From: Curtobacterium sp. HSID17257
Lineage (GTDB): Bacteria > Actinomycetota > Actinomycetes > Actinomycetales > Microbacteriaceae
DNA: 64,000 bases
Reading direction: 5' to 3'
NCBI RefSeq assembly: GCF_003989515.1
Contig: NZ_RBLU01000002.1
Span: 1-64,000, forward strand
Under the pieces are notes generated by a model that was not told the origin of the DNA, did no database searches, and saw only the letters and a list, made by a program, of their open reading frames with translations. Shown here one piece after another: positions 1 to 64,000 of this stretch (within the stretch, counting starts at the first letter, position 1; each line of letters opens with the position of its first letter). The translations under genes were made by a program, and so were the position numbers.

Positions 1-40
1 CCGCCGTGACCGCGACCGCCCTCCCCCGGGCGACCGCCGC

Positions 41-84
41 CGGACGGGAGGCGCGGGGCGGGCCCGAGCCGCGCCTCCCGTCCG
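41..84. terminator. GC-rich perfect hairpin, terminator-like
   Basis: A 16-bp perfect inverted repeat (arms 41-56 and 69-84, 12-nt loop) whose arm contains GGACGGGAGGCGCGG. It lies upstream of the tatC promoter, so it probably ends transcription of the gene left of the window. Related arms recur at 9161, 53507 and, more weakly, 60231. Confidence 0.7.
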
Positions 85-137
85 ACGGTCCTCCTGTGGG
101 TCCGCCGCCGACGGCCCGACTGTCGGTCCCGGTCCCG

Positions 138-143
138 TAGGAT
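138..143 (+). promoter_or_regulatory. Putative -10 box of a leaderless tatC transcript
   Basis: TAGGAT ends 6 nt before the ATG at 150, and no Shine-Dalgarno sequence is present. This spacing places the transcription start at or next to the start codon, the usual arrangement of leaderless actinobacterial genes. No convincing -35 was seen. Confidence 0.5.
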
Positions 144-149
144 CGGGCC

Positions 150-971
150 ATGGCTTCGACGACCGCGAGCGGGCGAGCGGGGCGACCAGGCCGTCCGAAG
201 AAGGACACCGAGGGTCGCATGTCGCTCGGGCAGCACCTGATCGAGCTGCGGAACCGTCTCTTCAAGGCCGTCCTCGCGGTCGCGGTGTGCGCGATCGGCG
301 GGTGGTTCCTCACCCCGTTCGTCCTCGACGCCCTGCGGCAGCCGGTCACCCAGCTGGCCGAGGTCGGCGGCCACACCGCCGAGCTGAACTTCCCCCAGAT
401 CACCGGGGCGTTCGACCTGCGGCTGCAGATCGCGATCACGATCGGCGTCGTCATCTCGAGCCCCGTGTGGCTGTACCAGGTGTGGGCGTTCATCGTCCCG
501 GCGCTGGTCCGGCGCGAGAAGCAGTACGTGTTCGGGTTCCTGGGCACCGCGATCCCGCTGTTCTTCGCCGGGTGCTGGTTCGGCTGGTACGTCCTGCCGC
601 ACATCGTGGGGATCCTCGGCAGCTTCGTGTCGTCGCAGGACACGTCGATCGTCGACGCGAAGGCGTACTACGACTTCGTCATCAAGCTCATCGTGGCCGT
701 CGGCATCGCGTTCGTGCTGCCGGTGTTCCTCGTCCTGCTGAACTTCGTCGGGGTGCTGTCGGCCAGCTCGATCATCAAGTCGTGGCGCGTCGCGATCGTG
801 TGCATCCTGGTGTTCTGCGCGATCGTCACCCCGTCGGCCGACGTCATCTCGATGTTCCTGCTGGCGATCCCGATGACGGTGCTCTACGCAGCAGCGTGTC
901 TCGTGACCTGGCTCCACGACCGCCGGCTGGCGAAGCAGCAGGCGAAGCTCGACGAGGAGTACGCACGCTGA
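150..971 (+). CDS. tatC: Sec-independent protein translocase subunit TatC
   Basis: TatC is the multi-spanning receptor of the twin-arginine translocase in the cytoplasmic membrane; it binds the RR signal peptides of folded precursors. The 273-aa product has the family N-terminal signature (SLGQHLIELRNRL near residues 24-36) after a short basic leader, followed by about six hydrophobic segments, and a charged C-terminal tail. The length is normal for actinobacteria. The start is supported by the leaderless -10 box. The stop overlaps the start of the helicase gene by one base (TGATG), so the two are probably translationally coupled; tatC followed by this helicase is a common actinobacterial order. 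Confidence 0.96.
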   Translation: MASTTASGRAGRPGRPKKDTEGRMSLGQHLIELRNRLFKAVLAVAVCAIGGWFLTPFVLDALRQPVTQLAEVGGHTAELNFPQITGAFDLRLQIAITIGVVISSPVWLYQVWAFIVPALVRREKQYVFGFLGTAIPLFFAGCWFGWYVLPHIVGILGSFVSSQDTSIVDAKAYYDFVIKLIVAVGIAFVLPVFLVLLNFVGVLSASSIIKSWRVAIVCILVFCAIVTPSADVISMFLLAIPMTVLYAAACLVTWLHDRRLAKQQAKLDEEYAR

Positions 972-3412
972 TGACACCCGGACCCACTGCCGCCGAGCGC
1001 TACCAGGCGGCGAAGGTCCGGAACCGCTCGCGCAACCTCGAGCTGTTCCGTTCCGACCTGCGCTTCGACCTCGACCCGTTCCAGGTCGCCGGCTGCGACG
1101 CCCTCGACCATGGCCGGAGCGTCCTGGTCGCCGCACCGACCGGTGCCGGCAAGACGATCGTGGCCGAGTTCGCGATCTGGCTCGCGATGCGGCAGCCGAC
1201 GGCGAAGGTGTTCTACACGACGCCGATGAAGGCGCTGAGCAACCAGAAGTACAACGAGCTCGTGGCCGACTACGGCGAGTCCGAGGTCGGGCTCCTCACC
1301 GGCGACACGAACGTCAACCCGCGGGCCCGTGTCGTCGTGATGACGACCGAGGTGCTCCGGAACATGATCTACGCGGACTCCGACCTGCTCGACGACCTGG
1401 CGTGGGTCGTCCTCGACGAGGTCCACTACCTGGCCGACCGCTTCCGCGGCGCGGTGTGGGAAGAAGTGATCCTGCACCTGCCGACCGAGGTCCGGCTCGT
1501 GTCGCTCAGCGCGACGGTGTCGAACGCCGAGGAGTTCGGCGACTGGTTGCAGACCGTCCGAGGCGACACCGACGTCATCGTGTCCGAGGACCGACCGGTC
1601 CCGCTCGAGCAGCACGTGCTCGTCGGGTCGAAGATGGTCGACCTGTTCGACTCGAGCGGTGCCGCCGCGACGAACCGCGTGAACCCGGAGCTGCTCCGGC
1701 TGGTCGGCGGCGCCTCGCGCAGCGAGCGGCACGGCGGCGGTCACCGCGGTCGTCGCGGTCGCGGCGGCTACCCCGAGCGCCGGGGGCCGCGCACCGAGAA
1801 GATGTACCGCGAACAGATCGCGAAGGTGCTCGACGAGCGGATGCTCCTGCCCGCGATCTTCTTCGTCTTCAGCCGCAACGGCTGCGACCAGGGGGTCCGT
1901 CAGGTCCTGCGGTCCGGCATCTCGCTGACGACCGCCGACGAGCGCAACGAGATCCGCGAGACGGCCGAGTACCACTGCCGGACCCTGCTCGACGAGGACC
2001 TCGCCGTGCTCGGCTACTGGGAGTGGCTCGAGGGGCTCGAGCGGGGCGTCGCCGCGCACCACGCGGGGCTCCTGCCCGCCTTCAAGGAAGTCGTCGAGGA
2101 CCTCTTCCAGCGCAAGCTCCTCAAGGTCGTGTTCGCGACGGAGACCCTGGCACTCGGCGTGAACATGCCGGCGCGCACGGTGGTGCTCGAGAAGCTCGAG
2201 AAGTTCAACGGCGAGGCCCGGGTGCCGATCACGCCGGGGGAGTACACGCAGCTCACCGGTCGTGCCGGACGCCGTGGCATCGACGTCGAGGGGCACTCGG
2301 TCATCCAGTGGTCGGACGGCCTCGACCCGCAGGCCGTCGCGTCGCTGGCGAGCCGTCGGACGTACCCGCTCAACTCGTCCTTCAAGCCGACGTACAACAT
2401 GGCCGTGAACCTCATCGAGCAGTTCGGGCGGCAGCGCACGCGCGAGGTCCTCGAGACCTCGTTCGCGCAGTTCCAGGCGGACCGTTCCGTCGTCGACCTC
2501 GCGCGCAAGGTGCGGTCGCAGCAGGAGTCCCTCGACGGGTACCAGCGGGCGATGGAGTGCCACCTCGGCGACTTCACCGAGTACGCCGCGCTCCGTCGTC
2601 GCCTGTCCGACCTCGAGCGCACGAACGTCCCCGGCGGGCGCGAGGCCTCGCACGGCGCCCGTCAGGAGCGCCAGGCGGCGATCACCGAGGTCCGTCGGCA
2701 GATGCAGCGGCACCCCTGCCACGCCTGCCCGGACCGCGAGGCGCACGCCCGCTGGGCCGAGCGCTGGTACAAGCTCAAGCGCGCCAACGACAAGCTCGTG
2801 CAGCAGATCCGTTCCCGCACCGGTGCCGTCGCGACGACGTTCGACCGCGTCACGGACGTGCTCCTGCAGCTCGGCTACCTGGTCGCGACCGGGGACGGCG
2901 AAGCCACCGTCGCCGCCGGCGGGCGCCGCCTGCAGCGGATCTACGGCGAGCGTGACCTGCTCGTCGCCGAGTGCCTCGAGGCCGGCGTCTGGAAGGAACT
3001 GACCCCTGCGCAGCTCGCCGCGATGGCCGCGACGATCGTCTACCAGCCCCGCCGCGAGGACGCCCCCGGCACCGAGCACGCCCTGCCCCGCGGCGCGTTC
3101 CGGCCGGCGCTCGACGAGACCCTGACCATCTGGGCCCGCCTCGACGACATCGAGCGGGACGCCCGGCTCGCCGGCTCCCAGCCGCCGACCCCGGCCATGT
3201 CCGTCGGCATGTTCCGGTGGGCGTCCGGCTCAGCGCTCGACGACGTGCTCCGGACCCTCGACATGCCCGCCGGTGACTTCGTGCGCTGGTCGAAGCAGGT
3301 GATCGACCTGCTCGACCAGGTCCGGAACGCCGGTGACGACGAGCTCGCCCAGACCGCGCGGCGCGCGACCGACGCGGTCCGCCGCGGCATCGTCGCCTAC
3401 GCGACGGTCTGA
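971..3412 (+). CDS. Ski2/Mtr4-like DEAD/DEAH-box helicase (HelY family)
   Basis: An 813-aa superfamily 2 ATPase expected to unwind RNA. Walker A is APTGAGKT at residues 55-62, motif II is DEVH, motif III is SAT, and motif VI is QLTGRAGRRGID near residues 428-439. A Gly/Arg/His-rich low-complexity insert lies at about residues 240-270 between the RecA domains. A helical C-terminal DSHCT-like region follows, with a CxxCPDRE segment inside it. The frame stays open far upstream within tatC, but the ATG overlapping the tatC stop is the only sensible start, because the upstream translation is a shadow of tatC. The next gene, lnt, starts 12 nt downstream, so a tatC-helicase-lnt transcript is likely. 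The substrate RNA is unknown. Confidence 0.93.
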   Translation: MTPGPTAAERYQAAKVRNRSRNLELFRSDLRFDLDPFQVAGCDALDHGRSVLVAAPTGAGKTIVAEFAIWLAMRQPTAKVFYTTPMKALSNQKYNELVADYGESEVGLLTGDTNVNPRARVVVMTTEVLRNMIYADSDLLDDLAWVVLDEVHYLADRFRGAVWEEVILHLPTEVRLVSLSATVSNAEEFGDWLQTVRGDTDVIVSEDRPVPLEQHVLVGSKMVDLFDSSGAAATNRVNPELLRLVGGASRSERHGGGHRGRRGRGGYPERRGPRTEKMYREQIAKVLDERMLLPAIFFVFSRNGCDQGVRQVLRSGISLTTADERNEIRETAEYHCRTLLDEDLAVLGYWEWLEGLERGVAAHHAGLLPAFKEVVEDLFQRKLLKVVFATETLALGVNMPARTVVLEKLEKFNGEARVPITPGEYTQLTGRAGRRGIDVEGHSVIQWSDGLDPQAVASLASRRTYPLNSSFKPTYNMAVNLIEQFGRQRTREVLETSFAQFQADRSVVDLARKVRSQQESLDGYQRAMECHLGDFTEYAALRRRLSDLERTNVPGGREASHGARQERQAAITEVRRQMQRHPCHACPDREAHARWAERWYKLKRANDKLVQQIRSRTGAVATTFDRVTDVLLQLGYLVATGDGEATVAAGGRRLQRIYGERDLLVAECLEAGVWKELTPAQLAAMAATIVYQPRREDAPGTEHALPRGAFRPALDETLTIWARLDDIERDARLAGSQPPTPAMSVGMFRWASGSALDDVLRTLDMPAGDFVRWSKQVIDLLDQVRNAGDDELAQTARRATDAVRRGIVAYATV

Positions 3413-3423
3413 CGGGAGGCCCG

Positions 3424-5100
3424 GTGCACGTCCCCGACGCAGCCACGCGTCCGCAGGCCGGCGGCCCCACCCCGCGCCGCGGCGTCACCCACCGGACCTC
3501 GCGGACGACGCCGCGATCCGGGTCCGGGCACGGCGTCCTGCCGGACGGCCGACGCGACGAGTTCGCCGCGCTGCCGCTGCGGCTCGCGCTCCCGCTCGCG
3601 GTCGTCGGCGGCCTGCTGTTCGCCCTGTCGTTCCCGTCGCCGGGGTGGTGGTTCCTCGCCTACCCAGCGATGGCCTGCATGCTGCTCGCCGCCATGGGGC
3701 AGCGCGCCCGTCGCGCAGCCTGGCTCGGGTACGTGGCCGGTGCCGCGTTCTGGCTGCCCGCGATCTCGTGGGCCGGACGGTACCTCGGGCCGGTCCCGTG
3801 GCTGGCGCTCGCGCTGTTCGAAGCCGCGTACTTCGCGCTCGGTAGCGTGGCGATCGCCCTCGCGTACCGGTGGGTCGCGCGCGTCCTGCCCTCGACCGCC
3901 TGGCGGGTGTGGGGCCTCCCGGCCGTCGTCGCAGGCCTGTGGACCGGACGCGAGTGGTTCTCCGGGAGCTGGCCGTACGAGGGCTTCGCGTGGGGCCGTG
4001 TCGGACTGTCCCAGTCGCAGGGTCCGTTCACGCACCTCGCCGCGTACGTGGGTGTGCTCGGCGTGACCTTCGTCGTCGTCTACTGCGTCGCCGTCGTGCT
4101 CTCGCTCGCGCTCGTCGTGCCGCGGGCACCCGGCGCCGTCCTCGGCGCACCCGTCCGCGTCGTGGCCGCAGGGCTCCTGGTCGCCGTGGTCCTGGCCGTG
4201 CCCGCCTGGCCGACCCGCGTCGACGGGAGCATCCGCGTCGAGTCCGTGCAGGGGAACGGTCCGGCCGGGTACTTCGACGGGGCACAGCCGGGCGAGGTCC
4301 TGGCCGCGCAGGTCGCCGCGACCGACGTCGAGGCGCGCGGCGTCGACCTGGTCGTCTGGCCCGAGGCCGCCGCCGAGGCCGACCCGCGGCAGTTCACGAC
4401 CGTCGCGGACGCACTCGACGCCGTGGTGGACACCGTCGGGGCGCCCCTCGTCGCGGGGGCGATCACGCAGACGCCGAGCGGGGTGCTGCACAACACCTCG
4501 TTCGTCTGGACCGCCGACGGCTGGCAGTCGTCCTACGACAAGAAACGTCCCGTCCCCTTCGGCGAGTACGTGCCCGACCGCTGGTTCTTCTCGAAGCTCG
4601 CACCGTCGCTCATCGGGCTCCTGCAGCGCGACTACACGCCGGGCACGAAGCCGAACGTCCTCGACGTCGCGGGCATCAAGGCCGGGATCGCCGTCTGCTT
4701 CGACATCGTCGACGACGGCCTCACGTCGGACATGGCGCGCGGGGGAGCGCAGGTCATCCTCGCGCAGACGAACAACGCCGACTTCTCCGGCACCGACGAG
4801 AACCTGCAGCAGCTCGAGATCGCCCGGCTCCGGGCTGTCGAGACCGGCCGGTCGCTCGTCAACATCTCCACGGTCGGTGCCTCGCAGGTCATCGACCCGT
4901 CGGGACGGACCATCGACCGGGTCCCGGAGTACACCGCGACCTCGATGATCACCGACGTGCCGCTCGGGACCGGTACGACGCCCGCGACGGTCGTCTCCGG
5001 TTCCGTGACCCTCCTCGTGTCGCTCGGGAGCCTCCTCGCACTGCTCGCCTGCGCGCCCTGGGGCCGCCGTTCCGCTCGTCCTCGTCGCCGCGCTTCCTGA
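3424..5100 (+). CDS. lnt: Apolipoprotein N-acyltransferase
   Basis: Lnt adds the third acyl chain to the N-terminal cysteine of lipoproteins at the outer face of the cytoplasmic membrane. The 558-aa product has a disordered 35-residue leader, an N-terminal half with several hydrophobic segments, and a C-terminal nitrilase-like domain. The catalytic triad is visible: Glu in WPEAA (about 314), Lys in YDKKRPVPFGEY (about 373) and Cys in AVCFDIV (about 425). A final hydrophobic segment precedes a basic tail. The GTG start has a GGGAGG ribosome-binding site 6 nt upstream. It sits 12 nt after the helicase gene. The 104 nt to rbpA probably contain an independent promoter. Confidence 0.93.
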   Translation: MHVPDAATRPQAGGPTPRRGVTHRTSRTTPRSGSGHGVLPDGRRDEFAALPLRLALPLAVVGGLLFALSFPSPGWWFLAYPAMACMLLAAMGQRARRAAWLGYVAGAAFWLPAISWAGRYLGPVPWLALALFEAAYFALGSVAIALAYRWVARVLPSTAWRVWGLPAVVAGLWTGREWFSGSWPYEGFAWGRVGLSQSQGPFTHLAAYVGVLGVTFVVVYCVAVVLSLALVVPRAPGAVLGAPVRVVAAGLLVAVVLAVPAWPTRVDGSIRVESVQGNGPAGYFDGAQPGEVLAAQVAATDVEARGVDLVVWPEAAAEADPRQFTTVADALDAVVDTVGAPLVAGAITQTPSGVLHNTSFVWTADGWQSSYDKKRPVPFGEYVPDRWFFSKLAPSLIGLLQRDYTPGTKPNVLDVAGIKAGIAVCFDIVDDGLTSDMARGGAQVILAQTNNADFSGTDENLQQLEIARLRAVETGRSLVNISTVGASQVIDPSGRTIDRVPEYTATSMITDVPLGTGTTPATVVSGSVTLLVSLGSLLALLACAPWGRRSARPRRRAS

Positions 5101-5204
5101 ACACCGCGATCTCCCACTGGGAACGCTCTGTGAATGCGCCCCATCGGGATGCAACCCGCGTGGGACAGTGTTGAGGACGGCAGACGAGCGAGAGGAGCAC
5201 ACAC

Positions 5205-5555
5205 ATGGCTGATCGGAGTCTCCGCGGGATGCGGCTCGGGAGCCAGAGTCTCCAGAGCGAGGAGGGCGTCGAGCTCTCCGACCGGAAGCGCGCGGTGTAC
5301 CAGACCCCGTCGGGGGAGACGTTCGACGTCGTCTTCTCCGCCGAGGCCGACGTACCGCAGACGTGGTCGGAACCCCGGACGGGGCGCGAAGGACGACTGC
5401 TCGGCGACGACGGGATCCCCGTCGAGGTCGCTGCTGAGGACGTCAAGGCGCCGAGGACCCACTGGGACATGCTGCTCGAGCGACGCTCGCGCGAGGAGCT
5501 CGAGGAACTGCTCGAGGAGCGCCTGGCGTTCCTGCGCGCACGACGCGGCGCCTGA
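5205..5555 (+). CDS. rbpA: RNA polymerase-binding protein RbpA
   Basis: RbpA is an actinobacterial transcription factor that binds RNA polymerase and group 1/2 sigma factors and stabilises the open promoter complex. The 116-aa product carries the family N-terminus (MADRSLRGMRLG) and the conserved C-terminal sigma-interaction region THWDMLLERRSREELEELL (about residues 84-102) with a basic end. The middle barrel has no cysteines, unlike zinc-binding RbpA forms. A GAGAGGAG ribosome-binding site precedes the ATG. It is followed directly by a strong convergent terminator. Confidence 0.95.
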   Translation: MADRSLRGMRLGSQSLQSEEGVELSDRKRAVYQTPSGETFDVVFSAEADVPQTWSEPRTGREGRLLGDDGIPVEVAAEDVKAPRTHWDMLLERRSREELEELLEERLAFLRARRGA

Positions 5556-5574
5556 ACCGCAGCTCCCGTACACG

Positions 5575-5616
5575 ACGACGACGCCCGCCCCGGGATCCCG
5601 GGGCGGGCGTCGTCGT
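5575..5616. terminator. Bidirectional terminator between rbpA and the SPFH gene
   Basis: A perfect 20-bp inverted repeat (5575-5594 and 5597-5616) with an AT centre, lying 20 nt past the rbpA stop and 14 nt from the end of the convergent SPFH gene. The arms read ACGACGACGCCCGCCCCGGG. Its position serves both transcription units. Confidence 0.85.
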
Positions 5617-5629
5617 GTCGTGGCTCGGG

Positions 5630-6808
5630 CTACTGTGCGCGCTGCTGGTCGTCGCCCGAACGCTGCTGTCCGCCGTCGAGGTCCGCCTGCGAGGCGTCGT
5701 CCGCGGCCGCGAGGTGCGCGTCGACGCTGCGGTCGGACTCGGCGAGTCGCTCGTCGAGCGCTGCGTCCGGCACGATGTCCGCGGCCGTGGCGTTCGGCCG
5801 CGGGTTCGCCGCTGCGGCGCCGTCCGCCGTCGCGGTGTTCGCCAGGCTCTCGTTGGCGAGCTTCGAGATGCGGGACAGGAAGTCCGTGCCGCCGGCTCCG
5901 GCGACGGGACCGCTGCCGGTGCGACCGGCGGTGAAGCCCTTGGCGATCCCGGACAGCGCGTCCGTGAACTCGCTCGGGATCATCCACAGCTTGTTCGCGG
6001 TGCCCTCGGCGATCTTCGGCAGGGTCTGCAGGTACTGGTACGACAGCAGCTTGTCGTCCGGGTCACCCGTGTGGATCGCCTCGAACACGGTCGCGATGGC
6101 CTGCGCCTCACCCTCGGCGCGGAGCACCTGGGCCTTCGCGTCACCCTCGGCGGCGAGGATCGCGGCCTGCCGCTGACCCTCGGCCTCGAGGATCTGCGAC
6201 TGCTTCGTGCCCTCGGCCTGCAGGATCGCGGCACGACGGCTCCGCTCGGCACGGAGCTGCTGCTCCATGGCGTCCTGGATCGACACGGGCGGCTCGATCG
6301 CCTTGAGCTCGACGCGACCGACCCGGATGCCCCACTTGCCGGTCGCCTCGTCGAGGACGACGCGCAGCTGGCCGTTGATGTTGTCGCGGCTCGTCAGCGC
6401 CTCCTCGAGGTTGAGGCCACCGACGACGTTGCGGAGCGTGGTCGTGGTGAGCTGCTCGACCGCGCCCAGGTAGTTCGCGATCTCGTAGGTCGCGGCGCGT
6501 GCGTCGGTCACCTGGAAGTAGACGACGGTGTCGATCGACACCACCAGGTTGTCCTCGGTGATCACCGGCTGCGGCGGGAAGGACACGACCTGCTCGCGCA
6601 TGTCGATGAGCGGGCGGAGTCGGTCGATGAACGGCACCAGGATGTTGAGCCCCGGGCTGAGGGTCTTGTGGTACTTGCCGAGGCGTTCGACGATCCCGGC
6701 CGTCGCCTGCGGCACGATGCGGATCGCGCGGGACAGGACGACGATCACGAAGATCACGACGACGAGGACGAGGACGATCAGGGCGATCGTCCCGGCTGAG
6801 ATGGTCAC
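5630..6808 (-). CDS. SPFH/Band 7 (stomatin-like, QmcA-type) membrane protein
   Basis: A 392-aa protein with one N-terminal transmembrane segment (about residues 6-28), then a Band 7/PHB domain starting at ATAGIVERLGKYHKTL and a helical stretch of AEG(D/E/Q) repeats typical of stomatin-like proteins. The C-terminal 80 residues are Ala/Asp-rich and probably disordered. Such proteins assemble into large membrane rings and interact with NfeD partners and proteases. The GTG start overlaps the stop of the upstream nfeD-like gene (GTGA) and has a GAGAAAGGG ribosome-binding site, which fixes the start even though the frame continues further upstream. Confidence 0.9.
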   Translation of the reverse strand: MTISAGTIALIVLVLVVVIFVIVVLSRAIRIVPQATAGIVERLGKYHKTLSPGLNILVPFIDRLRPLIDMREQVVSFPPQPVITEDNLVVSIDTVVYFQVTDARAATYEIANYLGAVEQLTTTTLRNVVGGLNLEEALTSRDNINGQLRVVLDEATGKWGIRVGRVELKAIEPPVSIQDAMEQQLRAERSRRAAILQAEGTKQSQILEAEGQRQAAILAAEGDAKAQVLRAEGEAQAIATVFEAIHTGDPDDKLLSYQYLQTLPKIAEGTANKLWMIPSEFTDALSGIAKGFTAGRTGSGPVAGAGGTDFLSRISKLANESLANTATADGAAAANPRPNATAADIVPDAALDERLAESDRSVDAHLAAADDASQADLDGGQQRSGDDQQRAQ

Positions 6809-7275
6809 GAGGTGGCCCTTTCTCCGAGGCGGACGACCGCGGTCGACCCCTCGATCGACTCGACGACCACGGGGGTGCCGAGCGGCGGTGTGCGGTCGGG
6901 GGAGCCAGCGGCGAGCCGGGCGCTCCAGGTCTCGCCGTTCGCGAGACGGACCTGCCCGGGCGACGACGACGTGAAGGCCACGGCAACGGTGCCGCGCAGG
7001 CCGATCAGCCCCTCGATGTTGGTGCGGTGCGGGTCGGCGTTCCGGCCGAGCGCCACGAGCAGCCGCGGACGGACGAGCGACAGCAGCACGAGGGCCACGA
7101 CGGCCGCGATGATCGCCGAGAGCCACCACGGGGCGCCGAGCAGCGCGGCGATCAGCCCTCCGGCAGCTCCCGCGGCGAGCATCAGGAAGATGAAGTCGAG
7201 GGTGAAGATCTCGACCACACCCAACAGCAGTGTCAGTCCGATCCAGACGACGGTCTGGATCCAGTCGATGTTCAC
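6805..7275 (-). CDS. NfeD-like membrane protein
   Basis: A 156-aa protein with three or four hydrophobic segments in the first 80 residues, then a soluble OB-fold-like NfeD C-domain (GLRGTVAVAF through VESIEGSTAVVRL). NfeD proteins are partners of SPFH/stomatin proteins, and the 4-nt overlap with the SPFH gene agrees with that. I chose the GTG at 7275 because GGGAGG lies 8 nt upstream and the translation before it looks non-coding. Divergent from the SDR gene. Confidence 0.87.
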   Translation of the reverse strand: MNIDWIQTVVWIGLTLLLGVVEIFTLDFIFLMLAAGAAGGLIAALLGAPWWLSAIIAAVVALVLLSLVRPRLLVALGRNADPHRTNIEGLIGLRGTVAVAFTSSSPGQVRLANGETWSARLAAGSPDRTPPLGTPVVVESIEGSTAVVRLGERATS

Positions 7276-7411
7276 GCGAACTCCCTCCCTCGCATCGCGC
7301 GCTCCGGCGTGCAGCGTCGCGACGGCCGGTCCAACTCCGTTCAACATATCGGGTAACGCTCGGGTCCGCGCGACCGAGGAGGTCGTCGACGGTGCCGACA
7401 CGGGCGGTTGG

Positions 7412-7417
7412 TAGGCT
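7412..7417 (+). promoter_or_regulatory. Putative -10 box for the SDR gene
   Basis: TAGGCT in the nfeD-SDR divergent region matches the host -10 pattern seen at 138. It would start transcription near 7424, about 40 nt before the GTG at 7464. Confidence 0.4.
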
Positions 7418-7463
7418 CGTGCGCGGCCGAACCGGCCACAGCAGCGACCTGGAGAACACGACT

Positions 7464-8225
7464 GTGAGCAACCCCCTCGCCCCCGGATCCCTCGCCGACA
7501 AGCGCGCCCTCGTCACCGGCTCGTCGCGCGGCATCGGCGCCGACACCGTCGGCTACCTGGCGGAGGCCGGCGCGAAGGTCGTCGTGAACTACCGCAACAA
7601 GGCCCGGCGCGCCGAGCAGATCGTCGAGAAGGTCGTCGCTGCCGGTGGCTCCGCGATCGCCGTGGGAGCCGACCTGACCGACCACGACTCGGTCCAGGCG
7701 ATGGTCGACCGCGTCGTCGCCGAGTGGGGCGGCATCGACCTGCTCGTGCTGAACGCCTCGGGCGGCATGGAGGCCGACCTGGGGGAGGACTACGCACTCC
7801 GCCTGAACCGCGACGCGCAGGTCGACATGCTGCAGACCGCCGTGCCGCACATGCCGGCCGGATCGCGCGTCGTCTTCGTGACCAGCCACCAGGCCCACTT
7901 CGTCGAGACCGCCGAGACCATGGACGAGTACGTGCCCGTCGCGAAGAGCAAGCGCGCCGGTGAACTCGCCCTGCGCGAGCTCATCCCGCAGCTCGAGGCC
8001 GCCGGCATCGAGTTCGTCACCGTCTCCGGCGACATGATCGAGGGCACCATCACGGCGACCCTGCTCAACCGCCTGAACCCCGGCGCGATCGAGGGTCGTC
8101 GCCAGGAGGTCGGCAAGCTCTACAGCGTGTCCGAGTTCGCGGCGGAGATCGCCCTCGCCGCCGTCGAGCCGATCCCGGCCGACCACACGAAGCTCGTCGG
8201 CGACACGAGCGGCTTCACGGCCTGA
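7464..8225 (+). CDS. SDR-family oxidoreductase with atypical active site
   Basis: A 253-aa short-chain dehydrogenase/reductase. The NAD(P)-binding motif TGSSRGIG is at about residues 16-23 and the NASGG equivalent of the NNAG loop follows. The catalytic Ser region is FVTSHQAH. The usual YxxxK is absent: the segment reads EYVPVAKSKRAGE, where Tyr and the first Lys are five apart and the second Lys has Val at -4. The GTG start has GGAG 9 nt upstream. The substrate is unknown. The NUDIX gene follows 34 nt later with its own leaderless promoter. Confidence 0.85.
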   Translation: MSNPLAPGSLADKRALVTGSSRGIGADTVGYLAEAGAKVVVNYRNKARRAEQIVEKVVAAGGSAIAVGADLTDHDSVQAMVDRVVAEWGGIDLLVLNASGGMEADLGEDYALRLNRDAQVDMLQTAVPHMPAGSRVVFVTSHQAHFVETAETMDEYVPVAKSKRAGELALRELIPQLEAAGIEFVTVSGDMIEGTITATLLNRLNPGAIEGRRQEVGKLYSVSEFAAEIALAAVEPIPADHTKLVGDTSGFTA

Positions 8226-8259
8226 CCAGCGCCACGGGACGACCGGTAGCCTCGGGCGC

Positions 8260-8715
8260 GTGACAGCGAAGCCCGGCCTGCGACTGACGTCCCGCATCCT
8301 CCTGCTCGACCCCGACGGCCGCGTGTTCCTCATGGACACGCGGTCGCCGTCGTCCGACGGGTCCCACCGGTGGATCACTCCGGGCGGCGGCGTGGACCCG
8401 GGGGAGTCGCACCGTGACGCCGCTGTCCGGGAGCTCCGTGAGGAGACCGGCATCGTCGTCGACGATCCGGGGGAGCCGGTGTGGTCGTGGGACTTCACCG
8501 TGGAGTGGGACCTTGCCGACCACGACCGGGGCCACGCCGAGTTCTACGTCGTCCGGACGCCCGGGTTCGAGCTCTCCGACACCGAGTGGACGGACGACGA
8601 GCGCGTCGACATCCTCGCGTCCCGCTGGTGGACGGCCGAGGAGCTCGACGCGACCGACGAGCCCTTCGAACCGGCGGAACTCCCGCAGCTCGTCCGGCAG
8701 CACCGGGTGGTCTGA
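8260..8715 (+). CDS. NUDIX hydrolase
   Basis: A 151-aa NUDIX-domain protein that hydrolyses nucleoside-diphosphate-linked substrates. The NUDIX box is complete: G-x5-E-x7-REx2EExG fits the stretch GGGVDPGESHRDAA then VRELREETGIV at about residues 45-70. No extra domain is present, so the substrate cannot be named. The GTG start is probably leaderless: TAGCCT at 8247-8252 ends 7 nt before it. Confidence 0.9.
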   Translation: MTAKPGLRLTSRILLLDPDGRVFLMDTRSPSSDGSHRWITPGGGVDPGESHRDAAVRELREETGIVVDDPGEPVWSWDFTVEWDLADHDRGHAEFYVVRTPGFELSDTEWTDDERVDILASRWWTAEELDATDEPFEPAELPQLVRQHRVV

Positions 8716-8839
8716 CCGACCCGACAAGACCGCCACGCCTGCGACGGGCGCATGCGAACGGAATTCGCAGGTATCGCATAGCGTGTGCGCAGACGGCCGC
8801 ACGCAACCCGTGCCAGCGGCCTTGACACGAGGAGCTTCA

Positions 8840-9151
8840 ATGTCCACGAACGGTTTCCCGCCGGCACCGAACACGCCCGGCGCGGCTCCCGCGACGAACG
8901 GCGGCAACGGCCTCGCCGTCGGCTCGCTGGTGCTCGGCATCGTCGCCGTCGTCTTCGGCTTCCTGTTCTCGATCATCGGGCTGATCGCCGGCATCGTCGG
9001 TCTCGTCCTGGGCTTCGTGGCGCGTCGCCGCGGCCTGAGCCGTGGCATGGTGCTCGCGGGCATCGTCCTGAGCGTCATCGGCATCGTCATCGCGATCATC
9101 TTCATGATCATCGGCGCGATGGCCGCCGTGTCGTACATGAACAACCAGTAG
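8840..9151 (+). CDS. Small DUF4190-like membrane protein
   Basis: A 103-aa protein with a Pro/Ala/Asn-rich N-terminal 22 residues, then two long hydrophobic hairpins separated by a basic loop (ARRRGLSRGM). This is the layout of DUF4190-type proteins. The repeated LGIVAVVFGFLFSIIGLIAG and LAGIVLSVIGIVIAI segments start alike, suggesting internal duplication. The ATG at 8840 has GAGGAG 5 nt upstream. The function is unknown. Confidence 0.8.
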   Translation: MSTNGFPPAPNTPGAAPATNGGNGLAVGSLVLGIVAVVFGFLFSIIGLIAGIVGLVLGFVARRRGLSRGMVLAGIVLSVIGIVIAIIFMIIGAMAAVSYMNNQ

Positions 9152-9160
9152 TCGCACACC

Positions 9161-9202
9161 GGACGGGAGGCGCGTGGCGGGTCCGCCACGCGCCTCCCGT
9201 CC
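9161..9202. terminator. GC-rich perfect hairpin, terminator-like
   Basis: Arms 9161-9180 (GGACGGGAGGCGCGTGGCGG) and 9183-9202 form a perfect 20-bp inverted repeat with a 2-nt centre, 9 nt past the DUF4190-like stop. It shares its arm core with the hairpins at 41 and 53507. Confidence 0.8.
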
Positions 9203-9275
9203 GTCTGTCCGGTCTCCGACGTCCGCCGCACCGTCGTCGAGACCGTCCCAGCACGGTCCGAGTAGCGTCCGCGCC

Positions 9276-9440
9276 ATGACGTACAGCCAGCCGGACCCCG
9301 CAGAAGAGACCACCCAGGCAGACGCGCCGGAGCAGCCGGACACCGACCGCCCCGAGGTCGAGGAGGACGGCCGCGAGGACGCGGCCCTCGAGATCGACGC
9401 CGACGACGTGCCGACCGGAGACGAGACGCCCGAGCACTGA
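9276..9440 (+). CDS. Small acidic protein of unknown function
   Basis: A 54-aa open frame, very rich in Asp and Glu, with no hydrophobic segment (MTYSQPDPAEETTQ to GDETPEH). A likely leaderless promoter supports it: TAGCGT at 9263-9268 ends 7 nt before the ATG. The composition resembles short disordered acidic proteins common in actinobacteria. Not recognised as any family. Confidence 0.5.
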   Translation: MTYSQPDPAEETTQADAPEQPDTDRPEVEEDGREDAALEIDADDVPTGDETPEH

Positions 9441-10219
9441 CTCCGAGGGGCCGACCGCCCCGCGCCGACTCGTGCGCACTGGTTCTTGTGCGCCGACGAT
9501 CCGGCGTTCGTGACCGACGGCCCACCGGTCGTCCGGGTCGCCCCATGCAGGTCGCACGACATGCCGCTCACGATGTTCGTGAGCGGCATGTCGTGCGACC
9601 GGGACATCTGTACGGCGGCAGGTCGTGCGCCTCCGGGCTCCACGCGACAGCGCCGACGTCGTGGGGCACGTCGGTCGTCGCCACGGGTGGTCCGGCACCG
9701 TCCTCGACCTCGTCCTCGTCGGAGGCTGACCGGTGTGCTGCCTCGCCGCGCCGTGTCTGCGACGATGAGACTCATGAGTGACCTTCGCGACGTGGTCCCG
9801 GTCGCACCGCGGGACCGAGATGCCGCGACCACGAGGTCGTGCGGAGTACGCGGCGATCCGACCGTGCGGATCGGACGACCGCGACGACACGGTTGGGGGA
9901 GTCCGGCTCGCCGGTGCGCTGCTGCAGACGGTCCTGTCCGGTGGGAGCGGCGCGACCGCCGAGCTCGTCCCGGCGCGCGCTCTGACGTGACCGGGAGCAC
10001 TCCTGCGCTGCTCGGGATGCGGCCCGATCGGATCGCGACGCGATCTCGTCGGACTGCTGCTCCGCGACCTGACGACCCGTGCGCGCTGACCGCGTGCCGC
10101 GGCGCCCCCCGTTCGGGTTTCCCCCCAGCAGACGGAGGGCCTGCCTGGTCCCGCGAACGCCCGCGTTCCCCGAAGCTGGGAACAGCGCAGCACACTCCCG
10201 GTTCCCACGAAGAGGTCTC
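9441..10219. other. 779-bp stretch without a confident gene
   Basis: It holds a perfect 24-bp palindrome (listed separately). Open frames of up to 70 codons occur, for example from 9778, but none looks like a recognised protein or shows a convincing ribosome-binding site. The segment from 9775 reads MSDLRDVVPVAPRDRDAAT in one frame, which could be the N-terminal remnant of a decayed gene. The last 30 bp contain the ribosome-binding site of the sensor kinase. Confidence 0.5.
9550..9600. repeat. Perfect 24-bp palindrome with 3-nt loop
   Basis: Arms 9550-9573 and 9577-9600 are exactly complementary around TGT; the arm begins GGTCGCACGACATGCCGCTC. It lies in a gene-poor interval more than 100 bp past the nearest stop, so it is not a simple end-of-gene terminator. 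It resembles a REP-like or excisable hairpin element. Confidence 0.75.
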
Positions 10220-11569
10220 ATGTCCCGAACCACTGTTCTCGTCCCGCAACGCACCGTAGTTCCCCGGTTCCGGTTCGTCTCCGGATTGTTCGCAGCATCG
10301 ACCTGGCGGCAGTTCGCGTTCCATGCCGCGCACCTGCCGATCGCGATCGGGGCGGTGACGTGGTTCGCCCTGGCGGTCGGTGTCGGCGTTCCGTCGGCGG
10401 TCACGTGGTTCGGTCTGATCGTCACGGCGTTCCTCGTCGGGGGTTCCGCGTGGTTCGCTGCGGTCACCCGGCGGATGTCGGCTGCGCTGCTGGGGCAAGA
10501 GGTGGTCGCGCCGACGATGCGTCAGCCTCGCGGAGGCCCGTTGGCACGGGCGACCACGCGACTGACGGACGGCTCGACGTGGAGGGCGTTCGCGTACCTG
10601 GTGGTCGGCTTCGTCGTCACGACGGTGTCCTTCGCCACCTCGGTCTCGGTGCTCGTCTCCGCGGTCGGTGCGCTGTCGCACAGCGTCTGGGGCCGCTTCC
10701 TCCCGGAGCAGACGGGTTCGGACGGGCTGCAGCACCGCGGTGCGCAGTTCCTCGGGGTGTTCGTCGACACCGTCCCGCTCCAGATCGCGTTCGCCGCGTT
10801 CGGCCTGGTCGTGCTCGTCGCGGTCTGGCCCGCCGTCAACCACGGCCTCGGGTCCCTGCAGCGCGCGGTCATCCGTTCGATGCTCGGCGCCGACCTCCGG
10901 CAGCGGCGCCTGGCCGAGGTCACCGCGTCCCGTGACGCAGCCGTGATGGACGCGGACACGACGTTGCGCCGCATCGAGCGAGAGCTGCACGACGGCACGC
11001 AGGCACGTCTGGTCGGCCTGGCGATGACGCTCGGGGACGCCCGTGACCGGCTCCGGAACCGTCAGGACGCCGACGGGTCCGGAGTGGACGCGCTCGTCGC
11101 CCAGGCACACGCCTCGACGAAGGAAGCGCTCGTCGAGTTGCGTGCGCTGGCCCGGGGGATCCATCCGCCGGTCCTCGACGAGGGGCTCGAGGCAGGGCTT
11201 GCGTCGGCGTGCTCCCGCACCCCGTTCCCCGTGACGTTGCACGTGGAGCTGCCCGTCCGACCGTCGCCGGTCGTGGAGGGCATCGCCTACTTCGGAGTGC
11301 TCGAGCTGCTCACGAACGTGTCGAAGCACGCTGGCGCCACCGCGGCCACGGTCGACGTGGCATCGGAGGGACCCGAGCTCGTCGTCACCGTCGTCGACGA
11401 CGGAGTGGGAGGCGCTCACGTCTCGTTGCCGCGGCCGGACGGGCAGGGGACCGGTCTCGTCGGACTGCTCGAACGCCTCCGAGCGGTCGACGGCACGCTC
11501 GAGGTCGAGAGTCCGGCCGGCGGCCCCACCACGGTCCGGCTCGCGATGCCCTCCGGCAGGTCCGCATGA
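10220..11569 (+). CDS. Two-component sensor histidine kinase (HisKA_3 / NarL partner type)
   Basis: A 449-aa membrane kinase. The first 240 residues contain about four hydrophobic segments with no large extracellular domain. The dimerisation/phosphoacceptor motif RELHDGTQARL (His about 258) is typical of the NarX/DesK class. A HATPase domain follows, with N in LLTNVSKHAGA and G-boxes DDGVGG and GQGTGLVGL. The ATG at 10220 has GAAGAGG 5 nt upstream. Its stop overlaps the response regulator start (ATGA), so the two form one unit. The signal is unknown. Confidence 0.92.
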   Translation: MSRTTVLVPQRTVVPRFRFVSGLFAASTWRQFAFHAAHLPIAIGAVTWFALAVGVGVPSAVTWFGLIVTAFLVGGSAWFAAVTRRMSAALLGQEVVAPTMRQPRGGPLARATTRLTDGSTWRAFAYLVVGFVVTTVSFATSVSVLVSAVGALSHSVWGRFLPEQTGSDGLQHRGAQFLGVFVDTVPLQIAFAAFGLVVLVAVWPAVNHGLGSLQRAVIRSMLGADLRQRRLAEVTASRDAAVMDADTTLRRIERELHDGTQARLVGLAMTLGDARDRLRNRQDADGSGVDALVAQAHASTKEALVELRALARGIHPPVLDEGLEAGLASACSRTPFPVTLHVELPVRPSPVVEGIAYFGVLELLTNVSKHAGATAATVDVASEGPELVVTVVDDGVGGAHVSLPRPDGQGTGLVGLLERLRAVDGTLEVESPAGGPTTVRLAMPSGRSA

Positions 11570-12213
11570 GGATCGTGATCGCCGACGACAACACGATCGT
11601 CCGCGAGGGACTGGCGTCGTTGTTGCAGGGACGCGGTCACGAGATCGTCGCGGCGGTCGGTGACGGTGCGGCCGTCCTCCCCGCGCTCACGTCCGAGCAC
11701 GTCGACGTCGTCGTGATGGACATCCGGATGCCGCCGACCCACACCGATGAAGGTGTCCGGGCCGCAGTCGCTCTCAAGGCAGCGCGGCCGGAGGTCGGCG
11801 TGCTGCTGTTCTCGCAGTACGCCGAGGTCCGGTGGGCGCGGACCCTGCTCGACGTCGCGACCGTCGGCGTCGGCTACCTCCTGAAGGACCGGGTCGCCGA
11901 GGTCGCCACCTTCATCGAGTCGTTGCAGCAGGTCGCGGCCGGCAAGGTCGTGCTCGATCCCGAGGTCGCCGCCGCGCTGGTGCAGGCACCGCGGCCGCTC
12001 CGGGACCGGCTCGACCGGCTCACCGCGCGCGAGACCGACGTCCTGCGACTCATGGCCGAGGGGCGGTCGAACGCTGCGATCGCGGAGACGTTGTTCCTGT
12101 CGGGCGGGACGGTCGAGAAGCACGTGACGGCCGTCTTCGCGAAGCTCGGGCTCGAGGCGACGACCGCGGACCACCGGCGGGTGCTGGCCGTCCTGCGGTT
12201 CCTCTCCGCGTAG
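11566..12213 (+). CDS. NarL/FixJ-family response regulator
   Basis: A 215-aa two-domain regulator. The receiver domain (1-125) has the acidic pocket IADDN, phosphoacceptor Asp in VVVMDIRMP (about 52), and the conserved Lys in YLLKDR. A LuxR-type helix-turn-helix (about 150-212) contains LTARETDVLRLMAEGRSN and GTVEKHVTAVFAKLG. It is the cognate partner of the kinase immediately upstream. An extra THTDE insertion after DIRMPP is common in this actinobacterial subgroup. Confidence 0.94.
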   Translation: MRIVIADDNTIVREGLASLLQGRGHEIVAAVGDGAAVLPALTSEHVDVVVMDIRMPPTHTDEGVRAAVALKAARPEVGVLLFSQYAEVRWARTLLDVATVGVGYLLKDRVAEVATFIESLQQVAAGKVVLDPEVAAALVQAPRPLRDRLDRLTARETDVLRLMAEGRSNAAIAETLFLSGGTVEKHVTAVFAKLGLEATTADHRRVLAVLRFLSA

Positions 12214-12233
12214 ATCCGCCACCGGGCGTCGAG

Positions 12234-13439
12234 CTACTCAGCCGGGCCCTGGCACGGTGCGCTCTCCGTGCTGCTCTTCGCGCGCAGGGCGACGACCAGG
12301 GTGAGTGGGACGAGAACGCCAGCGCACACGAGCACCGCCGCTTGACCGACGTGGGCGAGGAGCATGCTCGCGAGGGCGAAGCCGGCGTTCTGCGCGGCGA
12401 AGGCCCAGGAGAGGTAGCCGGCGCGCTGTTCCGACGGGAGGCCGATGTCGATGCGGTGCGAGCGCAGACCGAGCAGAGCCGCGACGGGAACGCCGCTGAG
12501 GAGCAGCCCGAGGACAGCCCACGGGAGCGAAGCGGCCGACGAGACGAGCATGCATCCGACGCACATCGAGGCGGCGCCGACGAGCGCCCACCGATCCTCG
12601 CTTGCACCTGGAGGTCGGGAGGCATCCGCCCACCCGCCGAGCACGCTGGTGACCGAGAGCACGAAGAAGATCACCCACGCGACGCTCACGTCGAAGCCGT
12701 GGACGGCCACGAGGGCCGGCGCTCCGACCTCCATGGCCCCGAAGTAGAGGCCGATGGATGCGCTGAACACGATCCACGACACACCGTGAGCATCCCACCG
12801 GAGTCGTCCCCGGTCCGCGCTCCTGCGGCCTCGCTCCGAGGAGGTGACCGCGAAGCTGTCGTTCGACAGCAGGGAGACGGCGACAGCCGCGGACAGACCC
12901 ACCACGGCCACCGTCGCGACCGGCGCCGTCGGATGGAGGAGCGATGCGAGCGCCGCCAGCAACGGCGCGAGGAAGACGAGGAGGTCGAGGAAGGTCACGT
13001 CCACCGTGGACGCGGCCCGTGCAGCGTCCGCGGGCACGGTCCCGGACATCAACACGCGCACGGCACCCGCATTACCTGCGATCACCGCCCCGGCGGCCGC
13101 TGCGAGCAGCGGGGCCACCCAGGAAGGACCCTGGTACGTCCAGCACGCCGTGATCCCGATCCAGAGGACCGCGTGGGCGAGCATCTGCCACCGGAGCACC
13201 TGACGCAGCGGCAGCGACCCGACCAGCTGCGCCATGATCGGCGTCGCCGCGACCGTGCCCACCACGTACCACGCCGCCAGCGCCGCACCCGTCGCCAAGG
13301 TCCCCGTCACGAGGATGCTCGTCGTGGTCAGGGCCACCGCGGCCATGAGGACAGGTGCGCGCATCAGCGATGCGACGGCGGAGTACCTCCAGAAGGCTGG
13401 CGACCGGAGGACCGCGAGGAGCGGGGAGGTGCGCGTCAT
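12234..13439 (-). CDS. MFS transporter
   Basis: A 401-aa permease with about 12 hydrophobic segments and no soluble domain; the first cytoplasmic loop is basic. It most resembles drug/metabolite efflux MFS proteins, but no substrate can be read from the sequence. The ATG at 13439 is probably leaderless (TACATT 6 nt upstream on this strand). It is divergent from a CGNR zinc-finger regulator with a palindrome between the starts, which suggests local control. Its end lies 20 nt from the convergent response regulator, with no hairpin seen. Confidence 0.85.
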   Translation of the reverse strand: MTRTSPLLAVLRSPAFWRYSAVASLMRAPVLMAAVALTTTSILVTGTLATGAALAAWYVVGTVAATPIMAQLVGSLPLRQVLRWQMLAHAVLWIGITACWTYQGPSWVAPLLAAAAGAVIAGNAGAVRVLMSGTVPADAARAASTVDVTFLDLLVFLAPLLAALASLLHPTAPVATVAVVGLSAAVAVSLLSNDSFAVTSSERGRRSADRGRLRWDAHGVSWIVFSASIGLYFGAMEVGAPALVAVHGFDVSVAWVIFFVLSVTSVLGGWADASRPPGASEDRWALVGAASMCVGCMLVSSAASLPWAVLGLLLSGVPVAALLGLRSHRIDIGLPSEQRAGYLSWAFAAQNAGFALASMLLAHVGQAAVLVCAGVLVPLTLVVALRAKSSTESAPCQGPAE

Positions 13440-13451
13440 GCCCCGAATGTA

Positions 13452-13466
13452 ACGGGTTCTACCCGT
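13452..13466. promoter_or_regulatory. Candidate operator between MFS and CGNR genes
   Basis: ACGGGT-TCT-ACCCGT is a perfect 6-bp-arm palindrome in the 55-bp divergent region. It is flanked by a second inverted pair, GTAACGG and CCGTTAC. It overlaps the expected promoter zones of both genes. The CGNR protein is the obvious candidate binder (inference). Confidence 0.5.
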
Positions 13467-13494
13467 AGCGTCCGTTACCTGCGATGATGGTCGC

Positions 13495-14025
13495 ATGGAG
13501 ATGCACCCCATCGATCGCGAGGAACTCCGCCGTGCCGTCGCCCTGGTGGCGACGCGGGAGATCGGGCCGTGGCCGGAGGAGCTGCTGACGATGGCGGATG
13601 TCGAACGGATCTTCCCCGGCAGCCGCACGCGGCAGCACACGAGCGACGCTGGCCCGGCGGCTCTCCAGGGGATCCGGGCACTCCGCGACACGCTCGCTGC
13701 CGTGCTCCTCGACCCACACGCGCCGGACGCGGCTGCTCGTCTCGACGGCCTCGTGGCCGAGTACGCCATCACCCCCCGCGTCCCCGCCCTCGGTGAACCG
13801 GTCACGTACCGCAGCTCGAGGACAGGTGTCGTCGGTCGCGTCGCCGGACGCGTCATCGGCGCGAGCATCGCTGCGTACTCCACGGGCGAGGTCCGGTACC
13901 TCCACGAGTGCGGGGCAGACGGCTGCATCACCCCGTTCCTCGACACCTCGCCGCGCCACAACCGCGCCTACTGCTCCGACCGGTGCTCGACGAAGATGCG
14001 CGTACGACGTCATCGTCAGGCCTAA
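13495..14025 (+). CDS. CGNR-type zinc-finger transcriptional regulator (ABATE-like)
   Basis: A 176-aa protein with a helical stress-sensor-like N-terminal region and a C-terminal CGNR-like zinc finger: CGADGC, then FLDTSPRHNRAYCSDRCSTK. The Cys pairs and the trailing basic RVRRHRQ match the fold, although the eponymous CGN reads CST. Such proteins are predicted DNA-binding regulators. It is divergent from the MFS gene and shares a palindromic intergenic region with it. The ATG at 13495 has no Shine-Dalgarno; a leaderless transcript is likely. Confidence 0.82.
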   Translation: MEMHPIDREELRRAVALVATREIGPWPEELLTMADVERIFPGSRTRQHTSDAGPAALQGIRALRDTLAAVLLDPHAPDAAARLDGLVAEYAITPRVPALGEPVTYRSSRTGVVGRVAGRVIGASIAAYSTGEVRYLHECGADGCITPFLDTSPRHNRAYCSDRCSTKMRVRRHRQA

Positions 14026-14402
14026 CCGGCGTCCACTTCGTCCTCTCCGAGGATCGGATGACGGAGCCGGAAGTGCGATCCACGGCTGCGATGCGGTGCA
14101 TCGACTCGCGCGGCATGGACGCCCGTGATGTCACCAGCCGGAGGCAGGACCACGAGCCGATAATGCATATTATGTCAACTCAACCCGGTATTATCCAACC
14201 AGACGCAAGATCCTGGCCTCGAGCCACTCCGACCACTGGCCCGAGCCACCTTTGCTCGTCTACGGGCATATTTGGGGCGCTCGCTCCCTGCGGGCGGGCC
14301 ACGCGACTCGTCGCGCGAAGTCTAGACGCGCCGATCCGAACCCACTGCTTGCGCGCATCCTTCAGCTGATGCATGATTCTCGCGTCTAGTGAAAGGATCG
14401 GA
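14026..14402. other. Left edge of accessory region, no gene seen
   Basis: A 377-bp interval with a marked AT-rich patch at 14160-14200 (TAATGCATATTATG) inside GC-rich chromosome. It lies between the last core-like gene and the integrase, so it is a natural place for an attachment site. I found no tRNA and no clear direct repeat with the right side. The last 15 bp include the GAAAGGA ribosome-binding site of the integrase. Confidence 0.5.
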
Positions 14403-15509
14403 ATGACTGTTGACGACCGGGGCCTGTTCGTCGTAGACCCTCACCGACTCCCCCTTCTCCGCCCTGATGCGCAGACGTTCGAGGAGATGCTGCATGGTTT
14501 CCGAAATCAGCAGCTTGCCCGGAGCCTCGCCCTCAAGACGGTTGAGCAGCGCGAACGGTTGGTGCGGATCTTCGTCGATCACGCTGGCACGTACCCGTGG
14601 GACTGGACGCTGCAGTCAGTCGATGAGTTCTTCGCCGATCGTCGATCGGTTCACCACAACCTCCACACCACAATCCGTAGCTACCAAAACGCGCTGAAGC
14701 TCTTCTGCGACTACGTTTGCGACCCTGGCTATGGGTGGGTCGAACGCTGCCTTGAGCTCTTCGGGACTCATCCCGTACGAGTGATCAACGACTGGAACAC
14801 CGCGCGCCATGTGCAGGACGTCGAGCACGGTGGAGGTAGGCGCGCGTTCACTCGAGGCGAGCTCCAATCCCTCTTCGACGTGGCGGATGACGACGCCGAC
14901 CGAATCGCGCGTCTTGGGCGCAAGGGGTGGATGACGGCCTTCCGTGACGCCACCGTGCTGAAGACTGCCTATATGTTCGGACTCCGCATCAACGAGGTCC
15001 GCCACCTGCAGACCGTCGATTTCACCAGGAACCCCTACGCGCCGGAGTTCGGCAAATACGGGCACCTCAACGTGCGCTTTGGCAAAGCCATGAAGGGCAG
15101 CGGTTACAAGCAACGAAACGTGCTCGCGGTCCTGCCTTGGGGGTCTGAGATTCTCTCCGAATGGGTAGAGCGAAGTGCTCGGTTCCGCGGCGAGTCGCTC
15201 GACCTCTTCCCCACTGAGCGATCAACGCTTGTCTCGGAGGCGACGCTGCAGTCCAAGTTCCGCCGGGTCCGCGCCGAGATTGGACTTGGCGAGGAAGTCA
15301 CGTTCCACTCCCTGCGACGCTCATACATCACACATTTGATCGAAGACGGTTTCGATGCGCTGTTCGTGCAGCAGCAGGTCGGACACGAATACGCTTCGAC
15401 CACGGCGATCTACACCGGCGTCTCGAGCGACTACCGAACGTCCACGTTGCGGGCTGTGCTGGACGGCATGATGGGAGATGCCCTTCAAACGACGACGGGA
15501 AGCTCATGA
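14403..15509 (+). CDS. Tyrosine recombinase/integrase
   Basis: A 368-aa phage-type integrase. An N-terminal SAM-like DNA-binding region (about 35-120) precedes the catalytic domain: first Arg in FGLRINEVRHL, HxxR in FHSLRRSY, second His in QQVGHEYAS and nucleophile Tyr in AIYTGVS. All catalytic residues are present, so it should be active. The ATG at 14403 is preferred over an in-frame start 30 nt upstream because GAAAGGA lies 8 nt before it. Its stop overlaps the next gene (ATGA). It heads a three-gene module and probably drives integration of the accessory region. Confidence 0.92.
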   Translation: MTVDDRGLFVVDPHRLPLLRPDAQTFEEMLHGFRNQQLARSLALKTVEQRERLVRIFVDHAGTYPWDWTLQSVDEFFADRRSVHHNLHTTIRSYQNALKLFCDYVCDPGYGWVERCLELFGTHPVRVINDWNTARHVQDVEHGGGRRAFTRGELQSLFDVADDDADRIARLGRKGWMTAFRDATVLKTAYMFGLRINEVRHLQTVDFTRNPYAPEFGKYGHLNVRFGKAMKGSGYKQRNVLAVLPWGSEILSEWVERSARFRGESLDLFPTERSTLVSEATLQSKFRRVRAEIGLGEEVTFHSLRRSYITHLIEDGFDALFVQQQVGHEYASTTAIYTGVSSDYRTSTLRAVLDGMMGDALQTTTGSS

Positions 15510-15838
15510 GACGCGATACCGATTACACCTGGCACCTTGCCGAGCTGATGGCACGCAACGGCATGCACAACTCCACGGACCTCGCGCCCCATCTCGTTGA
15601 ACGGGGCATCAACCTGTCCGCAGCCCAGATCTGGCGCCTGGTTAAGCAGCGCCCCGAGCGCATCTCCCTGCCTGTCCTCGCCGCAATCTGCGACGTGTTC
15701 AAGTGCACGCCCGCGGACCTGATAACCGTCACCGCGGTGGATGCGGCGCTGACGAAGGCCGTCAACGCGGCGCCGCGGTACGACGCACCCGACGCGAAGG
15801 CCCGACCGCGGCGGGCGCGGGTGACCCGAGATGACTGA
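15506..15838 (+). CDS. Small Cro/CI-type helix-turn-helix protein
   Basis: A 110-aa protein with an XRE-like HTH across residues 10-75 (LSAAQIWRLVKQRPERISLPV, then ICDVFKCTPADLI) and an Ala/Arg-rich basic tail. It starts inside the integrase stop and its own end overlaps the next gene by 8 nt, so the three genes are tightly coupled. It probably regulates the module or acts as a directionality factor (inference). Confidence 0.85.
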   Translation: MRRDTDYTWHLAELMARNGMHNSTDLAPHLVERGINLSAAQIWRLVKQRPERISLPVLAAICDVFKCTPADLITVTAVDAALTKAVNAAPRYDAPDAKARPRRARVTRDD

Positions 15839-17342
15839 ACCCCCTGCTCCTCGTCGAGGTCGTGGAAGACCTCGAGCGGCGGGCGCCGTCGACTGCCCTC
15901 GATGCCACGAGATGGTGCCGCGGGTGAAGTACTCGTTTCCCGAAGGGCGGATCTGTGGCCGCTGCTTCGACGAGGCGATACATACGTCCGGACGCTGCGC
16001 CAGGTGCGGCATCGCCCGGCTTCTCCCCGGGCGAGACAGTCGAGGCGCAGCAATCTGCGGTGACTGCGCAGGGATTCGCATGTCGTTCCGATGTGGCACG
16101 TGCGGCGAGGAAGGGGCCCTGAAGCGAGCCGGGCAGTGCGAGAGGTGCGTGAACCGAGTCGATCTGAGCGAATACCTCCGGCTCGACCGTCCCGCGGCAG
16201 ACCCGGCCCTAGACCGTCTTCGCGACCGGCTTTTGAGTGCGGACCGGCAGGCAAGTATTTACCAATGGCTTCGGTTGAAGCGGCCCCGGGATTTGTTGCA
16301 CGCGCTCGGATCGGGAGAATTGCCCCTAACGCACGAATCGTTCGATGCGCTCCCTCAAGACGCTGCCGTCCGGCACATGCGCGCTCTTCTGGTCGACGTG
16401 GACGCACTCCCCCGGCGTGACGAACCCCTTGCGCAGTTCGAGATGTGGATCACGTCGAAGATCGCGTCCATTGACGACAAGACAGCACGGGATGCCGTGG
16501 ACCGGTTCGCTCGATGGCACCACTTGAAACGGCTGCGCGCAGGGACGGAACGATGGGATAGCCAGCGAAGCGTGCATAACGCGAAGCAGGAGATCACGGT
16601 CGCAGTCGACTTCGTCGGGTGGATTTCTAGCCGGGGCATGCCCCTGGCTCAGTGCAGTCAGGCCGATGTCGACGAGTGGCTCGTTACCGGGGCCACGACA
16701 CGCTACACCGTTCGCCAGTTCCTGCTGTTCGCCTCACGCGCTCAAGACACGGTCCCTCTCGACGTCCCCCGCCGGCCTGCTCGGAGCACGCGCCGGATTA
16801 GTCAGGAAGAGCGCCTTGCCGCCATCGGCTCGTTCCTGCAAGATGAAACGGTCACCCCGGCCGATCGCGTGGCGATGTTACTTCTGCTCGTCTTCGCGCA
16901 ACCCGTCGCGCGGATCGTCGAGTTCCCTCTAACAGTCATCCGAGAACTGGACGACTCGAGACTAGTTCTCGAGGTCGTCTCCGATCAGGTCCCCATCCCC
17001 GAACCGTTTGCAAGCCTTGTCCGCGATCACCTCGCGGCGCGATCACGAGATCGGACGGGGAACGTGGCTCGGAATCCGTTCCTGTTTCCCGGAACCCGTG
17101 CCGGCTCGCATGTGACGCAGAACCACCTCCGCACTGTCATCGCCGGCCTTGGCGTGAATGTTCTCGCGGCAAAGAACGGCGCTCTGGACGAGCTCGTCGC
17201 GGCGATGCCTGCTCCTATGGTCGCCGATGCGCTGGGGTTCAGTTACACCGCCCTTGGGCAGCACGAGCGCTACCGTGGCTCACAGTACGAACGGTACGTC
17301 TCCGCGCGACAGGGCCTAGAGGCGCGGCGCCCGCGTCGGTGA
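15831..17342 (+). CDS. Zinc-ribbon protein with degenerate integrase-like C-terminus
   Basis: A 503-aa protein. Residues 20-110 contain four CxxC pairs (CPRC, CGRC, CARC, CGDC) and then CGTC and CERC, forming several zinc ribbons. The middle is helical. The C-terminal 190 residues follow a tyrosine-recombinase outline (RIVEFPLTVI, a basic HLRTVIAGLG segment, LGFSYTALGQHERY) but lack a clear HxxR and GH pair, so catalysis is doubtful. The conserved coupling to an integrase and an HTH protein suggests an accessory factor in site-specific recombination. That role is an inference. Confidence 0.72.
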   Translation: MTEPPAPRRGRGRPRAAGAVDCPRCHEMVPRVKYSFPEGRICGRCFDEAIHTSGRCARCGIARLLPGRDSRGAAICGDCAGIRMSFRCGTCGEEGALKRAGQCERCVNRVDLSEYLRLDRPAADPALDRLRDRLLSADRQASIYQWLRLKRPRDLLHALGSGELPLTHESFDALPQDAAVRHMRALLVDVDALPRRDEPLAQFEMWITSKIASIDDKTARDAVDRFARWHHLKRLRAGTERWDSQRSVHNAKQEITVAVDFVGWISSRGMPLAQCSQADVDEWLVTGATTRYTVRQFLLFASRAQDTVPLDVPRRPARSTRRISQEERLAAIGSFLQDETVTPADRVAMLLLLVFAQPVARIVEFPLTVIRELDDSRLVLEVVSDQVPIPEPFASLVRDHLAARSRDRTGNVARNPFLFPGTRAGSHVTQNHLRTVIAGLGVNVLAAKNGALDELVAAMPAPMVADALGFSYTALGQHERYRGSQYERYVSARQGLEARRPRR

Positions 17343-17354
17343 ACGGCGCCGAAG

Positions 17355-19979
17355 TCACGCGTTGATCGAGGCGCGGAGTTTCCGGGCGCGCCTGTCAAAC
17401 GGCACCTTGCCTCCCTCGAGATGATGCAGCGCAAGCGTATTGACGTCGTGCCGTTCCAGCGATCCGCGAGCTTCGACCTCACCTCGCGTGGCCGTCGCTT
17501 TCATGGTCACCAGTTGCTCCGCGTCCGCGCTGACCACGAGTCCTGCGCTTCGGGTGGCGAACAAGTACTGGCGGGTGCCTCGGAGATCGCGGAGCCGATC
17601 GACAAGGTAGTCCTCGATCCATGGCGCGTGAAGGGCATCCTCGGGTTGGTCAACAAGAACGGGCGTGTCACCGTCAGCAAGGAGGATGACCAAGACCGCG
17701 GTGCATTTTTGGCCGTGGGAGAGGTGTTCGATTGGAACGTAGTCGTCGCCTTCGGGCTTCTTGAATTTAACGTCTAGCTTGTCGGGGAGATCGACGATCT
17801 GCATTGCCAGGAGCTCCGACCATAGCGCCTTGTCGGCGATATTAGTCTGCAGTCGGGCAATGTCGGTGGCGTTAACGCCGTCTGGGAGCGGCCCCAGCAG
17901 TGAATGGTCGCCGGACCAGATCGCCCGAGCGAGCGAATACGGGTGGATCTTCTCGGAGATGGTGTCGAGGACTGGCCCCTGGAGATGCGACCCGACCTTG
18001 ATCTCTTCCAAGCGGGCGCGGTACTCGGTGCGATCGGATCCGTTCGGCACGTCCAGCTTGACGATCCCGGCGGTTTCCTTGTTCAGTACCTTGACGCGGC
18101 GGCGGCGCAGGTCACGTCGGTCATCACGGGCACCCTTCAGCTGCGTGAGGAGTCCTTCTCGCTCGACCAAGAGTCGGGTCAGTTCCGGTGCCGCGGAGTC
18201 GCTGAGGTCCTTGGCTGCGCTGTTCGCCAGCGTGAGCGCCGCCTGCACGGCCTGCAGCTCGGCCAAGAGGCTCGCCATGGTGCTTTGACCGGACTGTGCG
18301 AGCCGCTCCTGGAGCGTGTTCTCGAATGCGGCATAAGACCCGTCCAGTTCTTGCCGGACGGCGATGAGTTCGTCTAGCAGCGCCCTCCGCGCGGAGGCAG
18401 TATCACTCCTGGCGCGTGTGATCGTAGTTTTGAATGCGGCTTGTTTCTGAGTCAACCTTTGGAAGGCTGCTTCGTGACCGTCGATTCGTGCGGCGGGTAC
18501 CACCGGTGCGTCCGGGAGTTGGAGACTCCAGCCGTCGATCTCCGTGCGAAACGCAGACAGGTCAGAGCGCTCACTGGACCACTCTCGCTGCTCGTTGACA
18601 AGATCTTGATCGAAGAAACCGGAGAGTTCACTCTCGCGTGTAGTCAGGGTCGGGGCTGTCGACGACTTTTTGCCGAGGTCTTCGTACCGCTTCCGTGACT
18701 CGACGAGGTCCGTCGCGTTGGCGGCGAGGGCGGCCTCGGCAGCTTCGATTCGGCTGTCGATCTCGACGAGATCGATGTGCGCATCAACGAGTCCGACACG
18801 CCCCACGGGTTGGCGGGAGTACTCAAGGATCTCGCCCTGAGAGAAGGCGGCGATCGGCAGGATGAGAGCCGGGCCGCGTTCGATGGCAACCCACTCATCC
18901 CCCAGCCGTTGTGCGACTTCTGGCGCGGACGGCGTGGCGGTGAGCCGTCTACTGAACCGGTACGTCTCACCTCCCACGGACGCGGTTACATGCACCGTCG
19001 TTCCGACACCGAGAGCGAGCGAGAGGCGGAGGTCGACTTCTTCGCGGATGGCGGCAAACGCCGCGGCGTCCACCTGCTGGTCGACGGCGAAGCGGATGCT
19101 CTCAAGTACAAGGGACTTCCCGGCGCCCGTACCTCCGAGCAGACAGTTCAGGTCTGGGCTCAGGTCGATGATCGTACCGCCGAGAAAGCCGGCGGTGATC
19201 TCCACCCGCTCGATGGTCGGGTGCGCCTCCGACGCGGTTGGGTCGACCGTACGGATTCGCAGTCCCGGGTCTTCGAGTGCGTAGCGAACGCCGAGGAGAT
19301 CCGGGCGGGCCGCTTTGTACCAGGTGCGACGGTGCCCGATTTCCGAGAGCGCGTGGTGGCCCAGTTCGGCGCTGAAAGTGTCAGAGTGCCGCACCATTGC
19401 TGGCGTACGGCTGTCGCCGAGTTTGGCCACGACCGTCGCCACCGTCTCGGCGCGAACGTATTCGAACCCGGCGATGTGGGGGTGCGCGAGAAGCTCATTC
19501 ACATAGGTCTGTACCTGCTGGCGTAGCAGGCCGCGCTCTTTGTCAATGTGGGCCGCGATCGCGAGACCGTTCGCGGCCTCAATCTGCGTTGCGCACTCCC
19601 CCATCCCGTACGCCGCGGTCACGTTAGTTGCGCCGAAGTCGCCGCGGCTGATGCCGAGCTTGAGGAGAACGTCCTCAATCTGCTGAGCGGGGGTGCCCTC
19701 TTCCCAGATCCCGAGCAGGTGTCCCTCGCGAGTGCTGAGCTCAACCCCGGGGAGGACAACGAGAGGTGTGTCGCGCGCGGCATCGGACATGCGATCACAC
19801 CACGCGGCGGTGTTGTGGTCTGTCACGGCGATCGCTGCGAGTCCCTGGTCGAGCGCCGCCTGAACGACATCTTCCGGAGTGCCGTAATGCGCGTCGTTGG
19901 CGTCTTGCGAGCCAGGGGTGTGGACGTGAAGGTCGACAGCCCAGAATCGGGCCCAGCTCTCGTCGACGTGCTCCGTCAT
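17355..19979 (-). CDS. TrlF-like PHP-domain/SMC-type ATPase
   Basis: An 874-aa fusion. The N-terminal PHP phosphoesterase (about 12-250) shows DLHVHTPGSQD, VTDHN, GVELST and HIDKERG, the metal-binding set of that family. Residue 275 onward is an ABC/SMC-like ATPase with Walker A LLGGTGAGKS, a long coiled-coil middle (about 400-680) and a C-terminal signature LSHGQKC followed by Walker B VLVDQPED. This matches proteins named TrlF-family AAA-like ATPases. The pairing of a predicted nuclease with an SMC-like ATPase, on an island, suggests a DNA-targeting defence role (inference). It stands alone, convergent with the integrase module 12 nt away. Confidence 0.85.
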   Translation of the reverse strand: MTEHVDESWARFWAVDLHVHTPGSQDANDAHYGTPEDVVQAALDQGLAAIAVTDHNTAAWCDRMSDAARDTPLVVLPGVELSTREGHLLGIWEEGTPAQQIEDVLLKLGISRGDFGATNVTAAYGMGECATQIEAANGLAIAAHIDKERGLLRQQVQTYVNELLAHPHIAGFEYVRAETVATVVAKLGDSRTPAMVRHSDTFSAELGHHALSEIGHRRTWYKAARPDLLGVRYALEDPGLRIRTVDPTASEAHPTIERVEITAGFLGGTIIDLSPDLNCLLGGTGAGKSLVLESIRFAVDQQVDAAAFAAIREEVDLRLSLALGVGTTVHVTASVGGETYRFSRRLTATPSAPEVAQRLGDEWVAIERGPALILPIAAFSQGEILEYSRQPVGRVGLVDAHIDLVEIDSRIEAAEAALAANATDLVESRKRYEDLGKKSSTAPTLTTRESELSGFFDQDLVNEQREWSSERSDLSAFRTEIDGWSLQLPDAPVVPAARIDGHEAAFQRLTQKQAAFKTTITRARSDTASARRALLDELIAVRQELDGSYAAFENTLQERLAQSGQSTMASLLAELQAVQAALTLANSAAKDLSDSAAPELTRLLVEREGLLTQLKGARDDRRDLRRRRVKVLNKETAGIVKLDVPNGSDRTEYRARLEEIKVGSHLQGPVLDTISEKIHPYSLARAIWSGDHSLLGPLPDGVNATDIARLQTNIADKALWSELLAMQIVDLPDKLDVKFKKPEGDDYVPIEHLSHGQKCTAVLVILLADGDTPVLVDQPEDALHAPWIEDYLVDRLRDLRGTRQYLFATRSAGLVVSADAEQLVTMKATATRGEVEARGSLERHDVNTLALHHLEGGKVPFDRRARKLRASINA

Positions 19980-20624
19980 GATGTTCTCCCCCAGTTCGGT
20001 GCGCTTGAGTGCTCAAACCGCTTCTTTATCCCCCTAAACGAGGACTTCCTAAGTAGAGCACGAACCTGGCGGGAACGACAAGTCCGAAACTACTGTCGGT
20101 GCTTCAACCGGATGGCTACTCGCCCGAGGAAATGGTCCTCCCTGATGACATGAACCATCTGCAAGGCGGAAGATGACACGACGATCAGATCGACGCCATG
20201 AGGTTCCCGCCTACCTACCTGCGCCGACGTTTGTGCCAATACTGGAGCACTCAGCGATTTCACCCTCGGCCTGAGCTTCGACGGCGATGCACATCTCGAA
20301 TCCCTGCGGATTTCGAAAGATGTTGTGCACGGCGCAGGATCAGCTCGTTGCCCGCTTCGGACCTGGTTTCTTCGAGTCTTCTACTCGACCGGTCCCGAGA
20401 GATCAATAACTCAGGCGCACTCGCTCACTCGGCTGGCCAGCTAGAGAATGAGTCAGGTCGCCCGCCGAGTGTCTTATCCACCTGGCAAAGGACCTGTCCT
20501 CAAATTCGGAGGTGAACATATTAGTTGACGGCCCCGCCGGTGTTCCTCAATGCAACTGACTACGCGGCGGCGTGACCGCTACGCACCGTGGTGCTCGCAT
20601 AGGGTGATTCACCCCTACTCTGCA
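19980..20624. other. 645-bp stretch without a confident gene
   Basis: Upstream region of the TrlF gene and downstream of the hypothetical at 20625. Base composition is lower in GC than the host. Short open frames exist (for example 20198-20515 on the plus strand), but their translations are Arg/Ser-rich, unlike real proteins, and have no ribosome-binding site. I see no hairpin or repeat array. Confidence 0.5.
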
Positions 20625-21398
20625 TCAAGAGAGCCCAGCGCTCAGGTCGTCTCGCCGAACTGCGCGTCGTCGATGCTCAATACTGACTCCGTCAGTGAAC
20701 AGGTTGATGAGGACCAGTAGATAAGCCTCGTACCATGCATCTGCGATCTGTTCAGCGCGGCGGATGCGCTGGAGATCCTGCTCGGCGAAGCTGATGAGCT
20801 CGGGATGTTCGTCTTCGTCGACCGGTTCGTAGGTGGCAGCATCCAACCATCGACGTTCGTCTGCTTGCCAGATCAGGCCAACCCAGTCGTCTTCTTCGCC
20901 GGACAGGGGCTCAAAGTCGAACTGCCAGTTGTCAGCCCATGCCTTTCCAGTCGAGCAAGCGGCGTAGCCGTCGGGTTGCGGCGTCTCGTCCGGAATTGGT
21001 TCGTGGGGGTACCGCATGATCGTGTTTCCGTATGCCGCGTAAAACAGGACCTCACCGGTCAGCAGGGCGTCGACAACCGATTGATGTTTACCTCTGCTGG
21101 CGAGGTCGCCGCGGAACATCCATAGCGCCGTGTCCGCTTGCTTCTGCCAGTGGTCCCATGCCTCCTCGGGCCCCGGCAGTGTCTCGCCGGGTGGCTCGAT
21201 CGTCCACGTGGTTCGGTTCCCGAGGACCCATGTCAGAGTGGCCCGTTGAGTCGCATCGGGTTGGAACCGCAACGTCTCTGGCCCGTTCTCCTCGCCGGCG
21301 ACGGTCAGACGGGGAGCGTTGAAGTGACGGCGGACTGCAGAGTGGTCGACCTGATGCGATGGCCATTGATAGCGGATCTCTAGCACTACCGTGGCCAC
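20625..21398 (-). CDS. Hypothetical protein
   Basis: A 257-aa protein, soluble and rich in Trp and acidic residues (e.g. EEDDWVGLIWQADERRWLD). I do not recognise a family. The GTG at 21398 is chosen because CGGGAGG lies 6 nt upstream and the translation before it degenerates. It follows another hypothetical on the same strand after a 130-nt gap. No signal peptide or membrane segment is apparent. Confidence 0.62.
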   Translation of the reverse strand: MATVVLEIRYQWPSHQVDHSAVRRHFNAPRLTVAGEENGPETLRFQPDATQRATLTWVLGNRTTWTIEPPGETLPGPEEAWDHWQKQADTALWMFRGDLASRGKHQSVVDALLTGEVLFYAAYGNTIMRYPHEPIPDETPQPDGYAACSTGKAWADNWQFDFEPLSGEEDDWVGLIWQADERRWLDAATYEPVDEDEHPELISFAEQDLQRIRRAEQIADAWYEAYLLVLINLFTDGVSIEHRRRAVRRDDLSAGLS

Positions 21399-21528
21399 GC
21401 GAACCTCCCGCGACGTCGTACTGGTCGCTGACTCAGCGTGCCGTCTCTGTGGACGGGCACGGTAGTAGTGATCGCCGCCAGGGTCCCACGCCTTAGCGCT
21501 TTGCTGGACGCGGGTTTCGATCGTTCGA

Positions 21529-21933
21529 TCAGAATTGGATGTAGCCGTTCCAAGCTGCCTTTGCCTTTGCTTCGTCCTCACCGAAGATGTCAGGGTCAAC
21601 TGGGAAGTGCTCGTTCCGGAAGTGGTCCAGCTCCAGCTGCGCACGATCTCGGAGTGTCGCTCGGTCCTCGTCAGGATGTCCCAGAGCAAGCATGGCGGTG
21701 CGCCGCTCGATGACGGCATCCCACAGTTGTCGTCGGCTGACTTCCGCGATCAGTTGCGAAGCAACGAGCATCGAGTTGAACTCAAGCGACCCAGCGAATC
21801 GGTCCATCAAGGTGACGAGGTCCCTGTCCTTCACCTCGGTGAACACCTTCGGCTGCTTGCGTTGCTCCTCCATCATCCAACGGATCTGTGCACGGGCGTC
21901 CGCGATTGGGTTGGATTCTTGCTCGTCGGTCAT
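21529..21933 (-). CDS. Hypothetical helical protein
   Basis: A 134-aa, mostly helical, charged protein (MTDEQESNPIADARAQIRW start). No known domain is recognised. The ATG has GAGGATG 5 nt upstream. It begins 48 nt after arsR on the same strand, so it could be read from the arsR promoter, but no arsenic-related motif (no cysteines) is present. Confidence 0.65.
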   Translation of the reverse strand: MTDEQESNPIADARAQIRWMMEEQRKQPKVFTEVKDRDLVTLMDRFAGSLEFNSMLVASQLIAEVSRRQLWDAVIERRTAMLALGHPDEDRATLRDRAQLELDHFRNEHFPVDPDIFGEDEAKAKAAWNGYIQF

Positions 21934-21981
21934 GTCTTCATCCTCACCGTGCGGAGGCTTCGTCGCGAGGCGAGTTGGTGA

Positions 21982-22338
21982 TCAGCGGGTGGGTGAGGTG
22001 AGCAGTGCCGCGACCGACTCGAGGGCACCGGGGACGAGGGAGAAGTAGGCCCAAGTGCCGCGCTTCTCCCGGTGCAGGATGCCGGCGTCGACGAGCACCT
22101 TGAGGTGGTGCGACACGGTCGGCTGAGACAGCCCGAGCGGTTCCTGCAGGTCGCAGACGCATGCTTCCGCACCCTCGTGCGCGGCCACCATCGAGATCAG
22201 TCGGAGCCGCGCCGGGTCCGCGATCGCCTTCAACGACTTCGCCAGGACTTCCGCGGACTCCTGCGTCATCGCTTCGGTGGTGACGGGCGAGCAGCATGCG
22301 GTGACGTCCTGGATGGGGAGCAGCTCGATCGTCGTCAT
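21982..22338 (-). CDS. arsR: ArsR-family arsenic-responsive repressor
   Basis: A 118-aa winged-helix repressor that leaves DNA when it binds As(III). The fold is clear: LKAIADPARLRLISMV, the sensor helix with CVCDL, and the recognition helix SQPTVSHHLKVL. An N-terminal CC pair (TACCSP) plus the CVC pair supply candidate thiolate ligands. Sixteen codons of open frame precede the chosen ATG at 22338 but read into the promoter region. It is divergent from the arsenic operon, which it should control together with itself. Confidence 0.92.
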   Translation of the reverse strand: MTTIELLPIQDVTACCSPVTTEAMTQESAEVLAKSLKAIADPARLRLISMVAAHEGAEACVCDLQEPLGLSQPTVSHHLKVLVDAGILHREKRGTWAYFSLVPGALESVAALLTSPTR

Positions 22339-22448
22339 CACCCCATCATCCCACGTCCTTCGATGCACGTCTATATTTGCGCTCATCGATATCGACGTGC
22401 TTCGATGTCCCTGCTCGCCTTCCGATCGATCTGTAGAGGACCGACCCG
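22339..22448. promoter_or_regulatory. arsR / ars operon divergent control region
   Basis: An AT-rich patch (CTATATTTGC at 22371-22380) is followed by the palindrome TCGATATCGA at 22386-22395 and flanked by direct repeats CTTCGATG at 22358-22365 and 22400-22407. These are the likely ArsR operator and promoters for both directions. GAGGA at 22435-22439 is the ribosome-binding site of the oxidoreductase gene. Confidence 0.6.
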
Positions 22449-23831
22449 ATGACTCACCTTGTTGCCGTTGGTGGCAGTGACGCCGGCATTGCCGCGGCGC
22501 TGCGCGCCCGTGAGCTCGACCCGTCGACCGATGTGACCGTGGTCCTCGCCGACGAGTTCCCGAACTTCTCCATCTGTGGCATCCCCTACTGGGTCTCCGG
22601 CGACGTCGCCACGGAAGCGTCCCTCGCGCACCGCACCCGCGCCGACCTCGAAGCCGCCGGGATTACTGTCCGCTCCTCGACGTGGGCTTCCGCCGTCGAC
22701 ATCGACCGCCGGCTGCTGAGTGTCACCGGCCCGGCCGGCGATGAGCAGATCGGGTACGACGAGCTGCTGATCGGGACCGGTGCGGAGCCGGTCCGCCCGG
22801 CCGGGATCCCGTTCGGTGAGCCCGGGATTCACCTGCTGCACTCGATGACCGACGCCGAGCAGGTCGTCGCCGCCTTGGAGCTCCTGCCGGCCGGAAGCCG
22901 CGTCGCGGTCGTCGGCGCCGGCTACATCGGCCTCGAGATGACCGAGGGGCTCGTCGCCCGCGGCTTCGACACGACGCTGATTCAGCGCAAACCGGAAGTG
23001 CTCTCCACCCTCGACCCGGAACTCGGGTCCCTAGTCACCGAGGAGGTCCGTCGGCACGGCGCGACGGTGCTGACCGGTGCGACCGTCACCGGAATCACCC
23101 CCGCTGGCGGCGGGCAGTGGAGCGTCGCGACTATCTCCACGTCTGGTGACGCAGCCGGAACGTTCGCGCTCGTGGTGGTCTGCGTCGGGGTGCGGCCGGT
23201 GACGGATCTCGCGGCCGCGGCAGGCGCGCAGCCCGGCCAGGCCGGCGCGATCGTCGTCGACGAGCAGATGCGTACCGGGGTGCCGCACGTGTGGGCAGCG
23301 GGTGACTGCGTCGTGACACACCACCGCTTTCTCGGGACGACCTGGCTGCCGCTCGGGACGACCGCGCACAAGCAGGGACGCGTCGCCGGGGAGAACATGC
23401 TCGGCGGGTCCCGGACCTTTGCAGGCTCGGTGGGGACGCAGGTGGTGAAGGTGTTCGACCTCGTCGCCGCCCGCACCGGCCTCCGCCACCACGAAACCGC
23501 CCCGCTGGACGTGTCGCCGCTGACGCGTGTGACGGTCGCGGACGACCACAAGCGGTACTACCCGGGTGCGGTGCCGTTGACGATCAGCGTCACCGGCGAC
23601 CACACGTCCGGACGGCTCCTTGGGGCGCAGATTGTCGGGAAACGCACCGCGGAGATCAGCAAGCGGATCGACACGTTCGCCACCGCCCTGCACGCCGGCC
23701 TGTCGGTCGACGACGTCATCGACTTGGACCTCAGCTACACGCCGCCGCTCGGGTCCCCGTGGGATGCCGTGCAGGTCGCCGCGCAGGGCTGGGAACGCGC
23801 CGTAGCGAACCAGGCCGGGGTGGGCGTCTGA
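22449..23831 (+). CDS. CoA-disulfide-reductase-like FAD oxidoreductase of the ars operon
   Basis: A 460-aa pyridine-nucleotide-disulfide oxidoreductase. The FAD fold begins with [18 protein letters not shown]. The single active cysteine sits at residue 43 in FSICGIPYW, the position used by CoA-disulfide reductases. The NAD(P) motif [14 protein letters not shown] is at about 157-170 and the FAD motif VWAAGDC near 280. A C-terminal dimerisation domain completes the normal length. It is first in the operon and its stop overlaps arsB by 1 nt. It likely recycles low-molecular-weight thiols or assists arsenic redox chemistry; this is inferred from context. Confidence 0.85.
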
Positions 23832-25234
23832 TGGTGCTGGCGGTCGTCGCGGCGGCGATCTTTGTCGCGACGCTCGTGGTGGTGATCTGGCAGCCCAAGG
23901 GCTTTCCGATCGGCTACACCGCGCTCATCGGCGCGGTCATCGCCCTTGCGACCACGGCCGTGGGGCTCGGTGATGTGCCGACGGTGGTCGGGATCGTGTG
24001 GAACGCGACGCTGACGTTCGTCGCGGTGGTGCTGATCTCGTTGATCCTCGATGAGGCCGGGTTCTTCGAGTGGGCCGCGCTCCACGTGGCCAAGTGGGGT
24101 CGCGGGAACGGTCGGCTGCTGTTCGTGCTGATCGTCGGCCTCGGTGCGGTCATCGCGGCCGTGTTCGCCAACGACGGGGCCGCGCTGATCCTCACCCCGA
24201 TCGTTGTCGGGATGCTTCGCGCCTTGAACATGCCGGCGAAGGCTGCGCTAGGGTTCATCCTCGCCACCGGGTTCATCGCCGACACTGGCAGCCTGCCGCT
24301 GGTGGTGTCGAACCTGGTCAACATTGTCTCCGCCGACTACTTCGGCATCGGGTTCGCCGAGTACGCCACCGTCATGGTGCCCGTCGGCATCGTGTCCGTG
24401 CTGGCGTCCCTCGGGATGCTGCTGGCGTACTTCGGCCGGTCGATCCCGAAGCGGTACGACGTCCTCGCCCTCACCCGGCCCGCCGCCGCGGTGAAGGACC
24501 GAGCGACGTTCCGCGCCGGATGGGTGGTCCTCGCCGTGCTGCTGGTCGGCTACTTTGCCGCCGACCCGCTCGGGGTGCCCCTCGCCGCCGTCGCTGGTGT
24601 CGGCGCGGTCGTGATCCTTCTCGTCGCTGCCCGGCAACCCGCATTCCTCTTCGCCTGTCAGGCTGCGTCCCCGGTCCTCGTCACGACCGGCGGCACCGCC
24701 ACCGTCACCGGCGGCAGTGGTGGCACCGTTGGCGGGTCGGGGCGGGTGATTCCGGTGTGGAAGACGATCCGGGAGGCGCCGTGGCAGATCGTGCTGTTCT
24801 CGATCGGCATGTACCTCGTCGTGTACGGGCTGCAGAACCAGGGCCTCACCGACTACCTCGCCCGCCTGTTCGACGTGTTCGGGGACCACGGGGTCCTCGT
24901 CACCGCGCTCGGGGTCGGGTTCGTGATCGCGATTCTCGCGTCGCTGATGAACAACATGCCGACCGTCCTCATTGCCGCCCTCGCGATCGGCGGAGCCGGC
25001 GCGACCGGCCTGACCCACGAGGTGATGATCTACGCCAACGTCATCGGCTCCGACCTCGGCCCGAAGATCACCCCCATCGGGTCGCTGGCGACCCTGCTGT
25101 GGTTGCACGTGCTCGACCGGAAGGGCATCCACATCGGCTGGGGGCAGTACTTTCGCACCGGCATCGTGCTCACCGTCCCCGTCCTCGCCGTCACCCTGAC
25201 AGCCCTCGCCGGCTGGCTCACCCTCATCCGATGA
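23831..25234 (+). CDS. arsB: Arsenite efflux permease, ArsB/NhaD superfamily
   Basis: A 467-aa ion-transporter-superfamily permease with about 11 hydrophobic segments. [16 protein letters not shown] and [11 protein letters not shown] are the paired pore motifs of ArsB. A Gly/Thr/Ser-rich insert (about residues 285-306, [13 protein letters not shown]) forms an unusual flexible cytoplasmic loop midway. The ATG overlaps the previous stop by 1 nt and the end overlaps or abuts arsC, so expression is coupled. It should export As(III) or Sb(III) across the membrane. Confidence 0.92.
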
Positions 25235-25263
25235 CCACGCCCACCCCTACCGAAAGCACCGCC

Positions 25264-25680
25264 ATGACCGCGACGCCCACGATCCTGTTCGTCTGCGTCC
25301 ACAACGCCGGCCGCTCCCAGATAGCCGCCGGCTACGCCCAGGCCCTCGGCGGTGACCGCGTGCAGGTCCTCTCCGCAGGCAGTGCGCCGAAGGACCAGAT
25401 CAACCCCGTCGCGATCGAAGCGATGGCGGAGGACGGCATCGACATCGCCTCGAACCAGCCGAAGATCCTCACCACCGACGCCGTCCGCGAGTCCGACGCG
25501 GTCATCACGATGGGCTGCGGCGACGCGTGCCCGATCTTCCCCGGCAAGCGGTACGAGGACTGGAACCTCACCGACCCCGCCGGGAAGGGCATCGACGACG
25601 TCCGCCTCATCCGCGACGAGATCAAGACCCGCGTGCAAGCGCTCCTGGCCGAGCTGCTGCCCACCGAAGCATCCGCCTAA
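25264..25680 (+). CDS. arsC: Arsenate reductase, LMW-phosphatase fold
   Basis: A 138-aa reductase of As(V) to As(III). The P-loop nucleophile motif is VCVHNAGRSQ (Cys about 13) and the second redox segment is TMGCGDACPIFPG with two cysteines, as in thioredoxin- or mycothiol-linked enzymes. The ATG at 25264 is chosen because GAAAG lies upstream; an alternative ATG at 25231 overlaps the arsB stop (ATGA) and would add 11 residues. It lies between arsB and a flavoprotein gene. Confidence 0.92.
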   Translation: MTATPTILFVCVHNAGRSQIAAGYAQALGGDRVQVLSAGSAPKDQINPVAIEAMAEDGIDIASNQPKILTTDAVRESDAVITMGCGDACPIFPGKRYEDWNLTDPAGKGIDDVRLIRDEIKTRVQALLAELLPTEASA

Positions 25681-25700
25681 CCACCGGAAGGACCACTCCC

Positions 25701-27098
25701 ATGACCCTCACCCTCACCGTCCCACCCCGAGCCGACGCGGACCGCCTGACCGGGCTGCCCGTCGCGGTCATCGGCGCCGGCCCCGTCGGGCTCGCAGCCG
25801 CCGCGCACCTGCTCGAGCAGGGTCTGCCCGTCGTCGTCTACGAAGCCGGCGACCAGGTCGGTACGTCCGTCCGGGCGTGGGGGCACACCAGGCTGTTCTC
25901 CCCGTGGCGGTACGTCATCGACGACGCCGCCCGCCGGCTCCTCGAACCCACCGGCTGGACTGAGCCGCGCCGGTCGTCGCTGCCGACCGGCAACGACCTC
26001 GTCGCCCAGTACCTCGAACCGCTCGCCCAGACACCCGAGCTGGCACCGGTGATCCGGTACGAGGTCCGCGTCGACGCGGTGTCCCGGCAGGGCATGGACC
26101 GCACCCGCTCCGCCGGCCGCGCCGACACCCCGTTCCTCCTCCGCCTCCACACCGCGGACGGCGTCGAGGACGTCACCGCCCGCGCCGTCGTCGACACCTC
26201 CGGCACGTACACGTCCCCGAACCCGCTCACCGCCGCCGGCCTCGCCCCCGCAGCGGACCTCGGCGACCGCATCGTGCACGCTCTGCCCGACGTGCTCGGC
26301 GCGGACCGGGCTCGGTTCGCCGGGAAGCGGGTCCTCGTCGTCGGGGCCGGCCACTCGGCAGCGAACACGCTCATCAAGCTCGCCGCCCTCGCCAAGAACG
26401 AACCGGGCACGACGCTGCTGTGGGCGATCCGGAACGCCGGCACCGCTCGCCTCGGCGCGGACGCTGCCGATGGGCTCGCCGCACGCGGGCAGCTCGGCTC
26501 GAACGTGCACGGCCTCGTCGAGTCCGGGCACATCGAGCAGCTTGCCTCGTTCGAGATCGACGACGTCCGTCCCGTCGGCGACCAGGTCGCCGTCACCGGC
26601 CGCCGTGCCGGGGAGCCGTTCGCGGTGACGGTGGACGTTGTGGTGAACGCGACCGGGTTCCGGCCCGACCTCGACATGCTCCGCGAGATCCGCCTGGGCC
26701 TGGACGACATTGTCGAAGCACCGCGGGCGCTCGCGCCACTGATCGACCCGAACCTGCACTCTTGCGGCTCCGTCCCGCCGCACGGTGTCGCGGAGCTGGC
26801 GCACCCGGAGCCGAACTTCTTCATCGCCGGGATGAAGTCCTACGGCCGCGCCCCCACGTTCCTGCTCCTCACCGGCTACGAGCAGGTCCGCTCCATCGCC
26901 GCGGAACTCGCCGGCGATCATCAGGCCGCCCGCGACGTGCAGCTCGTGCTCCCCGAGACCGGCGTTTGCACCACCGATGTTGGCGGCTCATCCTCCTGCG
27001 GCGTTCCCGCCACGAACGAAGCGGCCGAGGGGTCGTCCTGCTGCGTTGCACCCGCCTCGGCCGCTCCGCCCGCCAGCAGCTCCTGCTGCACGAACTGA
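25701..27098 (+). CDS. FAD/NAD(P)-binding oxidoreductase with Cys-rich tail
   Basis: A 465-aa flavoprotein resembling flavin monooxygenases found in ars operons (ArsO-like). It has two dinucleotide motifs, VIGAGPVGLAAAAHL (about 20-34) and VLVVGAGHSAANT (about 212-224), and the ATGFRPD motif near 315. The last 45 residues are unusual: six cysteines, including two CC pairs (SSCCVAP, SSSCCTN), in a Ser/Ala-rich flexible tail. A tail like this could hold As(III). GGAAGGA lies 10 nt before the ATG at 25701. It follows arsC by 20 nt. Confidence 0.85.
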   Translation: MTLTLTVPPRADADRLTGLPVAVIGAGPVGLAAAAHLLEQGLPVVVYEAGDQVGTSVRAWGHTRLFSPWRYVIDDAARRLLEPTGWTEPRRSSLPTGNDLVAQYLEPLAQTPELAPVIRYEVRVDAVSRQGMDRTRSAGRADTPFLLRLHTADGVEDVTARAVVDTSGTYTSPNPLTAAGLAPAADLGDRIVHALPDVLGADRARFAGKRVLVVGAGHSAANTLIKLAALAKNEPGTTLLWAIRNAGTARLGADAADGLAARGQLGSNVHGLVESGHIEQLASFEIDDVRPVGDQVAVTGRRAGEPFAVTVDVVVNATGFRPDLDMLREIRLGLDDIVEAPRALAPLIDPNLHSCGSVPPHGVAELAHPEPNFFIAGMKSYGRAPTFLLLTGYEQVRSIAAELAGDHQAARDVQLVLPETGVCTTDVGGSSSCGVPATNEAAEGSSCCVAPASAAPPASSSCCTN

Positions 27099-27110
27099 AC
27101 CGGACCCCAC

Positions 27111-27506
27111 ATGACCACCAAGCCCACCGTGCTGTTCATCTGCAAGCACAACGCCGGCCGCTCCCAACTCGGCGCAGCCCTCCTCGAGCTCGCCGCCGAC
27201 GACCGCTACACCGCCACCTGCGCCGGGATCGCCCCCGCCGACGAGGTGAACCCGTCGATCGCCGCGACCGTCGCGGAACTCGGCCTCGACATCAGCGACC
27301 GCGCCCCGCGGAAGGTCACCCCCGAACTGCTGGATCAGGCCGATGTGGTTGTGCTGATGAAACCCGGCCTCGACCTTCCCGCGACGCCCCGCGGGAAGGT
27401 GTTGCAGTGGTCGTTCCCGGACCCGGACTCCTGGGCCCCCGACGACGTCCGCCCCATGCGCGACGCCGTCGCCGCCCGCATCCAGGACGAGCTCCTGCAC
27501 CCATGA
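27111..27506 (+). CDS. Second arsenate reductase-like LMW phosphatase family protein
   Basis: A 131-aa protein with the P-loop ICKHNAGRSQ (Cys about 11) and FPDPDSWAPDDVR, the acid loop of low-molecular-weight phosphatases. The second Cys pair found in the first arsC is absent (VVLMKPGLD in that place), which fits mycothiol/mycoredoxin-dependent reductases. The ATG is 12 nt after the flavoprotein stop. Its own stop overlaps the acetyltransferase start. It may be a second arsenate reductase of a different mechanism. Confidence 0.85.
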   Translation: MTTKPTVLFICKHNAGRSQLGAALLELAADDRYTATCAGIAPADEVNPSIAATVAELGLDISDRAPRKVTPELLDQADVVVLMKPGLDLPATPRGKVLQWSFPDPDSWAPDDVRPMRDAVAARIQDELLHP

Positions 27507-28021
27507 CCGATCCCACGGTCCTCGTGCGGCCGATGGCCGCCGCGGACTGGCCCGCCGTGGAAGCGATCTACCGGGAGGGCATCGCCACCGGGAACGCGAC
27601 GTTCGAGGCGGCACCGCCGACGTGGGAAGCATTCGACGCCGGGAAGCTGCCGGAGCACCGGTTCGTCGCAGCCGACGGTGACGCGGTTCTCGGCTGGGTG
27701 GCGGTCTCTCCGATCTCCGCCCGGCCGGTGTACCGGGGCGTCGTCGAGCACTCCGTCTACGTCGCCGCCGCAGCGCGTGGTCGCGGCGTCGGACATCTGC
27801 TCCTCGACGCCCTGATCGCGTCGACCGAGGCCGCCGGCATCTGGACCATCCAGTCCGGGATCTTCCCCGAGAACGCCACCTCCCGCGCCCTCCACGCCCG
27901 CCACGGGTTCCGCGAACTCGGCACCCGAGAACGCGTCGGCCTCATGACGTTCGGGCCGTGGGCCGGGCAGTGGCGCGACAACGTCCTCGTTGAACGACGT
28001 AGCCCACGGGTTGGCTGCTGA
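27503..28021 (+). CDS. GNAT N-acetyltransferase, ArsN-like
   Basis: A 172-aa GNAT acetyltransferase. The acetyl-CoA motif is VAAAARGRGVGHLLLDAL (about 87-104), preceded by EHSVYV, and a late ENATSRALHARHGF segment follows; this is typical of the phosphinothricin-acetyltransferase-like branch. Members in ars operons (ArsN) can detoxify arsenical antibiotics such as arsinothricin, which is the inferred role here. The start overlaps the preceding stop by ATGA. It is the last gene of the operon and converges with the TIR gene 12 nt away. Confidence 0.85.
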   Translation: MTDPTVLVRPMAAADWPAVEAIYREGIATGNATFEAAPPTWEAFDAGKLPEHRFVAADGDAVLGWVAVSPISARPVYRGVVEHSVYVAAAARGRGVGHLLLDALIASTEAAGIWTIQSGIFPENATSRALHARHGFRELGTRERVGLMTFGPWAGQWRDNVLVERRSPRVGC

Positions 28022-28033
28022 GCAGCAGCGCTG

Positions 28034-28792
28034 TCAGTCGCTGACCGATGCCAGGCTCAGTGCGTCAGCTTCTTCACCGTTGAGCTCACCAACGAGTTCG
28101 GCGATCTTCTCGGCGATGACCGCCAACGAGTCTTCCTCCGTGCTCAGGCCACCGCGAGAGGCGAGCATCGGGCTTACCTGGTCAAGTTCCTCGAACGACA
28201 CCCCGTGCAGCACCGGCACCAGCAGGCTCCGGCGCAGCAGAGCGCTGAGTTCACTGCTCGCCACACTGCGGTCCGTGCGGAGCTTGTCGAGCATCGCGGG
28301 CGTTACGAGCACGATTCCGATGCGGGACGTCACGAGCCCCTTGTCGATGGCTACCCGCATGTCGGTGCCAAGCTGAAGAGTGACCTCGCTGAACCAGACC
28401 GACACGTCCTCGCCGCGGAGCAAGTCGTAGAGGTCCTTCGCGTCTGCCTGACGATCCGGCCACGCGTGACAGAGGAAAACGTCGTGCACCTGCGTCCGCG
28501 TCGCGGCTGCTGCGCGCACCGGCTCCAGGTCGCGAACTTCCTGCGCTGTGTACGAGACCGAGGACGTGCTCGGCTGCCAAGACGGCCGAGCGGCGCGTCG
28601 GGCCCCTCCTCCACCGCCGCTGCTACCCCGACTGATGCCGGCGCCACTCCGCACTGATGCGGCTGGAGCGGGGAAGGATGGGTGCGAACGCGGCGGCGAG
28701 TAGCTGTACCGTCCGCGCCGTCCGCAAGACGGGCACGCAGCAGCAGCTGCGGAGGACCGATGACCCCGTACGGGCGCGGTGCAGTACGACAT
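28034..28792 (-). CDS. TIR-domain protein
   Basis: A 252-aa protein. The C-terminal TIR domain (about 100-225) shows VHDVFLCHAW, DLYDLLRGEDVSVWFSE and IGIVLVTPAML; the Glu in FSE is at the position of the NADase catalytic residue. The N-terminus carries a CTAPVRGH then CPSCGRRG segment that looks like a small metal-binding knuckle, joined by a Gly/Ser-rich linker. Bacterial TIR proteins usually deplete NAD or make signalling nucleotides during phage infection, so a defence role is likely (inference). No partner sensor gene is adjacent. Confidence 0.8.
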   Translation of the reverse strand: MSYCTAPVRGHRSSAAAAACPSCGRRGRYSYSPPRSHPSFPAPAASVRSGAGISRGSSGGGGGARRAARPSWQPSTSSVSYTAQEVRDLEPVRAAAATRTQVHDVFLCHAWPDRQADAKDLYDLLRGEDVSVWFSEVTLQLGTDMRVAIDKGLVTSRIGIVLVTPAMLDKLRTDRSVASSELSALLRRSLLVPVLHGVSFEELDQVSPMLASRGGLSTEEDSLAVIAEKIAELVGELNGEEADALSLASVSD

Positions 28793-28871
28793 GCGGCTGA
28801 TCGTATCCACAGCCACCGACACCGATGAGCCACCTCATCAGGCGATGAGATATGGACCCACCTCGACGGAG

Positions 28872-29553
28872 TCAGCAGCAGTCGCAGGCGTCGACTTCTC
28901 GCTCGCCGGTGAGCGCAGAGACGGGCTGCTTGCACGCGTCACCGCGCCACGCTTCCAGACCTTCCCGGACCGCGAAGACGACCACGACGAGCCCCGCCAC
29001 CGGGTCTGCCCATGACCATCCAAACAGGGTGTTGCAGCAGGCCGATGAGGACGGCAGCCGAGAGGTAGCTGCAGACGAGGGTCTGCTTCGAGTCCGCGAT
29101 CGCGGACGCGGAGCCGAGTTCCTTCCCGATGCGCCGTTCCAACAGGCTGAGGAACGGCATGACCGTGAGGCTGACCGCAGCGAGGATGATGCCCACGGTG
29201 CTGTGCTCCGGCTGGCGGAGCCCAGCGAACGTGAGGCCGGCGTTGACGGTGACGTACAGCGCGAGGCCGAAGAACGACACCGCGATGACCTTCAAGGCGG
29301 TGCGCTCTCGCGCCTCCGGGTCACGTCCGGCGAACTGCCACGCCACCGCGGCGGCGGAGAGGACTTCCACGATTGAGTCGAGGCCGAACCCGATCAGTGC
29401 CGTCGAGGACGCCACCGTGCCGGCGGCGATCGCTATCACGGCTTCGATCACGTTGTAGGTGATCGTCGCGGCGACGATCCACCGCACCCGCCGCTGTAAT
29501 ACGCTCCGGCGCGTAGCCGACAAGGGCGCAGCGAGCTGCACGGCGGCGCTCAT
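28872..29553 (-). pseudogene. Cation diffusion facilitator transporter, frameshifted
   Basis: The N-terminal 170 residues from the ATG at 29553 form a four-to-five-segment cation transporter ([38 protein letters not shown]). At about 29021-29040 the frame breaks: after VLIGLL the conserved continuation [17 protein letters not shown] lies in the next frame and runs to a stop at 28872-28874 with a Cys-rich end (DACDCC). A 1-nt insertion or 2-nt deletion explains this. It is either a broken gene or a sequence error. It is coupled to the cmtR-like regulator (ATGA overlap), so its normal job was probably Cd/Pb/Zn export. Confidence 0.82.
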
Positions 29554-29903
29554 GCGCCGGCCCCGCAGCACAGCGGTACGTCGCAGTCCTCGTCCGCGCA
29601 TCCGGCGCCGTCGTCGACAGCGAGCACGACGTCGACCAGCGCGTCTATCGCACGTGTCAGGTGCGGGTCCGCGATCTCGTACCGGGTGCTTCGCCCCTCC
29701 TGGACGGCGACGACAATGCCGCACCCACGCAGGCACGCGAGATGGTTTGACACGTTCGTGCGCGTTAGATCCAGCTCCTCCGCCAGCCGCGCCGGGTAGC
29801 CAGGCTCGTCGAGCAGTCGGAGCAAAATCCGGGCTCGCGTCGGATCGGCCAGCGCCCGGCCGAGACGGTTCATCACGTCAAGCCGCGAAGCAATGGTCAG
29901 CAT
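29550..29903 (-). CDS. cmtR: CmtR-like Cd(II)/Pb(II)-sensing ArsR-family repressor
   Basis: A 117-aa winged-helix regulator close to mycobacterial CmtR by eye: LGRALADPTRARILLRLLD, LTRTNVSNHLACLRGCGIV with the two sensor cysteines (HLACLRGC), and a C-terminal Cys cluster (CADEDCDVPLCC) for the third ligand. The ATG is leaderless: TATAGT lies 6 nt upstream on this strand at 29910-29915. The start codon of the downstream transporter overlaps its stop. It represses its own operon until Cd or Pb binds (family knowledge). Confidence 0.9.
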   Translation of the reverse strand: MLTIASRLDVMNRLGRALADPTRARILLRLLDEPGYPARLAEELDLTRTNVSNHLACLRGCGIVVAVQEGRSTRYEIADPHLTRAIDALVDVVLAVDDGAGCADEDCDVPLCCGAGA

Positions 29904-29994
29904 ACGGTGACTATACAGCCGACGATGAGCATAGGACGAGAGCCACCCTGTCTCGATAGCCGATGGCGCTCCGGACATTGGCGTGGCTGACGTC

Positions 29995-30948
29995 CTAGAG
30001 GGTGCGTCCAGCGTTCGCGGTGAGCCACGGGATCGGGTTGACGGGCGTGGTGCCGCCGGGCATGACTTGGAGGTGCAGGTGCGCTCCGGTGCTCGCGCCG
30101 GTGTTGCCGACGAGTCCGACGAGCTGCCCGACCGCGACGGTGTCACCTGGTCGCAGCGGTGAGGAGCCGAAGATCATGTGCGCGTAGAGGGTGGAGACGA
30201 GGCGGCCGTCGATCTGGTGGTCGATGATGACGTACTGCCCGTACTCCGGGTGCGTTGTCGACACTCGGACGGTGCCGGCAGCAATAGCGCCGATGGGGGT
30301 GCCAGCACCGGGAGTGAGGTCGACGCCCTGGTGGATGGAGGAGCAGGTCGCGCATGGTGCGCTGCGCGGGCCGAACGGTGAGCTGATGGTGATGGCACCG
30401 GCGATGGGCCAGCGAATGTCGCCGGTACCCGTGTTCACGATCGTGCCGCCTGTGGTCACGGGGACGCTCTGCTTCGTCGACGGGGAGGAGCCGGTCGACG
30501 TCGTTCGTGGAGCGGGTGTGGTCTTGGTGATGACGGGCTTCGGGGCCGGCTTGGTGATCGTGTATCCGTCGCGGTCGACCGCGACGGTCAACCCAGACGC
30601 GGTGAAGCTCTGCCCGGCAGCGGTGGGAGCGACTCCGGGCACGACGGCCGCGGGGCCGGTCGTTGCCTGCGCGGGCAGCGCTGCGGCAGCGGTGAACAGT
30701 GCCATCGCGGCCGCAGCGCCGGTGATCGGGACCGCGGCGAGAACGCGTGACCGCAGCGAGCGGATCGGCGTTACCGGTGCGAGCGTCGCGGTCGGTAGTG
30801 GCCGCGGTACCGGCTGATTAGCGGCGGTGGTCGTTGCGCGACCAGTGCGGTTGGTGGTCAGGGTTGCGGCGGCTCGTTCGGCGGCGAGGGCTTCGCGGCG
30901 CGTCAGGGGTGCGGGAATGGCGGGGGTCTGGTGGTGCTGCTGGGGCAC
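29995..30948 (-). CDS. M23-family metallopeptidase (LytM/lysostaphin fold)
   Basis: A 317-aa cell-wall hydrolase or degenerate cell-wall binder. A disordered N-terminus precedes one membrane or signal segment (about 70-95, AVPITGAAAAMALFTAAAA), a Thr/Pro-rich linker and the C-terminal M23 domain with zinc ligands HQGVDL and HLHLQV, so it should be active. The GTG at 30948 has TTGGAGC upstream; an ATG 42 nt earlier is possible. It lies in a copper-type cluster with DUF305 and DUF6153 genes, where M23 proteins often travel. Confidence 0.85.
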   Translation of the reverse strand: MPQQHHQTPAIPAPLTRREALAAERAAATLTTNRTGRATTTAANQPVPRPLPTATLAPVTPIRSLRSRVLAAVPITGAAAAMALFTAAAALPAQATTGPAAVVPGVAPTAAGQSFTASGLTVAVDRDGYTITKPAPKPVITKTTPAPRTTSTGSSPSTKQSVPVTTGGTIVNTGTGDIRWPIAGAITISSPFGPRSAPCATCSSIHQGVDLTPGAGTPIGAIAAGTVRVSTTHPEYGQYVIIDHQIDGRLVSTLYAHMIFGSSPLRPGDTVAVGQLVGLVGNTGASTGAHLHLQVMPGGTTPVNPIPWLTANAGRTL

Positions 30949-31087
30949 GGACAGGCTCCAAGAGTGGTGGTGGCCGGCAGGCCTAAACATGGGGTGACCC
31001 GAGCGGGAGTCGGGCAGAGGGGAAGGGGTGGAGCCGGTCGTGGGCCGCGGCGGGAAGGGGGGAGCCCGCCGCGACCCACGCCGGGGT

Positions 31088-31681
31088 TTAGAGGGACGCG
31101 AGCATGTCCTGCATCTGGGTGATCTGCTCGGTCTGGCTCGACACGATCGACTTCGCCATCGCGACGGCGTCGGTGTTCTTGCCCTTGTCGACTTCGGTCT
31201 TGGCCATGTCGACGGCGCCCTTGTGGTGCTGGACCATCTGCTCGAGGTAGAGCTTTGCGGCGTCCTTCGCGGACGCCTGGTCGAGGTCGTTCATGTCGGA
31301 GTCGGACATCATCCCGGACATGGAGTGCCCCATCCCGGAGTGCTCCGACTCGGTCGGCTCATCCCAGCCCTTCAGCCAGCTGGTGAGCTGGCTGATTTCC
31401 GGGGACTGCTCGGCCTTGATCTGCTTCGCGAGGTCGGTGACGCCGGTGTCGACGCCGGAGCCCTTGGCGAGGAGCATGTCGCTCATCTCGACGGCCTGCT
31501 TGTGGTGCGGCAGCATCATCTGCGCGAACATCACGTCCTGGTCGTTGTGCGCCGATGCAGCCGACGTCGACGACGATGCGCCAGCGTCGGAGCTGCTGTT
31601 GCCGGCGGAGCAGCTGGCGAGGGTGAGTCCGAGGGTCAGTGCGGCCGCGACCGCGAGCGTGCGCGTGGTGGTGGTGTGCAT
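31088..31681 (-). CDS. DUF305 lipoprotein
   Basis: A 197-aa secreted lipoprotein: signal peptide with lipobox LTLASC (Cys about 24), then a Ser-rich spacer and two DUF305/ferritin-like helical hairpins. The metal-prone motifs are FAQMMLPHHKQAVEMS and YLEQMVQHHKGAVDMA, with Met/His-rich GMGHSMSGMM between them. DUF305 proteins are associated with copper handling in the cell envelope. The ribosome-binding site GGAACGGAAG precedes the ATG. The same-strand DUF6153 gene lies about 100 nt upstream. Confidence 0.9.
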   Translation of the reverse strand: MHTTTTRTLAVAAALTLGLTLASCSAGNSSSDAGASSSTSAASAHNDQDVMFAQMMLPHHKQAVEMSDMLLAKGSGVDTGVTDLAKQIKAEQSPEISQLTSWLKGWDEPTESEHSGMGHSMSGMMSDSDMNDLDQASAKDAAKLYLEQMVQHHKGAVDMAKTEVDKGKNTDAVAMAKSIVSSQTEQITQMQDMLASL

Positions 31682-31787
31682 GATCTTCCGTTCCCGTGGA
31701 TGCGTCAGGTGTTCCGGGCAGGCGGACGCCTGCCGGATCTGGGCATGCGGGAGCCACCCTTCGGGGGTGGGGTCCCGCAGGGGCGGA

Positions 31788-32243
31788 TCAGATGCGGATG
31801 ATCTGCAACGCCGTCAGTGACGGCGGTTTCGGTGCCGCGATGCGGCGCGGCAGCCGGTCAGCCAGCGCGAGCAGGCGCGCGAGCAGGTAGAGGATGCCGC
31901 CGGTCCGTGCGCGCAGCAGCGCCCACGTGAACAGGGCGACCGTCAGCGCGCACGCCATCCCCATCAGCGAGCACATCAGCGCACAGAGGCCGCTGTCACA
32001 GCCTGCATCGGTGAGGACGGTCATCACCGCTGTCACGGGAGCTGCGTGCTCACCGTGGCTGGCAGCCGCGACGTGGCTGTGCTCGGCGGTGGCCGCGGGA
32101 GCAGCCATCGGGTGCTCGTGGCCGGCGGTGTGCCCGGCCATCGTGCGCATCAGGAGCGTGAACCCGACCAGCAGCAGCAACGCCAGCGTCGCCGTGGCCT
32201 GCAACAGCAGCCGGCGACGCGGGGAGACGGTGGTGGTGAGCAT
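31788..32243 (-). CDS. DUF6153-like small membrane protein
   Basis: A 151-aa protein with an N-terminal transmembrane segment (about 13-33), a His/Met-rich external stretch (GHTAGHEHPM, EHSHVAAASHGEH) and a second hydrophobic region carrying CDSGLCALMCSLMGMAC. His/Met/Cys richness indicates metal binding, most likely copper in this cluster. I chose the ATG at 32243; longer frames run into the divergent control region. Confidence 0.75.
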   Translation of the reverse strand: MLTTTVSPRRRLLLQATATLALLLLVGFTLLMRTMAGHTAGHEHPMAAPAATAEHSHVAAASHGEHAAPVTAVMTVLTDAGCDSGLCALMCSLMGMACALTVALFTWALLRARTGGILYLLARLLALADRLPRRIAAPKPPSLTALQIIRI

Positions 32244-32378
32244 CAGTCTTTCGAGCAGACGGGTCGGAGGAGCGCTTCTATGGTGCGGTACCCCGAACGG
32301 CGGCGGCAACTCGGTGTCCGGATTCACACCGATCCCGCCGCGACCGACTCACTCGGGAACACCGCGCGGGGCCCCGCG

Positions 32379-32409
32379 TTACAGCGCATGGTACCCCCCA
32401 GGGGTATAC
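32379..32409 (+). promoter_or_regulatory. CsoR-type copper operator and promoter
   Basis: TACCCC-CCA-GGGGTA at 32392-32406 matches the GC-centred, TA-flanked palindrome bound by Cu(I)-sensing CsoR repressors. It overlaps a -10-like TATACG (32404-32409), with TTACAG as a possible -35 at 32379. No csoR gene is in the window, so a chromosomal or plasmid CsoR elsewhere must act. It lies between the divergent DUF6153 and DUF4396 genes. Confidence 0.7.
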
Positions 32410-32447
32410 GTGAACTGTTGACGTCAGCAGCGTCAGATCGGAGCAGC

Positions 32448-32948
32448 ATGAACACGCACGAGCACCACCAGATGAGCGGACACGAGCACGCCGGCCACGC
32501 CACCGGGCACGGGACGACGACGTGGTCGATGGCGGCGCAAGCGACGCTGCACTGCCTCACCGGCTGCGCGATCGGTGAGGTTCTCGGCATGGTCATCGGC
32601 ACCGCAGCCGGCTTCCATAACGCCGCAACTATCGTTCTGTCGATCGTCCTGGCATTTATCTTCGGCTACGCCCTCACCATGCGCGGTGTCATCAAGTCGG
32701 GCCTGACGCTCGCGGCGGCGTTCAAGGTCGCTCTCGCGGCGGACACTGTCTCGATCGCCGTCATGGAGATCATCGACAACACGGTCGTGGTCGCGATTCC
32801 GGGAGCGATGGACGCGCAGCTCAACCAGTGGCTGTTCTGGGGCTCCCTCGCCCTGTCCCTTGCCCTGGCGTTCGTGGTTACCACCCCGGTGAACCGGTGG
32901 ATGATCAGCCGCGGGCTCGGCCACGCCGTCGTTCACGGCCACCACTGA
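32448..32948 (+). CDS. DUF4396 membrane protein, His-rich N-terminus
   Basis: A 166-aa membrane protein. The first 28 residues are His-rich (HEHHQMSGHEHAGHATGHG), followed by the family motif HCLTGCAIGEVLGM and about four transmembrane segments; the end is also His-rich (HAVVHGHH). DUF4396 proteins are seen in copper resistance loci. The position 42 nt behind a CsoR-type box agrees. The frame extends upstream through the operator, so the ATG at 32448 is preferred. Confidence 0.82.
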   Translation: MNTHEHHQMSGHEHAGHATGHGTTTWSMAAQATLHCLTGCAIGEVLGMVIGTAAGFHNAATIVLSIVLAFIFGYALTMRGVIKSGLTLAAAFKVALAADTVSIAVMEIIDNTVVVAIPGAMDAQLNQWLFWGSLALSLALAFVVTTPVNRWMISRGLGHAVVHGHH

Positions 32949-33026
32949 TCGTGGCAAGGAGCGCCGCCGGGAATCATCAGCCCGGTGGCGCTTCCTGCCG
33001 TTCAGCGCGTCTCGATGGACGATGGC

Positions 33027-34259
33027 GGTTTCAAGGGGTCGTTGCAACGGGTGGTTGTTTCGGGTCTGACAGTAGCTGCTGAAACGCTTCCGCCGGGGTG
33101 CGGTGGCCGAGAGTCTTGCGGGGTCGACCGTTGAGTTCGGCGGCGACCTCGAGGAGCCGTTCGGGTCTGCGAATGGTGAGGTCGGTGGACTTCGGGAAGT
33201 ACTGCCGGAGTAGGCCGTTGGTGTTCTCGTTCGAGCCGCGCTGCCACGGCTTGTGCGGATCGCAGAAGTAGATCGCGAGGTCCGTGGCGAGGGTGATGTC
33301 CTTGTGCCGGGCAAGCTCCGTGCCCTGATCCCACGTCAACGACCGACGGAGATGCTCGGGCAGGGCCTGGATGGTGGGGATCATCGCGTCGCGGACCGCG
33401 TCGGCGCTGTGTCCATTGGGGAGGTGGAGCAGCATCACGTATCGGGTGGTGCGTTCGACGAGGGTGCCGATCGCGCTCCTGGCGTTGATCCCGACGATCA
33501 GATCGCCTTCCCAGTGCCCAGGAACAGCCCGGTCGTCGACCTCGGCCGGGCGTTCGCTGATCAGGATCATGTCGCGGATCTTCGACCACGACGCCCGCCG
33601 GGGCTCACCCCGGTGCCGGCGGATGGCGCGGCCGGTGCGGAGGTGTTTGTGCAGGTCAGCGCGCAGGTGCCCGCGGCCCTGCACGAACAGGGACTAGTAG
33701 ATCGTCTCGTGCGACACGTGTATCTCCGGCCGGTTCGGGAAGGACCGGATCAGGTCATCACGGATCTGCTCCGGGGACCAGTTCCTCACCAACCGCAACT
33801 CGACCTGCAGCGCAAGCTCGACCCGGTCCAGCTTCCGGGGCTTGGGGCGCCGCGCTCGAACTCGGCACTGCTTCTCCGCCGAGTACGGCCGGTAATTCCC
33901 GCCAGCTGCAGCGTTCCTGCTGAGCTCGCGACTGATCGTCGATGGCGCCCGGCCGAGGGCTTTCGCGATCGCGCGCACGCCGACACCGTTGAGGCGCAGG
34001 TCCGCGATCTGCAGCCGCTCTTCCTGACTCAGGTACCTGTCCGAGCGAGGCTTGTGGGCGAACGGGTTTCGCCCGCCGGCTGCTTTGACCCATCGGTATC
34101 CCTGACGTCGATCCACGCCGACAGCATCACAGGCCGCCGTACGGCCAAGGCCCTGTCTCAATAGCTCCCAGAACCGAGCCTCTCGAGCGCGGTGTTCCAG
34201 CCTCGATCCCATCTGCAGCACTCCGATTCACGGTGGTGTTGCAACGACCGGCTGAACCC
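33027..34259. mobile_element. IS30-family insertion sequence
   Basis: A roughly 1.23-kb element bounded by imperfect 22-bp inverted repeats (33027-33048 and 34238-34259) that share GGTCGTTGCAAC and match at about 18 of 22 positions. It contains one transposase frame on the minus strand, split by an amber codon. I could not see a convincing target-site duplication. Confidence 0.82.
33031..34221 (-). pseudogene. IS30 transposase interrupted by an in-frame TAG
   Basis: Reading from 34221 gives an N-terminal HTH (LRLNGVGVRAIAKALGRAPSTISREL) and then stops at TAG (33694-33696) after HVSHETIY. The same frame continues directly with SLFVQGRGHLRADLH and the rest of the DDE domain: Asp in HWEGDLIVG, Asp in LTWDQGTE, Glu in RGSNENTNGLL. 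The full reading is 396 codons, normal for the family. Related transposases have Gln at this place, so a single CAG to TAG change explains it. The element is probably immobile by itself. Confidence 0.88.
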
Positions 34260-34320
34260 AAGGATCCCTCAGCGGGCTAGGACGCGAGTTAGGCCTCTGT
34301 TCGGCCGGGCTCAGTAACAC

Positions 34321-36228
34321 TCAAGGAGTGGAAGCAACGAGTGCGCGAGCGGCGACCATTACCTCCATGAGTTCACCACTGGGGGCAGCCGGGCACTCCT
34401 GAGCGGCCAGGGCGTATGTCGCCGCGTTTTTCCCCGCAGCGCCACGACCGCTGTCGACGATTGACTGCCGAGTGCTGTTCCACTCGCCCCACTCGTTGTC
34501 GATTACGTCCTCCAGCCGGTCTGCCCACACGTGGAGAGTGGCGCTGACCTGTCCCTCGGGGTTATCTACGACGGTCTCTCCCAGGTACGCGAGTAGCCGT
34601 CGGTTCGTGCGGATCTCATTCACCTCGGTTGCAGCGGCATCGTGCTCTGGCTTGCCGTTGGCCCGTAGCCGCGAACCGCCGCCCTTGTCGTTATCGAACA
34701 CGACGAGCGTCGGGATGGACAGTTCCGCCAGGATCGCGTGGGGTATGAAGAGATGCTGTTTTCCGCCGGAGTAAGCGACGGTTATGCCCTCCACCTCCAG
34801 AGCGGTCTGTCCTTTGCGTGCGGCAATGCCATCAAGGATGCCCTTATCGGTGTCGCCCTCGACCAAGACGACGGCGTCAGCGAAGAACGCCTCAGCCAGG
34901 TTCTTCGTCCACACCTGATCCCATCTTGACCGCAGGGCGTCATCGGTCACCTCGGAGCCGTTGAGTCGCTTGGTTACGGCATCAAGAGATGCGAGGTGAA
35001 CGCTGACCGATGGATGCTCGTCCGGCGCGTGCTGGCGACGAGTGACACGACGAACCTGGTCAAAGAATCGTGGGTCAATGAAGTATGGGGAATGCGTCGC
35101 GTACATGACCTGGAGCCCGCCTGTGAGGTTATCTGCTAGATCCCGTAGCACTTTCGAGAATACCCGCGCCTGGGTTGGGTGTTGAAACAGTTCGGGCTCC
35201 TCGATGGCGAGGCAGATGACACTGCCGTCGTTACCTTGGGCGCCGCGGGCGGCGAGTAGTTTGAGTGATGAGATCAGCAGCGCTCGCTGGAAGCCGTGCC
35301 CCTGGCGATCCACGCTGGTTTCGTTCAGAGCGTCACTGATGGCGACGCTGATCGATGCCGGGCTGGGGCGTAAGTCTGAGGTGCGCGGGTGAAGTCGAAT
35401 ACCGCGGCCGGCGGTGAAGGCACGCACCTCGGCGGTCAGCGCGTCAGCCAGATCGTTGAGCTGCTCGCCGAGGTGTTCCTTGTTGATCGCCGTTTGCTTC
35501 TCGCTGACCTCTTTCGCAAGAGCCTCGAACGCTGCGTTGGCACTCTTCCGGTCAATGGTGCGTTCGAGGATGCGTCCGATGATCGTCTTCTTGCCCTCCA
35601 CGCTCTCCTCGCTAGCGCGAAGATCAGCCGTCACGAGCACGAAGTCAAACAGCCCAGACAACTTGTTTTGTCCGTTGAACCCGAACAGGTGCGTGACTCC
35701 ACTCTCCGTCTCTTCAAGACGATCGGGGTTGTGACTCTCCCATAGCGTCATCGCCTGGTCAGCAGCACCTTGGTTCTTCCAGTTTGGCAGCCCGGGTGCT
35801 TCACCGCGCGCAATCAGATCATCCCAGAGACCTCTCTTCTCCTTCGCTGATCCCGCGTTCCGGATTTCCTCGAACGCTGGAAATGACCGGGCTCGCGCAG
35901 TCATCTTGTCGCTGCCGTTATCCCAGATTCGCCAGGCCGTGAAGGTCGTGGAGCCGGGGGGAGCGTAAGTCGACCCGAGGGCTTCGCGATCCGCAACGCT
36001 GAGATCGGAGAACTTGACCTCGACGCTAATCCGCCGGTCCTCGACTGCCCCGGAATAAACATCCTCGTCGACCAGGCGTGTTTCACCGTTGAAGAACCAG
36101 TCCAGCGCGCGAAGGACTGTCGACTTACCTGCTCCGTTCGGCCCGACGAACGATGTCAAAGTTTCCATATCGACGCACACGTCCTCGAGGCACCGGAAGT
36201 TCTTGACCCTGATCGACTTGATGCGCAT
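34321..36228 (-). CDS. OLD-family ATPase/TOPRIM nuclease
   Basis: A 635-aa overcoming-lysogenisation-defect type protein. The N-terminal ABC ATPase has Walker A FVGPNGAGKST (about 28-38), Walker B LAIEEPELFQHP and H-loop YATHSPYFID. The C-terminal TOPRIM domain has VVLVEGDTDKGIL with catalytic Glu and LVVFDNDKGGG with metal-binding Asp. Full length is in the class 1 range (also that of GajA). No GajB-type UvrD helicase neighbours it, so it is a stand-alone OLD nuclease. Base composition is lower in GC than the flanks, in line with transfer. A role in anti-phage defence is inferred. Confidence 0.88.
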   Translation of the reverse strand: MRIKSIRVKNFRCLEDVCVDMETLTSFVGPNGAGKSTVLRALDWFFNGETRLVDEDVYSGAVEDRRISVEVKFSDLSVADREALGSTYAPPGSTTFTAWRIWDNGSDKMTARARSFPAFEEIRNAGSAKEKRGLWDDLIARGEAPGLPNWKNQGAADQAMTLWESHNPDRLEETESGVTHLFGFNGQNKLSGLFDFVLVTADLRASEESVEGKKTIIGRILERTIDRKSANAAFEALAKEVSEKQTAINKEHLGEQLNDLADALTAEVRAFTAGRGIRLHPRTSDLRPSPASISVAISDALNETSVDRQGHGFQRALLISSLKLLAARGAQGNDGSVICLAIEEPELFQHPTQARVFSKVLRDLADNLTGGLQVMYATHSPYFIDPRFFDQVRRVTRRQHAPDEHPSVSVHLASLDAVTKRLNGSEVTDDALRSRWDQVWTKNLAEAFFADAVVLVEGDTDKGILDGIAARKGQTALEVEGITVAYSGGKQHLFIPHAILAELSIPTLVVFDNDKGGGSRLRANGKPEHDAAATEVNEIRTNRRLLAYLGETVVDNPEGQVSATLHVWADRLEDVIDNEWGEWNSTRQSIVDSGRGAAGKNAATYALAAQECPAAPSGELMEVMVAARALVASTP

Positions 36229-36759
36229 CTCTACCCCCTGATCGCGGCCGCGCGGCCGAAACTATTGTTACAGCGGCGGGTCTCCAACGCTGGAGCGACA
36301 CGGTAGACGGGCTCGACGACGGTGCGGCACGGCAGGCATGTCGAGCGTGGCTGGCCGCTCATCATCCTCGCTTTGCAGGTTTGAATTCAGCGCTTCGCTC
36401 GTCGATCCTGGATCAAAGCGATGGGCACGCAGATCGCAAAAGCTATGAGAATCGGTTCCGCCCAACGCCCCGCTCCAGGGGTGAATGTGACGCTAGCCTC
36501 CGCCGTAGGGAAGCGGCGGTCCCTGCGAAGGGCGACAGAAACCACCGGTCGGCCGCGGACGGGCCGTCCGATAGCCGGTCGTGAACCGGACGTCCAATAT
36601 TCAGGATGGGATCCTTCGGAGGGTGCACCCACGCGCTGTCCTGTGAGCAGCTCCGCTCAGTGTCGCCCTTCAAGCTTCTCTCCCTGTCGTCCCGCGTCAC
36701 GAAGCGGACCGGTTCTCGAGGTGCGGAAGATCGTCGGTGCGGGCATGGGGTGGTGGGTG
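36229..36759. other. Roughly 530-bp stretch without a confident gene
   Basis: Between the divergent OLD gene and the fluoride operon promoter. A minus-strand frame at 36387-36632 ends in a hydrophobic stretch (PILIAFAICVPIALIQDRR) and might be the remnant of a small membrane protein, but it lacks a ribosome-binding site and the N-terminal part is unconvincing. No hairpin or repeat array was seen. Confidence 0.45.
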
Positions 36760-36765
36760 CATACT
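36760..36765 (+). promoter_or_regulatory. Putative -10 box of the fluoride operon
   Basis: CATACT would start transcription near 36772, just upstream of the riboswitch aptamer. The -35 region is not clear. Confidence 0.4.
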
Positions 36766-36779
36766 GGTGGTGTCTTCGG

Positions 36780-36874
36780 ACCCGGCAGTGGGGCTTGCCG
36801 GACCCAACCTCGACACTCGTCGACAACAGTCCCTATCTCAGCTGGTTGCGCTTCTGTGCGCCTGAGGTAGGGAG
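36780..36874 (+). ncRNA. Fluoride riboswitch (crcB motif) with translational switch
   Basis: The order of parts fits the crcB aptamer: P1 CGGCA/TGCCG (36783-36787 and 36796-36800) with loop GTGGGGCT; linker with AACC; P2 TCGAC-ACTC-GTCGA (36810-36823); then CAACAGTCCCTATC, where GTCCC can form the pseudoknot with GGGGC of the P1 loop. The expression platform is legible: CCCTATCTCAG (36831-36841) is complementary over 11 bp, with one G-U, to CTGAGGTAGGG (36862-36872), which covers the GGGAG ribosome-binding site of the ATG at 36880. Pseudoknot formation would remove part of the sequestering strand and expose the site. The P1 loop reads GUGG where the usual motif has AUGG, so it is a divergent example. 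Confidence 0.8.
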
Positions 36875-36879
36875 ATGTC

Positions 36880-37386
36880 ATGGTCGAGTCGAGCACTGCC
36901 GGTGTTGTCGTGGTCGGTGTGCAGTCCGGGCAGGGGCACGACGTCGTCGGTGTCGCGGCTGCCGTCGCTGAACGCTTCAGCGCCCGCCTGGTGTGTGTGG
37001 TCGTCGATCCGGCGCTGCTGTCAGCGGGGGTGCGTGCGGACGGGTCGGAGATCATCGAACCGATCGACCCGGACACGGCGGACAGCGACCCGCAGCAGCT
37101 CCCCGACGAAGACATGCGGGTCATCAGAGATCTTGCTGCGGCGCGATCGGTCGACGTGGACTTCGTCTCCCGCGTCGGGGACCCGAGTCACGCACTCGCT
37201 GCGGTGGCTGAGGAACGTGACGCGGTGATGATCGTCGTCGGATCCCAGGCTGGCCGACGCCGGATAGCGGAACTGCTCACCGGGTCCGTCGCCGCGCACC
37301 TGACGCATCAGCAGCACCGGCCGATACTGGTCGTCCCGCACGACCCGGTCGGCGCCACCGTCCTCCTCCCGTCGGAAGCCCCGTGA
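36880..37386 (+). CDS. Universal stress protein family protein
   Basis: A 168-aa UspA-fold protein. The ATP-binding signature G-2x-G-9x-G-(S/T) is present as VVGSQAGRRRIAELLTGSVA near residues 114-133, and the C-terminal strand is RPILVVP. An insert of about 25 acidic residues follows the first strand pair. It is the first gene behind the fluoride riboswitch, and its ribosome-binding site is the one controlled. Its stop overlaps the next gene (GTGA). Its role in fluoride stress is not known. Confidence 0.88.
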   Translation: MVESSTAGVVVVGVQSGQGHDVVGVAAAVAERFSARLVCVVVDPALLSAGVRADGSEIIEPIDPDTADSDPQQLPDEDMRVIRDLAAARSVDVDFVSRVGDPSHALAAVAEERDAVMIVVGSQAGRRRIAELLTGSVAAHLTHQQHRPILVVPHDPVGATVLLPSEAP

Positions 37387-38129
37387 CGGGCATGCTGACG
37401 CTCCTGCGGCATGGGGAGAGCACCGCGAACGAAGCCGGCACCTTCACCGGGCTCCTCGACGTCCCGCTCACGCACCGCGGCGAACGGCAAGCATCCGCAG
37501 CCGGACAGCTCCTCCGGTCGAACCACATCACGCCGGACGTCGTGGTCACCTCCACATTGCGCCGTGCCGTCCGCACCGCCGAACTGGTCTGCGACGCCCT
37601 CGGGACACAGCTGCCCACGGAAGCGGTGTGGCAGCTCAACGAACGCAACTACGGTGCCCTGACCGGGATGACGAAGACCGACGCCCGTCGGATGCTCGGT
37701 GACGACGAGTACGTGCGGCTCCGCAGGTCCCGTACCGGCACACCGCCACCGATGTCGCTGCACCTGTGGGAGGAACTGCGGTCGAGCTCCGCGCTGCGCG
37801 GCCTGCCCGACGGCGCCCTCCGACGCACCGAGGCACTCTCGGACGTCATCAAGCGGGTCCGCCCCGTCTTGCACGACCGGCTCCTGCCGATGGTGCGGTC
37901 AGGGCGGAGCGTCCTCGTCGTCGCGCACGGGAACTCGCTCCGCGCACTCTGCGCATGCATCGACGACCTCACCGACCCGGAGCTCGAGCAGCTCAACCTG
38001 CCGACCGGGCAACCCGTGCAGTACCACCTCGCCCCGACGGGTGCTCTCGTCCCGCGGGGTGGGGCGTTCCTGGATCCGGTAGCAGCACAGCACGCCGCGG
38101 CGCTGGTCGCGGCAGAAGGCGGAACATGA
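37383..38129 (+). CDS. 2,3-bisphosphoglycerate-dependent phosphoglycerate mutase-like enzyme
   Basis: A 248-aa histidine phosphatase superfamily member of the dPGM type. The motifs are LLRHGESTANEAGTFTG (catalytic His about 11), LTHRGERQA, LNERNYGALTGM and the second His in VVAHGNSLRAL. The ERNYG segment and length mark a glycolytic mutase (3-phosphoglycerate to 2-phosphoglycerate), one step before enolase. The GTG start overlaps the usp stop; an ATG three codons later is an alternative. It sits in the same operon as enolase and pyrophosphatase. Confidence 0.88.
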   Translation: MTGMLTLLRHGESTANEAGTFTGLLDVPLTHRGERQASAAGQLLRSNHITPDVVVTSTLRRAVRTAELVCDALGTQLPTEAVWQLNERNYGALTGMTKTDARRMLGDDEYVRLRRSRTGTPPPMSLHLWEELRSSSALRGLPDGALRRTEALSDVIKRVRPVLHDRLLPMVRSGRSVLVVAHGNSLRALCACIDDLTDPELEQLNLPTGQPVQYHLAPTGALVPRGGAFLDPVAAQHAAALVAAEGGT

Positions 38130-38629
38130 CCACCCGAACGGACACCCCGATGCCCGACGACCAGCTCCCTCCCGACCCGGACGTCGACGTCTCCGACCCG
38201 GCAACGACCATGCGGCCGGTGCATCTGCGGTGGCGGTACGTCGGCCTCGTCGCCGTCGGTGGGGCCGGCGGTACTGCCCTCCGCGACGTCATCAGTAGCG
38301 TGCTCCCTGCCGATGGCGGGGTGAGTTGGTCGATCTTCTGGATCAACATCACCGGGGCGCTGGCCCTCGGTGTGCTGTTGGAAGCGCTCGCGCACCGTGG
38401 GCCCGATGCCGGTCGCCGGAGGGTGCTGCGGCTGCTCCTCGGGACAGGGGTCCTCGGCGGGTTCACCACCTACAGCACCCTCGCCGAGTCCACCGCCGCC
38501 CTGTTCCTCGACGGCCACGGCCTCGCTGGCACCGGCTACGCGCTCCTCACTGTCCTATCCGGCGCGATCGCGACCGCCTGCGGTCTCGTCGTCGCCGGCT
38601 GGTTCCGTCCCCGAACGGAGGAAGCATGA
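38126..38629 (+). CDS. crcB: Fluoride channel CrcB/Fluc, first copy
   Basis: A 167-aa four-segment membrane protein that exports fluoride as an antiparallel dimer. The family motifs are [27 protein letters not shown] and [12 protein letters not shown]. The first 40 residues are an acidic hydrophilic extension not present in the second copy. Two adjacent copies often make a heterodimer. Start and stop both overlap neighbours by ATGA, so translation is coupled. Confidence 0.94.
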
Positions 38630-38997
38630 ACGCCGCCCTCATCGTCGTCGTCGCCCTCGGTGGCGGTGCCGGCGCTGCCGGTCGGTTCCTCCTCGACGGG
38701 CTGATCAACACCGGCCGGGAGTTCCGGCTCCCCGTCGGCACGCTGACGATCAACATCACCGGGTCGCTGCTGCTGGGGATCATCGTCGGCGCCGCCACGC
38801 ACCTCGGCGCGGTGCCGGTCGCGGTCCTCGGCACCGGGGTGATGGGCGGCTACACCACGTTCAGCACCGCCAGCTTCGAAACCGTCCGCCTCGCCCGCAG
38901 CGGACGGATCACCGCCGCCGCGATCAACGGTCTCGGAATGCTCGTCGTCTCCGTCGCCGCCGCGACCGCCGGCATCCTCCTCGGCGGCACCCTGTGA
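38626..38997 (+). CDS. crcB: Fluoride channel CrcB/Fluc, second copy
   Basis: A 123-aa channel of typical length with four membrane segments. Motifs are [28 protein letters not shown] and [13 protein letters not shown], including the Asn and Phe residues lining the fluoride path. It overlaps the first crcB by 4 nt and its stop overlaps a GTG of the pyrophosphatase frame. The pair probably forms the working export channel. Confidence 0.94.
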
Positions 38998-39044
38998 CCA
39001 CCCCACTCACTGACCACACACCCGCTCCAGCACCGGAGGTACCC

Positions 39045-39530
39045 ATGCTGTTCGACGTCACGATCGAGATTCCCCGCGGCAGCGGCAACAAGTACGAGGT
39101 CGACCACACCACCGGCCGGATCCGGCTCGACCGGGCGGTGTTCACCAGCATGGTGTTCCCCCAGGACTACGGCTCCATCGACAACACCCTCGGCGATGAC
39201 GGCGACCCCCTCGACGCCCTGGTGCTCCTGCCCCGTCCCACGTTCCCCGGCGTCGTCATCACGGTCCGGCCGGTCGGGATGCTGCGCATGGTCGACGAGA
39301 ACGGCGGCGACGACAAGATCCTCACCGTTCCCGCTGGCGACGACCGCTTCGCGCAGCTGCGGGACATCACCGATGTGCCGGAACACACGCTGGCGGAGAT
39401 CGAGCACTTCTTCGCCCACTACAAGGAGATCGAGCACGGCAAGCACGTCACCACCAACGGGTGGGCCGACCGTGCTGCTGCCGAAGCCGTCATCCGCACC
39501 GCACAGAACGCCCACACCCGACACCCGTGA
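39045..39530 (+). CDS. ppa: Family I inorganic pyrophosphatase
   Basis: A 161-aa soluble pyrophosphatase (PPi to 2 Pi). The family signature [21 protein letters not shown] and [15 protein letters not shown] are present with the metal-binding Asp residues. The ATG at 39045 has GGAGGT 4 nt upstream; a GTG at 38994 overlapping the crcB stop would add 17 residues. Family I enzymes are strongly inhibited by fluoride, which explains a spare copy behind a fluoride switch. The next gene, enolase, follows a structured 142-nt gap. Confidence 0.93.
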
Positions 39531-39548
39531 CCCACGGGTCCACAGACT

Positions 39549-39610
39549 GCCGCGGGGAGGCACTGGCGCAGAGTGATCGCCAGCAGGTCGTCCCTCCGCC
39601 TCCCCGCGGC
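39549..39610 (+). promoter_or_regulatory. Nested hairpin between ppa and eno
   Basis: A perfect 13-bp stem (GCCGCGGGGAGGC at 39549-39561 with 39598-39610) encloses a 6-bp stem (CTGGCG/CGCCAG at 39563-39568 and 39578-39583). It may terminate partially, stabilise mRNA, or separate enolase expression from the upstream genes. A U-tract does not follow. Confidence 0.55.
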
Positions 39611-39672
39611 TTCCCCTTCCAACCACAGACCAGCTCGACGCATGACCCGAACCGAACCGAAGGAGCGTCACC

Positions 39673-41007
39673 ATGAACGACTACATCAGCGGCATCCACC
39701 ACCACGGAGCCCATCAGGGTGAGTACGTCACCCACCACGACCACCCCGTCACCATCGACGCCGTCCACGGCGCCCGCATCCTCGACTCCCGCGGCTACCC
39801 GACCGTCCGCGTGTCCCTCGAGCTCGACGACGGCCGCACCGTCACCGGGGACGCCCCCGCGGGCGCATCCACCGGCGCCCACGAAGCCGTCGAGCTCCGC
39901 GACGGCGGTTCCGCGTTCGGCGGCCGCGACGTCACCCAGGCGCTCCACCTGATCGACACCGACATCTCAGGGCTCCTCACCGGCCGGTCGTGGTCGGCGA
40001 TCGGGCAGGTCGACGCCGCCCTTGCCGAACTCGACGGCACCACCGGGTACCGCCGGCTCGGCGCGAACAGCGTTGTCGCCACCTCAATCGCCGCATCCAG
40101 GGCCCTCGCCCATGCCGCGGACCTCCCGCTCTGGCAGTGGATCGCTGAGATCACCGGCTCGACGCCGCGGATGCCGGTCCCGCACTTCAACGTCCTCAAC
40201 GGCGGCGCGCACGCAGCGAACGAGCTGGACTTCCAGGAGTTCATGATCGCTCCCGTCAACGCAGGCTCGATGGCAGACGCCGTCCGAATCGGCGCAGACG
40301 TGTACCACGCTCTCGCGGCGCTGGTTCGGGACCGGTTCGGCAGCCTCGGCCTCGGCGACGAGGGCGGTTTCGCACCGTCGATCGCTGCGCCCGAGGAAGC
40401 GCTCGACCTGCTCGTCGACGCGATCCGTACCGCCGGCTACGAGCCGGGCGTCGATCAGGTGGCGATCGCGCTCGATCCGGCCGCGAACGAGTTCTCCCAG
40501 GGCGACGGCTCCTACCGGGTGCTCAACGACAGCCTCGACCGGGACGGGCTGGTCGACTACTACCGGCACCTCATCGACACGTATCCGATCCGGAGCATCG
40601 AAGACGGGTTCGCGGAAGACGACCATGAGGGGTTCCGCCGCATGCAAGCGGCGCTCGGCGACCGGATCCAGATCGTCGGCGACGACCTCTACGTCACCGA
40701 CCCACAGCGGATCCGCGACGGCGGCGAGCAGCAGCTGACGAACGCGGCACTGATCAAGCCGAACCAGATCGGGACCGTCTCCCAGACCCTCGGCGCGATC
40801 GCCACCGCCAAGAGCATCGGGATGGCCAGCATGGTCTCCCACCGTTCTGGGGAGACCACGGACACGTTCATCGCGGACCTCGTTGTCGGGACCGGCACCG
40901 GGCAGATCAAGTCCGGCGCACCCGGCCGCGGGGAACGCGTCGCGAAGTACAACCGGCTCACCGAGATCGCCGAGCAGCACCCGGAGCTGCCCTACGGACT
41001 GATCTGA
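39673..41007 (+). CDS. eno: Enolase with His-rich N-terminal extension
   Basis: A 444-aa phosphopyruvate hydratase (2-phosphoglycerate to PEP). Catalytic segments are GASTGAHEA, FQEFMIAPV, LGDEGGFAP, SIEDGFAEDD, the signature LIKPNQIGTVSQT with its Lys, and SHRSGETTD. About 25 extra residues at the N-terminus are rich in His (ISGIHHHGAHQGEYVTHHDH). AAGGAGCG precedes the ATG at 39673. Fluoride with phosphate is a classic enolase inhibitor, so this is likely a supplementary, perhaps less sensitive, enzyme. The chromosomal copy must lie outside the window. Confidence 0.93.
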   Translation: MNDYISGIHHHGAHQGEYVTHHDHPVTIDAVHGARILDSRGYPTVRVSLELDDGRTVTGDAPAGASTGAHEAVELRDGGSAFGGRDVTQALHLIDTDISGLLTGRSWSAIGQVDAALAELDGTTGYRRLGANSVVATSIAASRALAHAADLPLWQWIAEITGSTPRMPVPHFNVLNGGAHAANELDFQEFMIAPVNAGSMADAVRIGADVYHALAALVRDRFGSLGLGDEGGFAPSIAAPEEALDLLVDAIRTAGYEPGVDQVAIALDPAANEFSQGDGSYRVLNDSLDRDGLVDYYRHLIDTYPIRSIEDGFAEDDHEGFRRMQAALGDRIQIVGDDLYVTDPQRIRDGGEQQLTNAALIKPNQIGTVSQTLGAIATAKSIGMASMVSHRSGETTDTFIADLVVGTGTGQIKSGAPGRGERVAKYNRLTEIAEQHPELPYGLI

Positions 41008-41918
41008 CCACCGGTACTCGAGCTGCGAGCAGTGTCCAGGAACGCCGTCACAGCGGGCCCCGGGCGGCCTGACCAGATCGCTCGCAGCGGCCGGATCAGT
41101 GGCGGGCCGAGCAGTAGCGCCCGGACGAGGGCACCGTCTTCGAGGTCAGTGTCGACGGTGCGGAGACTCATCACCGCGGGCGCGATGCCCGCTCGAGCGT
41201 TGGCGCGGATGATGCCAGTCGTTTCCAGCACTGCAGCCGGCGGGACCAGGGTCAGACCCGCGTCGTCGAGCCACGCTTCGACCGTGGAGCGGGTGCCGGA
41301 CCCTTCCTCACGGAGCAGCAGGGGCGTCTCCGCGAGGTCATCCGAGGTGATGGCCGAAGCGCTTGCCCAAGGATGGTGCGGGGCGACGACGACCACGAGT
41401 TCGTCCTCATCGACCACCAACGATGAGAGGCCAATCGGCGCAGCAGGAGTCTCCGTGAACCCGACGTCGGCAGCGCCGGAACGGACGAGGTCGGTCACGT
41501 CGGCGGAGTTCCCCGCGATCAAACGCACCGACGCATCCGGCGTGGCAGCACGGTGGGTGAGCAGCCATCCGGGCAGCAGGAGTTCGGCGATCGTCTGCGA
41601 CGCTGCGATCACGAGGGATCCCGCCGGTTCCCGCAGCGCGGCGACGCCTGCTTCAAGCCGCCGGGAGGCCTCCAACACCGGGACGGCGAGACCGAGCACC
41701 ACCCGGCCGGCGTCGGTCAGCGCGGTCCCGGATGCCGTCCGGTGCGCCAGCGGCTGACCGGTCGCCTGCTCCGCCGCACGCAAGCGCGCAGACACCGCCT
41801 GCTGTGTCACCCCCAACACCTCGGCCGCGCGGGTCAACGACCCGGTCTCCGCGACGCGGACGAGGACCTCGAGGGTGTCGAGGTCCAGGATCCGGTCCGT
41901 CAACCGCCGCAGTGCCAC
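40992..41918 (-). CDS. LysR-family transcriptional regulator
   Basis: A 308-aa LysR-type regulator. N-terminal winged helix: LDTLEVLVRVAETGSLTRAAEVLGVTQQAVSARLRAAE. A periplasmic-binding-like effector domain follows (about 90-300). The GTG at 41918 is the most likely start; the frame is open upstream but its translation is not LysR-like. It is divergent from the TDT transporter and convergent with enolase by 16 nt. It probably controls the transporter; the ligand is unknown. Confidence 0.85.
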   Translation of the reverse strand: MALRRLTDRILDLDTLEVLVRVAETGSLTRAAEVLGVTQQAVSARLRAAEQATGQPLAHRTASGTALTDAGRVVLGLAVPVLEASRRLEAGVAALREPAGSLVIAASQTIAELLLPGWLLTHRAATPDASVRLIAGNSADVTDLVRSGAADVGFTETPAAPIGLSSLVVDEDELVVVVAPHHPWASASAITSDDLAETPLLLREEGSGTRSTVEAWLDDAGLTLVPPAAVLETTGIIRANARAGIAPAVMSLRTVDTDLEDGALVRALLLGPPLIRPLRAIWSGRPGPAVTAFLDTARSSSTGGQISP

Positions 41919-41988
41919 AAGCAACCATTGTGCCCTGCCAACGAGTCCGCCGTTCCCGAACCACGGGGCACACGCGCACGATGGGTGC

Positions 41989-43146
41989 ATGTCCGCTCAC
42001 CTCGCCCACGCACCCGCAGCCTCTGAGCACGGTGTGCGCGACCGGCGGCTGTTCCGGGAGCTGGAGCGGCCCGGCCTGATCGTGTCGAACCTGACCCCGA
42101 ACTGGTTCGCGTCGATCATGGGGACCGGGATCGTCGCCGTCGCGGCCGCGTCGTTACCGCTGCAGTTCCCCGGTCTGCGCACGGCGGCGACGGTCGTCTG
42201 GGCGATCGCGGCGGTCCTGCTCGTCGCCCTCACCATCGCGACGGTCCTGCACTGGGTCCGCTACCGGAGCACCGCAGCGAAGCACCACCTCAACCCGGTG
42301 ATTTCCCACTTCTACGGCGCACCGCCCATGGCGTTCCTCACCGTCGGCGCCGGCACGATCCTCCTCGGCAAGGACTGGATCGGCCTCCCCGCCGCCGTCA
42401 CCGTCGACTGGGTCCTCTGGACCATCGGCACCATCGGCGGCCTGCTCACCGCGGTCCTGGTGCCGTACCTGGCGTTCACCCGCCACGAGAACACGCCCGA
42501 ATCCGCGTTCGGCGGCTGGCTGATGCCGATCGTCCCGCCGATGGTGTCCGCCTCGACCGGTGCGCTCCTCCTGCCGTATGCCCCCGACGGGCAGGCACGG
42601 GAGACCCTGCTGTGGTCCTGCTACGGCTTCTTCGGCCTCAGCCTCATCACGTCCCTGGTCGTCATTACGCTGATCTGGAACCGTCTCGCGCAACACAAGG
42701 TCGGTGCCGCCGGTATGGTGCCGACCCTGTGGATCGTCCTCGGACCGGTCGGACAGTCCATCACCGCGGTAAACCTCCTCGCATCGAACGCCCCCGCCGT
42801 CGTCGACGCGTCGACCGCCCACGCACTGCTGGTCGTGGCGCTGGTGTACGGGTTCGCGATGCTCGGCTTCGCGCTGCTGTGGACCGTCATCGCCCTCGCC
42901 ATCACCATCCGCACCGCCCGCGAACACCTGCCGTTCAGCCTGACCTGGTGGTCATTCACGTTCCCCGTCGGCACCTGCGTCACCGGCCTGAACGGCCTGG
43001 CCCTGCACTCCGGACTCACCGTCGTCGCCGTCCTCGCAGTCGTCTACTACGTGGGCCTCGTCGCCGCGTGGATCACCGTTGCCGTCCGCACCTTCCACGG
43101 CTCCGTCATCCGCGGCACACTCCTCGCACCACCACAGCCGGCATGA
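41989..43146 (+). CDS. TDT-family (TehA/SLAC1-like) anion transporter
   Basis: A 385-aa membrane protein with ten hydrophobic segments. The conserved entry is LTPNWFASIMGTGIVAVAA and the pore-helix Phe region is within TWWSFTFPVGTCV. TehA/SLAC1/Mae1 relatives conduct or export anions such as tellurite-related species, sulfite, malate or halides. Immediately behind a fluoride operon and paired with a LysR gene, a role in anion stress is attractive but unproven. Its stop overlaps the next gene (ATGA). Confidence 0.85.
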   Translation: MSAHLAHAPAASEHGVRDRRLFRELERPGLIVSNLTPNWFASIMGTGIVAVAAASLPLQFPGLRTAATVVWAIAAVLLVALTIATVLHWVRYRSTAAKHHLNPVISHFYGAPPMAFLTVGAGTILLGKDWIGLPAAVTVDWVLWTIGTIGGLLTAVLVPYLAFTRHENTPESAFGGWLMPIVPPMVSASTGALLLPYAPDGQARETLLWSCYGFFGLSLITSLVVITLIWNRLAQHKVGAAGMVPTLWIVLGPVGQSITAVNLLASNAPAVVDASTAHALLVVALVYGFAMLGFALLWTVIALAITIRTAREHLPFSLTWWSFTFPVGTCVTGLNGLALHSGLTVVAVLAVVYYVGLVAAWITVAVRTFHGSVIRGTLLAPPQPA

Positions 43147-43727
43147 GCACCCCCGACGAACTCGCGGACGAGGTCGCGGACGTTCGATCCCTGAACGCCC
43201 TCGCCGAGGCATGGCGCACCGCACCCGACGGTTCACGGCGGTTCGTCCCGAACTTCGACCCGAGATCCGGCGGCACATCCAGCCGCGTCCTGGTCCTCAT
43301 GCAGTCGCCCGGCCCCCAGACGATCGCCGCAGCGCACACGGCGATCTGCAGCGAGGACAACCCGGGCCCGACCGCGGCCGCGTTCCGCGCAGCCCGCATC
43401 GAGTCCGGACTCGCACGCAACGACTACCTCCGCTGGAACCTCATCCCGTGGGAGATTCTCGGCCGCGTCCGACCTGTGGACATCGACGAGGGGCGACACG
43501 CCCTCGAAACTCTGCTCAAGGTGCTCCCCGTGCTCGATGCCATCGTCACGTACGGTACCGCCGCCCTCGACGGAGTCATGCGGCACCTCACCCTGGACGA
43601 GCACCCCCGACTCGTACCCGTCATCGCGGCACCACACCCCTCTCCGGCCAACGGCCGCCATCGCGCGGAACAACAACGACGTTCCGTCCGAGCGCTCCGG
43701 CTCGCGGCGCTGACTCACCGGCTGTAG
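43143..43727 (+). CDS. Uracil-DNA glycosylase superfamily protein
   Basis: A 194-aa protein of the UDG fold. The water-activating loop reads VLMQSPGPQTIAA, the middle motif is RWNLIPWEI and the C-terminal HPSPANGRHR is the DNA-intercalation/His motif of the superfamily. It is shorter than Ung and closer to family 4/5-like or mug-like branches. It overlaps the TDT gene stop, so both are translated together. Why a repair-type gene is coupled to an anion transporter is unclear. Confidence 0.78.
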   Translation: MSTPDELADEVADVRSLNALAEAWRTAPDGSRRFVPNFDPRSGGTSSRVLVLMQSPGPQTIAAAHTAICSEDNPGPTAAAFRAARIESGLARNDYLRWNLIPWEILGRVRPVDIDEGRHALETLLKVLPVLDAIVTYGTAALDGVMRHLTLDEHPRLVPVIAAPHPSPANGRHRAEQQRRSVRALRLAALTHRL

Positions 43728-43849
43728 CAAATACGAACGACTCCGCTACAACTGCCCGTGCCGACGGTTCGGCAGCGTGTGAGGCGGCGTGTCTTGTAAC
43801 GGAACCCAATCCCGGAATCTACGTGCCGCCACTACCCCTCCTGGTCGAG

Positions 43850-43861
43850 TTTCGCTACGTT
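43850..43861. repeat. Left copy of transposon end-type repeat
   Basis: TTTCGCTACGTT is the inverted match of AACGCAGCGAAA at 46691-46702 (11 of 12). Together they bracket the resolvase-TniA-TniB genes. Confidence 0.4.
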
Positions 43862-43867
43862 CTCTCC

Positions 43868-44470
43868 ATGGGTCACCTCCTCGGGTACGCGCGCGTGTCC
43901 ACCACCGACCAGGACGCGTCGCTACAGATCGACGCGCTGGGCGCCGCCGGCTGCTACCGCGTGTTCGTCGACACCATGTCCGGGTCGCTGCAACACCGGC
44001 CCGAGCTCGACAAGCTCCTCGACCAGCTCCGCCCCGGCGACACTCTCGTCGTCTGGCGACTCGACCGGCTCGGTCGATCCATCCGGCACCTCATCGACCA
44101 GCTGCACGCACTCGCCGAACGCGGCATCGGGTTCCGGTCGCTGCAGGAGACCATTGACACCACCTCACCCGGTGGCCGGCTTGTGTTCCACGTCTTCGCT
44201 GCGCTGGCGGAGTTCGAACGGGACCTCATCAAGGAACGCACCAACGCCGGCCTCGCCGCCGCCCGAGCCCGCGGCAGAACCGGCGGCCGACCATCTCGGC
44301 TCTCCGCGGACCAGGTGCGCACCGCACGCCGGCTCTACGAACAGCAGGACATGACCGTCGCGCAGATCGGCGATGTCCTCGGCGTCAGCCGCACCACCAT
44401 CTACCGGACGCTCGCGAAGCACGCCGAACCCGTCGCCCGCCGACGCGCAAAGCCCTCACCGACGATGTAG
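43868..44470 (+). CDS. Serine recombinase (resolvase/invertase)
   Basis: A 200-aa small serine recombinase. Catalytic Ser is in YARVSTTDQDA (about 10); VWRLDRLGRSIRHL and the long E-helix AALAEFERDLIKERT follow. The C-terminal HTH reads MTVAQIGDVLGVSRTTIYRTL. All active residues are present. It precedes a TniA-like transposase, the order of a Tn5053/Tn402-like cointegrate resolvase (TniR). The ATG at 43868 is at the left edge of the module. Confidence 0.92.
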   Translation: MGHLLGYARVSTTDQDASLQIDALGAAGCYRVFVDTMSGSLQHRPELDKLLDQLRPGDTLVVWRLDRLGRSIRHLIDQLHALAERGIGFRSLQETIDTTSPGGRLVFHVFAALAEFERDLIKERTNAGLAAARARGRTGGRPSRLSADQVRTARRLYEQQDMTVAQIGDVLGVSRTTIYRTLAKHAEPVARRRAKPSPTM

Positions 44471-44476
44471 CCGGTC

Positions 44477-45871
44477 ATGGACGCGAGCGAGCGGTGGCGA
44501 ATCCTTCGACTGCACGTCGAGGACGCAATCCCGCTTGCCACTCTGGCCCGCAGCACGGGCGTCACCGAGCGCACCCTGCAACGCTGGCTCGCCCGCTACC
44601 GGACAGGCGGATACGCCGCCCTCGCCGACGACGCTCGCGCCGACCATGGCGTCCGACGCACAGCACCGGAACTCGTCCGCCTGGTCGAAGGGCTTGCGCT
44701 CACCAAGCCGCGGCCGTCGATCGCCACCATTCACCGTCAGGTTGGCGTCCACTGCGCTGAACGGGGACTGCCGTCGCCGTCGTACTCCGCCGTGCGGTCG
44801 ATCGTGAACGGGCTCGATCCCGGAATGGTGACGCTCGCACTCGAGGGGCCAGCGTCATACCGTGACAAACACGAGCTGCTGCTCCGACGTCGCGCGGACC
44901 GCCCGAACGCGATCTGGCAGGCGGACCACACGATGCTTGACCTGCTCATCGTCGGGCCCGACGGCAAGCCCGCACGGCCGTGGTTGACGGTGATCCTCGA
45001 CGACTACTCCCGCGCGATCTGCGGGTACATGGTGTTCCTCGGTGCCCCGTCAGCGGCGAACACCGCGCTCGCGCTGCGCCAAGCGATCTGGCACAAGCCG
45101 GAACCGGACTGGCCCGTCTGCGGGATCCCGGACGTGCTCTACACGGACCACGGGTCCGACTTCACCAGCCATCGTCTCGGCGACACCGCCGCTGTGCTGC
45201 ACCTCCGCATCATCCACTCGCAGGTCGCCCGGCCCCAGGGGCGCGGGAAGATCGAGCGGTTCTTCGGCACGATCAACACCGAACTGCTCCCAACGCTCCC
45301 CGGCCATTTCGCAGCCGGATCCTCGGCGCCGACGCCGGCGCTGGATCTCGGCGGCGTCGACAGTGCCATCAGCACGTTCATCCGCAGCTACAACGCCCGC
45401 ACCCACCGCGAGCTCCGGACGAGCCCACTGCACGCGTGGATTGCAGACGGGTGGCTGCCACGGCTCCCGAAGTCCCTTGAACAGCTCGACGGGTTCCTGC
45501 TCACCGTCCCCACGACGCGGGTCGTGCAGCGCGATGGCATCCACTTCGAGGGCCTCCGCTACACCGCGGCCACTCTCGCGCCGTTCGTCGGTAGCACCGT
45601 GAGTGTCCGGTACGACCCACGCGACGTCACCGAGATCCGCGTCTTCCACCGCGACGTGTTCCTCTGCACCGCGATCAGCACCGAGCACCAGACCGAGACG
45701 ATCAGCCTCAAGCAGATCCAAGCCGCCAGGAACGCTCACCGCCGGGCTTTACGCGGGCAGATCCACGAACGCATCGCGATCGTCAGTCCCAAACTCGACG
45801 ACACCACCACACCGGCAGCCGTCGAGACGGATCGGCCGCGACTGAAGACCTACGAGGAGGACCGGTCATGA
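44477..45871 (+). CDS. Mu/TniA-like DDE transposase
   Basis: A 464-aa transposase. The N-terminal HTH region (IPLATLARSTGVTERTLQRWLARY) is followed by an integrase core with Asp in IWQADHTMLD, Asp in YTDHGSDFTS and Glu in GRGKIERFFGT. A Mu-type C-terminal beta-barrel (EGLRYTAATLAPFVGSTVSVRYDP) follows, then a basic tail. This matches TniA/MuA and the TnsB-like branch. It starts 6 nt after the resolvase stop and overlaps the ATPase gene by ATGA. Confidence 0.9.
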   Translation: MDASERWRILRLHVEDAIPLATLARSTGVTERTLQRWLARYRTGGYAALADDARADHGVRRTAPELVRLVEGLALTKPRPSIATIHRQVGVHCAERGLPSPSYSAVRSIVNGLDPGMVTLALEGPASYRDKHELLLRRRADRPNAIWQADHTMLDLLIVGPDGKPARPWLTVILDDYSRAICGYMVFLGAPSAANTALALRQAIWHKPEPDWPVCGIPDVLYTDHGSDFTSHRLGDTAAVLHLRIIHSQVARPQGRGKIERFFGTINTELLPTLPGHFAAGSSAPTPALDLGGVDSAISTFIRSYNARTHRELRTSPLHAWIADGWLPRLPKSLEQLDGFLLTVPTTRVVQRDGIHFEGLRYTAATLAPFVGSTVSVRYDPRDVTEIRVFHRDVFLCTAISTEHQTETISLKQIQAARNAHRRALRGQIHERIAIVSPKLDDTTTPAAVETDRPRLKTYEEDRS

Positions 45872-46680
45872 CGAGCCAGTTCATCGTCACCAAGGAGCAC
45901 CGCCGGTTCGCAGAGTTTGCCGACGCGGTCCGGAAGCAGAACACCATCGGCGTCTGCTTCGGGCCCGCCGGCGTCGGCAAGACCCTCTCAGCGCGCCGCT
46001 ACGCGCACTGGGACAGCATCGGCCCGTTCATCGCCAGGTGGGCCGCACGCAGTGAAGACGACACCAAGATCTATGCCGCGGCCCACCGCGCCCGGACCGT
46101 CTTCTACACGCCCGAGGTCTCCGCGACGATGCGCGCCCTGCAAGAGGACCTCCGGCACGACATGATCCGCACCGAACGCTGCATCGAGGAACACCTCGTC
46201 CTCCACGGCGGCCACGTCGACCACGCGCACGGCCCCAACCCGTCACTGCTCGAGCTGATCATCATCGATGAGTCCGAACGCCTCACCGGCAACGCCATCG
46301 AGTGGCTCCGCGACCAGTACGACCGAACAGGCATCGCGATGATCCTGATCGGCATGCCCGGCATCGAGAAGCAGTTCACTCACTACCCACAGCTCTACAG
46401 CCGACTCGGGTTCGCCCACCAGTACCGCCCCCTCGGCCACGACGAGCTGCTGTTCGTCCTCGAACGTCAATGGCGCAAGCTCGGCAAGACCCTCGACCCC
46501 GACGACTTCACTGACGCGCAAGCCATCGCCGCCGTCGAACGCATCACCCGCGGCAACTTCCGTCTCCTCGAACGTCTCCTCCCACAGATTCAACGTGTCC
46601 TGAAGATCAACGAGCTCGACGTCATCACCAACGACGTCGTCGAAGCCGCCCGCAGCACCCTCGTCATCGGCACCACCTAA
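45868..46680 (+). CDS. TniB-like AAA ATPase transposition helper
   Basis: A 270-aa AAA+ protein. Walker A is FGPAGVGKTLSARRYA (about 32-47), Walker B is ELIIIDESERL and sensor-1 is MILIGMPGIEKQF. Such ATPases (TniB, MuB, TnsC) select target DNA and activate the transposase. It is coupled to the transposase gene. A TniQ-type gene, usual in Tn5053/Tn402 relatives, is not seen. Confidence 0.9.
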   Translation: MTSQFIVTKEHRRFAEFADAVRKQNTIGVCFGPAGVGKTLSARRYAHWDSIGPFIARWAARSEDDTKIYAAAHRARTVFYTPEVSATMRALQEDLRHDMIRTERCIEEHLVLHGGHVDHAHGPNPSLLELIIIDESERLTGNAIEWLRDQYDRTGIAMILIGMPGIEKQFTHYPQLYSRLGFAHQYRPLGHDELLFVLERQWRKLGKTLDPDDFTDAQAIAAVERITRGNFRLLERLLPQIQRVLKINELDVITNDVVEAARSTLVIGTT

Positions 46681-47107
46681 CCCGACACGGAACGCAGCGA
46701 AAACCGCGACACAGAGCGAAGCTGCTCACACTGTCCGGATAGATGGTCCGGAATAGGTTCCGAAGAAGGCCCCCTGAGCGGGACGGTCAAGCAGCTGAGA
46801 AGGCCTGCCCGTCGGCCTTCATTCGCCGAAGAATCCCGCCTGGCCAGCGAGGGAGATCATGTCCTCAGCTCGCCCGGTCGCAGGGTAACGAAGGGCTCCG
46901 GAATGAGCACCTTCCCGACGGTCCCGACATCCTCGGCGAGGACCGGTCAGATGCGGAACAGGCGCGGAACGGACACATCGAGTTCCAACTCGACAACCTT
47001 GAGCTTCCGCCGCCGCCGGCGCAGCATCAGGAGTACGACAAGGTGCGTGCTGCTTCAGAGTGTGAGGTAGTGCGCCAGGGGATCGAGGAGCTCCTTACCC
47101 GAAGGAG
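46681..47107. other. 427-bp stretch with end repeats, no confident gene
   Basis: Begins with two tandem repeat-like copies, CGACAC...AGCGAA at 46683-46701 and 46707-46720, which look like transposase-binding repeats of a right end; AACGCAGCGAAA at 46691-46702 mirrors the left copy. A plus-strand frame from 46743 has low-complexity Pro/Arg/Ser composition and is not convincing. Confidence 0.45.
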
Positions 47108-47851
47108 CTATCTCAAGCGCCGGGTTTCGAGCAGCTCCAGCAGCGGCTTCACGTCGCGGCCTGCAGTGAGCCACTCAACCGGCGTCGCCGGTTCGCCGTC
47201 GAAGGACGTGTACGAGTGCGGAGTCGTCATGAATCCGAGGATCGACGTCGGGTGCATGTCGTCATCGAAAGCTCCGACCAGCGACGTCATGTAGTTCAGC
47301 GATGGTTGATCCGGATCGTCGGTGAACTGCCATGTCGGGAACAGAAGCTCGTCGTCGCACACGAACGCGAACAGGTCGCCGAACGCGAGATCTGTGAGGA
47401 CCCGGCCAGTTCCTGTGTCCAGCCAGTCGGCTGCCTGTTCCAAGGTGAGTGAGGCGCTCAATCCGCGCTGCCACGATCGGCGTTCAAGTGCGTCGAGCTC
47501 TCCACGCGCGACAGCAGCCTTCGCCGCTTCATACCGCTCCCGCGTAACGAACACGGCCTCGATCAGGACCCCCTCCTCGTCAGGGGTAAGGTCCCGGCCG
47601 GTCTGCGTTCGCGGCGGGTTGTGGCGAGGCCCAAAGTCGTGACCGCCGGCGTGGACGCCGATGAGCCTCCGGAAGGCGCCATCGAGCCGGGGCGAGTCGA
47701 GCTCGCGGTCCCGTGCAACTTGGACCGCGTCGTCGGCGTCCGCGAAGTCCATCGCGGCAACCTCTCGGACGCTTTCCAGCAGCTCCTCACCGGTCCGGAC
47801 GGCGAGAGCCACACGTGCGCGAGCGCGAGCGATTTGTAGCCGTGACGTCAT
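47108..47851 (-). CDS. Putative DNA-binding protein, paralogue A
   Basis: A 247-aa protein. A helical segment (SASLTLEQAADWLDTG) is followed by LFAFVCDDELLFPTWQF and a C-terminal part ending TPVEWLTAGRDVKPLLELLE. This layout (a small helix-turn-helix, an FPxWQF strand, and a WLxxGxD... tail) recalls the C-terminal domain of Xre/MbcA/ParS-type antitoxins and excisionase-like proteins. No toxin gene of the RES type is adjacent. It follows paralogue B on the same strand after 68 nt. Confidence 0.62.
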   Translation of the reverse strand: MTSRLQIARARARVALAVRTGEELLESVREVAAMDFADADDAVQVARDRELDSPRLDGAFRRLIGVHAGGHDFGPRHNPPRTQTGRDLTPDEEGVLIEAVFVTRERYEAAKAAVARGELDALERRSWQRGLSASLTLEQAADWLDTGTGRVLTDLAFGDLFAFVCDDELLFPTWQFTDDPDQPSLNYMTSLVGAFDDDMHPTSILGFMTTPHSYTSFDGEPATPVEWLTAGRDVKPLLELLETRRLR

Positions 47852-47919
47852 CGGGGGTTCACAGTGGTTGCTTCCTCTGCTTCAGCCGAAGTGTGGACGC
47901 CGTTTTTCCCCAGCCGATC

Positions 47920-48624
47920 TCACCGATCATCCCGTCCTCCGAGAACGAGATCTGGGAGGCGTGAAGCGGACCCTTCGAGCACAAGCAGCAAGGTCCGCAC
48001 CACGGGCCAAGGCGATCCGCCCGCGATTAGATGTTCTCGTGGGCTGCACCGCGAGCCGCCCCGCTGCAAGTGCGGGTCTTCGGAGCACATCAGGCGAGTA
48101 ACTAGTGCCGGCGGCGCGTCCGGGGGTATGCACTGCAGCACCGTCGGGAGGACCTCGGAGATGAGCTCCAGAGTCCGGGCGCCGGCGTCGATGAACTGCC
48201 ACGAAGGGAACAGCAAGGCTCCAGCCCGTTCGAATCCCCAAAGCTGTCGAGAAACCATGTCAGCCCGAAGCTCACGGAGAGTGCTCCCCCGTCGTCGGGC
48301 CACGTCATCGGCCTGCAACACCGTCGCGTGCTCGATCGATATGGCTCGGATCAGCACGGTCATGAGATTCCGGTCGCTCAGCTCCGCTTCCCATTGGAAC
48401 TCGTCACCGACGGCGCCGATCCACTGAAGGATGAGGGCTCGCTTCGCCGTTCCCAGCGGACTCGGCCGGTTGAGCGCCGTTAGCGAGTCCGCGATCTGCG
48501 CCACTGTTGCGTCGAACTCGAGGCCAAGCGATTGGATGGCCGCTTCCAGCGCGGCGACCGACGTTTGATGCGAGCCCGCAGGCTCCAACGACGCAGGGGC
48601 CGCCCCTGATACGTCCGACGCCAC
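47920..48624 (-). CDS. Putative DNA-binding protein, paralogue B
   Basis: A 234-aa relative of the protein at 47108: LRADMVSRQLWGFERAGALLFPSWQF aligns with its LLFPTWQF core, and CSPREHLIAGGSPWPVVRTL with its WLTAGRDVKPLLELL end. The N-terminal half differs. The GTG at 48624 follows a GGAAGG and GGGGA stretch. It is divergent from the gene at 48685 across a perfect palindrome that contains the -10 box of both directions. Confidence 0.62.
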   Translation of the reverse strand: MASDVSGAAPASLEPAGSHQTSVAALEAAIQSLGLEFDATVAQIADSLTALNRPSPLGTAKRALILQWIGAVGDEFQWEAELSDRNLMTVLIRAISIEHATVLQADDVARRRGSTLRELRADMVSRQLWGFERAGALLFPSWQFIDAGARTLELISEVLPTVLQCIPPDAPPALVTRLMCSEDPHLQRGGSRCSPREHLIAGGSPWPVVRTLLLVLEGSASRLPDLVLGGRDDR

Positions 48625-48666
48625 TTCCCCACCTTCCAGCCGCTTGCGACCCGACTCATGCCGCGT

Positions 48667-48682
48667 GCTGATTATAATCAGC
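48667..48682. promoter_or_regulatory. Symmetric operator/promoter palindrome
   Basis: GCTGATTATAATCAGC is a perfect 16-bp palindrome whose centre reads TATAAT on both strands. On the plus strand TATAAT (48673-48678) ends 6 nt before the ATG at 48685, a leaderless spacing. On the minus strand the same sequence can serve the gene starting at 48624. One bound dimer would block both. Confidence 0.65.
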
Positions 48683-48684
48683 GC

Positions 48685-49089
48685 ATGGGAGAAGGCGAGC
48701 AGGGCGCGGGTTCTGCTTCACCGCGCCTCACGATCGAAGCCGCAGTCGGCACCAGAGTTGAACTCTCTTGGCTGGACGCGGTCGTGGTTCCCGAGGCCGC
48801 GCGTATCGACTATCGAACCATCGGGCGTCGCGGTGACTTCGTCGTGACCGTCGGAGCTGCCGAACTCGCCGCTGTCTGTGACCTCGACTCCGGCGAGTAC
48901 GTCATCAGCGGAGAGCTTGGAGGGGACGAATCGGCGGCGGCGCTGATGCGCGAACTCCTGAGGCGCCGCCTCCAACACCTTCATGAGGCTCCCATCGAGT
49001 CTCGGCAACGCTTCGAGGGACGCCTCCGTTCCCTCGCTGAGATGTCGGGCGGAACCTGGTTTGCTTTCGAAACGGTGATCGACCCCTAA
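48685..49089 (+). CDS. Hypothetical protein
   Basis: A 134-aa soluble protein with beta-rich first half (VGTRVELSWLDAVVVPEAARI) and a helical acidic/basic second half (MRELLRRRLQHLHE). I do not recognise a family. The start is supported by a leaderless TATAAT box inside the palindrome. Its end overlaps the convergent HTH gene by 4 nt. Confidence 0.62.
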   Translation: MGEGEQGAGSASPRLTIEAAVGTRVELSWLDAVVVPEAARIDYRTIGRRGDFVVTVGAAELAAVCDLDSGEYVISGELGGDESAAALMRELLRRRLQHLHEAPIESRQRFEGRLRSLAEMSGGTWFAFETVIDP

Positions 49090-49364
49090 CGGGCGGGTCG
49101 TCGCCACAGTTCGGCGTCGAGGGCAAGCTCGAGCCGAGCGAGCGTGGCGAGATCCGGCCAGGAACGGCCGGCCAGAACACCGAGCAACGTTGTGTGGTGC
49201 ACTCCAGCAGCCGTCGCGACAGCGCGTGTGCTCTGAGTTCCCATCGCCTGTCTCAGTCGCACCACAAATGTACGAGCCGCTTCTGCGATCGCGTCGTCGG
49301 CAGGAATCTCCGGCCAGGGTGCCGGAGCGAGCTCGAACGGTCGCTGTCGGGGAGTTCTGCTCAC
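49086..49364 (-). CDS. Small Cro/CI-type HTH protein
   Basis: A 92-aa protein with an XRE-like helix-turn-helix: STRAVATAAGVHHTTLLGVLAG and then WPDLATLARLELALDAELW. The GTG at 49364 is likely leaderless (TACGCT 7 nt upstream on this strand); an ATG 30 nt earlier is an alternative. It converges on the hypothetical gene at 48685 with a 4-nt overlap. It could regulate the neighbouring palindrome (inference). Confidence 0.7.
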   Translation of the reverse strand: MSRTPRQRPFELAPAPWPEIPADDAIAEAARTFVVRLRQAMGTQSTRAVATAAGVHHTTLLGVLAGRSWPDLATLARLELALDAELWRRPAR

Positions 49365-49756
49365 GCGTCCCAGCGTAGAGCGCGAACCGTCCATCATGAG
49401 GATCGCCAACTGCCTCTGCGGCCTCGGCTCCTCCGAACAACCACCTCTCAGACGCAGATCAATATCAAAACGAATATTGACGTCCACCAGCAAGCCGGGC
49501 GTCCAGCACGTTCTCCCTCGTCGCTCCGCCCCCACCGCCACCGCCCGGTACCCCAAGGAACACGCGGCGACGGCGCCAGGGCGCGCTCCTCACGGCCGTG
49601 CCCGACCCCGAGTGTCGTGACGGCACCGCCGCGTCTCGTACTGACGGTTGCGCTCGACCGGCAGCGAGGTAGCATGTAGCACACCACGTTGCAGCCGGAT
49701 CTCCCGTCGGCCGCCGCCCGTGAACGGTCCGGGTCGGCGCTGGCACAGTGGCCCTC
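49365..49756. other. Right edge of accessory region, no gene seen
   Basis: A 392-bp interval where composition returns to host-like GC. It contains an AT-rich inverted repeat TCAATAT-N8-ATATTGA (49459-49480). No tRNA or repeat matching the left edge was found. A leaderless promoter for the CPBP gene is at its end (CACAGT at 49744-49749). Confidence 0.45.
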
Positions 49757-50584
49757 GTGACCGTGCAACCCGAACGACCCGGAAGGACACCCGTGCCCTC
49801 GACTCCCCCCGCCACGACCGTCCCGGCTGGACCTGCGTTCCCCGCGAGGATCGCGAACCGGACGGCCGCTACCGTCGTCACGCTCGTCTTCGTGGTGGTC
49901 CTCCCGCTGGTGCTGCTCGGCGTGTCCGCGATCCTGCCCGGTGTCGACGGCAGCCCGCTCGGGTCCGAGGACGCGCTCCTTCGACAGACCGCGGGTGACG
50001 CCATCGCTCTGCTGGTCGTCGCAGCGCTCGTCACGCTGCTCGGCGGCTGGCGCAGCGTCGTGTCGGAACGGCGGACGCGTTCCCGGTGGGGTGTCGTCCT
50101 CCTCGTCGGCTACGCGCTCGTCGCCGCGGCCACCTTCACGACACCGCTCCGGCCGGACAGCGGTGACTACCTCGGCGCGCTCGCGGTCGCCGTCGTGGCG
50201 GTCGCCCTCGTCGAGGAACTCGTGTACCGCGGCACCCTGGTCGCCGGCTTCCGACGAGTCCTGCCGGAGTGGGTGGTCTGGCTCCTGTCGACGGCAACGT
50301 TCGCGCTCGCCCACGCCCTCGGGCAGGGCCTCGACGGACTGTTCCAGGTGCAGATGACGTTCGTGCTGGGATCCGCCGCCTACCTCGCACGCCGCGTGAC
50401 CGGTTCGATCGTCGGGCCCGTCGTGGTGCACGTGCTCTACAACGCCGTCCAGGGGTTCCGCACGCAGACCTCGGACGGTGTCCCGTTCCTGCTCAGCGCC
50501 GGGTCGACGCTGTTCCTGCTCGCGGCGGCCGTCGTCGGCCTCATCGTGGCCATTCGGCACCCGCGGGACCACCATCGGGCCTGA
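49757..50584 (+). CDS. CPBP-family intramembrane glutamic endopeptidase
   Basis: A 275-aa membrane protein with about seven hydrophobic segments after a Pro/Thr-rich N-terminus. The Abi/CPBP motifs are present: ALVEELVYRGTLV (EExxxR) at about residues 155-167, FALAHALGQG, and VVVHVLYNAVQG. Such proteases (type II CAAX-prenyl-like) cleave membrane substrates; the target is unknown. The GTG at 49757 is chosen because CACAGT ends 7 nt upstream, although a GTG 9 nt earlier is in frame. Confidence 0.83.
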   Translation: MTVQPERPGRTPVPSTPPATTVPAGPAFPARIANRTAATVVTLVFVVVLPLVLLGVSAILPGVDGSPLGSEDALLRQTAGDAIALLVVAALVTLLGGWRSVVSERRTRSRWGVVLLVGYALVAAATFTTPLRPDSGDYLGALAVAVVAVALVEELVYRGTLVAGFRRVLPEWVVWLLSTATFALAHALGQGLDGLFQVQMTFVLGSAAYLARRVTGSIVGPVVVHVLYNAVQGFRTQTSDGVPFLLSAGSTLFLLAAAVVGLIVAIRHPRDHHRA

Positions 50585-50682
50585 TCGGCCCGGTGTCCTG
50601 ATCGGCTCGGTGTCCTGATCGGCCCGGTGTCCTGATCGGCTCGGTGTCCTGATCGGCTCGGTGTCCTGATCGGCCCGGTGTC
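50581..50682. repeat. Six tandem copies of a 17-bp unit
   Basis: CTGATCGGCYCGGTGTC repeats exactly six times head-to-tail, with the Y position reading C,T,C,T,T,C; a seventh decayed partial follows. The first unit includes the stop codon of the CPBP gene. Confidence 0.95.
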
Positions 50683-50753
50683 CAGATCCGCCCAGCCGAC
50701 GGGCCCGGGACTCACCGGCCCGACCCTGACCTCGAGCCCGCGCACGCTCCGGT

Positions 50754-51785
50754 TCAGAACACGGCGACCGTCATGCCGGAGCCGGTCGCAGGACGGTCCA
50801 TCGCCTCGAGCGCTCCCGGCAGGTCGTCGAAGCCGATGGTCGACCCGATCGACTCGGCGGGCCGCAGCCGCCCGGCGACCACGTCGTCGAGCATCGCGGC
50901 GTACTCCCCCACGGCGATCCCGTGGCTGCCGAGCAGTTCGAGCTCGTCCGCGATGACCCGGCCCATCGGGATCGCCGGCGCGGCCTCGTCGTCGAGCAGC
51001 AGCCCGACCTGCACGTGCCGGCCCCGGGGTCGGAGCGAGTCCACCGCCGCCACCGAGGTCGCCCGGCTGCCGTAGGCGTCGACGGACACGTGTGCGCCGC
51101 CGCCGGTGACCTCGCGCACCGTCGCCGTCACGTCCTCACCCATCTGCAGGGTGGTCGCGCCGAGGGCCGCTGCGCGTTCGAGCGCTGCCGGCGAGACGTC
51201 GACGGCGACCACACGTGCGCCCGCTGCCACGGCGACCAGGACGGTGGACAGACCGACACCGCCGCAGCCGAAGACCGCGACCCACTCCCCCGCAGCGACA
51301 CGTCCGCGAGCGTGCAGCGCGTGGTAGGCGGTGCCGAACCGGCAGCCGAGCCCCGCCGCCTCGGCGAAGCCGACCTCGTCGGGCAGCGCCACGAGGTTCA
51401 CGTCGGCGTGCGGCACGACGACGGACTCGGCGTACGACCCGGGCAGCGTGAAGCCGGGTTGCTGCTGTCGGGTGCAGACCTGCGTGGCCCCGTCGCGGCA
51501 CTGCTCGCACGTGCCGCAGGCGAAGACGAACGGCGCGGTCACCCGGTCGCCGACCGCGAACCCGGAGACGTCCGACCCGACGGCCGCGACGATGCCGGAG
51601 AACTCGTGACCCGGGACGTGCGGCAGCGCGACAGAGTCGTCGTGCCCCTTCCACGCGTGCCAGTCGCTCCGGCAGACGCCCGTCGCACGGACGGCCACGA
51701 CGACGCCGTCCGCGGGTGCCTTCGGCGCCGGGAGCTCGACGATCACGGGCATCGATCCGAAGCGGTCGTACTGTACTGCGCGCAT
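50754..51785 (-). CDS. Zinc-dependent alcohol dehydrogenase family protein
   Basis: A 343-aa medium-chain dehydrogenase. The catalytic-zinc ligands are in GVCRSDWH and GHEFSGIV; the structural-zinc lobe is CGTCEQCRDGATQVC with four Cys. The NAD(P) motif is VFGCGGVGLSTV. All motifs are present, so it should be active. The substrate is not determined. No close operon partner on this strand; its start faces the sigma factor gene about 100 nt away. Confidence 0.92.
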   Translation of the reverse strand: MRAVQYDRFGSMPVIVELPAPKAPADGVVVAVRATGVCRSDWHAWKGHDDSVALPHVPGHEFSGIVAAVGSDVSGFAVGDRVTAPFVFACGTCEQCRDGATQVCTRQQQPGFTLPGSYAESVVVPHADVNLVALPDEVGFAEAAGLGCRFGTAYHALHARGRVAAGEWVAVFGCGGVGLSTVLVAVAAGARVVAVDVSPAALERAAALGATTLQMGEDVTATVREVTGGGAHVSVDAYGSRATSVAAVDSLRPRGRHVQVGLLLDDEAAPAIPMGRVIADELELLGSHGIAVGEYAAMLDDVVAGRLRPAESIGSTIGFDDLPGALEAMDRPATGSGMTVAVF

Positions 51786-51888
51786 CCCGTCATCCTGGCA
51801 GAGCCACCGACGGCCGGTGGTCCGCCGACGACACGCACCGATCTGTCACACGAGTCGCTCCCCCGACACCTCATGATCGGAGGCAACA

Positions 51889-52515
51889 GTGAACAGACCG
51901 AGGGGGCCGGGCACCATCCCGGAGACGACCAGCACGACGACCAGGACGACCACCGGCACCACGAGCGACAAGGCCCTGGTCGCGGCGATCGCCACCGGCG
52001 ACGCCGACGCGTACACGACGCTGCTCGACCGGCACACGCGGTCGGTCTTCCGCTACGCCTGGGGACTCGCCGATCAGCGGTCCGACGTCGACGACATCGT
52101 GCAGGAGACCTTCGTCGTCGCATGGCGCCGACGCAGGGACCTGCGCATCGTCGGGAGCTCGGCGCTGCCGTGGCTGCTGACGACCGCGCGGTTCGTCGCG
52201 ATGAACACGAACCGGCAGCGTCGCGCGCACCGCGTCGACGAGCTCGACGAGCACAGCGGCGCCGACGAGGCCTGGTACCGCCAGGTGTCGCACGACGAGG
52301 CCGTGCAGCAGCTGCGGTGGGTCCGCGCGGAGATCGCCGCGCTCGACTCACCGGACCGTGAACTCTGCGAGCTCTGCCTGCTGCAGGACCGGTCCTACGA
52401 CGAGGCCGCCGCGATGCTCGGCCTCTCCCCCGCCAACGCGCGCAAGCGCATCCAACGATCCCGCGCCCGACTCCGCTCGAGCCCTGCGGCGCAGGGGATG
52501 GAGCAGACGTCATGA
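51889..52515 (+). CDS. ECF-type RNA polymerase sigma factor
   Basis: A 208-aa extracytoplasmic-function sigma factor. Region 2 reads VFRYAWGLADQRSDVDDIVQETFVVAW and region 4 ends SYDEAAAMLGLSPANARKRIQRSRARL. A Thr-rich disordered leader precedes region 2. The GTG has GGAGG upstream. The stop overlaps the next gene (ATGA), which is a membrane protein likely to control it. No typical zinc anti-sigma motif was seen. Confidence 0.9.
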   Translation: MNRPRGPGTIPETTSTTTRTTTGTTSDKALVAAIATGDADAYTTLLDRHTRSVFRYAWGLADQRSDVDDIVQETFVVAWRRRRDLRIVGSSALPWLLTTARFVAMNTNRQRRAHRVDELDEHSGADEAWYRQVSHDEAVQQLRWVRAEIAALDSPDRELCELCLLQDRSYDEAAAMLGLSPANARKRIQRSRARLRSSPAAQGMEQTS

Positions 52516-53495
52516 TCACGGTTCCGCCGCCCGAGGGGACGGCCCTCGACGACGCCGTCGCACCGATCCGCCGCGAGGTGCTCGCCCGGACCGTCGGTCA
52601 CCGCCGCGCCAGGTCCCGGTGGACCCTGGGCGTGGTCGGCAGTGTCGCCGCGGTGACCGCGCTCGCGACCGTCCTGGTCGCCGGCGACCTGACGGGGACG
52701 ACCGAGCACGTTCCCGTCGTCGGCTCGGCGCCGCAGGCCGCGACCGCCGCGGAGGTGTTCCGTCGTGCCGCCGACGCCACGGTGCAGACGAGCGACCCGG
52801 TCGTCGGTCCGGGCCAGTACCTCGAGGTCGACGTGCAGGAGCAGAGCCAGGTGTTCCTCGGTCCTGACTCCTCAGCCCTCGTGCCGTACTCGCTGACGGT
52901 CTACCGCTCGGCGGACTCGTCCGCCGAGTGGACCCTGGTCCGCACCTCGGGGGAACCGGTCGCGTACTTCCCGACGGACCGGGCGGCCGAGGTCGAGGCG
53001 GCGTGGGATGCCGACCCCGCCGGGTACCCGACCGGCACGGTCCGTGCGCTCGACGGCGCCTTCTCCGGACACCCCTGGGTTCCCGAGGACCTCGCCGACA
53101 TGCCCCGCGACCCGGACGCCCTCCTCGCGTGGGTCTCCGCGCACGCCTCCGGCTCGATCAGCCGCGAGGAGGCGATGACGGTGCTCATCACCGATCGGCT
53201 CGCGACCGGGATGGTGCCGGCGGACCTCCGCAGCGCCATGTACCAGGTGCTCGCGAGGATCCCCGGGGCGACGATCACGCACCACGCCGTCACGCTCGAC
53301 GGCCGCACGGGCGTCGGCATCGGGCGCACCGATGCCGGACGCGGCGACGAGTACACCGAGATCGTCGTCGACCCGACCACGGGCGACTTCATCGGGATGC
53401 GCTCCGTCGCAGGCAGGGCCACGCGCGCCTTCCCCGCAGGGACGGTGCTGGACTCGACGGCGGTGAGGACCTCGGTGGTCGACACCGTGCCCTGA
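52512..53495 (+). CDS. CU044_5270-like membrane protein coupled to the sigma factor
   Basis: A 327-aa protein with a basic N-terminal segment, one transmembrane helix (about 37-58) and a large external domain. This is the layout of the CU044_5270-type family found after ECF sigma genes, often acting as anti-sigma factors. The cytoplasmic part is short (about 35 residues). ATGA overlap couples it with the sigma gene. A strong hairpin follows. Confidence 0.8.
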   Translation: MITVPPPEGTALDDAVAPIRREVLARTVGHRRARSRWTLGVVGSVAAVTALATVLVAGDLTGTTEHVPVVGSAPQAATAAEVFRRAADATVQTSDPVVGPGQYLEVDVQEQSQVFLGPDSSALVPYSLTVYRSADSSAEWTLVRTSGEPVAYFPTDRAAEVEAAWDADPAGYPTGTVRALDGAFSGHPWVPEDLADMPRDPDALLAWVSAHASGSISREEAMTVLITDRLATGMVPADLRSAMYQVLARIPGATITHHAVTLDGRTGVGIGRTDAGRGDEYTEIVVDPTTGDFIGMRSVAGRATRAFPAGTVLDSTAVRTSVVDTVP

Positions 53496-53506
53496 GGGCG
53501 ACGCGG

Positions 53507-53556
53507 GACGGACGGGAGGCGCGTGGCGGGGTCACCACGCGCCTCCCGTCCGTCCG
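53507..53556. terminator. GC-rich perfect hairpin, terminator-like
   Basis: A perfect 21-bp inverted repeat (53507-53527 and 53536-53556) between the convergent sigma-partner and SDR genes. Its core GGACGGGAGGCGCGTGG is identical to the hairpin at 9161. Confidence 0.85.
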
Positions 53557-53565
53557 CTGGCCGGG

Positions 53566-54246
53566 TCAGTACTCGATGCGCCCGGTGCGGTCGTGGAACT
53601 CCCCCGTCGGCCCGTCCGGACCGACCAGGGCGAGCGCGACCGTCGCGTCCGTGCCCTCGGTCACGGTCTGGTGCCCACCGTGGCCGTTGAAGTCGGTCGC
53701 CGTGTAGCCGGGATCGCTCGCGTTCACGCGGAAGCCGGGCAGGTTCTTCGCGTACTGCACCGTCGCCGCGATGAGCGCCGCCTTCGACGCCGCGTAGGGC
53801 ACCGCGGCGACCGGGTACTCGTCGTGCCCCGGCGTGGTGAGCCAGCGCGCGAAGCCGACGCCGGACGCGACGTTGACGATGACGGGGTTCGACGACCGCC
53901 GCAGCAGCGGGAGGGCCGCCTGCGTCACCCGGACGACCCCGACCACGTTCGTGTCGAGCACCGCGGTGATCGCGTCGGCGTCCAGATCGTCGACACCGAA
54001 GGACGTCCCGAGGACGCCGGCGTTGTTCACGAGGACGTCGAGCTCCGGCAACGACGAGAGCGCGGCGTCGACGCTCGCCTGGTCGGTGACGTCGAGCTGC
54101 ACGAGGTGTGCGCCGAGCGCTCGGACGGCGTCACCGGAGGCGGTGTCGCGCATGCCGGCGTACACGGTGTGGCCGGCCTCGAGGAGTCGGCGTGCGGTCT
54201 CGAGCCCGAGGGAGCGGTTCGCTCCGGTGATGAGAGTCGTGGTCAT
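53566..54246 (-). CDS. SDR-family oxidoreductase
   Basis: A 226-aa classical short-chain dehydrogenase. TGANRSLG (about 7-14), NNAG, NVASG and the YAASK active site are all present. The start ATG at 54246 precedes TTTLITGANR; an ATG three codons upstream is less likely. It is divergent from an XRE regulator with about 100 bp between them; this pairing is common and suggests control by that regulator. The substrate is unknown. Confidence 0.9.
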   Translation of the reverse strand: MTTTLITGANRSLGLETARRLLEAGHTVYAGMRDTASGDAVRALGAHLVQLDVTDQASVDAALSSLPELDVLVNNAGVLGTSFGVDDLDADAITAVLDTNVVGVVRVTQAALPLLRRSSNPVIVNVASGVGFARWLTTPGHDEYPVAAVPYAASKAALIAATVQYAKNLPGFRVNASDPGYTATDFNGHGGHQTVTEGTDATVALALVGPDGPTGEFHDRTGRIEY

Positions 54247-54348
54247 GCACTCCACGATGCCCCCGCCGTTCCCGTCCTCCCAGGCACCGCTCGACGGTGG
54301 GACCGGCAGTACCAGGACCGTTCGCCCGACGGAGGCGATGATGGACGC

Positions 54349-55182
54349 ATGAGCGAGTTCGCGGAGGTGTTGCGCGCCTGGCGGGACCGGGTGCGTCCGG
54401 CCGAGGTCGGGTTGCCCGCGGGGCCGGGGCGGCGGACCGCCGGGCTCCGGCGCGAGGAACTCGCCGCGCTCGCCGGGGTCAGCGTCGACTACGTCGTCCG
54501 GCTCGAGCAGGGTCGCGCGACGAACCCGTCACCGCAGCTGCTCGGCGCCCTCGCGACCGCGCTCCGCCTGACCGAGGCGGAGCGGGACCACCTGTACCGG
54601 GTCGCGGGTGCTGCGGTGCCGTCGCGGGCCGAGGTTCCGCGGCACGTCCCGCCGGGCGTGCACCGCATGGTCGACCGGCTCGGTGACGTCCCGTTGGCGG
54701 TCTTCACCGCGGCGCACGACATCCTGCTCTGGAACGACCTGTGGGCGGCCGTGTCCGGCGATCCGAGCACCTGGACCGGGGTCGAGGGGAACCTGGTGTG
54801 GCGGCACTTCACGCAGGGGCACGACGGCGTCGAGTGGGACGACACGCACCAGGAGGACTTCTCGAGCGACCTGGTCGCCGACCTCCGCTCCGCTGTGGGC
54901 CGCTACCCGGCGGACCGGCGGCTCGCAGAGCTCGTCGCCCGGCTCCGCCGCGGATCCCCGGAGTTCGAGCGGCGCTGGCACGGCGCGCGCATCGCCGAGC
55001 ACCGGACGAGCCGCAAGGTCGTGCACACGCCCGTCGGTCCGATCGAGGTCGACTGCGACGTGCTCAGCGTGCCGGGCAGCGACCTGCGGATCGTCGTCTA
55101 CACCGCGGTCCCCGGCAGCAAGGACGCCGCGAAGCTGGACCTGCTCCGGGTCACCGGACTGCAGGAGTTCGCGACGTCCTGA
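54349..55182 (+). CDS. XRE-family regulator with MmyB-like C-terminal domain
   Basis: A 277-aa regulator. The N-terminal HTH is RREELAALAGVSVDYVVRLEQGR (about 34-56). The C-terminal domain (about 100-270) has NDLWAAVSG, RHFTQGHDGV and VVYTAVPGS, as in MmyB-like ligand-binding regulators. The ATG at 54349 has no Shine-Dalgarno; GATGAT 6-7 nt upstream suggests a leaderless transcript. Divergent from the SDR gene, which it likely controls. Confidence 0.9.
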   Translation: MSEFAEVLRAWRDRVRPAEVGLPAGPGRRTAGLRREELAALAGVSVDYVVRLEQGRATNPSPQLLGALATALRLTEAERDHLYRVAGAAVPSRAEVPRHVPPGVHRMVDRLGDVPLAVFTAAHDILLWNDLWAAVSGDPSTWTGVEGNLVWRHFTQGHDGVEWDDTHQEDFSSDLVADLRSAVGRYPADRRLAELVARLRRGSPEFERRWHGARIAEHRTSRKVVHTPVGPIEVDCDVLSVPGSDLRIVVYTAVPGSKDAAKLDLLRVTGLQEFATS

Positions 55183-55193
55183 CCCGGCGGTTC

Positions 55194-55225
55194 CCGCCGC
55201 GCCCGCCCTGCGGCGGGCGCGGCGG
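55194..55225. terminator. Terminator between XRE gene and dhaM
   Basis: A perfect 14-bp stem (CCGCCGCGCCCGCC at 55194-55207 with 55212-55225) and 4-nt loop, 12 nt past the XRE stop and 6 nt from the convergent dhaM end. It likely serves both. Confidence 0.85.
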
Positions 55226-55231
55226 TCGTCG

Positions 55232-55951
55232 TCACTCGCCGAAGCCGGAGCGGACGAGCGCGACGAGGGTGTCCACGGCGTCCCGCGCGTCGGGCCCGTC
55301 GGCTTCGATCGTCACGGTGGCACCCTTCGGCAGGGCGAGCGCCATGATCGCGAGCAGGCTCTTCGCGTCGACGCCGTTCACGCGGACGCGCGACTCGTGC
55401 TTCGCGGCGGCCTTCACGAACTCGGCCGCCGGACGGGCGTGCAGCCCGCTCTCGTTGACCAGCTCGACGGTCTCGGTGACCGCCCCGTCGGCGGAGCCCG
55501 CGTCGTCGACGGAGGACGCGCCTCCCGGCTGGTCACCGGTCGGGTCGGAGGCTCCCCCGGCGTCGTCCGCGGACCCTGCGGCCGACGCGGCGGCGGCCAG
55601 GACGGCACCGACGTCACCACCGGTCTGCGCGGCGACCGCCGCCGCGACCGTGCCCTCGACGAGCGGGGCCTGCGAGACGTGCACGCGCTCGCGGTCGGCG
55701 TCGTCGAGGAAGTCCAGCGCGGTGTCGGTGGTCAAGTAGGCGGACCCGAGGTCGCACAGCACGACGACGGCGTCGGCCGCCGAGAGCTCGTGGATGCCGT
55801 CGGTGATCGCCTCGAACGAGGTCCCGATGCCGCCGTCGTCCGTGCCGCCCGCGGCGACGAGCGGGACGTCGGCGGCCATCTGGCGGGCGAGCTCGACGGT
55901 GCCGGTCGCGATCGCCGCACTGTGCGAGACGACCAGGATGCCGACGGTCAC
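55232..55951 (-). CDS. dhaM: DhaM-like phosphocarrier: EIIA-Man and HPr domains
   Basis: A 239-aa fusion. Residues 1-120 form the EIIA-mannose-type domain with active His in LVVSHSAAIA. An Asp/Gly/Ser-rich linker (about 122-155) leads to an HPr domain with NESGLHARPAAEFV (His about 170) and SLLAIMALALPKG. It passes phosphate from the PTS to DhaL-bound ADP, making dihydroxyacetone kinase PEP-dependent. No EI domain is attached. It is last in dhaK-dhaL-dhaM. Confidence 0.92.
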   Translation of the reverse strand: MTVGILVVSHSAAIATGTVELARQMAADVPLVAAGGTDDGGIGTSFEAITDGIHELSAADAVVVLCDLGSAYLTTDTALDFLDDADRERVHVSQAPLVEGTVAAAVAAQTGGDVGAVLAAAASAAGSADDAGGASDPTGDQPGGASSVDDAGSADGAVTETVELVNESGLHARPAAEFVKAAAKHESRVRVNGVDAKSLLAIMALALPKGATVTIEADGPDARDAVDTLVALVRSGFGE

Positions 55952-56574
55952 GCGGCGTCCACCGCGGCGCGCAGGATGTACGCCGTCGACTGGGCGCCCG
56001 GGTCGCGGTGCCCGACCGCACGGTCGCCGAGGTAGCTCGCGCGGCCCTTGCGGGCGACGAGGGAGTCGGTGGACTCGGCACCGGTCACGGCGGCGTCGGC
56101 GGCGGCCTCGAGCACGCGCTCCGGACCCTCACCCGCCGCGGCTGCGGTGCCGGCGGCGTCGACGGCGGCCGACCAGGCGTCGACCATGGTCTTGTCGCCG
56201 ACCTCGGCCTTGCCGCGCGAGACGACGCCGTCGCGGGCTGCGGTGAGCACGGCGACCAGGGTGTCCGCGTCGAGCTCGGTCGCGTCGCCGGCGGCCTGCG
56301 CGGCCTTCAGGTACGCGGTGCCGAACAGCGGGCCCGCCGCGCCGCCGACCGTCGAGATGAGCTTCGTCGCGACCGTCTTGAAGACCGCGCCGGGGGTGTC
56401 GAAGGACCCGGCGTCGACGGCCTCGAGCACGGCGCGGAAGCCACGGTCGAGGTTCTCGCCGTGGTCTCCGTCGCCGATCTCACGGTCGAGCGTGACGAGT
56501 TCGGCGCGGTGGTCGTCGATCGTCGCGGCGGTGCGGCGCACCCAGTCGATGGCCCATGCGGTGTCGAGCGCCAA
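55948..56574 (-). CDS. dhaL: Dihydroxyacetone kinase ADP-binding subunit DhaL
   Basis: A 208-aa DhaL. The Mg-binding Asp cluster is REIGDGDHGENLDRGF near 34-49; TVGGAAGPLFGTAYL and KAEVGDKTMVDAW follow. ADP stays bound and is re-phosphorylated by DhaM. The likely start is TTG at 56574, with AGGAAGGA 8 nt upstream; no ATG or GTG in frame fits. The end overlaps dhaM by 4 nt. Confidence 0.93.
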   Translation of the reverse strand: MALDTAWAIDWVRRTAATIDDHRAELVTLDREIGDGDHGENLDRGFRAVLEAVDAGSFDTPGAVFKTVATKLISTVGGAAGPLFGTAYLKAAQAAGDATELDADTLVAVLTAARDGVVSRGKAEVGDKTMVDAWSAAVDAAGTAAAAGEGPERVLEAAADAAVTGAESTDSLVARKGRASYLGDRAVGHRDPGAQSTAYILRAAVDAA

Positions 56575-56605
56575 TTCGTGTTCCTTCCTGGATGGTGGAC
56601 GGTGG

Positions 56606-57607
56606 TCAGCGACCCCAGCGCAGCGCCGGGGTCTCCACCGGGGCGTCCCAGAGGGCGGTGACCTCCTCGTCGAGCACCGTGACGGTGATCGAGAAGCCGG
56701 GCATCTCGAGGGACGTGACGTAGTCGCCGACCACGGTACGCGCGACGTGGTGGCCGCGGTCCGTGAGCACCTCGGCGGCGCGTCGGTAGACGATGTAGAG
56801 CTCGGAGAGCGGGGTGCCGCCCATGCCGTTGACGAGGAGCAGCAGCTGCGAGCCCGCCGGCGCGTCGAGGTCGGCGAGCACCGGTTCGAGCACGCGGTCG
56901 ACGAGCTGGTCGGCCGGGGCCATCGCGATGCGCTCACGGCCCGGCTCGCCGTGGATGCCGATGCCGAGCTCGACCTCGTCGTCCGCGAGGGTGAAGGACG
57001 GCTCCCCTGCGTGCGGGACCGTCCCGGAGCCGAGGGCCAGGCCCATCGACCGGGTCACCTCGTTGACCCGTCGGGCGACCGCGGCGACGGCGTCGAGGTC
57101 GTCACCACGCTCGGCAGCGGCACCGGCGCACTTCTCGACGACGACCGTACCGGCCACGCCGCGGCGCCCGGCCGTGTACAGCGAGTCCTGCACGGCGACG
57201 TCGTCGTCGACCACGACGGACGCGACGCGGATGTCCTCCATCTCGGCGAGCTCGGCGGCGGTCTCGAAGTTGAGCACGTCGCCGGTGTAGTTCTTCACGA
57301 TGTGGAGCACGCCCGCTCCCCCGTCGACCGCCTTCGTCGCGGCGAGGATCGGGTCGGGGGTCGGGCTCGTGAAGACGGGACCGGGGACGGCCGCGTCGAG
57401 CATCCCGTGACCGACGAAGCCGGCGTGCAGCGGTTCGTGCCCGCTGCCCCCACCGCTCACGATCCCGACCTTCCCGCGCACGGGGGCGTCGGCGCGGTGC
57501 AGGTGGATCGGGTCCTCGACCAGCACGACGTGCCCCTCGTGCGCTCGGGCGAACCCCCGGACGGTCTCCGTCACGACGTCGTGCGGATCGTTGATGAGCT
57601 TCTTCAT
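56606..57607 (-). CDS. dhaK: Dihydroxyacetone kinase substrate-binding subunit DhaK
   Basis: A 333-aa DhaK. SGGGSGHEPLHAGFVG is the substrate loop; catalytic His that holds dihydroxyacetone covalently is in GIHGEPGRER (about 219). Full length and intact. The ATG has GGAGGTC upstream. It is the first gene of dhaKLM, 31 nt before dhaL, and divergent from glpF-glpK, so glycerol and dihydroxyacetone use are encoded together. Confidence 0.95.
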   Translation of the reverse strand: MKKLINDPHDVVTETVRGFARAHEGHVVLVEDPIHLHRADAPVRGKVGIVSGGGSGHEPLHAGFVGHGMLDAAVPGPVFTSPTPDPILAATKAVDGGAGVLHIVKNYTGDVLNFETAAELAEMEDIRVASVVVDDDVAVQDSLYTAGRRGVAGTVVVEKCAGAAAERGDDLDAVAAVARRVNEVTRSMGLALGSGTVPHAGEPSFTLADDEVELGIGIHGEPGRERIAMAPADQLVDRVLEPVLADLDAPAGSQLLLLVNGMGGTPLSELYIVYRRAAEVLTDRGHHVARTVVGDYVTSLEMPGFSITVTVLDEEVTALWDAPVETPALRWGR

Positions 57608-57678
57608 GACGGACCTCCACGGGTGCGGGGGCCGACCGCCGGCGGAGCCGCACCGCCGTCGTCGACCGGAGTGCGTTC

Positions 57679-57684
57679 ACCCTA
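57679..57684 (-). promoter_or_regulatory. Putative -10 box for dhaKLM
   Basis: On the minus strand TAGGGT (complement of 57679-57684) lies about 70 nt upstream of the dhaK ATG. The nearest operator copy at 57709 covers the expected -35 zone. Confidence 0.4.
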
Positions 57685-57708
57685 CAGCGGCCGCCCGTTC
57701 GCCTCCGG

Positions 57709-57722
57709 TGCACGTTCGTGCA
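57709..57722. promoter_or_regulatory. Operator copy 1 in the dha-glp region
   Basis: TGCACG-TT-CGTGCA, a perfect 6-bp-arm palindrome, identical to copy 2 at 57774. It lies about 100 nt upstream of dhaK. Confidence 0.65.
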
Positions 57723-57773
57723 TGAGGGTGCTGTCGTGGCCTGGTCCTCGGATGCCCCTCCGCACACCAGGCG

Positions 57774-57787
57774 TGCACGTTCGTGCA
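57774..57787. promoter_or_regulatory. Operator copy 2 in the dha-glp region
   Basis: Identical 14-bp TGCACGTTCGTGCA, 65 bp from copy 1 and about 130 nt upstream of glpF. A -10-like TATGCT for glpF is at 57839-57844. Confidence 0.65.
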
Positions 57788-57919
57788 GTTTCGCGAACTC
57801 GGCTCGTTCCGCGATCGCGTCGCGGTGACCGGCCTCACTATGCTCGGCCCCAATCACTCGACGGGGAGTGCCGGACGCAGCAGCCACCGGACCCCCACCA
57901 CTCGCACTGGAGGTCACCG

Positions 57920-58645
57920 ATGGACGGCATCGGCGTCAATTTCATGTCAGAGCTCGTCGGTACGGCGTTGCTCATCATCCTCGGTGGCGGAGTCGTCGCC
58001 GCCGTCTCGCTGACGAAGTCCAAGGGCTTCGGCGCCGGCTTCCTCATGGTCACGATCGGCTGGGGCTTCGCGGTCTTCGCCGGTGTGCTCGTGTCCTACA
58101 AGTCGGGCGGCCAGCTCAACCCCGCCGTCAGCCTCGCGCAGATGCTGCTCGGCAACATCAGCATCGGCACCATGCTCATCTACTGGGTCGCACAGCTGCT
58201 CGGCGCCTTCATCGGCGCGGTGATCGTCTGGCTCGCCTACAAGCAGCACTTCGACGAGGAGCCCGACGCCGCCGCCAAGCTCGGCGTGTTCTCGACCGGA
58301 CCGGCGATCCGCAGCTACGGCTGGAACCTCGTCACCGAGGTCATCGGCACGTTCGTGCTGGTCTTCGTCATCCTCGGCATCACCAACGGCAAGGCCCCGG
58401 CCGAGCTCGGCGCCGTCCCCGTCGCCTTCCTCGTGATCGCGATCGGTGTCTCGCTCGGTGGCCCCACCGGCTACGCCATCAACCCCGCCCGTGACCTCGG
58501 CCCCCGCATCGCCCACGCGATCCTGCCGATCAAGGGCAAGGGCTCGAGCGACTGGTCCTACGCCTGGGTCCCGGTCGTCGGCCCGCTCATCGGTGCCGCC
58601 CTCGCCGCCGGCGCTTCGACCTTCCTGCTCCCCGTCGTCTCCTGA
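57920..58645 (+). CDS. glpF: Glycerol facilitator / aquaglyceroporin
   Basis: A 241-aa MIP-family channel with six membrane segments and the two pore motifs, GGQLNPAVSLAQ and GYAINPARDLGPR. The Asp after the second NPAR (NPARD) marks the glycerol-conducting group. GGAGGT precedes the ATG at 57920. It is upstream of glpK by 53 nt in one operon. Confidence 0.94.
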   Translation: MDGIGVNFMSELVGTALLIILGGGVVAAVSLTKSKGFGAGFLMVTIGWGFAVFAGVLVSYKSGGQLNPAVSLAQMLLGNISIGTMLIYWVAQLLGAFIGAVIVWLAYKQHFDEEPDAAAKLGVFSTGPAIRSYGWNLVTEVIGTFVLVFVILGITNGKAPAELGAVPVAFLVIAIGVSLGGPTGYAINPARDLGPRIAHAILPIKGKGSSDWSYAWVPVVGPLIGAALAAGASTFLLPVVS

Positions 58646-58698
58646 CGGCTGCAGACCGAACCCCCAGCACACACCGAACACACCCGTAAGGAGCACCA

Positions 58699-60210
58699 AT
58701 GGCCGACTACATCGTCGCCATCGACCAGGGCACGACCTCGACGCGTGCCATCGTCTTCGACCACTCCGGTTCGATCATCTCGGTCGGGCAGAAGGAGCAC
58801 GAGCAGATCTTCCCGCGCGCCGGGTGGGTCGAGCACGACCCGTCGGAGATCTGGGACAACACCCGTGAGGTCATCGGCCAGGCCCTGTCCCGCGCCGACA
58901 TCACCCGCCACGACGTCGCAGCGGTCGGCATCACGAACCAGCGCGAGACCGCGGTGGTCTGGGACAAGAACACCGGCAAGGCCGTCTACAACGCCATCGT
59001 CTGGCAGGACACCCGCACCCAGGCGATCGTCGACAAGCTCGCCGACGGCGACACCGACCGCTACAAGGCGATCGTCGGCCTGCCGCTCGCCACCTACTTC
59101 GCCGGCACCAAGATCGCCTGGATCCTCGAGAACGTCGAGGGTGCACGCGAGAAGGCCGAGGCGGGCGACCTGCTCTTCGGCACCACCGACACCTGGGTCC
59201 TCTGGAACCTCACCGGTGGCACCGACGGCGGTGTGCACAAGACCGACGTCACGAACGCGTCCCGCACGCTGTTCATGGACCTCGAGACGCTGCAGTGGCG
59301 CGACGACATCCTGGCCGACTTCGGGGTGCCGAAGTCGATGCTCCCGGAGATCGTCAGCTCCTCCGAGGTCTACGGCCACGTCGAGTCGTCCAGCCTCCTC
59401 CGCGAGGTCCCGATCGCCGGCATCCTCGGCGACCAGCAGGCCGCGACGTTCGGCCAGGCGGCGTTCGACCAGGGCGAGTCGAAGAACACCTACGGCACCG
59501 GCAACTTCCTCATCTTCAACACGGGCACCGAGATCGTCCGGTCGGAGAACGGGCTGCTCACCACCGTCGGGTACAAGCTCGGCGACCAGGAGACGCACTA
59601 CGCGCTCGAGGGCTCCATCGCCGTCACGGGCTCGCTCATCCAGTGGCTCCGCGACAACCTCGGCATCATCGGCAGTGCCCCGGAGGTCGAGGCCCTCGCC
59701 AAGACCGTCGAGGACAACGGTGGCGTGTACTTCGTGCCGGCCTTCTCGGGTCTGTTCGCGCCGTACTGGCGTCCGGACGCCCGCGGCGCCCTGGTCGGCC
59801 TGACCCGCTACGTCAACAAGGGGCACATCGCCCGTGCCGCCCTCGAGGCGACGGCGCTGCAGACCCGCGAGGTCCTCGACGCCGTCAACGCGGACTCCGG
59901 TGTGGACCTGACCGAGCTCAAGGTCGACGGCGGCATGACCGCCAACGACGCGCTCATGCAGTTCCAGGCGGACATCCTCAACGTGCCGGTCGTCCGTCCG
60001 GTCGTCGCGGAGACCACCGCCCTCGGTGCGGCCTACGCCGCCGGTCTGGCCGTCGGGTTCTGGGCGAACCTCGACGAGCTCCGCGCCAACTGGCAGGAGG
60101 ACCAGCGCTGGGAGCCGTCCCTCGACGACGCCGAGCGCGACCGTCAGCTCCGCCTCTGGAAGAAGGCCGTCACGAAGACCTTCGACTGGGTCGACGAGGA
60201 CGTGCGCTGA
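58699..60210 (+). CDS. glpK: Glycerol kinase
   Basis: A 503-aa FGGY-family kinase (glycerol to glycerol-3-phosphate). [14 protein letters not shown] (phosphate loop), [54 protein letters not shown] and [18 protein letters not shown] are in order with normal length. The ribosome-binding site AAGGAG is 7 nt before the ATG. It ends at a hairpin. Confidence 0.97.
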
Positions 60211-60230
60211 CGCGCAGCTGAGGTGACCGA

Positions 60231-60275
60231 CTGGAGGCGCGGTGCCGGTCCGACGGGCCGGCACCGCGCCTCCAG
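60231..60275 (+). terminator. Terminator after glpK
   Basis: An 18-bp perfect stem (CTGGAGGCGCGGTGCCGG at 60231-60248 with 60258-60275), 20 nt after the glpK stop. The GGAGGCGCG core is shared with the other long hairpins. Confidence 0.85.
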
Positions 60276-60330
60276 GCCGTTGCGGTGGCACGCGCGGTGC
60301 GGGCCGGGCGCACCGGTCCGGCCGCGAAAC

Positions 60331-60386
60331 GCAACGTCGGCGGATCCGCGCAACGCCACAGCGCTGCGAGCATCCGCCGACGTCGC
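60331..60386 (-). terminator. Terminator after trpD
   Basis: Arms 60331-60345 and 60372-60386 pair at 14 of 15 positions (core ACGTCGGCGGAT), located 16 nt beyond the trpD stop on its strand, with GCGC pairs in the loop. Together with the hairpin at 60231 it separates the convergent genes. Confidence 0.75.
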
Positions 60387-60401
60387 GACTTGCGGGGTCG
60401 C

Positions 60402-61457
60402 TCAGGCCGCGGGGGCGGCGCCGACCCAGTCGGCGAGCTTCTGCGCGGCGGCGCCGGAGTCGACCGCCTCGGCGGCGACGGCGAGCTGCTCACGGAACCG
60501 CTGCAGGATCGGCCGGTCCGCCTGCTCGGGATCCTCGGCCAGACGGAAGGACACCAGCCCGGCGGCGGCGTTGAGCAGCACGATGTCACGGACCGGGCCG
60601 GTCTCCCCCGCGAGCACGCGGTGCACCACGGCGGCGTTGTGCTCGGGGTCACCGCCGAGCAGGTCCTCCGTGCGCGCCCGGGCGATCCCGAGGTCCCGCG
60701 GGTCGAGGTCGTGCTCGATGACCCGGCCGCCGGTGACCTCCCAGATGTGGGAGTGCCCGGTGGTCGTCAGCTCGTCGAGGCCGTCGTCGCCGCGGAACAC
60801 GAGCGCGGTCGCCCCACGGGTCTGGAACACGCCCGTGATGATCGGCACGAGCTCGAGCTGCGCCACGCCCACCGCGTTCGCCTCGCACCGGGCCGGGTTC
60901 ACCAGCGGCCCGAGGAAGTTGAAGACGGTGGGCACGCCGATCTCGCGCCGGACCGGGGCCGCATGAGCGAAGCCGGGGTGGAACGCGCTCGCGAACGCGA
61001 AGGTCAGCCCGACACGCCGGAAGGTGTCCGCGACACGCGCGGCGTCCATCGTCAGGTCGAGGCCGAGGGCGGCCAGCACGTCGCTCGAGCCCGACTTCGA
61101 CGAACTCGCGCGGTTGCCGTGCTTGACGACCGGCACGCCCGCGGCGGCGATGACGATCGCGGCCATCGTCGAGACGTTCACGGTGCCCACGACGTCGCCG
61201 CCGGTCCCGACGATGTCGAGTGCCATCGGGTCGACGTCCAACGGGACGGCGGCGTCGAGGATCGCGTCGCGGAAGCCGACGACCTCGTCGACGGTCTCGC
61301 CCTTCGCCCGGAGCGCGACCGCGAAGGCCGCGATCTGTGCGGCGGTCGCGCGCCCCTGGACGATCTCCTCCATGGCCCACGTGGACTGCCTGATCGAGAG
61401 GTCCTCGCGCGCCATGAGCGCGCTGATGACTGCAGGCCAGGAGAGTGTGAGGGACAT
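60402..61457 (-). CDS. trpD: Anthranilate phosphoribosyltransferase
   Basis: A 351-aa TrpD (anthranilate + PRPP to N-phosphoribosyl anthranilate, tryptophan synthesis). VGTGGDVVGTVNVSTMAA (PRPP loop), VVKHGNRASSSKSGSSDVL and FNFLGPLVNPA are the family motifs. The ATG at 61457 is leaderless, TACCAT lying 6 nt upstream on this strand. It is divergent from ctaE, the same arrangement as in mycobacteria and other actinobacteria. Confidence 0.95.
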   Translation of the reverse strand: MSLTLSWPAVISALMAREDLSIRQSTWAMEEIVQGRATAAQIAAFAVALRAKGETVDEVVGFRDAILDAAVPLDVDPMALDIVGTGGDVVGTVNVSTMAAIVIAAAGVPVVKHGNRASSSKSGSSDVLAALGLDLTMDAARVADTFRRVGLTFAFASAFHPGFAHAAPVRREIGVPTVFNFLGPLVNPARCEANAVGVAQLELVPIITGVFQTRGATALVFRGDDGLDELTTTGHSHIWEVTGGRVIEHDLDPRDLGIARARTEDLLGGDPEHNAAVVHRVLAGETGPVRDIVLLNAAAGLVSFRLAEDPEQADRPILQRFREQLAVAAEAVDSGAAAQKLADWVGAAPAA

Positions 61458-61523
61458 GGCTCGATGGTACTGAGTTCGAACGACCCGCCAGTGTCCTGCG
61501 AAAACACTGTCAGTGGTTTCGGC

Positions 61524-61529
61524 CATAAT
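61524..61529 (+). promoter_or_regulatory. -10 box of the ctaE-qcr operon
   Basis: CATAAT ends 7 nt before the GTG at 61537, a leaderless spacing. Confidence 0.5.
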
Positions 61530-61536
61530 GGAGGAC

Positions 61537-62166
61537 GTGACTAGCACCCCTCTCTCCAGATCCGCCAGCGGTCCGGTCCTGAACAGGCCGAACGCCGTTG
61601 CCGTGGGGACGATCGTGTGGCTGGGCAGCGAGGTCATGTTCTTCGCCGGCCTGTTCGCGATCTACTTCACGCTGCGCAGCACCTCGCCCGAGCTCTGGGC
61701 GACCGAGACCGCCAAGCTCGAGGTGCCGTTCGCCTCGGTGAACACGATCATCCTGGTGCTGTCGAGCTTCGCCTGCCAGTTCGCGGTGTTCGCCGCGGAG
61801 CGCTTCCAGGTGCACCGCACGAGCTGGAACCCCAAGGACTGGGGCATGACGGAGTGGTTCTTCGTCACGTACTGCATGGGTGCGATCTTCGTCTGCGGCC
61901 AGATCTTCGAGTACGCGAACCTCTGGCACGAGGGCGTCACGCTCTCGTCGAGCGCCTACGGCTCCGCGTTCTACATGACCACCGGCTTCCACGGCCTGCA
62001 CGTCACGGGTGGTCTCATCGCCTTCCTCCTGACCCTCGGTCGCGGCTTCGCCGCCAAGAACTTCGGGCACAAGGAGGCGACCACCGCGATCGTCGTGTCG
62101 TACTACTGGCACTTCGTCGACGTGGTCTGGATCGGCCTCTTCGCTGTCATCTACCTTCTCAAGTAG
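61537..62166 (+). CDS. ctaE: Cytochrome aa3 oxidase subunit III
   Basis: A 209-aa membrane protein with five hydrophobic segments, part of the bc1-aa3 respiratory supercomplex. [21 protein letters not shown] and [10 protein letters not shown] and [10 protein letters not shown] are characteristic. The GTG at 61537 is chosen over an ATG nine bases upstream because of the leaderless -10 and because the actinobacterial proteins begin alike (MTS...). qcrC follows 21 nt after its stop. Confidence 0.95.
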
Positions 62167-62187
62167 GAACTGGACACCCCCCACCGC

Positions 62188-62991
62188 ATGTTCACCAGAA
62201 GCAAGTCCAAGAAGGGCCGCCGTTCCCCGATGGCGACCGTGTCGCTCATCGTCGTCGGTCTCATGACCACCGGCGGTGCGTACGCGCTGTTCAGCTCGAC
62301 GGCGAACGCCGACGACAGCACCACCTCCGCGGTGTCCAGCCAGTCCAAGGTCAACGAGGGCGAGAAGCTCTTCGCCTCGAACTGCGCGACCTGCCACGGC
62401 CTCGACGCCCAGGGCACCAGCGAGGGTCCGTCCCTCATCGGTGTCGGCGCCGCGTCGGTCGACTTCCAGGTCGGCACCGGCCGCATGCCGATGGCCGCGC
62501 AGGGCCCCCAGGCCGAGGAGAAGCCCGCCCAGTTCACGGACGAGCAGATCGATGCCATGGGTGCCTACGTCGCCTCGCTCGGCCCCGGCCCGTCGGTCCC
62601 CTCCTCGTCGCTGACGGACGGCAAGGGCGACGCAGCCGAAGGCGCCGAGCTCTTCCGCATCAACTGCGCCATGTGCCACAACGTGGCGGGCGCCGGCGGC
62701 GCACTCACCGAGGGCAAGTACGCCCCGAACCTGCAGTCGGTCTCCGGCAAGCACATCTACGAGGCCATGGTCACGGGCCCGCAGAACATGCCGGTCTTCA
62801 ACGACCTCAACCTGACGCCGGAGCAGAAGGCCGACATCATCACGTACCTGAAGTACGTGCAGGACAACAAGTCGCCCGGCGGGTTCGCCCTCGGCTCCCT
62901 CGGCCCGGTGGCAGAGGGTCTGTTCATCTGGATCTTCGGACTCGGCGCGGTCGTCGCGATGACCGTCTGGCTGACCGCGAAGTCCAACTGA
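62188..62991 (+). CDS. qcrC: Cytochrome bc1 complex dihaem cytochrome c subunit
   Basis: A 267-aa protein with an N-terminal membrane anchor (about 15-35), two haem c sites (CATCH near 64 and CAMCH near 160) and a C-terminal transmembrane segment (LFIWIFGLGAVVAMTVWL). The two haems pass electrons from the Rieske protein to the aa3 oxidase inside the supercomplex. The spacing in the operon is standard (ctaE-qcrC-qcrA-qcrB). Confidence 0.97.
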   Translation: MFTRSKSKKGRRSPMATVSLIVVGLMTTGGAYALFSSTANADDSTTSAVSSQSKVNEGEKLFASNCATCHGLDAQGTSEGPSLIGVGAASVDFQVGTGRMPMAAQGPQAEEKPAQFTDEQIDAMGAYVASLGPGPSVPSSSLTDGKGDAAEGAELFRINCAMCHNVAGAGGALTEGKYAPNLQSVSGKHIYEAMVTGPQNMPVFNDLNLTPEQKADIITYLKYVQDNKSPGGFALGSLGPVAEGLFIWIFGLGAVVAMTVWLTAKSN

Positions 62992-63024
62992 TCGTCCGTG
63001 TCGAACGACACTGAAGGGAACACC

Positions 63025-64000
63025 ATGGCAGAGCACGACGACGAGGCACTGAACTCGTCCTCGGCTGTCGAGAAGCACGGCGCGACCAGCACGTCGGCCG
63101 GGATCGCGGTCGTCCCCGCGGACCCGTTCGAGAACCCGGGTGAGCCGCCGCACCGCGCGCGCCGCACCGACGTCGACCCGAAGAAGCAGCGCCTGGCCGA
63201 GCGTCAGGTCGCCACGTTCTTCTACCTGTCCATCGTGGGCAGCGTCCTGGCGATCGCGGCGTACATCGCCTTCCCGATCGACCCCGAGGACTTCGGCACC
63301 GTCCGGTCCGGCAACCTCTGGCTCGGTCTGGCGATCGCCCTGGCCCTGCTCGCGCTGGGCCTCGGCGCCGTCTACTGGTCCAAGTCGCTCGTCGTGGACC
63401 GCGAGATCACGGAGATGCGCCACAGCACCCGTGGCACCGACGCGACCCGCGCGAAGGCCGTCGAGGCCTTCCAGCTCGCCGACAAGGAGTCCGGCTTCAG
63501 CCGTCGCAAGCTGATCCGCAACTCGATGATCGGCGCCCTGGTGGCGTTCCCGCTGCCGGGTGTCGTCCTCGTCCGTGACTTCGCCCCGGCGGAGGACCCG
63601 AACGAGCTCCTGCGCCACACCTTCTGGAAGTCCGGCATGCGCCTGACGAAGGACCCGACGGGTCTGCCGATCAAGGCGTCCGACGTCACGATCGGTTCGG
63701 TCTTCCACGTCATCCCGGACGGCATGCTCGACTCCGAGCACATGCTCGAGGAGAAGGCGAAGGCCTCGGTCCTCCTCATGCGTCTCGACCCGAAGGACCT
63801 CAACCCCTCGAAGGGGCACGAGGACTGGGGCTACGACGGCATCGTCGCCTACTCCAAGATCTGCACCCACGTCGGGTGCCCGGTCGCGCTCTACGAGCAG
63901 CAGACGCACCACCTGCTGTGCCCGTGCCACCAGTCGACGTTCGACGTCTCGAACAACTGCGAAGTCATCTTCGGCCCGGCTGCACGTCCCCTCCCCCAAC
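63025..64000 (+). CDS. qcrA: Rieske iron-sulfur subunit of the bc1 complex, truncated by window end
   Basis: The open frame from the ATG (GAAGGGA upstream) runs 325 codons to the window end without a stop. An acidic cytoplasmic N-terminus precedes three membrane segments typical of actinobacterial QcrA. The iron-sulfur ligands CTHVGC and CPCHQSTFD are at the end. The missing part is about the last 20-40 residues; qcrB is expected next. Confidence 0.96.
   Translation, partial: MAEHDDEALNSSSAVEKHGATSTSAGIAVVPADPFENPGEPPHRARRTDVDPKKQRLAERQVATFFYLSIVGSVLAIAAYIAFPIDPEDFGTVRSGNLWLGLAIALALLALGLGAVYWSKSLVVDREITEMRHSTRGTDATRAKAVEAFQLADKESGFSRRKLIRNSMIGALVAFPLPGVVLVRDFAPAEDPNELLRHTFWKSGMRLTKDPTGLPIKASDVTIGSVFHVIPDGMLDSEHMLEEKAKASVLLMRLDPKDLNPSKGHEDWGYDGIVAYSKICTHVGCPVALYEQQTHHLLCPCHQSTFDVSNNCEVIFGPAARPLPQ

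What the first reader, a model, noticed from the sequence alone, without database searches (positions are those of the whole stretch)
36780..36882. Fluoride riboswitch with a readable ribosome-binding-site switch
Sequence shows P1 (CGGCA/TGCCG), an 8-nt loop with GGGGC, P2 (TCGAC/GTCGA) and GTCCC able to pair with the loop. The 3' pseudoknot strand is also the start of CCCTATCTCAG, which pairs over 11 bp with CTGAGGTAGGG covering the GGGAG site of the first gene. The two pairings exclude each other: fluoride-stabilised pseudoknot frees the site. Established: crcB RNAs sense fluoride and precede crcB genes. The P1 loop deviates (GUGG in place of AUGG), so this is a divergent aptamer.
Basis: partly seen in the sequence, partly recalled or inferred. 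Interest (0 to 1): 0.9.

Follow-up and report, generated by a model that had tools for sequence, protein, structure and literature searches.

The report
Divergent fluoride riboswitch, missed by Rfam
The RNA leader of a fluoride-resistance operon in Curtobacterium looks like a fluoride-sensing riboswitch that frees the ribosome-binding site when fluoride is bound; it belongs to a widespread actinobacterial subtype that the standard RNA-family model does not recognise, in which a key tertiary base pair has changed from A-U to G-C.

Summary
In detail: P1, an 8-nt loop, P3 and a 6-bp pseudoknot (36782-36833) share a strand (36830-36835) with an 11-bp hairpin that buries the SD of the first gene. 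The genes are Usp, PGM, two CrcB, pyrophosphatase and enolase, a fluoride operon. Rfam RF01734 gives nothing here even at E<=10, yet the element has many relatives, nearly always before fluoride genes (60 of 64). It differs from the canonical aptamer at three conserved nucleotides: A6-U38 (a reversed Watson-Crick pair in the crystal structure) is G6-C38, and U41 is C41. Among 91 distinct aptamers, mostly from a draw of the class Actinomycetes, 6/38 is G-C 66, A-U 20, G-U 3, A-C 2. Of 63 G6 aptamers scanned none reached Rfam's cut-off; 12 of 16 canonical ones did. But 11 of 20 match RF01734 below the cut-off, at the same place. SD pairing with the pseudoknot strand is conserved (49 of 51 loci). 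So this is a widespread, unmodelled subtype of a known riboswitch, most likely acting on translation. Fluoride binding is untested. The open-access papers searched did not describe it.

The parts
36782..36787 (+). P1 5' strand CCGGCA
   Evidence: covariation
36788..36795 (+). 8-nt P1 loop GTGGGGCT = positions 6-13 (G6, U7, G8 ...); 36790-36795 is the 5' pseudoknot strand
   Evidence: G6 replaces canonical A6
36796..36801 (+). P1 3' strand TGCCGG
36802..36809 (+). junction ACCCAACC; its AACC aligns with the AACC of canonical aptamers
36810..36823 (+). P3 hairpin TCGAC-ACTC-GTCGA
36824..36827 (+). C38 A39 A40 C41: C38 partner of G6, A40 linchpin to U48, C41 in place of conserved U41
   Evidence: pairs 6-38 and 40-48 from passages of PMC11586693
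36828..36833 (+). 3' pseudoknot strand AGTCCC (positions 42-47)
36834..36835 (+). U48 (linchpin partner of A40) and A49
36831..36841 (+). anti-SD strand CCCTATCTCAG, overlaps the pseudoknot strand and U48
36862..36872 (+). SD-side strand CTGAGGTAGGG
36870..36874 (+). Shine-Dalgarno-like GGGAG, 5 nt before the ATG
36880..37386 (+). universal stress protein (Usp)
   Evidence: Pfam PF00582; no NCBIfam match
37383..38129 (+). 2,3-bisphosphoglycerate-dependent phosphoglycerate mutase
   Evidence: PF00300; TIGR01258 over its cut-off
38126..38629 (+). CrcB family fluoride channel, first copy
   Evidence: PF02537 over its cut-off; NCBIfam CrcB models below cut-off
38626..38997 (+). CrcB family fluoride channel, second copy
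   Evidence: PF02537 over its cut-off; TIGR00494 just below cut-off; PDB CrcB relatives
38994..39530 (+). inorganic pyrophosphatase (a fluoride-inhibited enzyme)
   Evidence: PF00719
39673..41007 (+). enolase (a fluoride-inhibited enzyme)
   Evidence: PF00113/PF03952; TIGR01060 over its cut-off

Best explanation
36782-36874 is a fluoride riboswitch of a G6-C38 subtype that switches translation on. Without fluoride the strand 36830-36841 pairs with 36862-36873 and hides the SD of the Usp gene that opens a fluoride operon. With fluoride and Mg2+ the aptamer docks: the pseudoknot (36790-36795 with 36828-36833) and the A40-U48 linchpin hold that strand, the outer half of the hairpin cannot form and the SD is released. 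The aptamer works like the canonical one, except that the reversed Watson-Crick pair A6-U38 is replaced by G6-C38 and U41 by C41. Shown: sequence, covariation, distribution, gene context, SD pairing in predicted folds. Inferred: fluoride as ligand, geometry of the 6-38 pair, direction of the switch.
For: Fluoride operon downstream; its five activities (Usp, PGM, enolase, pyrophosphatase, CrcB) are also those of the fluoride-induced, RF01734-controlled operon of Enterobacter cloacae FRM, which has one more gene (PMC5533749 passages). Of 64 R1 hits, 60 have CrcB, Usp, PGM, enolase or pyrophosphatase in the stretch held downstream, up to 6 kb (several loci are near-copies). Pairs covary. In a 24-row combined alignment 6-38 is A-U 13, G-C 11, never broken, and A40-U48 is invariant. 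Canonical loci: all 41 of 43 that the script parsed are A6, U38, U41. In 91 distinct aptamers 6/38 is G-C 66, A-U 20, G-U 3, A-C 2, with single-step intermediates. RF01734 matches 11 of 20 G6 loci over its whole length at 19.5-28.9 bits. Both types lie in one 18-kb fluoride island. The SD pairs with positions 42-49 in 49 of 51 distinct loci and 87 of 100 in a cruder wider test, with varied pair types at 49-53. No terminator-like site.
Against: No RF01734 hit at this locus even at E<=10, and none of 63 related aptamers over the cut-off. U41 is called highly conserved, and U41A made the B. cereus switch unresponsive (PMC11077080 passage); here it is C. The isolated G:C reversed Watson-Crick pair is described as rather unstable (PMC3902895). 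The hairpin falls from -25.8 to -11.8 kcal/mol when the shared strand is taken, while the pseudoknot duplex gives -8.1, so the switch needs kinetics or binding energy. With the strand held in the pseudoknot the SD is only partly freed in the model (unpaired probability 0.47, 0.56, 0.19, 0.24 for 36870-36873, from about 0). 38 of 115 loci did not beat shuffled leaders clearly. 11 of 67 G-C rows of the wider set had no recognised fluoride gene in the up to 1.5 kb examined.
Confidence: 0.88

Rival explanations
1. It is a subtype with the same fold but another ligand (a different anion or a metal), placed beside fluoride genes for other reasons.
For: Three nucleotides at or beside the pocket changed together; the phosphates of 6-8 and 41-42 coordinate the Mg2+ cluster (recalled from the crystal-structure literature). 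A few G6 hits precede MFS, PPE or dynamin-like genes.
Against: CrcB and the fluoride-operon enzymes dominate downstream. Both subtypes serve one island and six genomes hold both. A canonical A-U aptamer also precedes a PPE gene.
Confidence: 0.05
2. A ligand-free RBS hairpin, for example an RNA thermometer or simple attenuator, with P1 and P3 incidental.
For: The SD hairpin is strong and conserved.
Against: P1, P3 and pseudoknot covary, and AACC, A40 and U48 are conserved, which a plain hairpin does not need.
Confidence: 0.03
3. A decayed canonical riboswitch without function.
For: No Rfam hit; changed conserved bases.
Against: The G-C form recurs in 61 genomes, 31 genera and 18 families, with 97-98% of cells paired in the alignments counted.
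Confidence: 0.02
4. The aptamer is right but control is mainly on transcription (Rho-dependent termination or RNA decay) rather than on SD access.
For: Hidden SDs are often coupled to Rho (established knowledge); not testable here.
Against: No terminator-like site at 36600-36950; the SD is paired with the pseudoknot strand across loci.
Confidence: 0.1

Closest known systems
Fluoride riboswitch (crcB RNA motif), Rfam RF01734
   Same: P1 with 8-nt loop, 6-bp pseudoknot, P3, AACC junction, U7, G8, A40, U48, place before fluoride genes; homologous by graded intermediates and sub-threshold matches
   Different: G6-C38 for A6-U38, C41 for U41, a nearly invariant GGGGCY/RGUCCC pseudoknot in the R1 set; below the family cut-off in 63 of 63 G6 aptamers scanned
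Translational fluoride riboswitches (P. syringae and B. pseudomallei, named as translational controls in a passage of PMC13273304)
   Same: fluoride aptamer with control on translation
   Different: their expression platforms were not compared here; in this subtype the anti-SD sequence is part of a nearly invariant pseudoknot strand
E. cloacae FRM fluoride operon (PMC5533749 passages)
   Same: uspA, gpmA, eno, pyrophosphatase and crcB under a fluoride riboswitch, on an island flanked by transposases
   Different: an RF01734 aptamer, a Mn-dependent pyrophosphatase, one crcB, another gene order and a sixth gene
Levitt pair of tRNA (G15-C48, reversed Watson-Crick; PMC3902895 passages)
   Same: precedent for a reversed Watson-Crick G-C at a tertiary contact, stabilised by a divalent metal at guanine N7
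   Different: tRNA elbow, not a ligand pocket; the A-U/G-C exchange at 15-48 in tRNAs is recalled, not tested

Membership tests
RF01734 fluoride riboswitch | score over the Rfam gathering cut-off (34 bits) | tested here: not met
   window: no hit; 0 of 63 related G6 aptamers (20, 23, 20); control: 12 of 16 A6/U38/U41 loci, 4 of 5 A6 aptamers of L278. So it is not a member of RF01734 as the model stands
RF01734 fluoride riboswitch | P1 closing an 8-nt loop, P3, and loop pseudoknot | tested here: met
RF01734 fluoride riboswitch | A40-U48 linchpin | tested here: met
   A36826 and U36834; A-U in 24 of 24 and 89 of 91
RF01734 fluoride riboswitch | A6-U38 reversed Watson-Crick pair | tested here: not met
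   G6-C38 in the window; a pair is kept but changed; its geometry is inferred
RF01734 fluoride riboswitch | conserved U41 | tested here: not met
   C36827; of 66 G-C aptamers 62 have C41 and 4 have U41
RF01734 fluoride riboswitch | association with fluoride export or fluoride-sensitive enzymes | tested here: met
RF01734 fluoride riboswitch | homology to known members | tested here: met
   RF01734 full-length sub-threshold matches at the same place in 11 of 20; intermediates; not in the window itself
RF01734 fluoride riboswitch | binds fluoride with Mg2+ | not testable with these tools
   needs in-line probing or ITC

The most novel reading that the evidence does not exclude
The actinobacterial subtype is a chemically distinct solution to fluoride capture: the 6-38 contact is a reversed Watson-Crick G-C (Levitt-type) pair that depends on an extra divalent ion at G6 N7 beside the three-Mg2+ fluoride cluster, so ligand affinity, Mg2+ dependence or metal choice differ from the A-U aptamer, and it is the prevailing fluoride sensor of the class Actinomycetes.
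Probability: 0.3. Interest if true: 0.75.

Novelty: new variant of a known kind. Interest (0 to 1): 0.62.

Why it matters
Surveys that start from RF01734 hits, such as the functional survey of 1901 sequences of 2026 (PMC13273304 passages), would pass over this subtype, which outnumbers the A-U form in the set gathered here (66 to 20 of 91). The natural A-U to G-C exchange is a ready test of what the reversed Watson-Crick pair and U41 do in a pocket that binds an anion through metal ions. It also offers a GC-rich translational fluoride switch for actinobacterial hosts, carried on plasmids in several relatives.

Tried and rejected
Rfam on the window at gathering score gave nothing, and at E<=10 three chance matches to microRNA, snoRNA and lncRNA families. 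RF01734 on the own genome at E<=10 gave 8 weak hits, none at this locus; all 14 control genomes ring at that setting, so I set them aside. Transcriptional terminator: none found. A CrcB tree labelled by aptamer type (118 proteins) needs at least 9 label changes, 3 of them forced by well-supported branches; I do not read this as proof of repeated A-U/G-C exchange, because paralogues, transfer and long branches confound it. Constraint folding with P1 and P3 not forced misfolded and was repeated.

Rows dropped or doubtful. L108 left out (its match ends at model position 46) and four loci without an SD call (L081, L095:1985, L073:1-50, L137); 10 rows without a call; several of its 13 misses, the window's among them, come from wrong start codons chosen by the script. 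L113 and L184 did not parse (by eye both A6, U38, U41), and L168 was parsed in a wrong register (by eye the same). L271 looks misaligned and L272 false; both kept in the counts. One search leaves out L273-L277 and one L264 row. The large draws were scored with stricter filters that lose weak matches.

Numbering 6/38/40/41/48 follows T. petrophila, whose sequence I aligned from memory; the pairs A6-U38 and A40-U48 are confirmed in PMC11586693 passages and the offset of 3 in a B. cereus numbering in a PMC8752731 passage.

Papers: PMC11077080, PMC8004769, PMC11586693, PMC5533749, PMC8752731, PMC13273304, PMC2864571 and PMC3902895: passages only. Other papers: search listings only. Ren 2012 and Baker 2012: recalled, not read. 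That the open-access papers did not describe the subtype rests on nine searches of titles, abstracts and counts; a tenth was on the Levitt pair.

Full report
WHAT IS THERE. The window lies in a Curtobacterium genome, to judge from its relatives: same-genus genomes carry the element, and contigs of theirs have the same lengths as named Curtobacterium records. The closest copy by protein is in a Tersicoccus record, 99.8% identical over 5742 bases. The genus belongs to the class Actinomycetes. The six genes are Usp, PGM, CrcB, CrcB, pyrophosphatase and enolase. The same five activities make up most of a fluoride-induced operon of Enterobacter cloacae FRM (PMC5533749 passages).

RFAM MISSES IT. 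RF01734 gives no hit at gathering score over the window, none on 36700-36900 at E<=10, and none here in the own-genome search. The question became whether the element is a chance set of hairpins or a divergent aptamer.

RELATIVES. A 105-base DNA search over 59 related genomes found the element in many same-genus genomes, in two operon settings: the Usp-type operon, and a second crcB-crcB-PGM operon with a different SD hairpin. A covariance model of 12 relatives (R1) gave 34 hits of 40 bits or more in 30 of 249 genomes of the family, and such hits in 8 of 396 of the phylum, the window's genome included in both. In draws of the same size RF01734 was over its cut-off in 13 of 249 and 68 of 396 genomes. 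Of 64 R1 hits examined, 60 have a fluoride-operon gene downstream by tblastn. The four without are L065 (a 268-aa protein without a Pfam match, about 9 kb from a fluoride operon), L095:1501 (inside the island described below), L073:1-50 (on a contig with crcB) and L137 (an MFS protein).

STRUCTURE BY COVARIATION. On 47 distinct R1 matches the structure with pseudoknot pairs 97.1% of cells, against 35-43% for slid partners. P1, P3 and the last pseudoknot pair change on both sides; the other five pseudoknot pairs hardly vary and say little. That alignment was fitted to a model holding P1 and P3 but not the pseudoknot.

THE THREE CHANGES. Aligned with canonical actinobacterial aptamers, the elements correspond one to one. 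In that 24-row set 6-38 is A-U in 13 and G-C in 11, and A40-U48 is invariant. In the solved aptamer A6-U38 is a reversed Watson-Crick pair and A40-U48 a reversed Hoogsteen pair (PMC11586693 passages). Of 43 canonical loci the script parsed 41, all A6, U38, U41 (the other two, and one parsed out of register, read the same by eye). The subtype is G6, C38, C41.

INTERMEDIATES. A mixed model (R2) hit 82 of 394 genomes of the class at E<=1e-4. I fetched most hits of 33.6 bits or more that had no locus and added five family loci, then aligned them. On 91 distinct aptamers the 6/38/41 states are GCC 62, AUU 18, GCU 4, GUC 3, AUC 2, ACU 1, ACC 1 (L271, the ACC row, looks misaligned, and L272 among GCU looks false). 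Position 6/38 is G-C 66, A-U 20, G-U 3, A-C 2. G-U and A-C are the single-step paths between A-U and G-C, and position 41 moves partly on its own. Pair counts on this set give 98.2% of cells paired. G-C types occur in 61 genomes, 31 genera and 18 families; six genomes hold both types.

IS IT THE SAME FAMILY? Of 63 G6 aptamers scanned (62 G-C, one G-U) none reached the RF01734 cut-off (20, 23, 20). Of 16 AUU loci 12 did, of 2 AUC loci none, and the single A-C locus did. At E<=1, RF01734 matches 11 of the 20 loci over its whole length, at the place of the aptamer, at 19.5-28.9 bits. With the graded intermediates this says homologous, though outside the family as modelled. One 18-kb island (L278) carries nine R2 matches, four G6 and five A6 (the weakest, A6, at 16.6 bits), near PGM-enolase, Usp, pyrophosphatase and a complex-I/formate-hydrogenlyase-like gene set. 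Shared islands argue for a shared ligand.

SWITCH. In 49 of 51 distinct R1-type loci with an SD call, the fold from pseudoknot strand to start codon pairs the SD with positions 42-49. A cruder test on a wider set gives 87 of 100, with varied pair types at positions 49-53. Against shuffled leaders, 77 of 115 loci are matched by at most 1 of 50 shuffles, 38 are not so clear, and the window is matched by 0 of 2000. No terminator-like site is present. The hairpin is -25.8 kcal/mol, the part left when the strand is taken -11.8, the pseudoknot duplex -8.1. At equilibrium without ligand the hairpin should therefore win. A fluoride-locked pseudoknot formed first during transcription could resist it, as argued for transcriptional fluoride switches (PMC11077080 passages). 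The model frees the SD only partly, which tempers the mechanism.

WHY THE CHANGES MAY BE TOLERATED (inference). A reversed Watson-Crick G-C is known from the tRNA Levitt pair; it is rather unstable alone and stabilised by a divalent metal at guanine N7 or other contacts (PMC3902895 passages). The fluoride pocket is built of Mg2+ ions, so such a metal is plausible. In B. cereus the imino and 2'-OH of the residue that I equate with U41 contact an A N7 and a phosphate (PMC8004769 passages, renumbered by 3). A C41 lacks that imino and could use only its amino group, and U41A made the B. cereus switch unresponsive (PMC11077080). These are the points most worth testing.

MOBILITY. The operon is 99.9% identical over 4401 bases on a Micrococcus luteus plasmid and matches at lower identity on plasmids of Clavibacter, Curtobacterium, Microbacterium and others (22 records). 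The leader is in 21 plasmid records. Whether the window's own contig is a plasmid was not shown.

VERDICT. A real fluoride-type riboswitch of a widespread, unmodelled G6-C38 subtype, acting most likely on translation. Fluoride binding remains to be shown.

Noticed in passing
L278 (G066:C1:232000-251999): Nine fluoride-type aptamer matches within about 18 kb, in both orientations and of both subtypes (the weakest at 16.6 bits), around PGM-enolase, Usp, pyrophosphatase, a complex-I/formate-hydrogenlyase-like gene set and a Fic protein.
   Followed up: partly
L262:179-1318 and L217:440-1468: PPE-family genes directly follow a G-C type (L262) and a canonical (L217) fluoride aptamer in two genomes of one genus (g110): PPE proteins may take part in fluoride handling.
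   Followed up: partly
L238:1-825, L270:2-1105; L248, L137, L255: Dynamin-like GTPases (first two) and MFS transporters (last three) follow some G6 aptamers.
   Followed up: no
L065:5168-5971: A 268-aa protein without any Pfam match behind a G-C type aptamer whose P1 differs at several pairs, about 9 kb from a fluoride operon.
   Followed up: partly
L066:6350-6419(+) and 6003-6061(-): An aptamer over the RF01734 cut-off (A6, U38, C41 by eye) stands back to back with a G-C type one.
   Followed up: partly
A5 rows L231, L235, L263, L264, L270, L273: A further small group with A7 in place of U7 (GAGG loops), all with G6.
   Followed up: no
window 34321-36228 (-) and about 33008-34266: An OLD-like ATPase-TOPRIM protein and a stretch matching IS30-family transposases just upstream of the operon; plasmid matches further upstream bear arsenite and metal-efflux genes: a mobile resistance region.
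   Followed up: partly
window 36760-36765 and upstream of several of 15 loci printed: TANNNT-like elements (CATACT here) shortly before the aptamer, so the transcript may begin close to P1 (read by eye; the sigma-70 scan found none).
   Followed up: no
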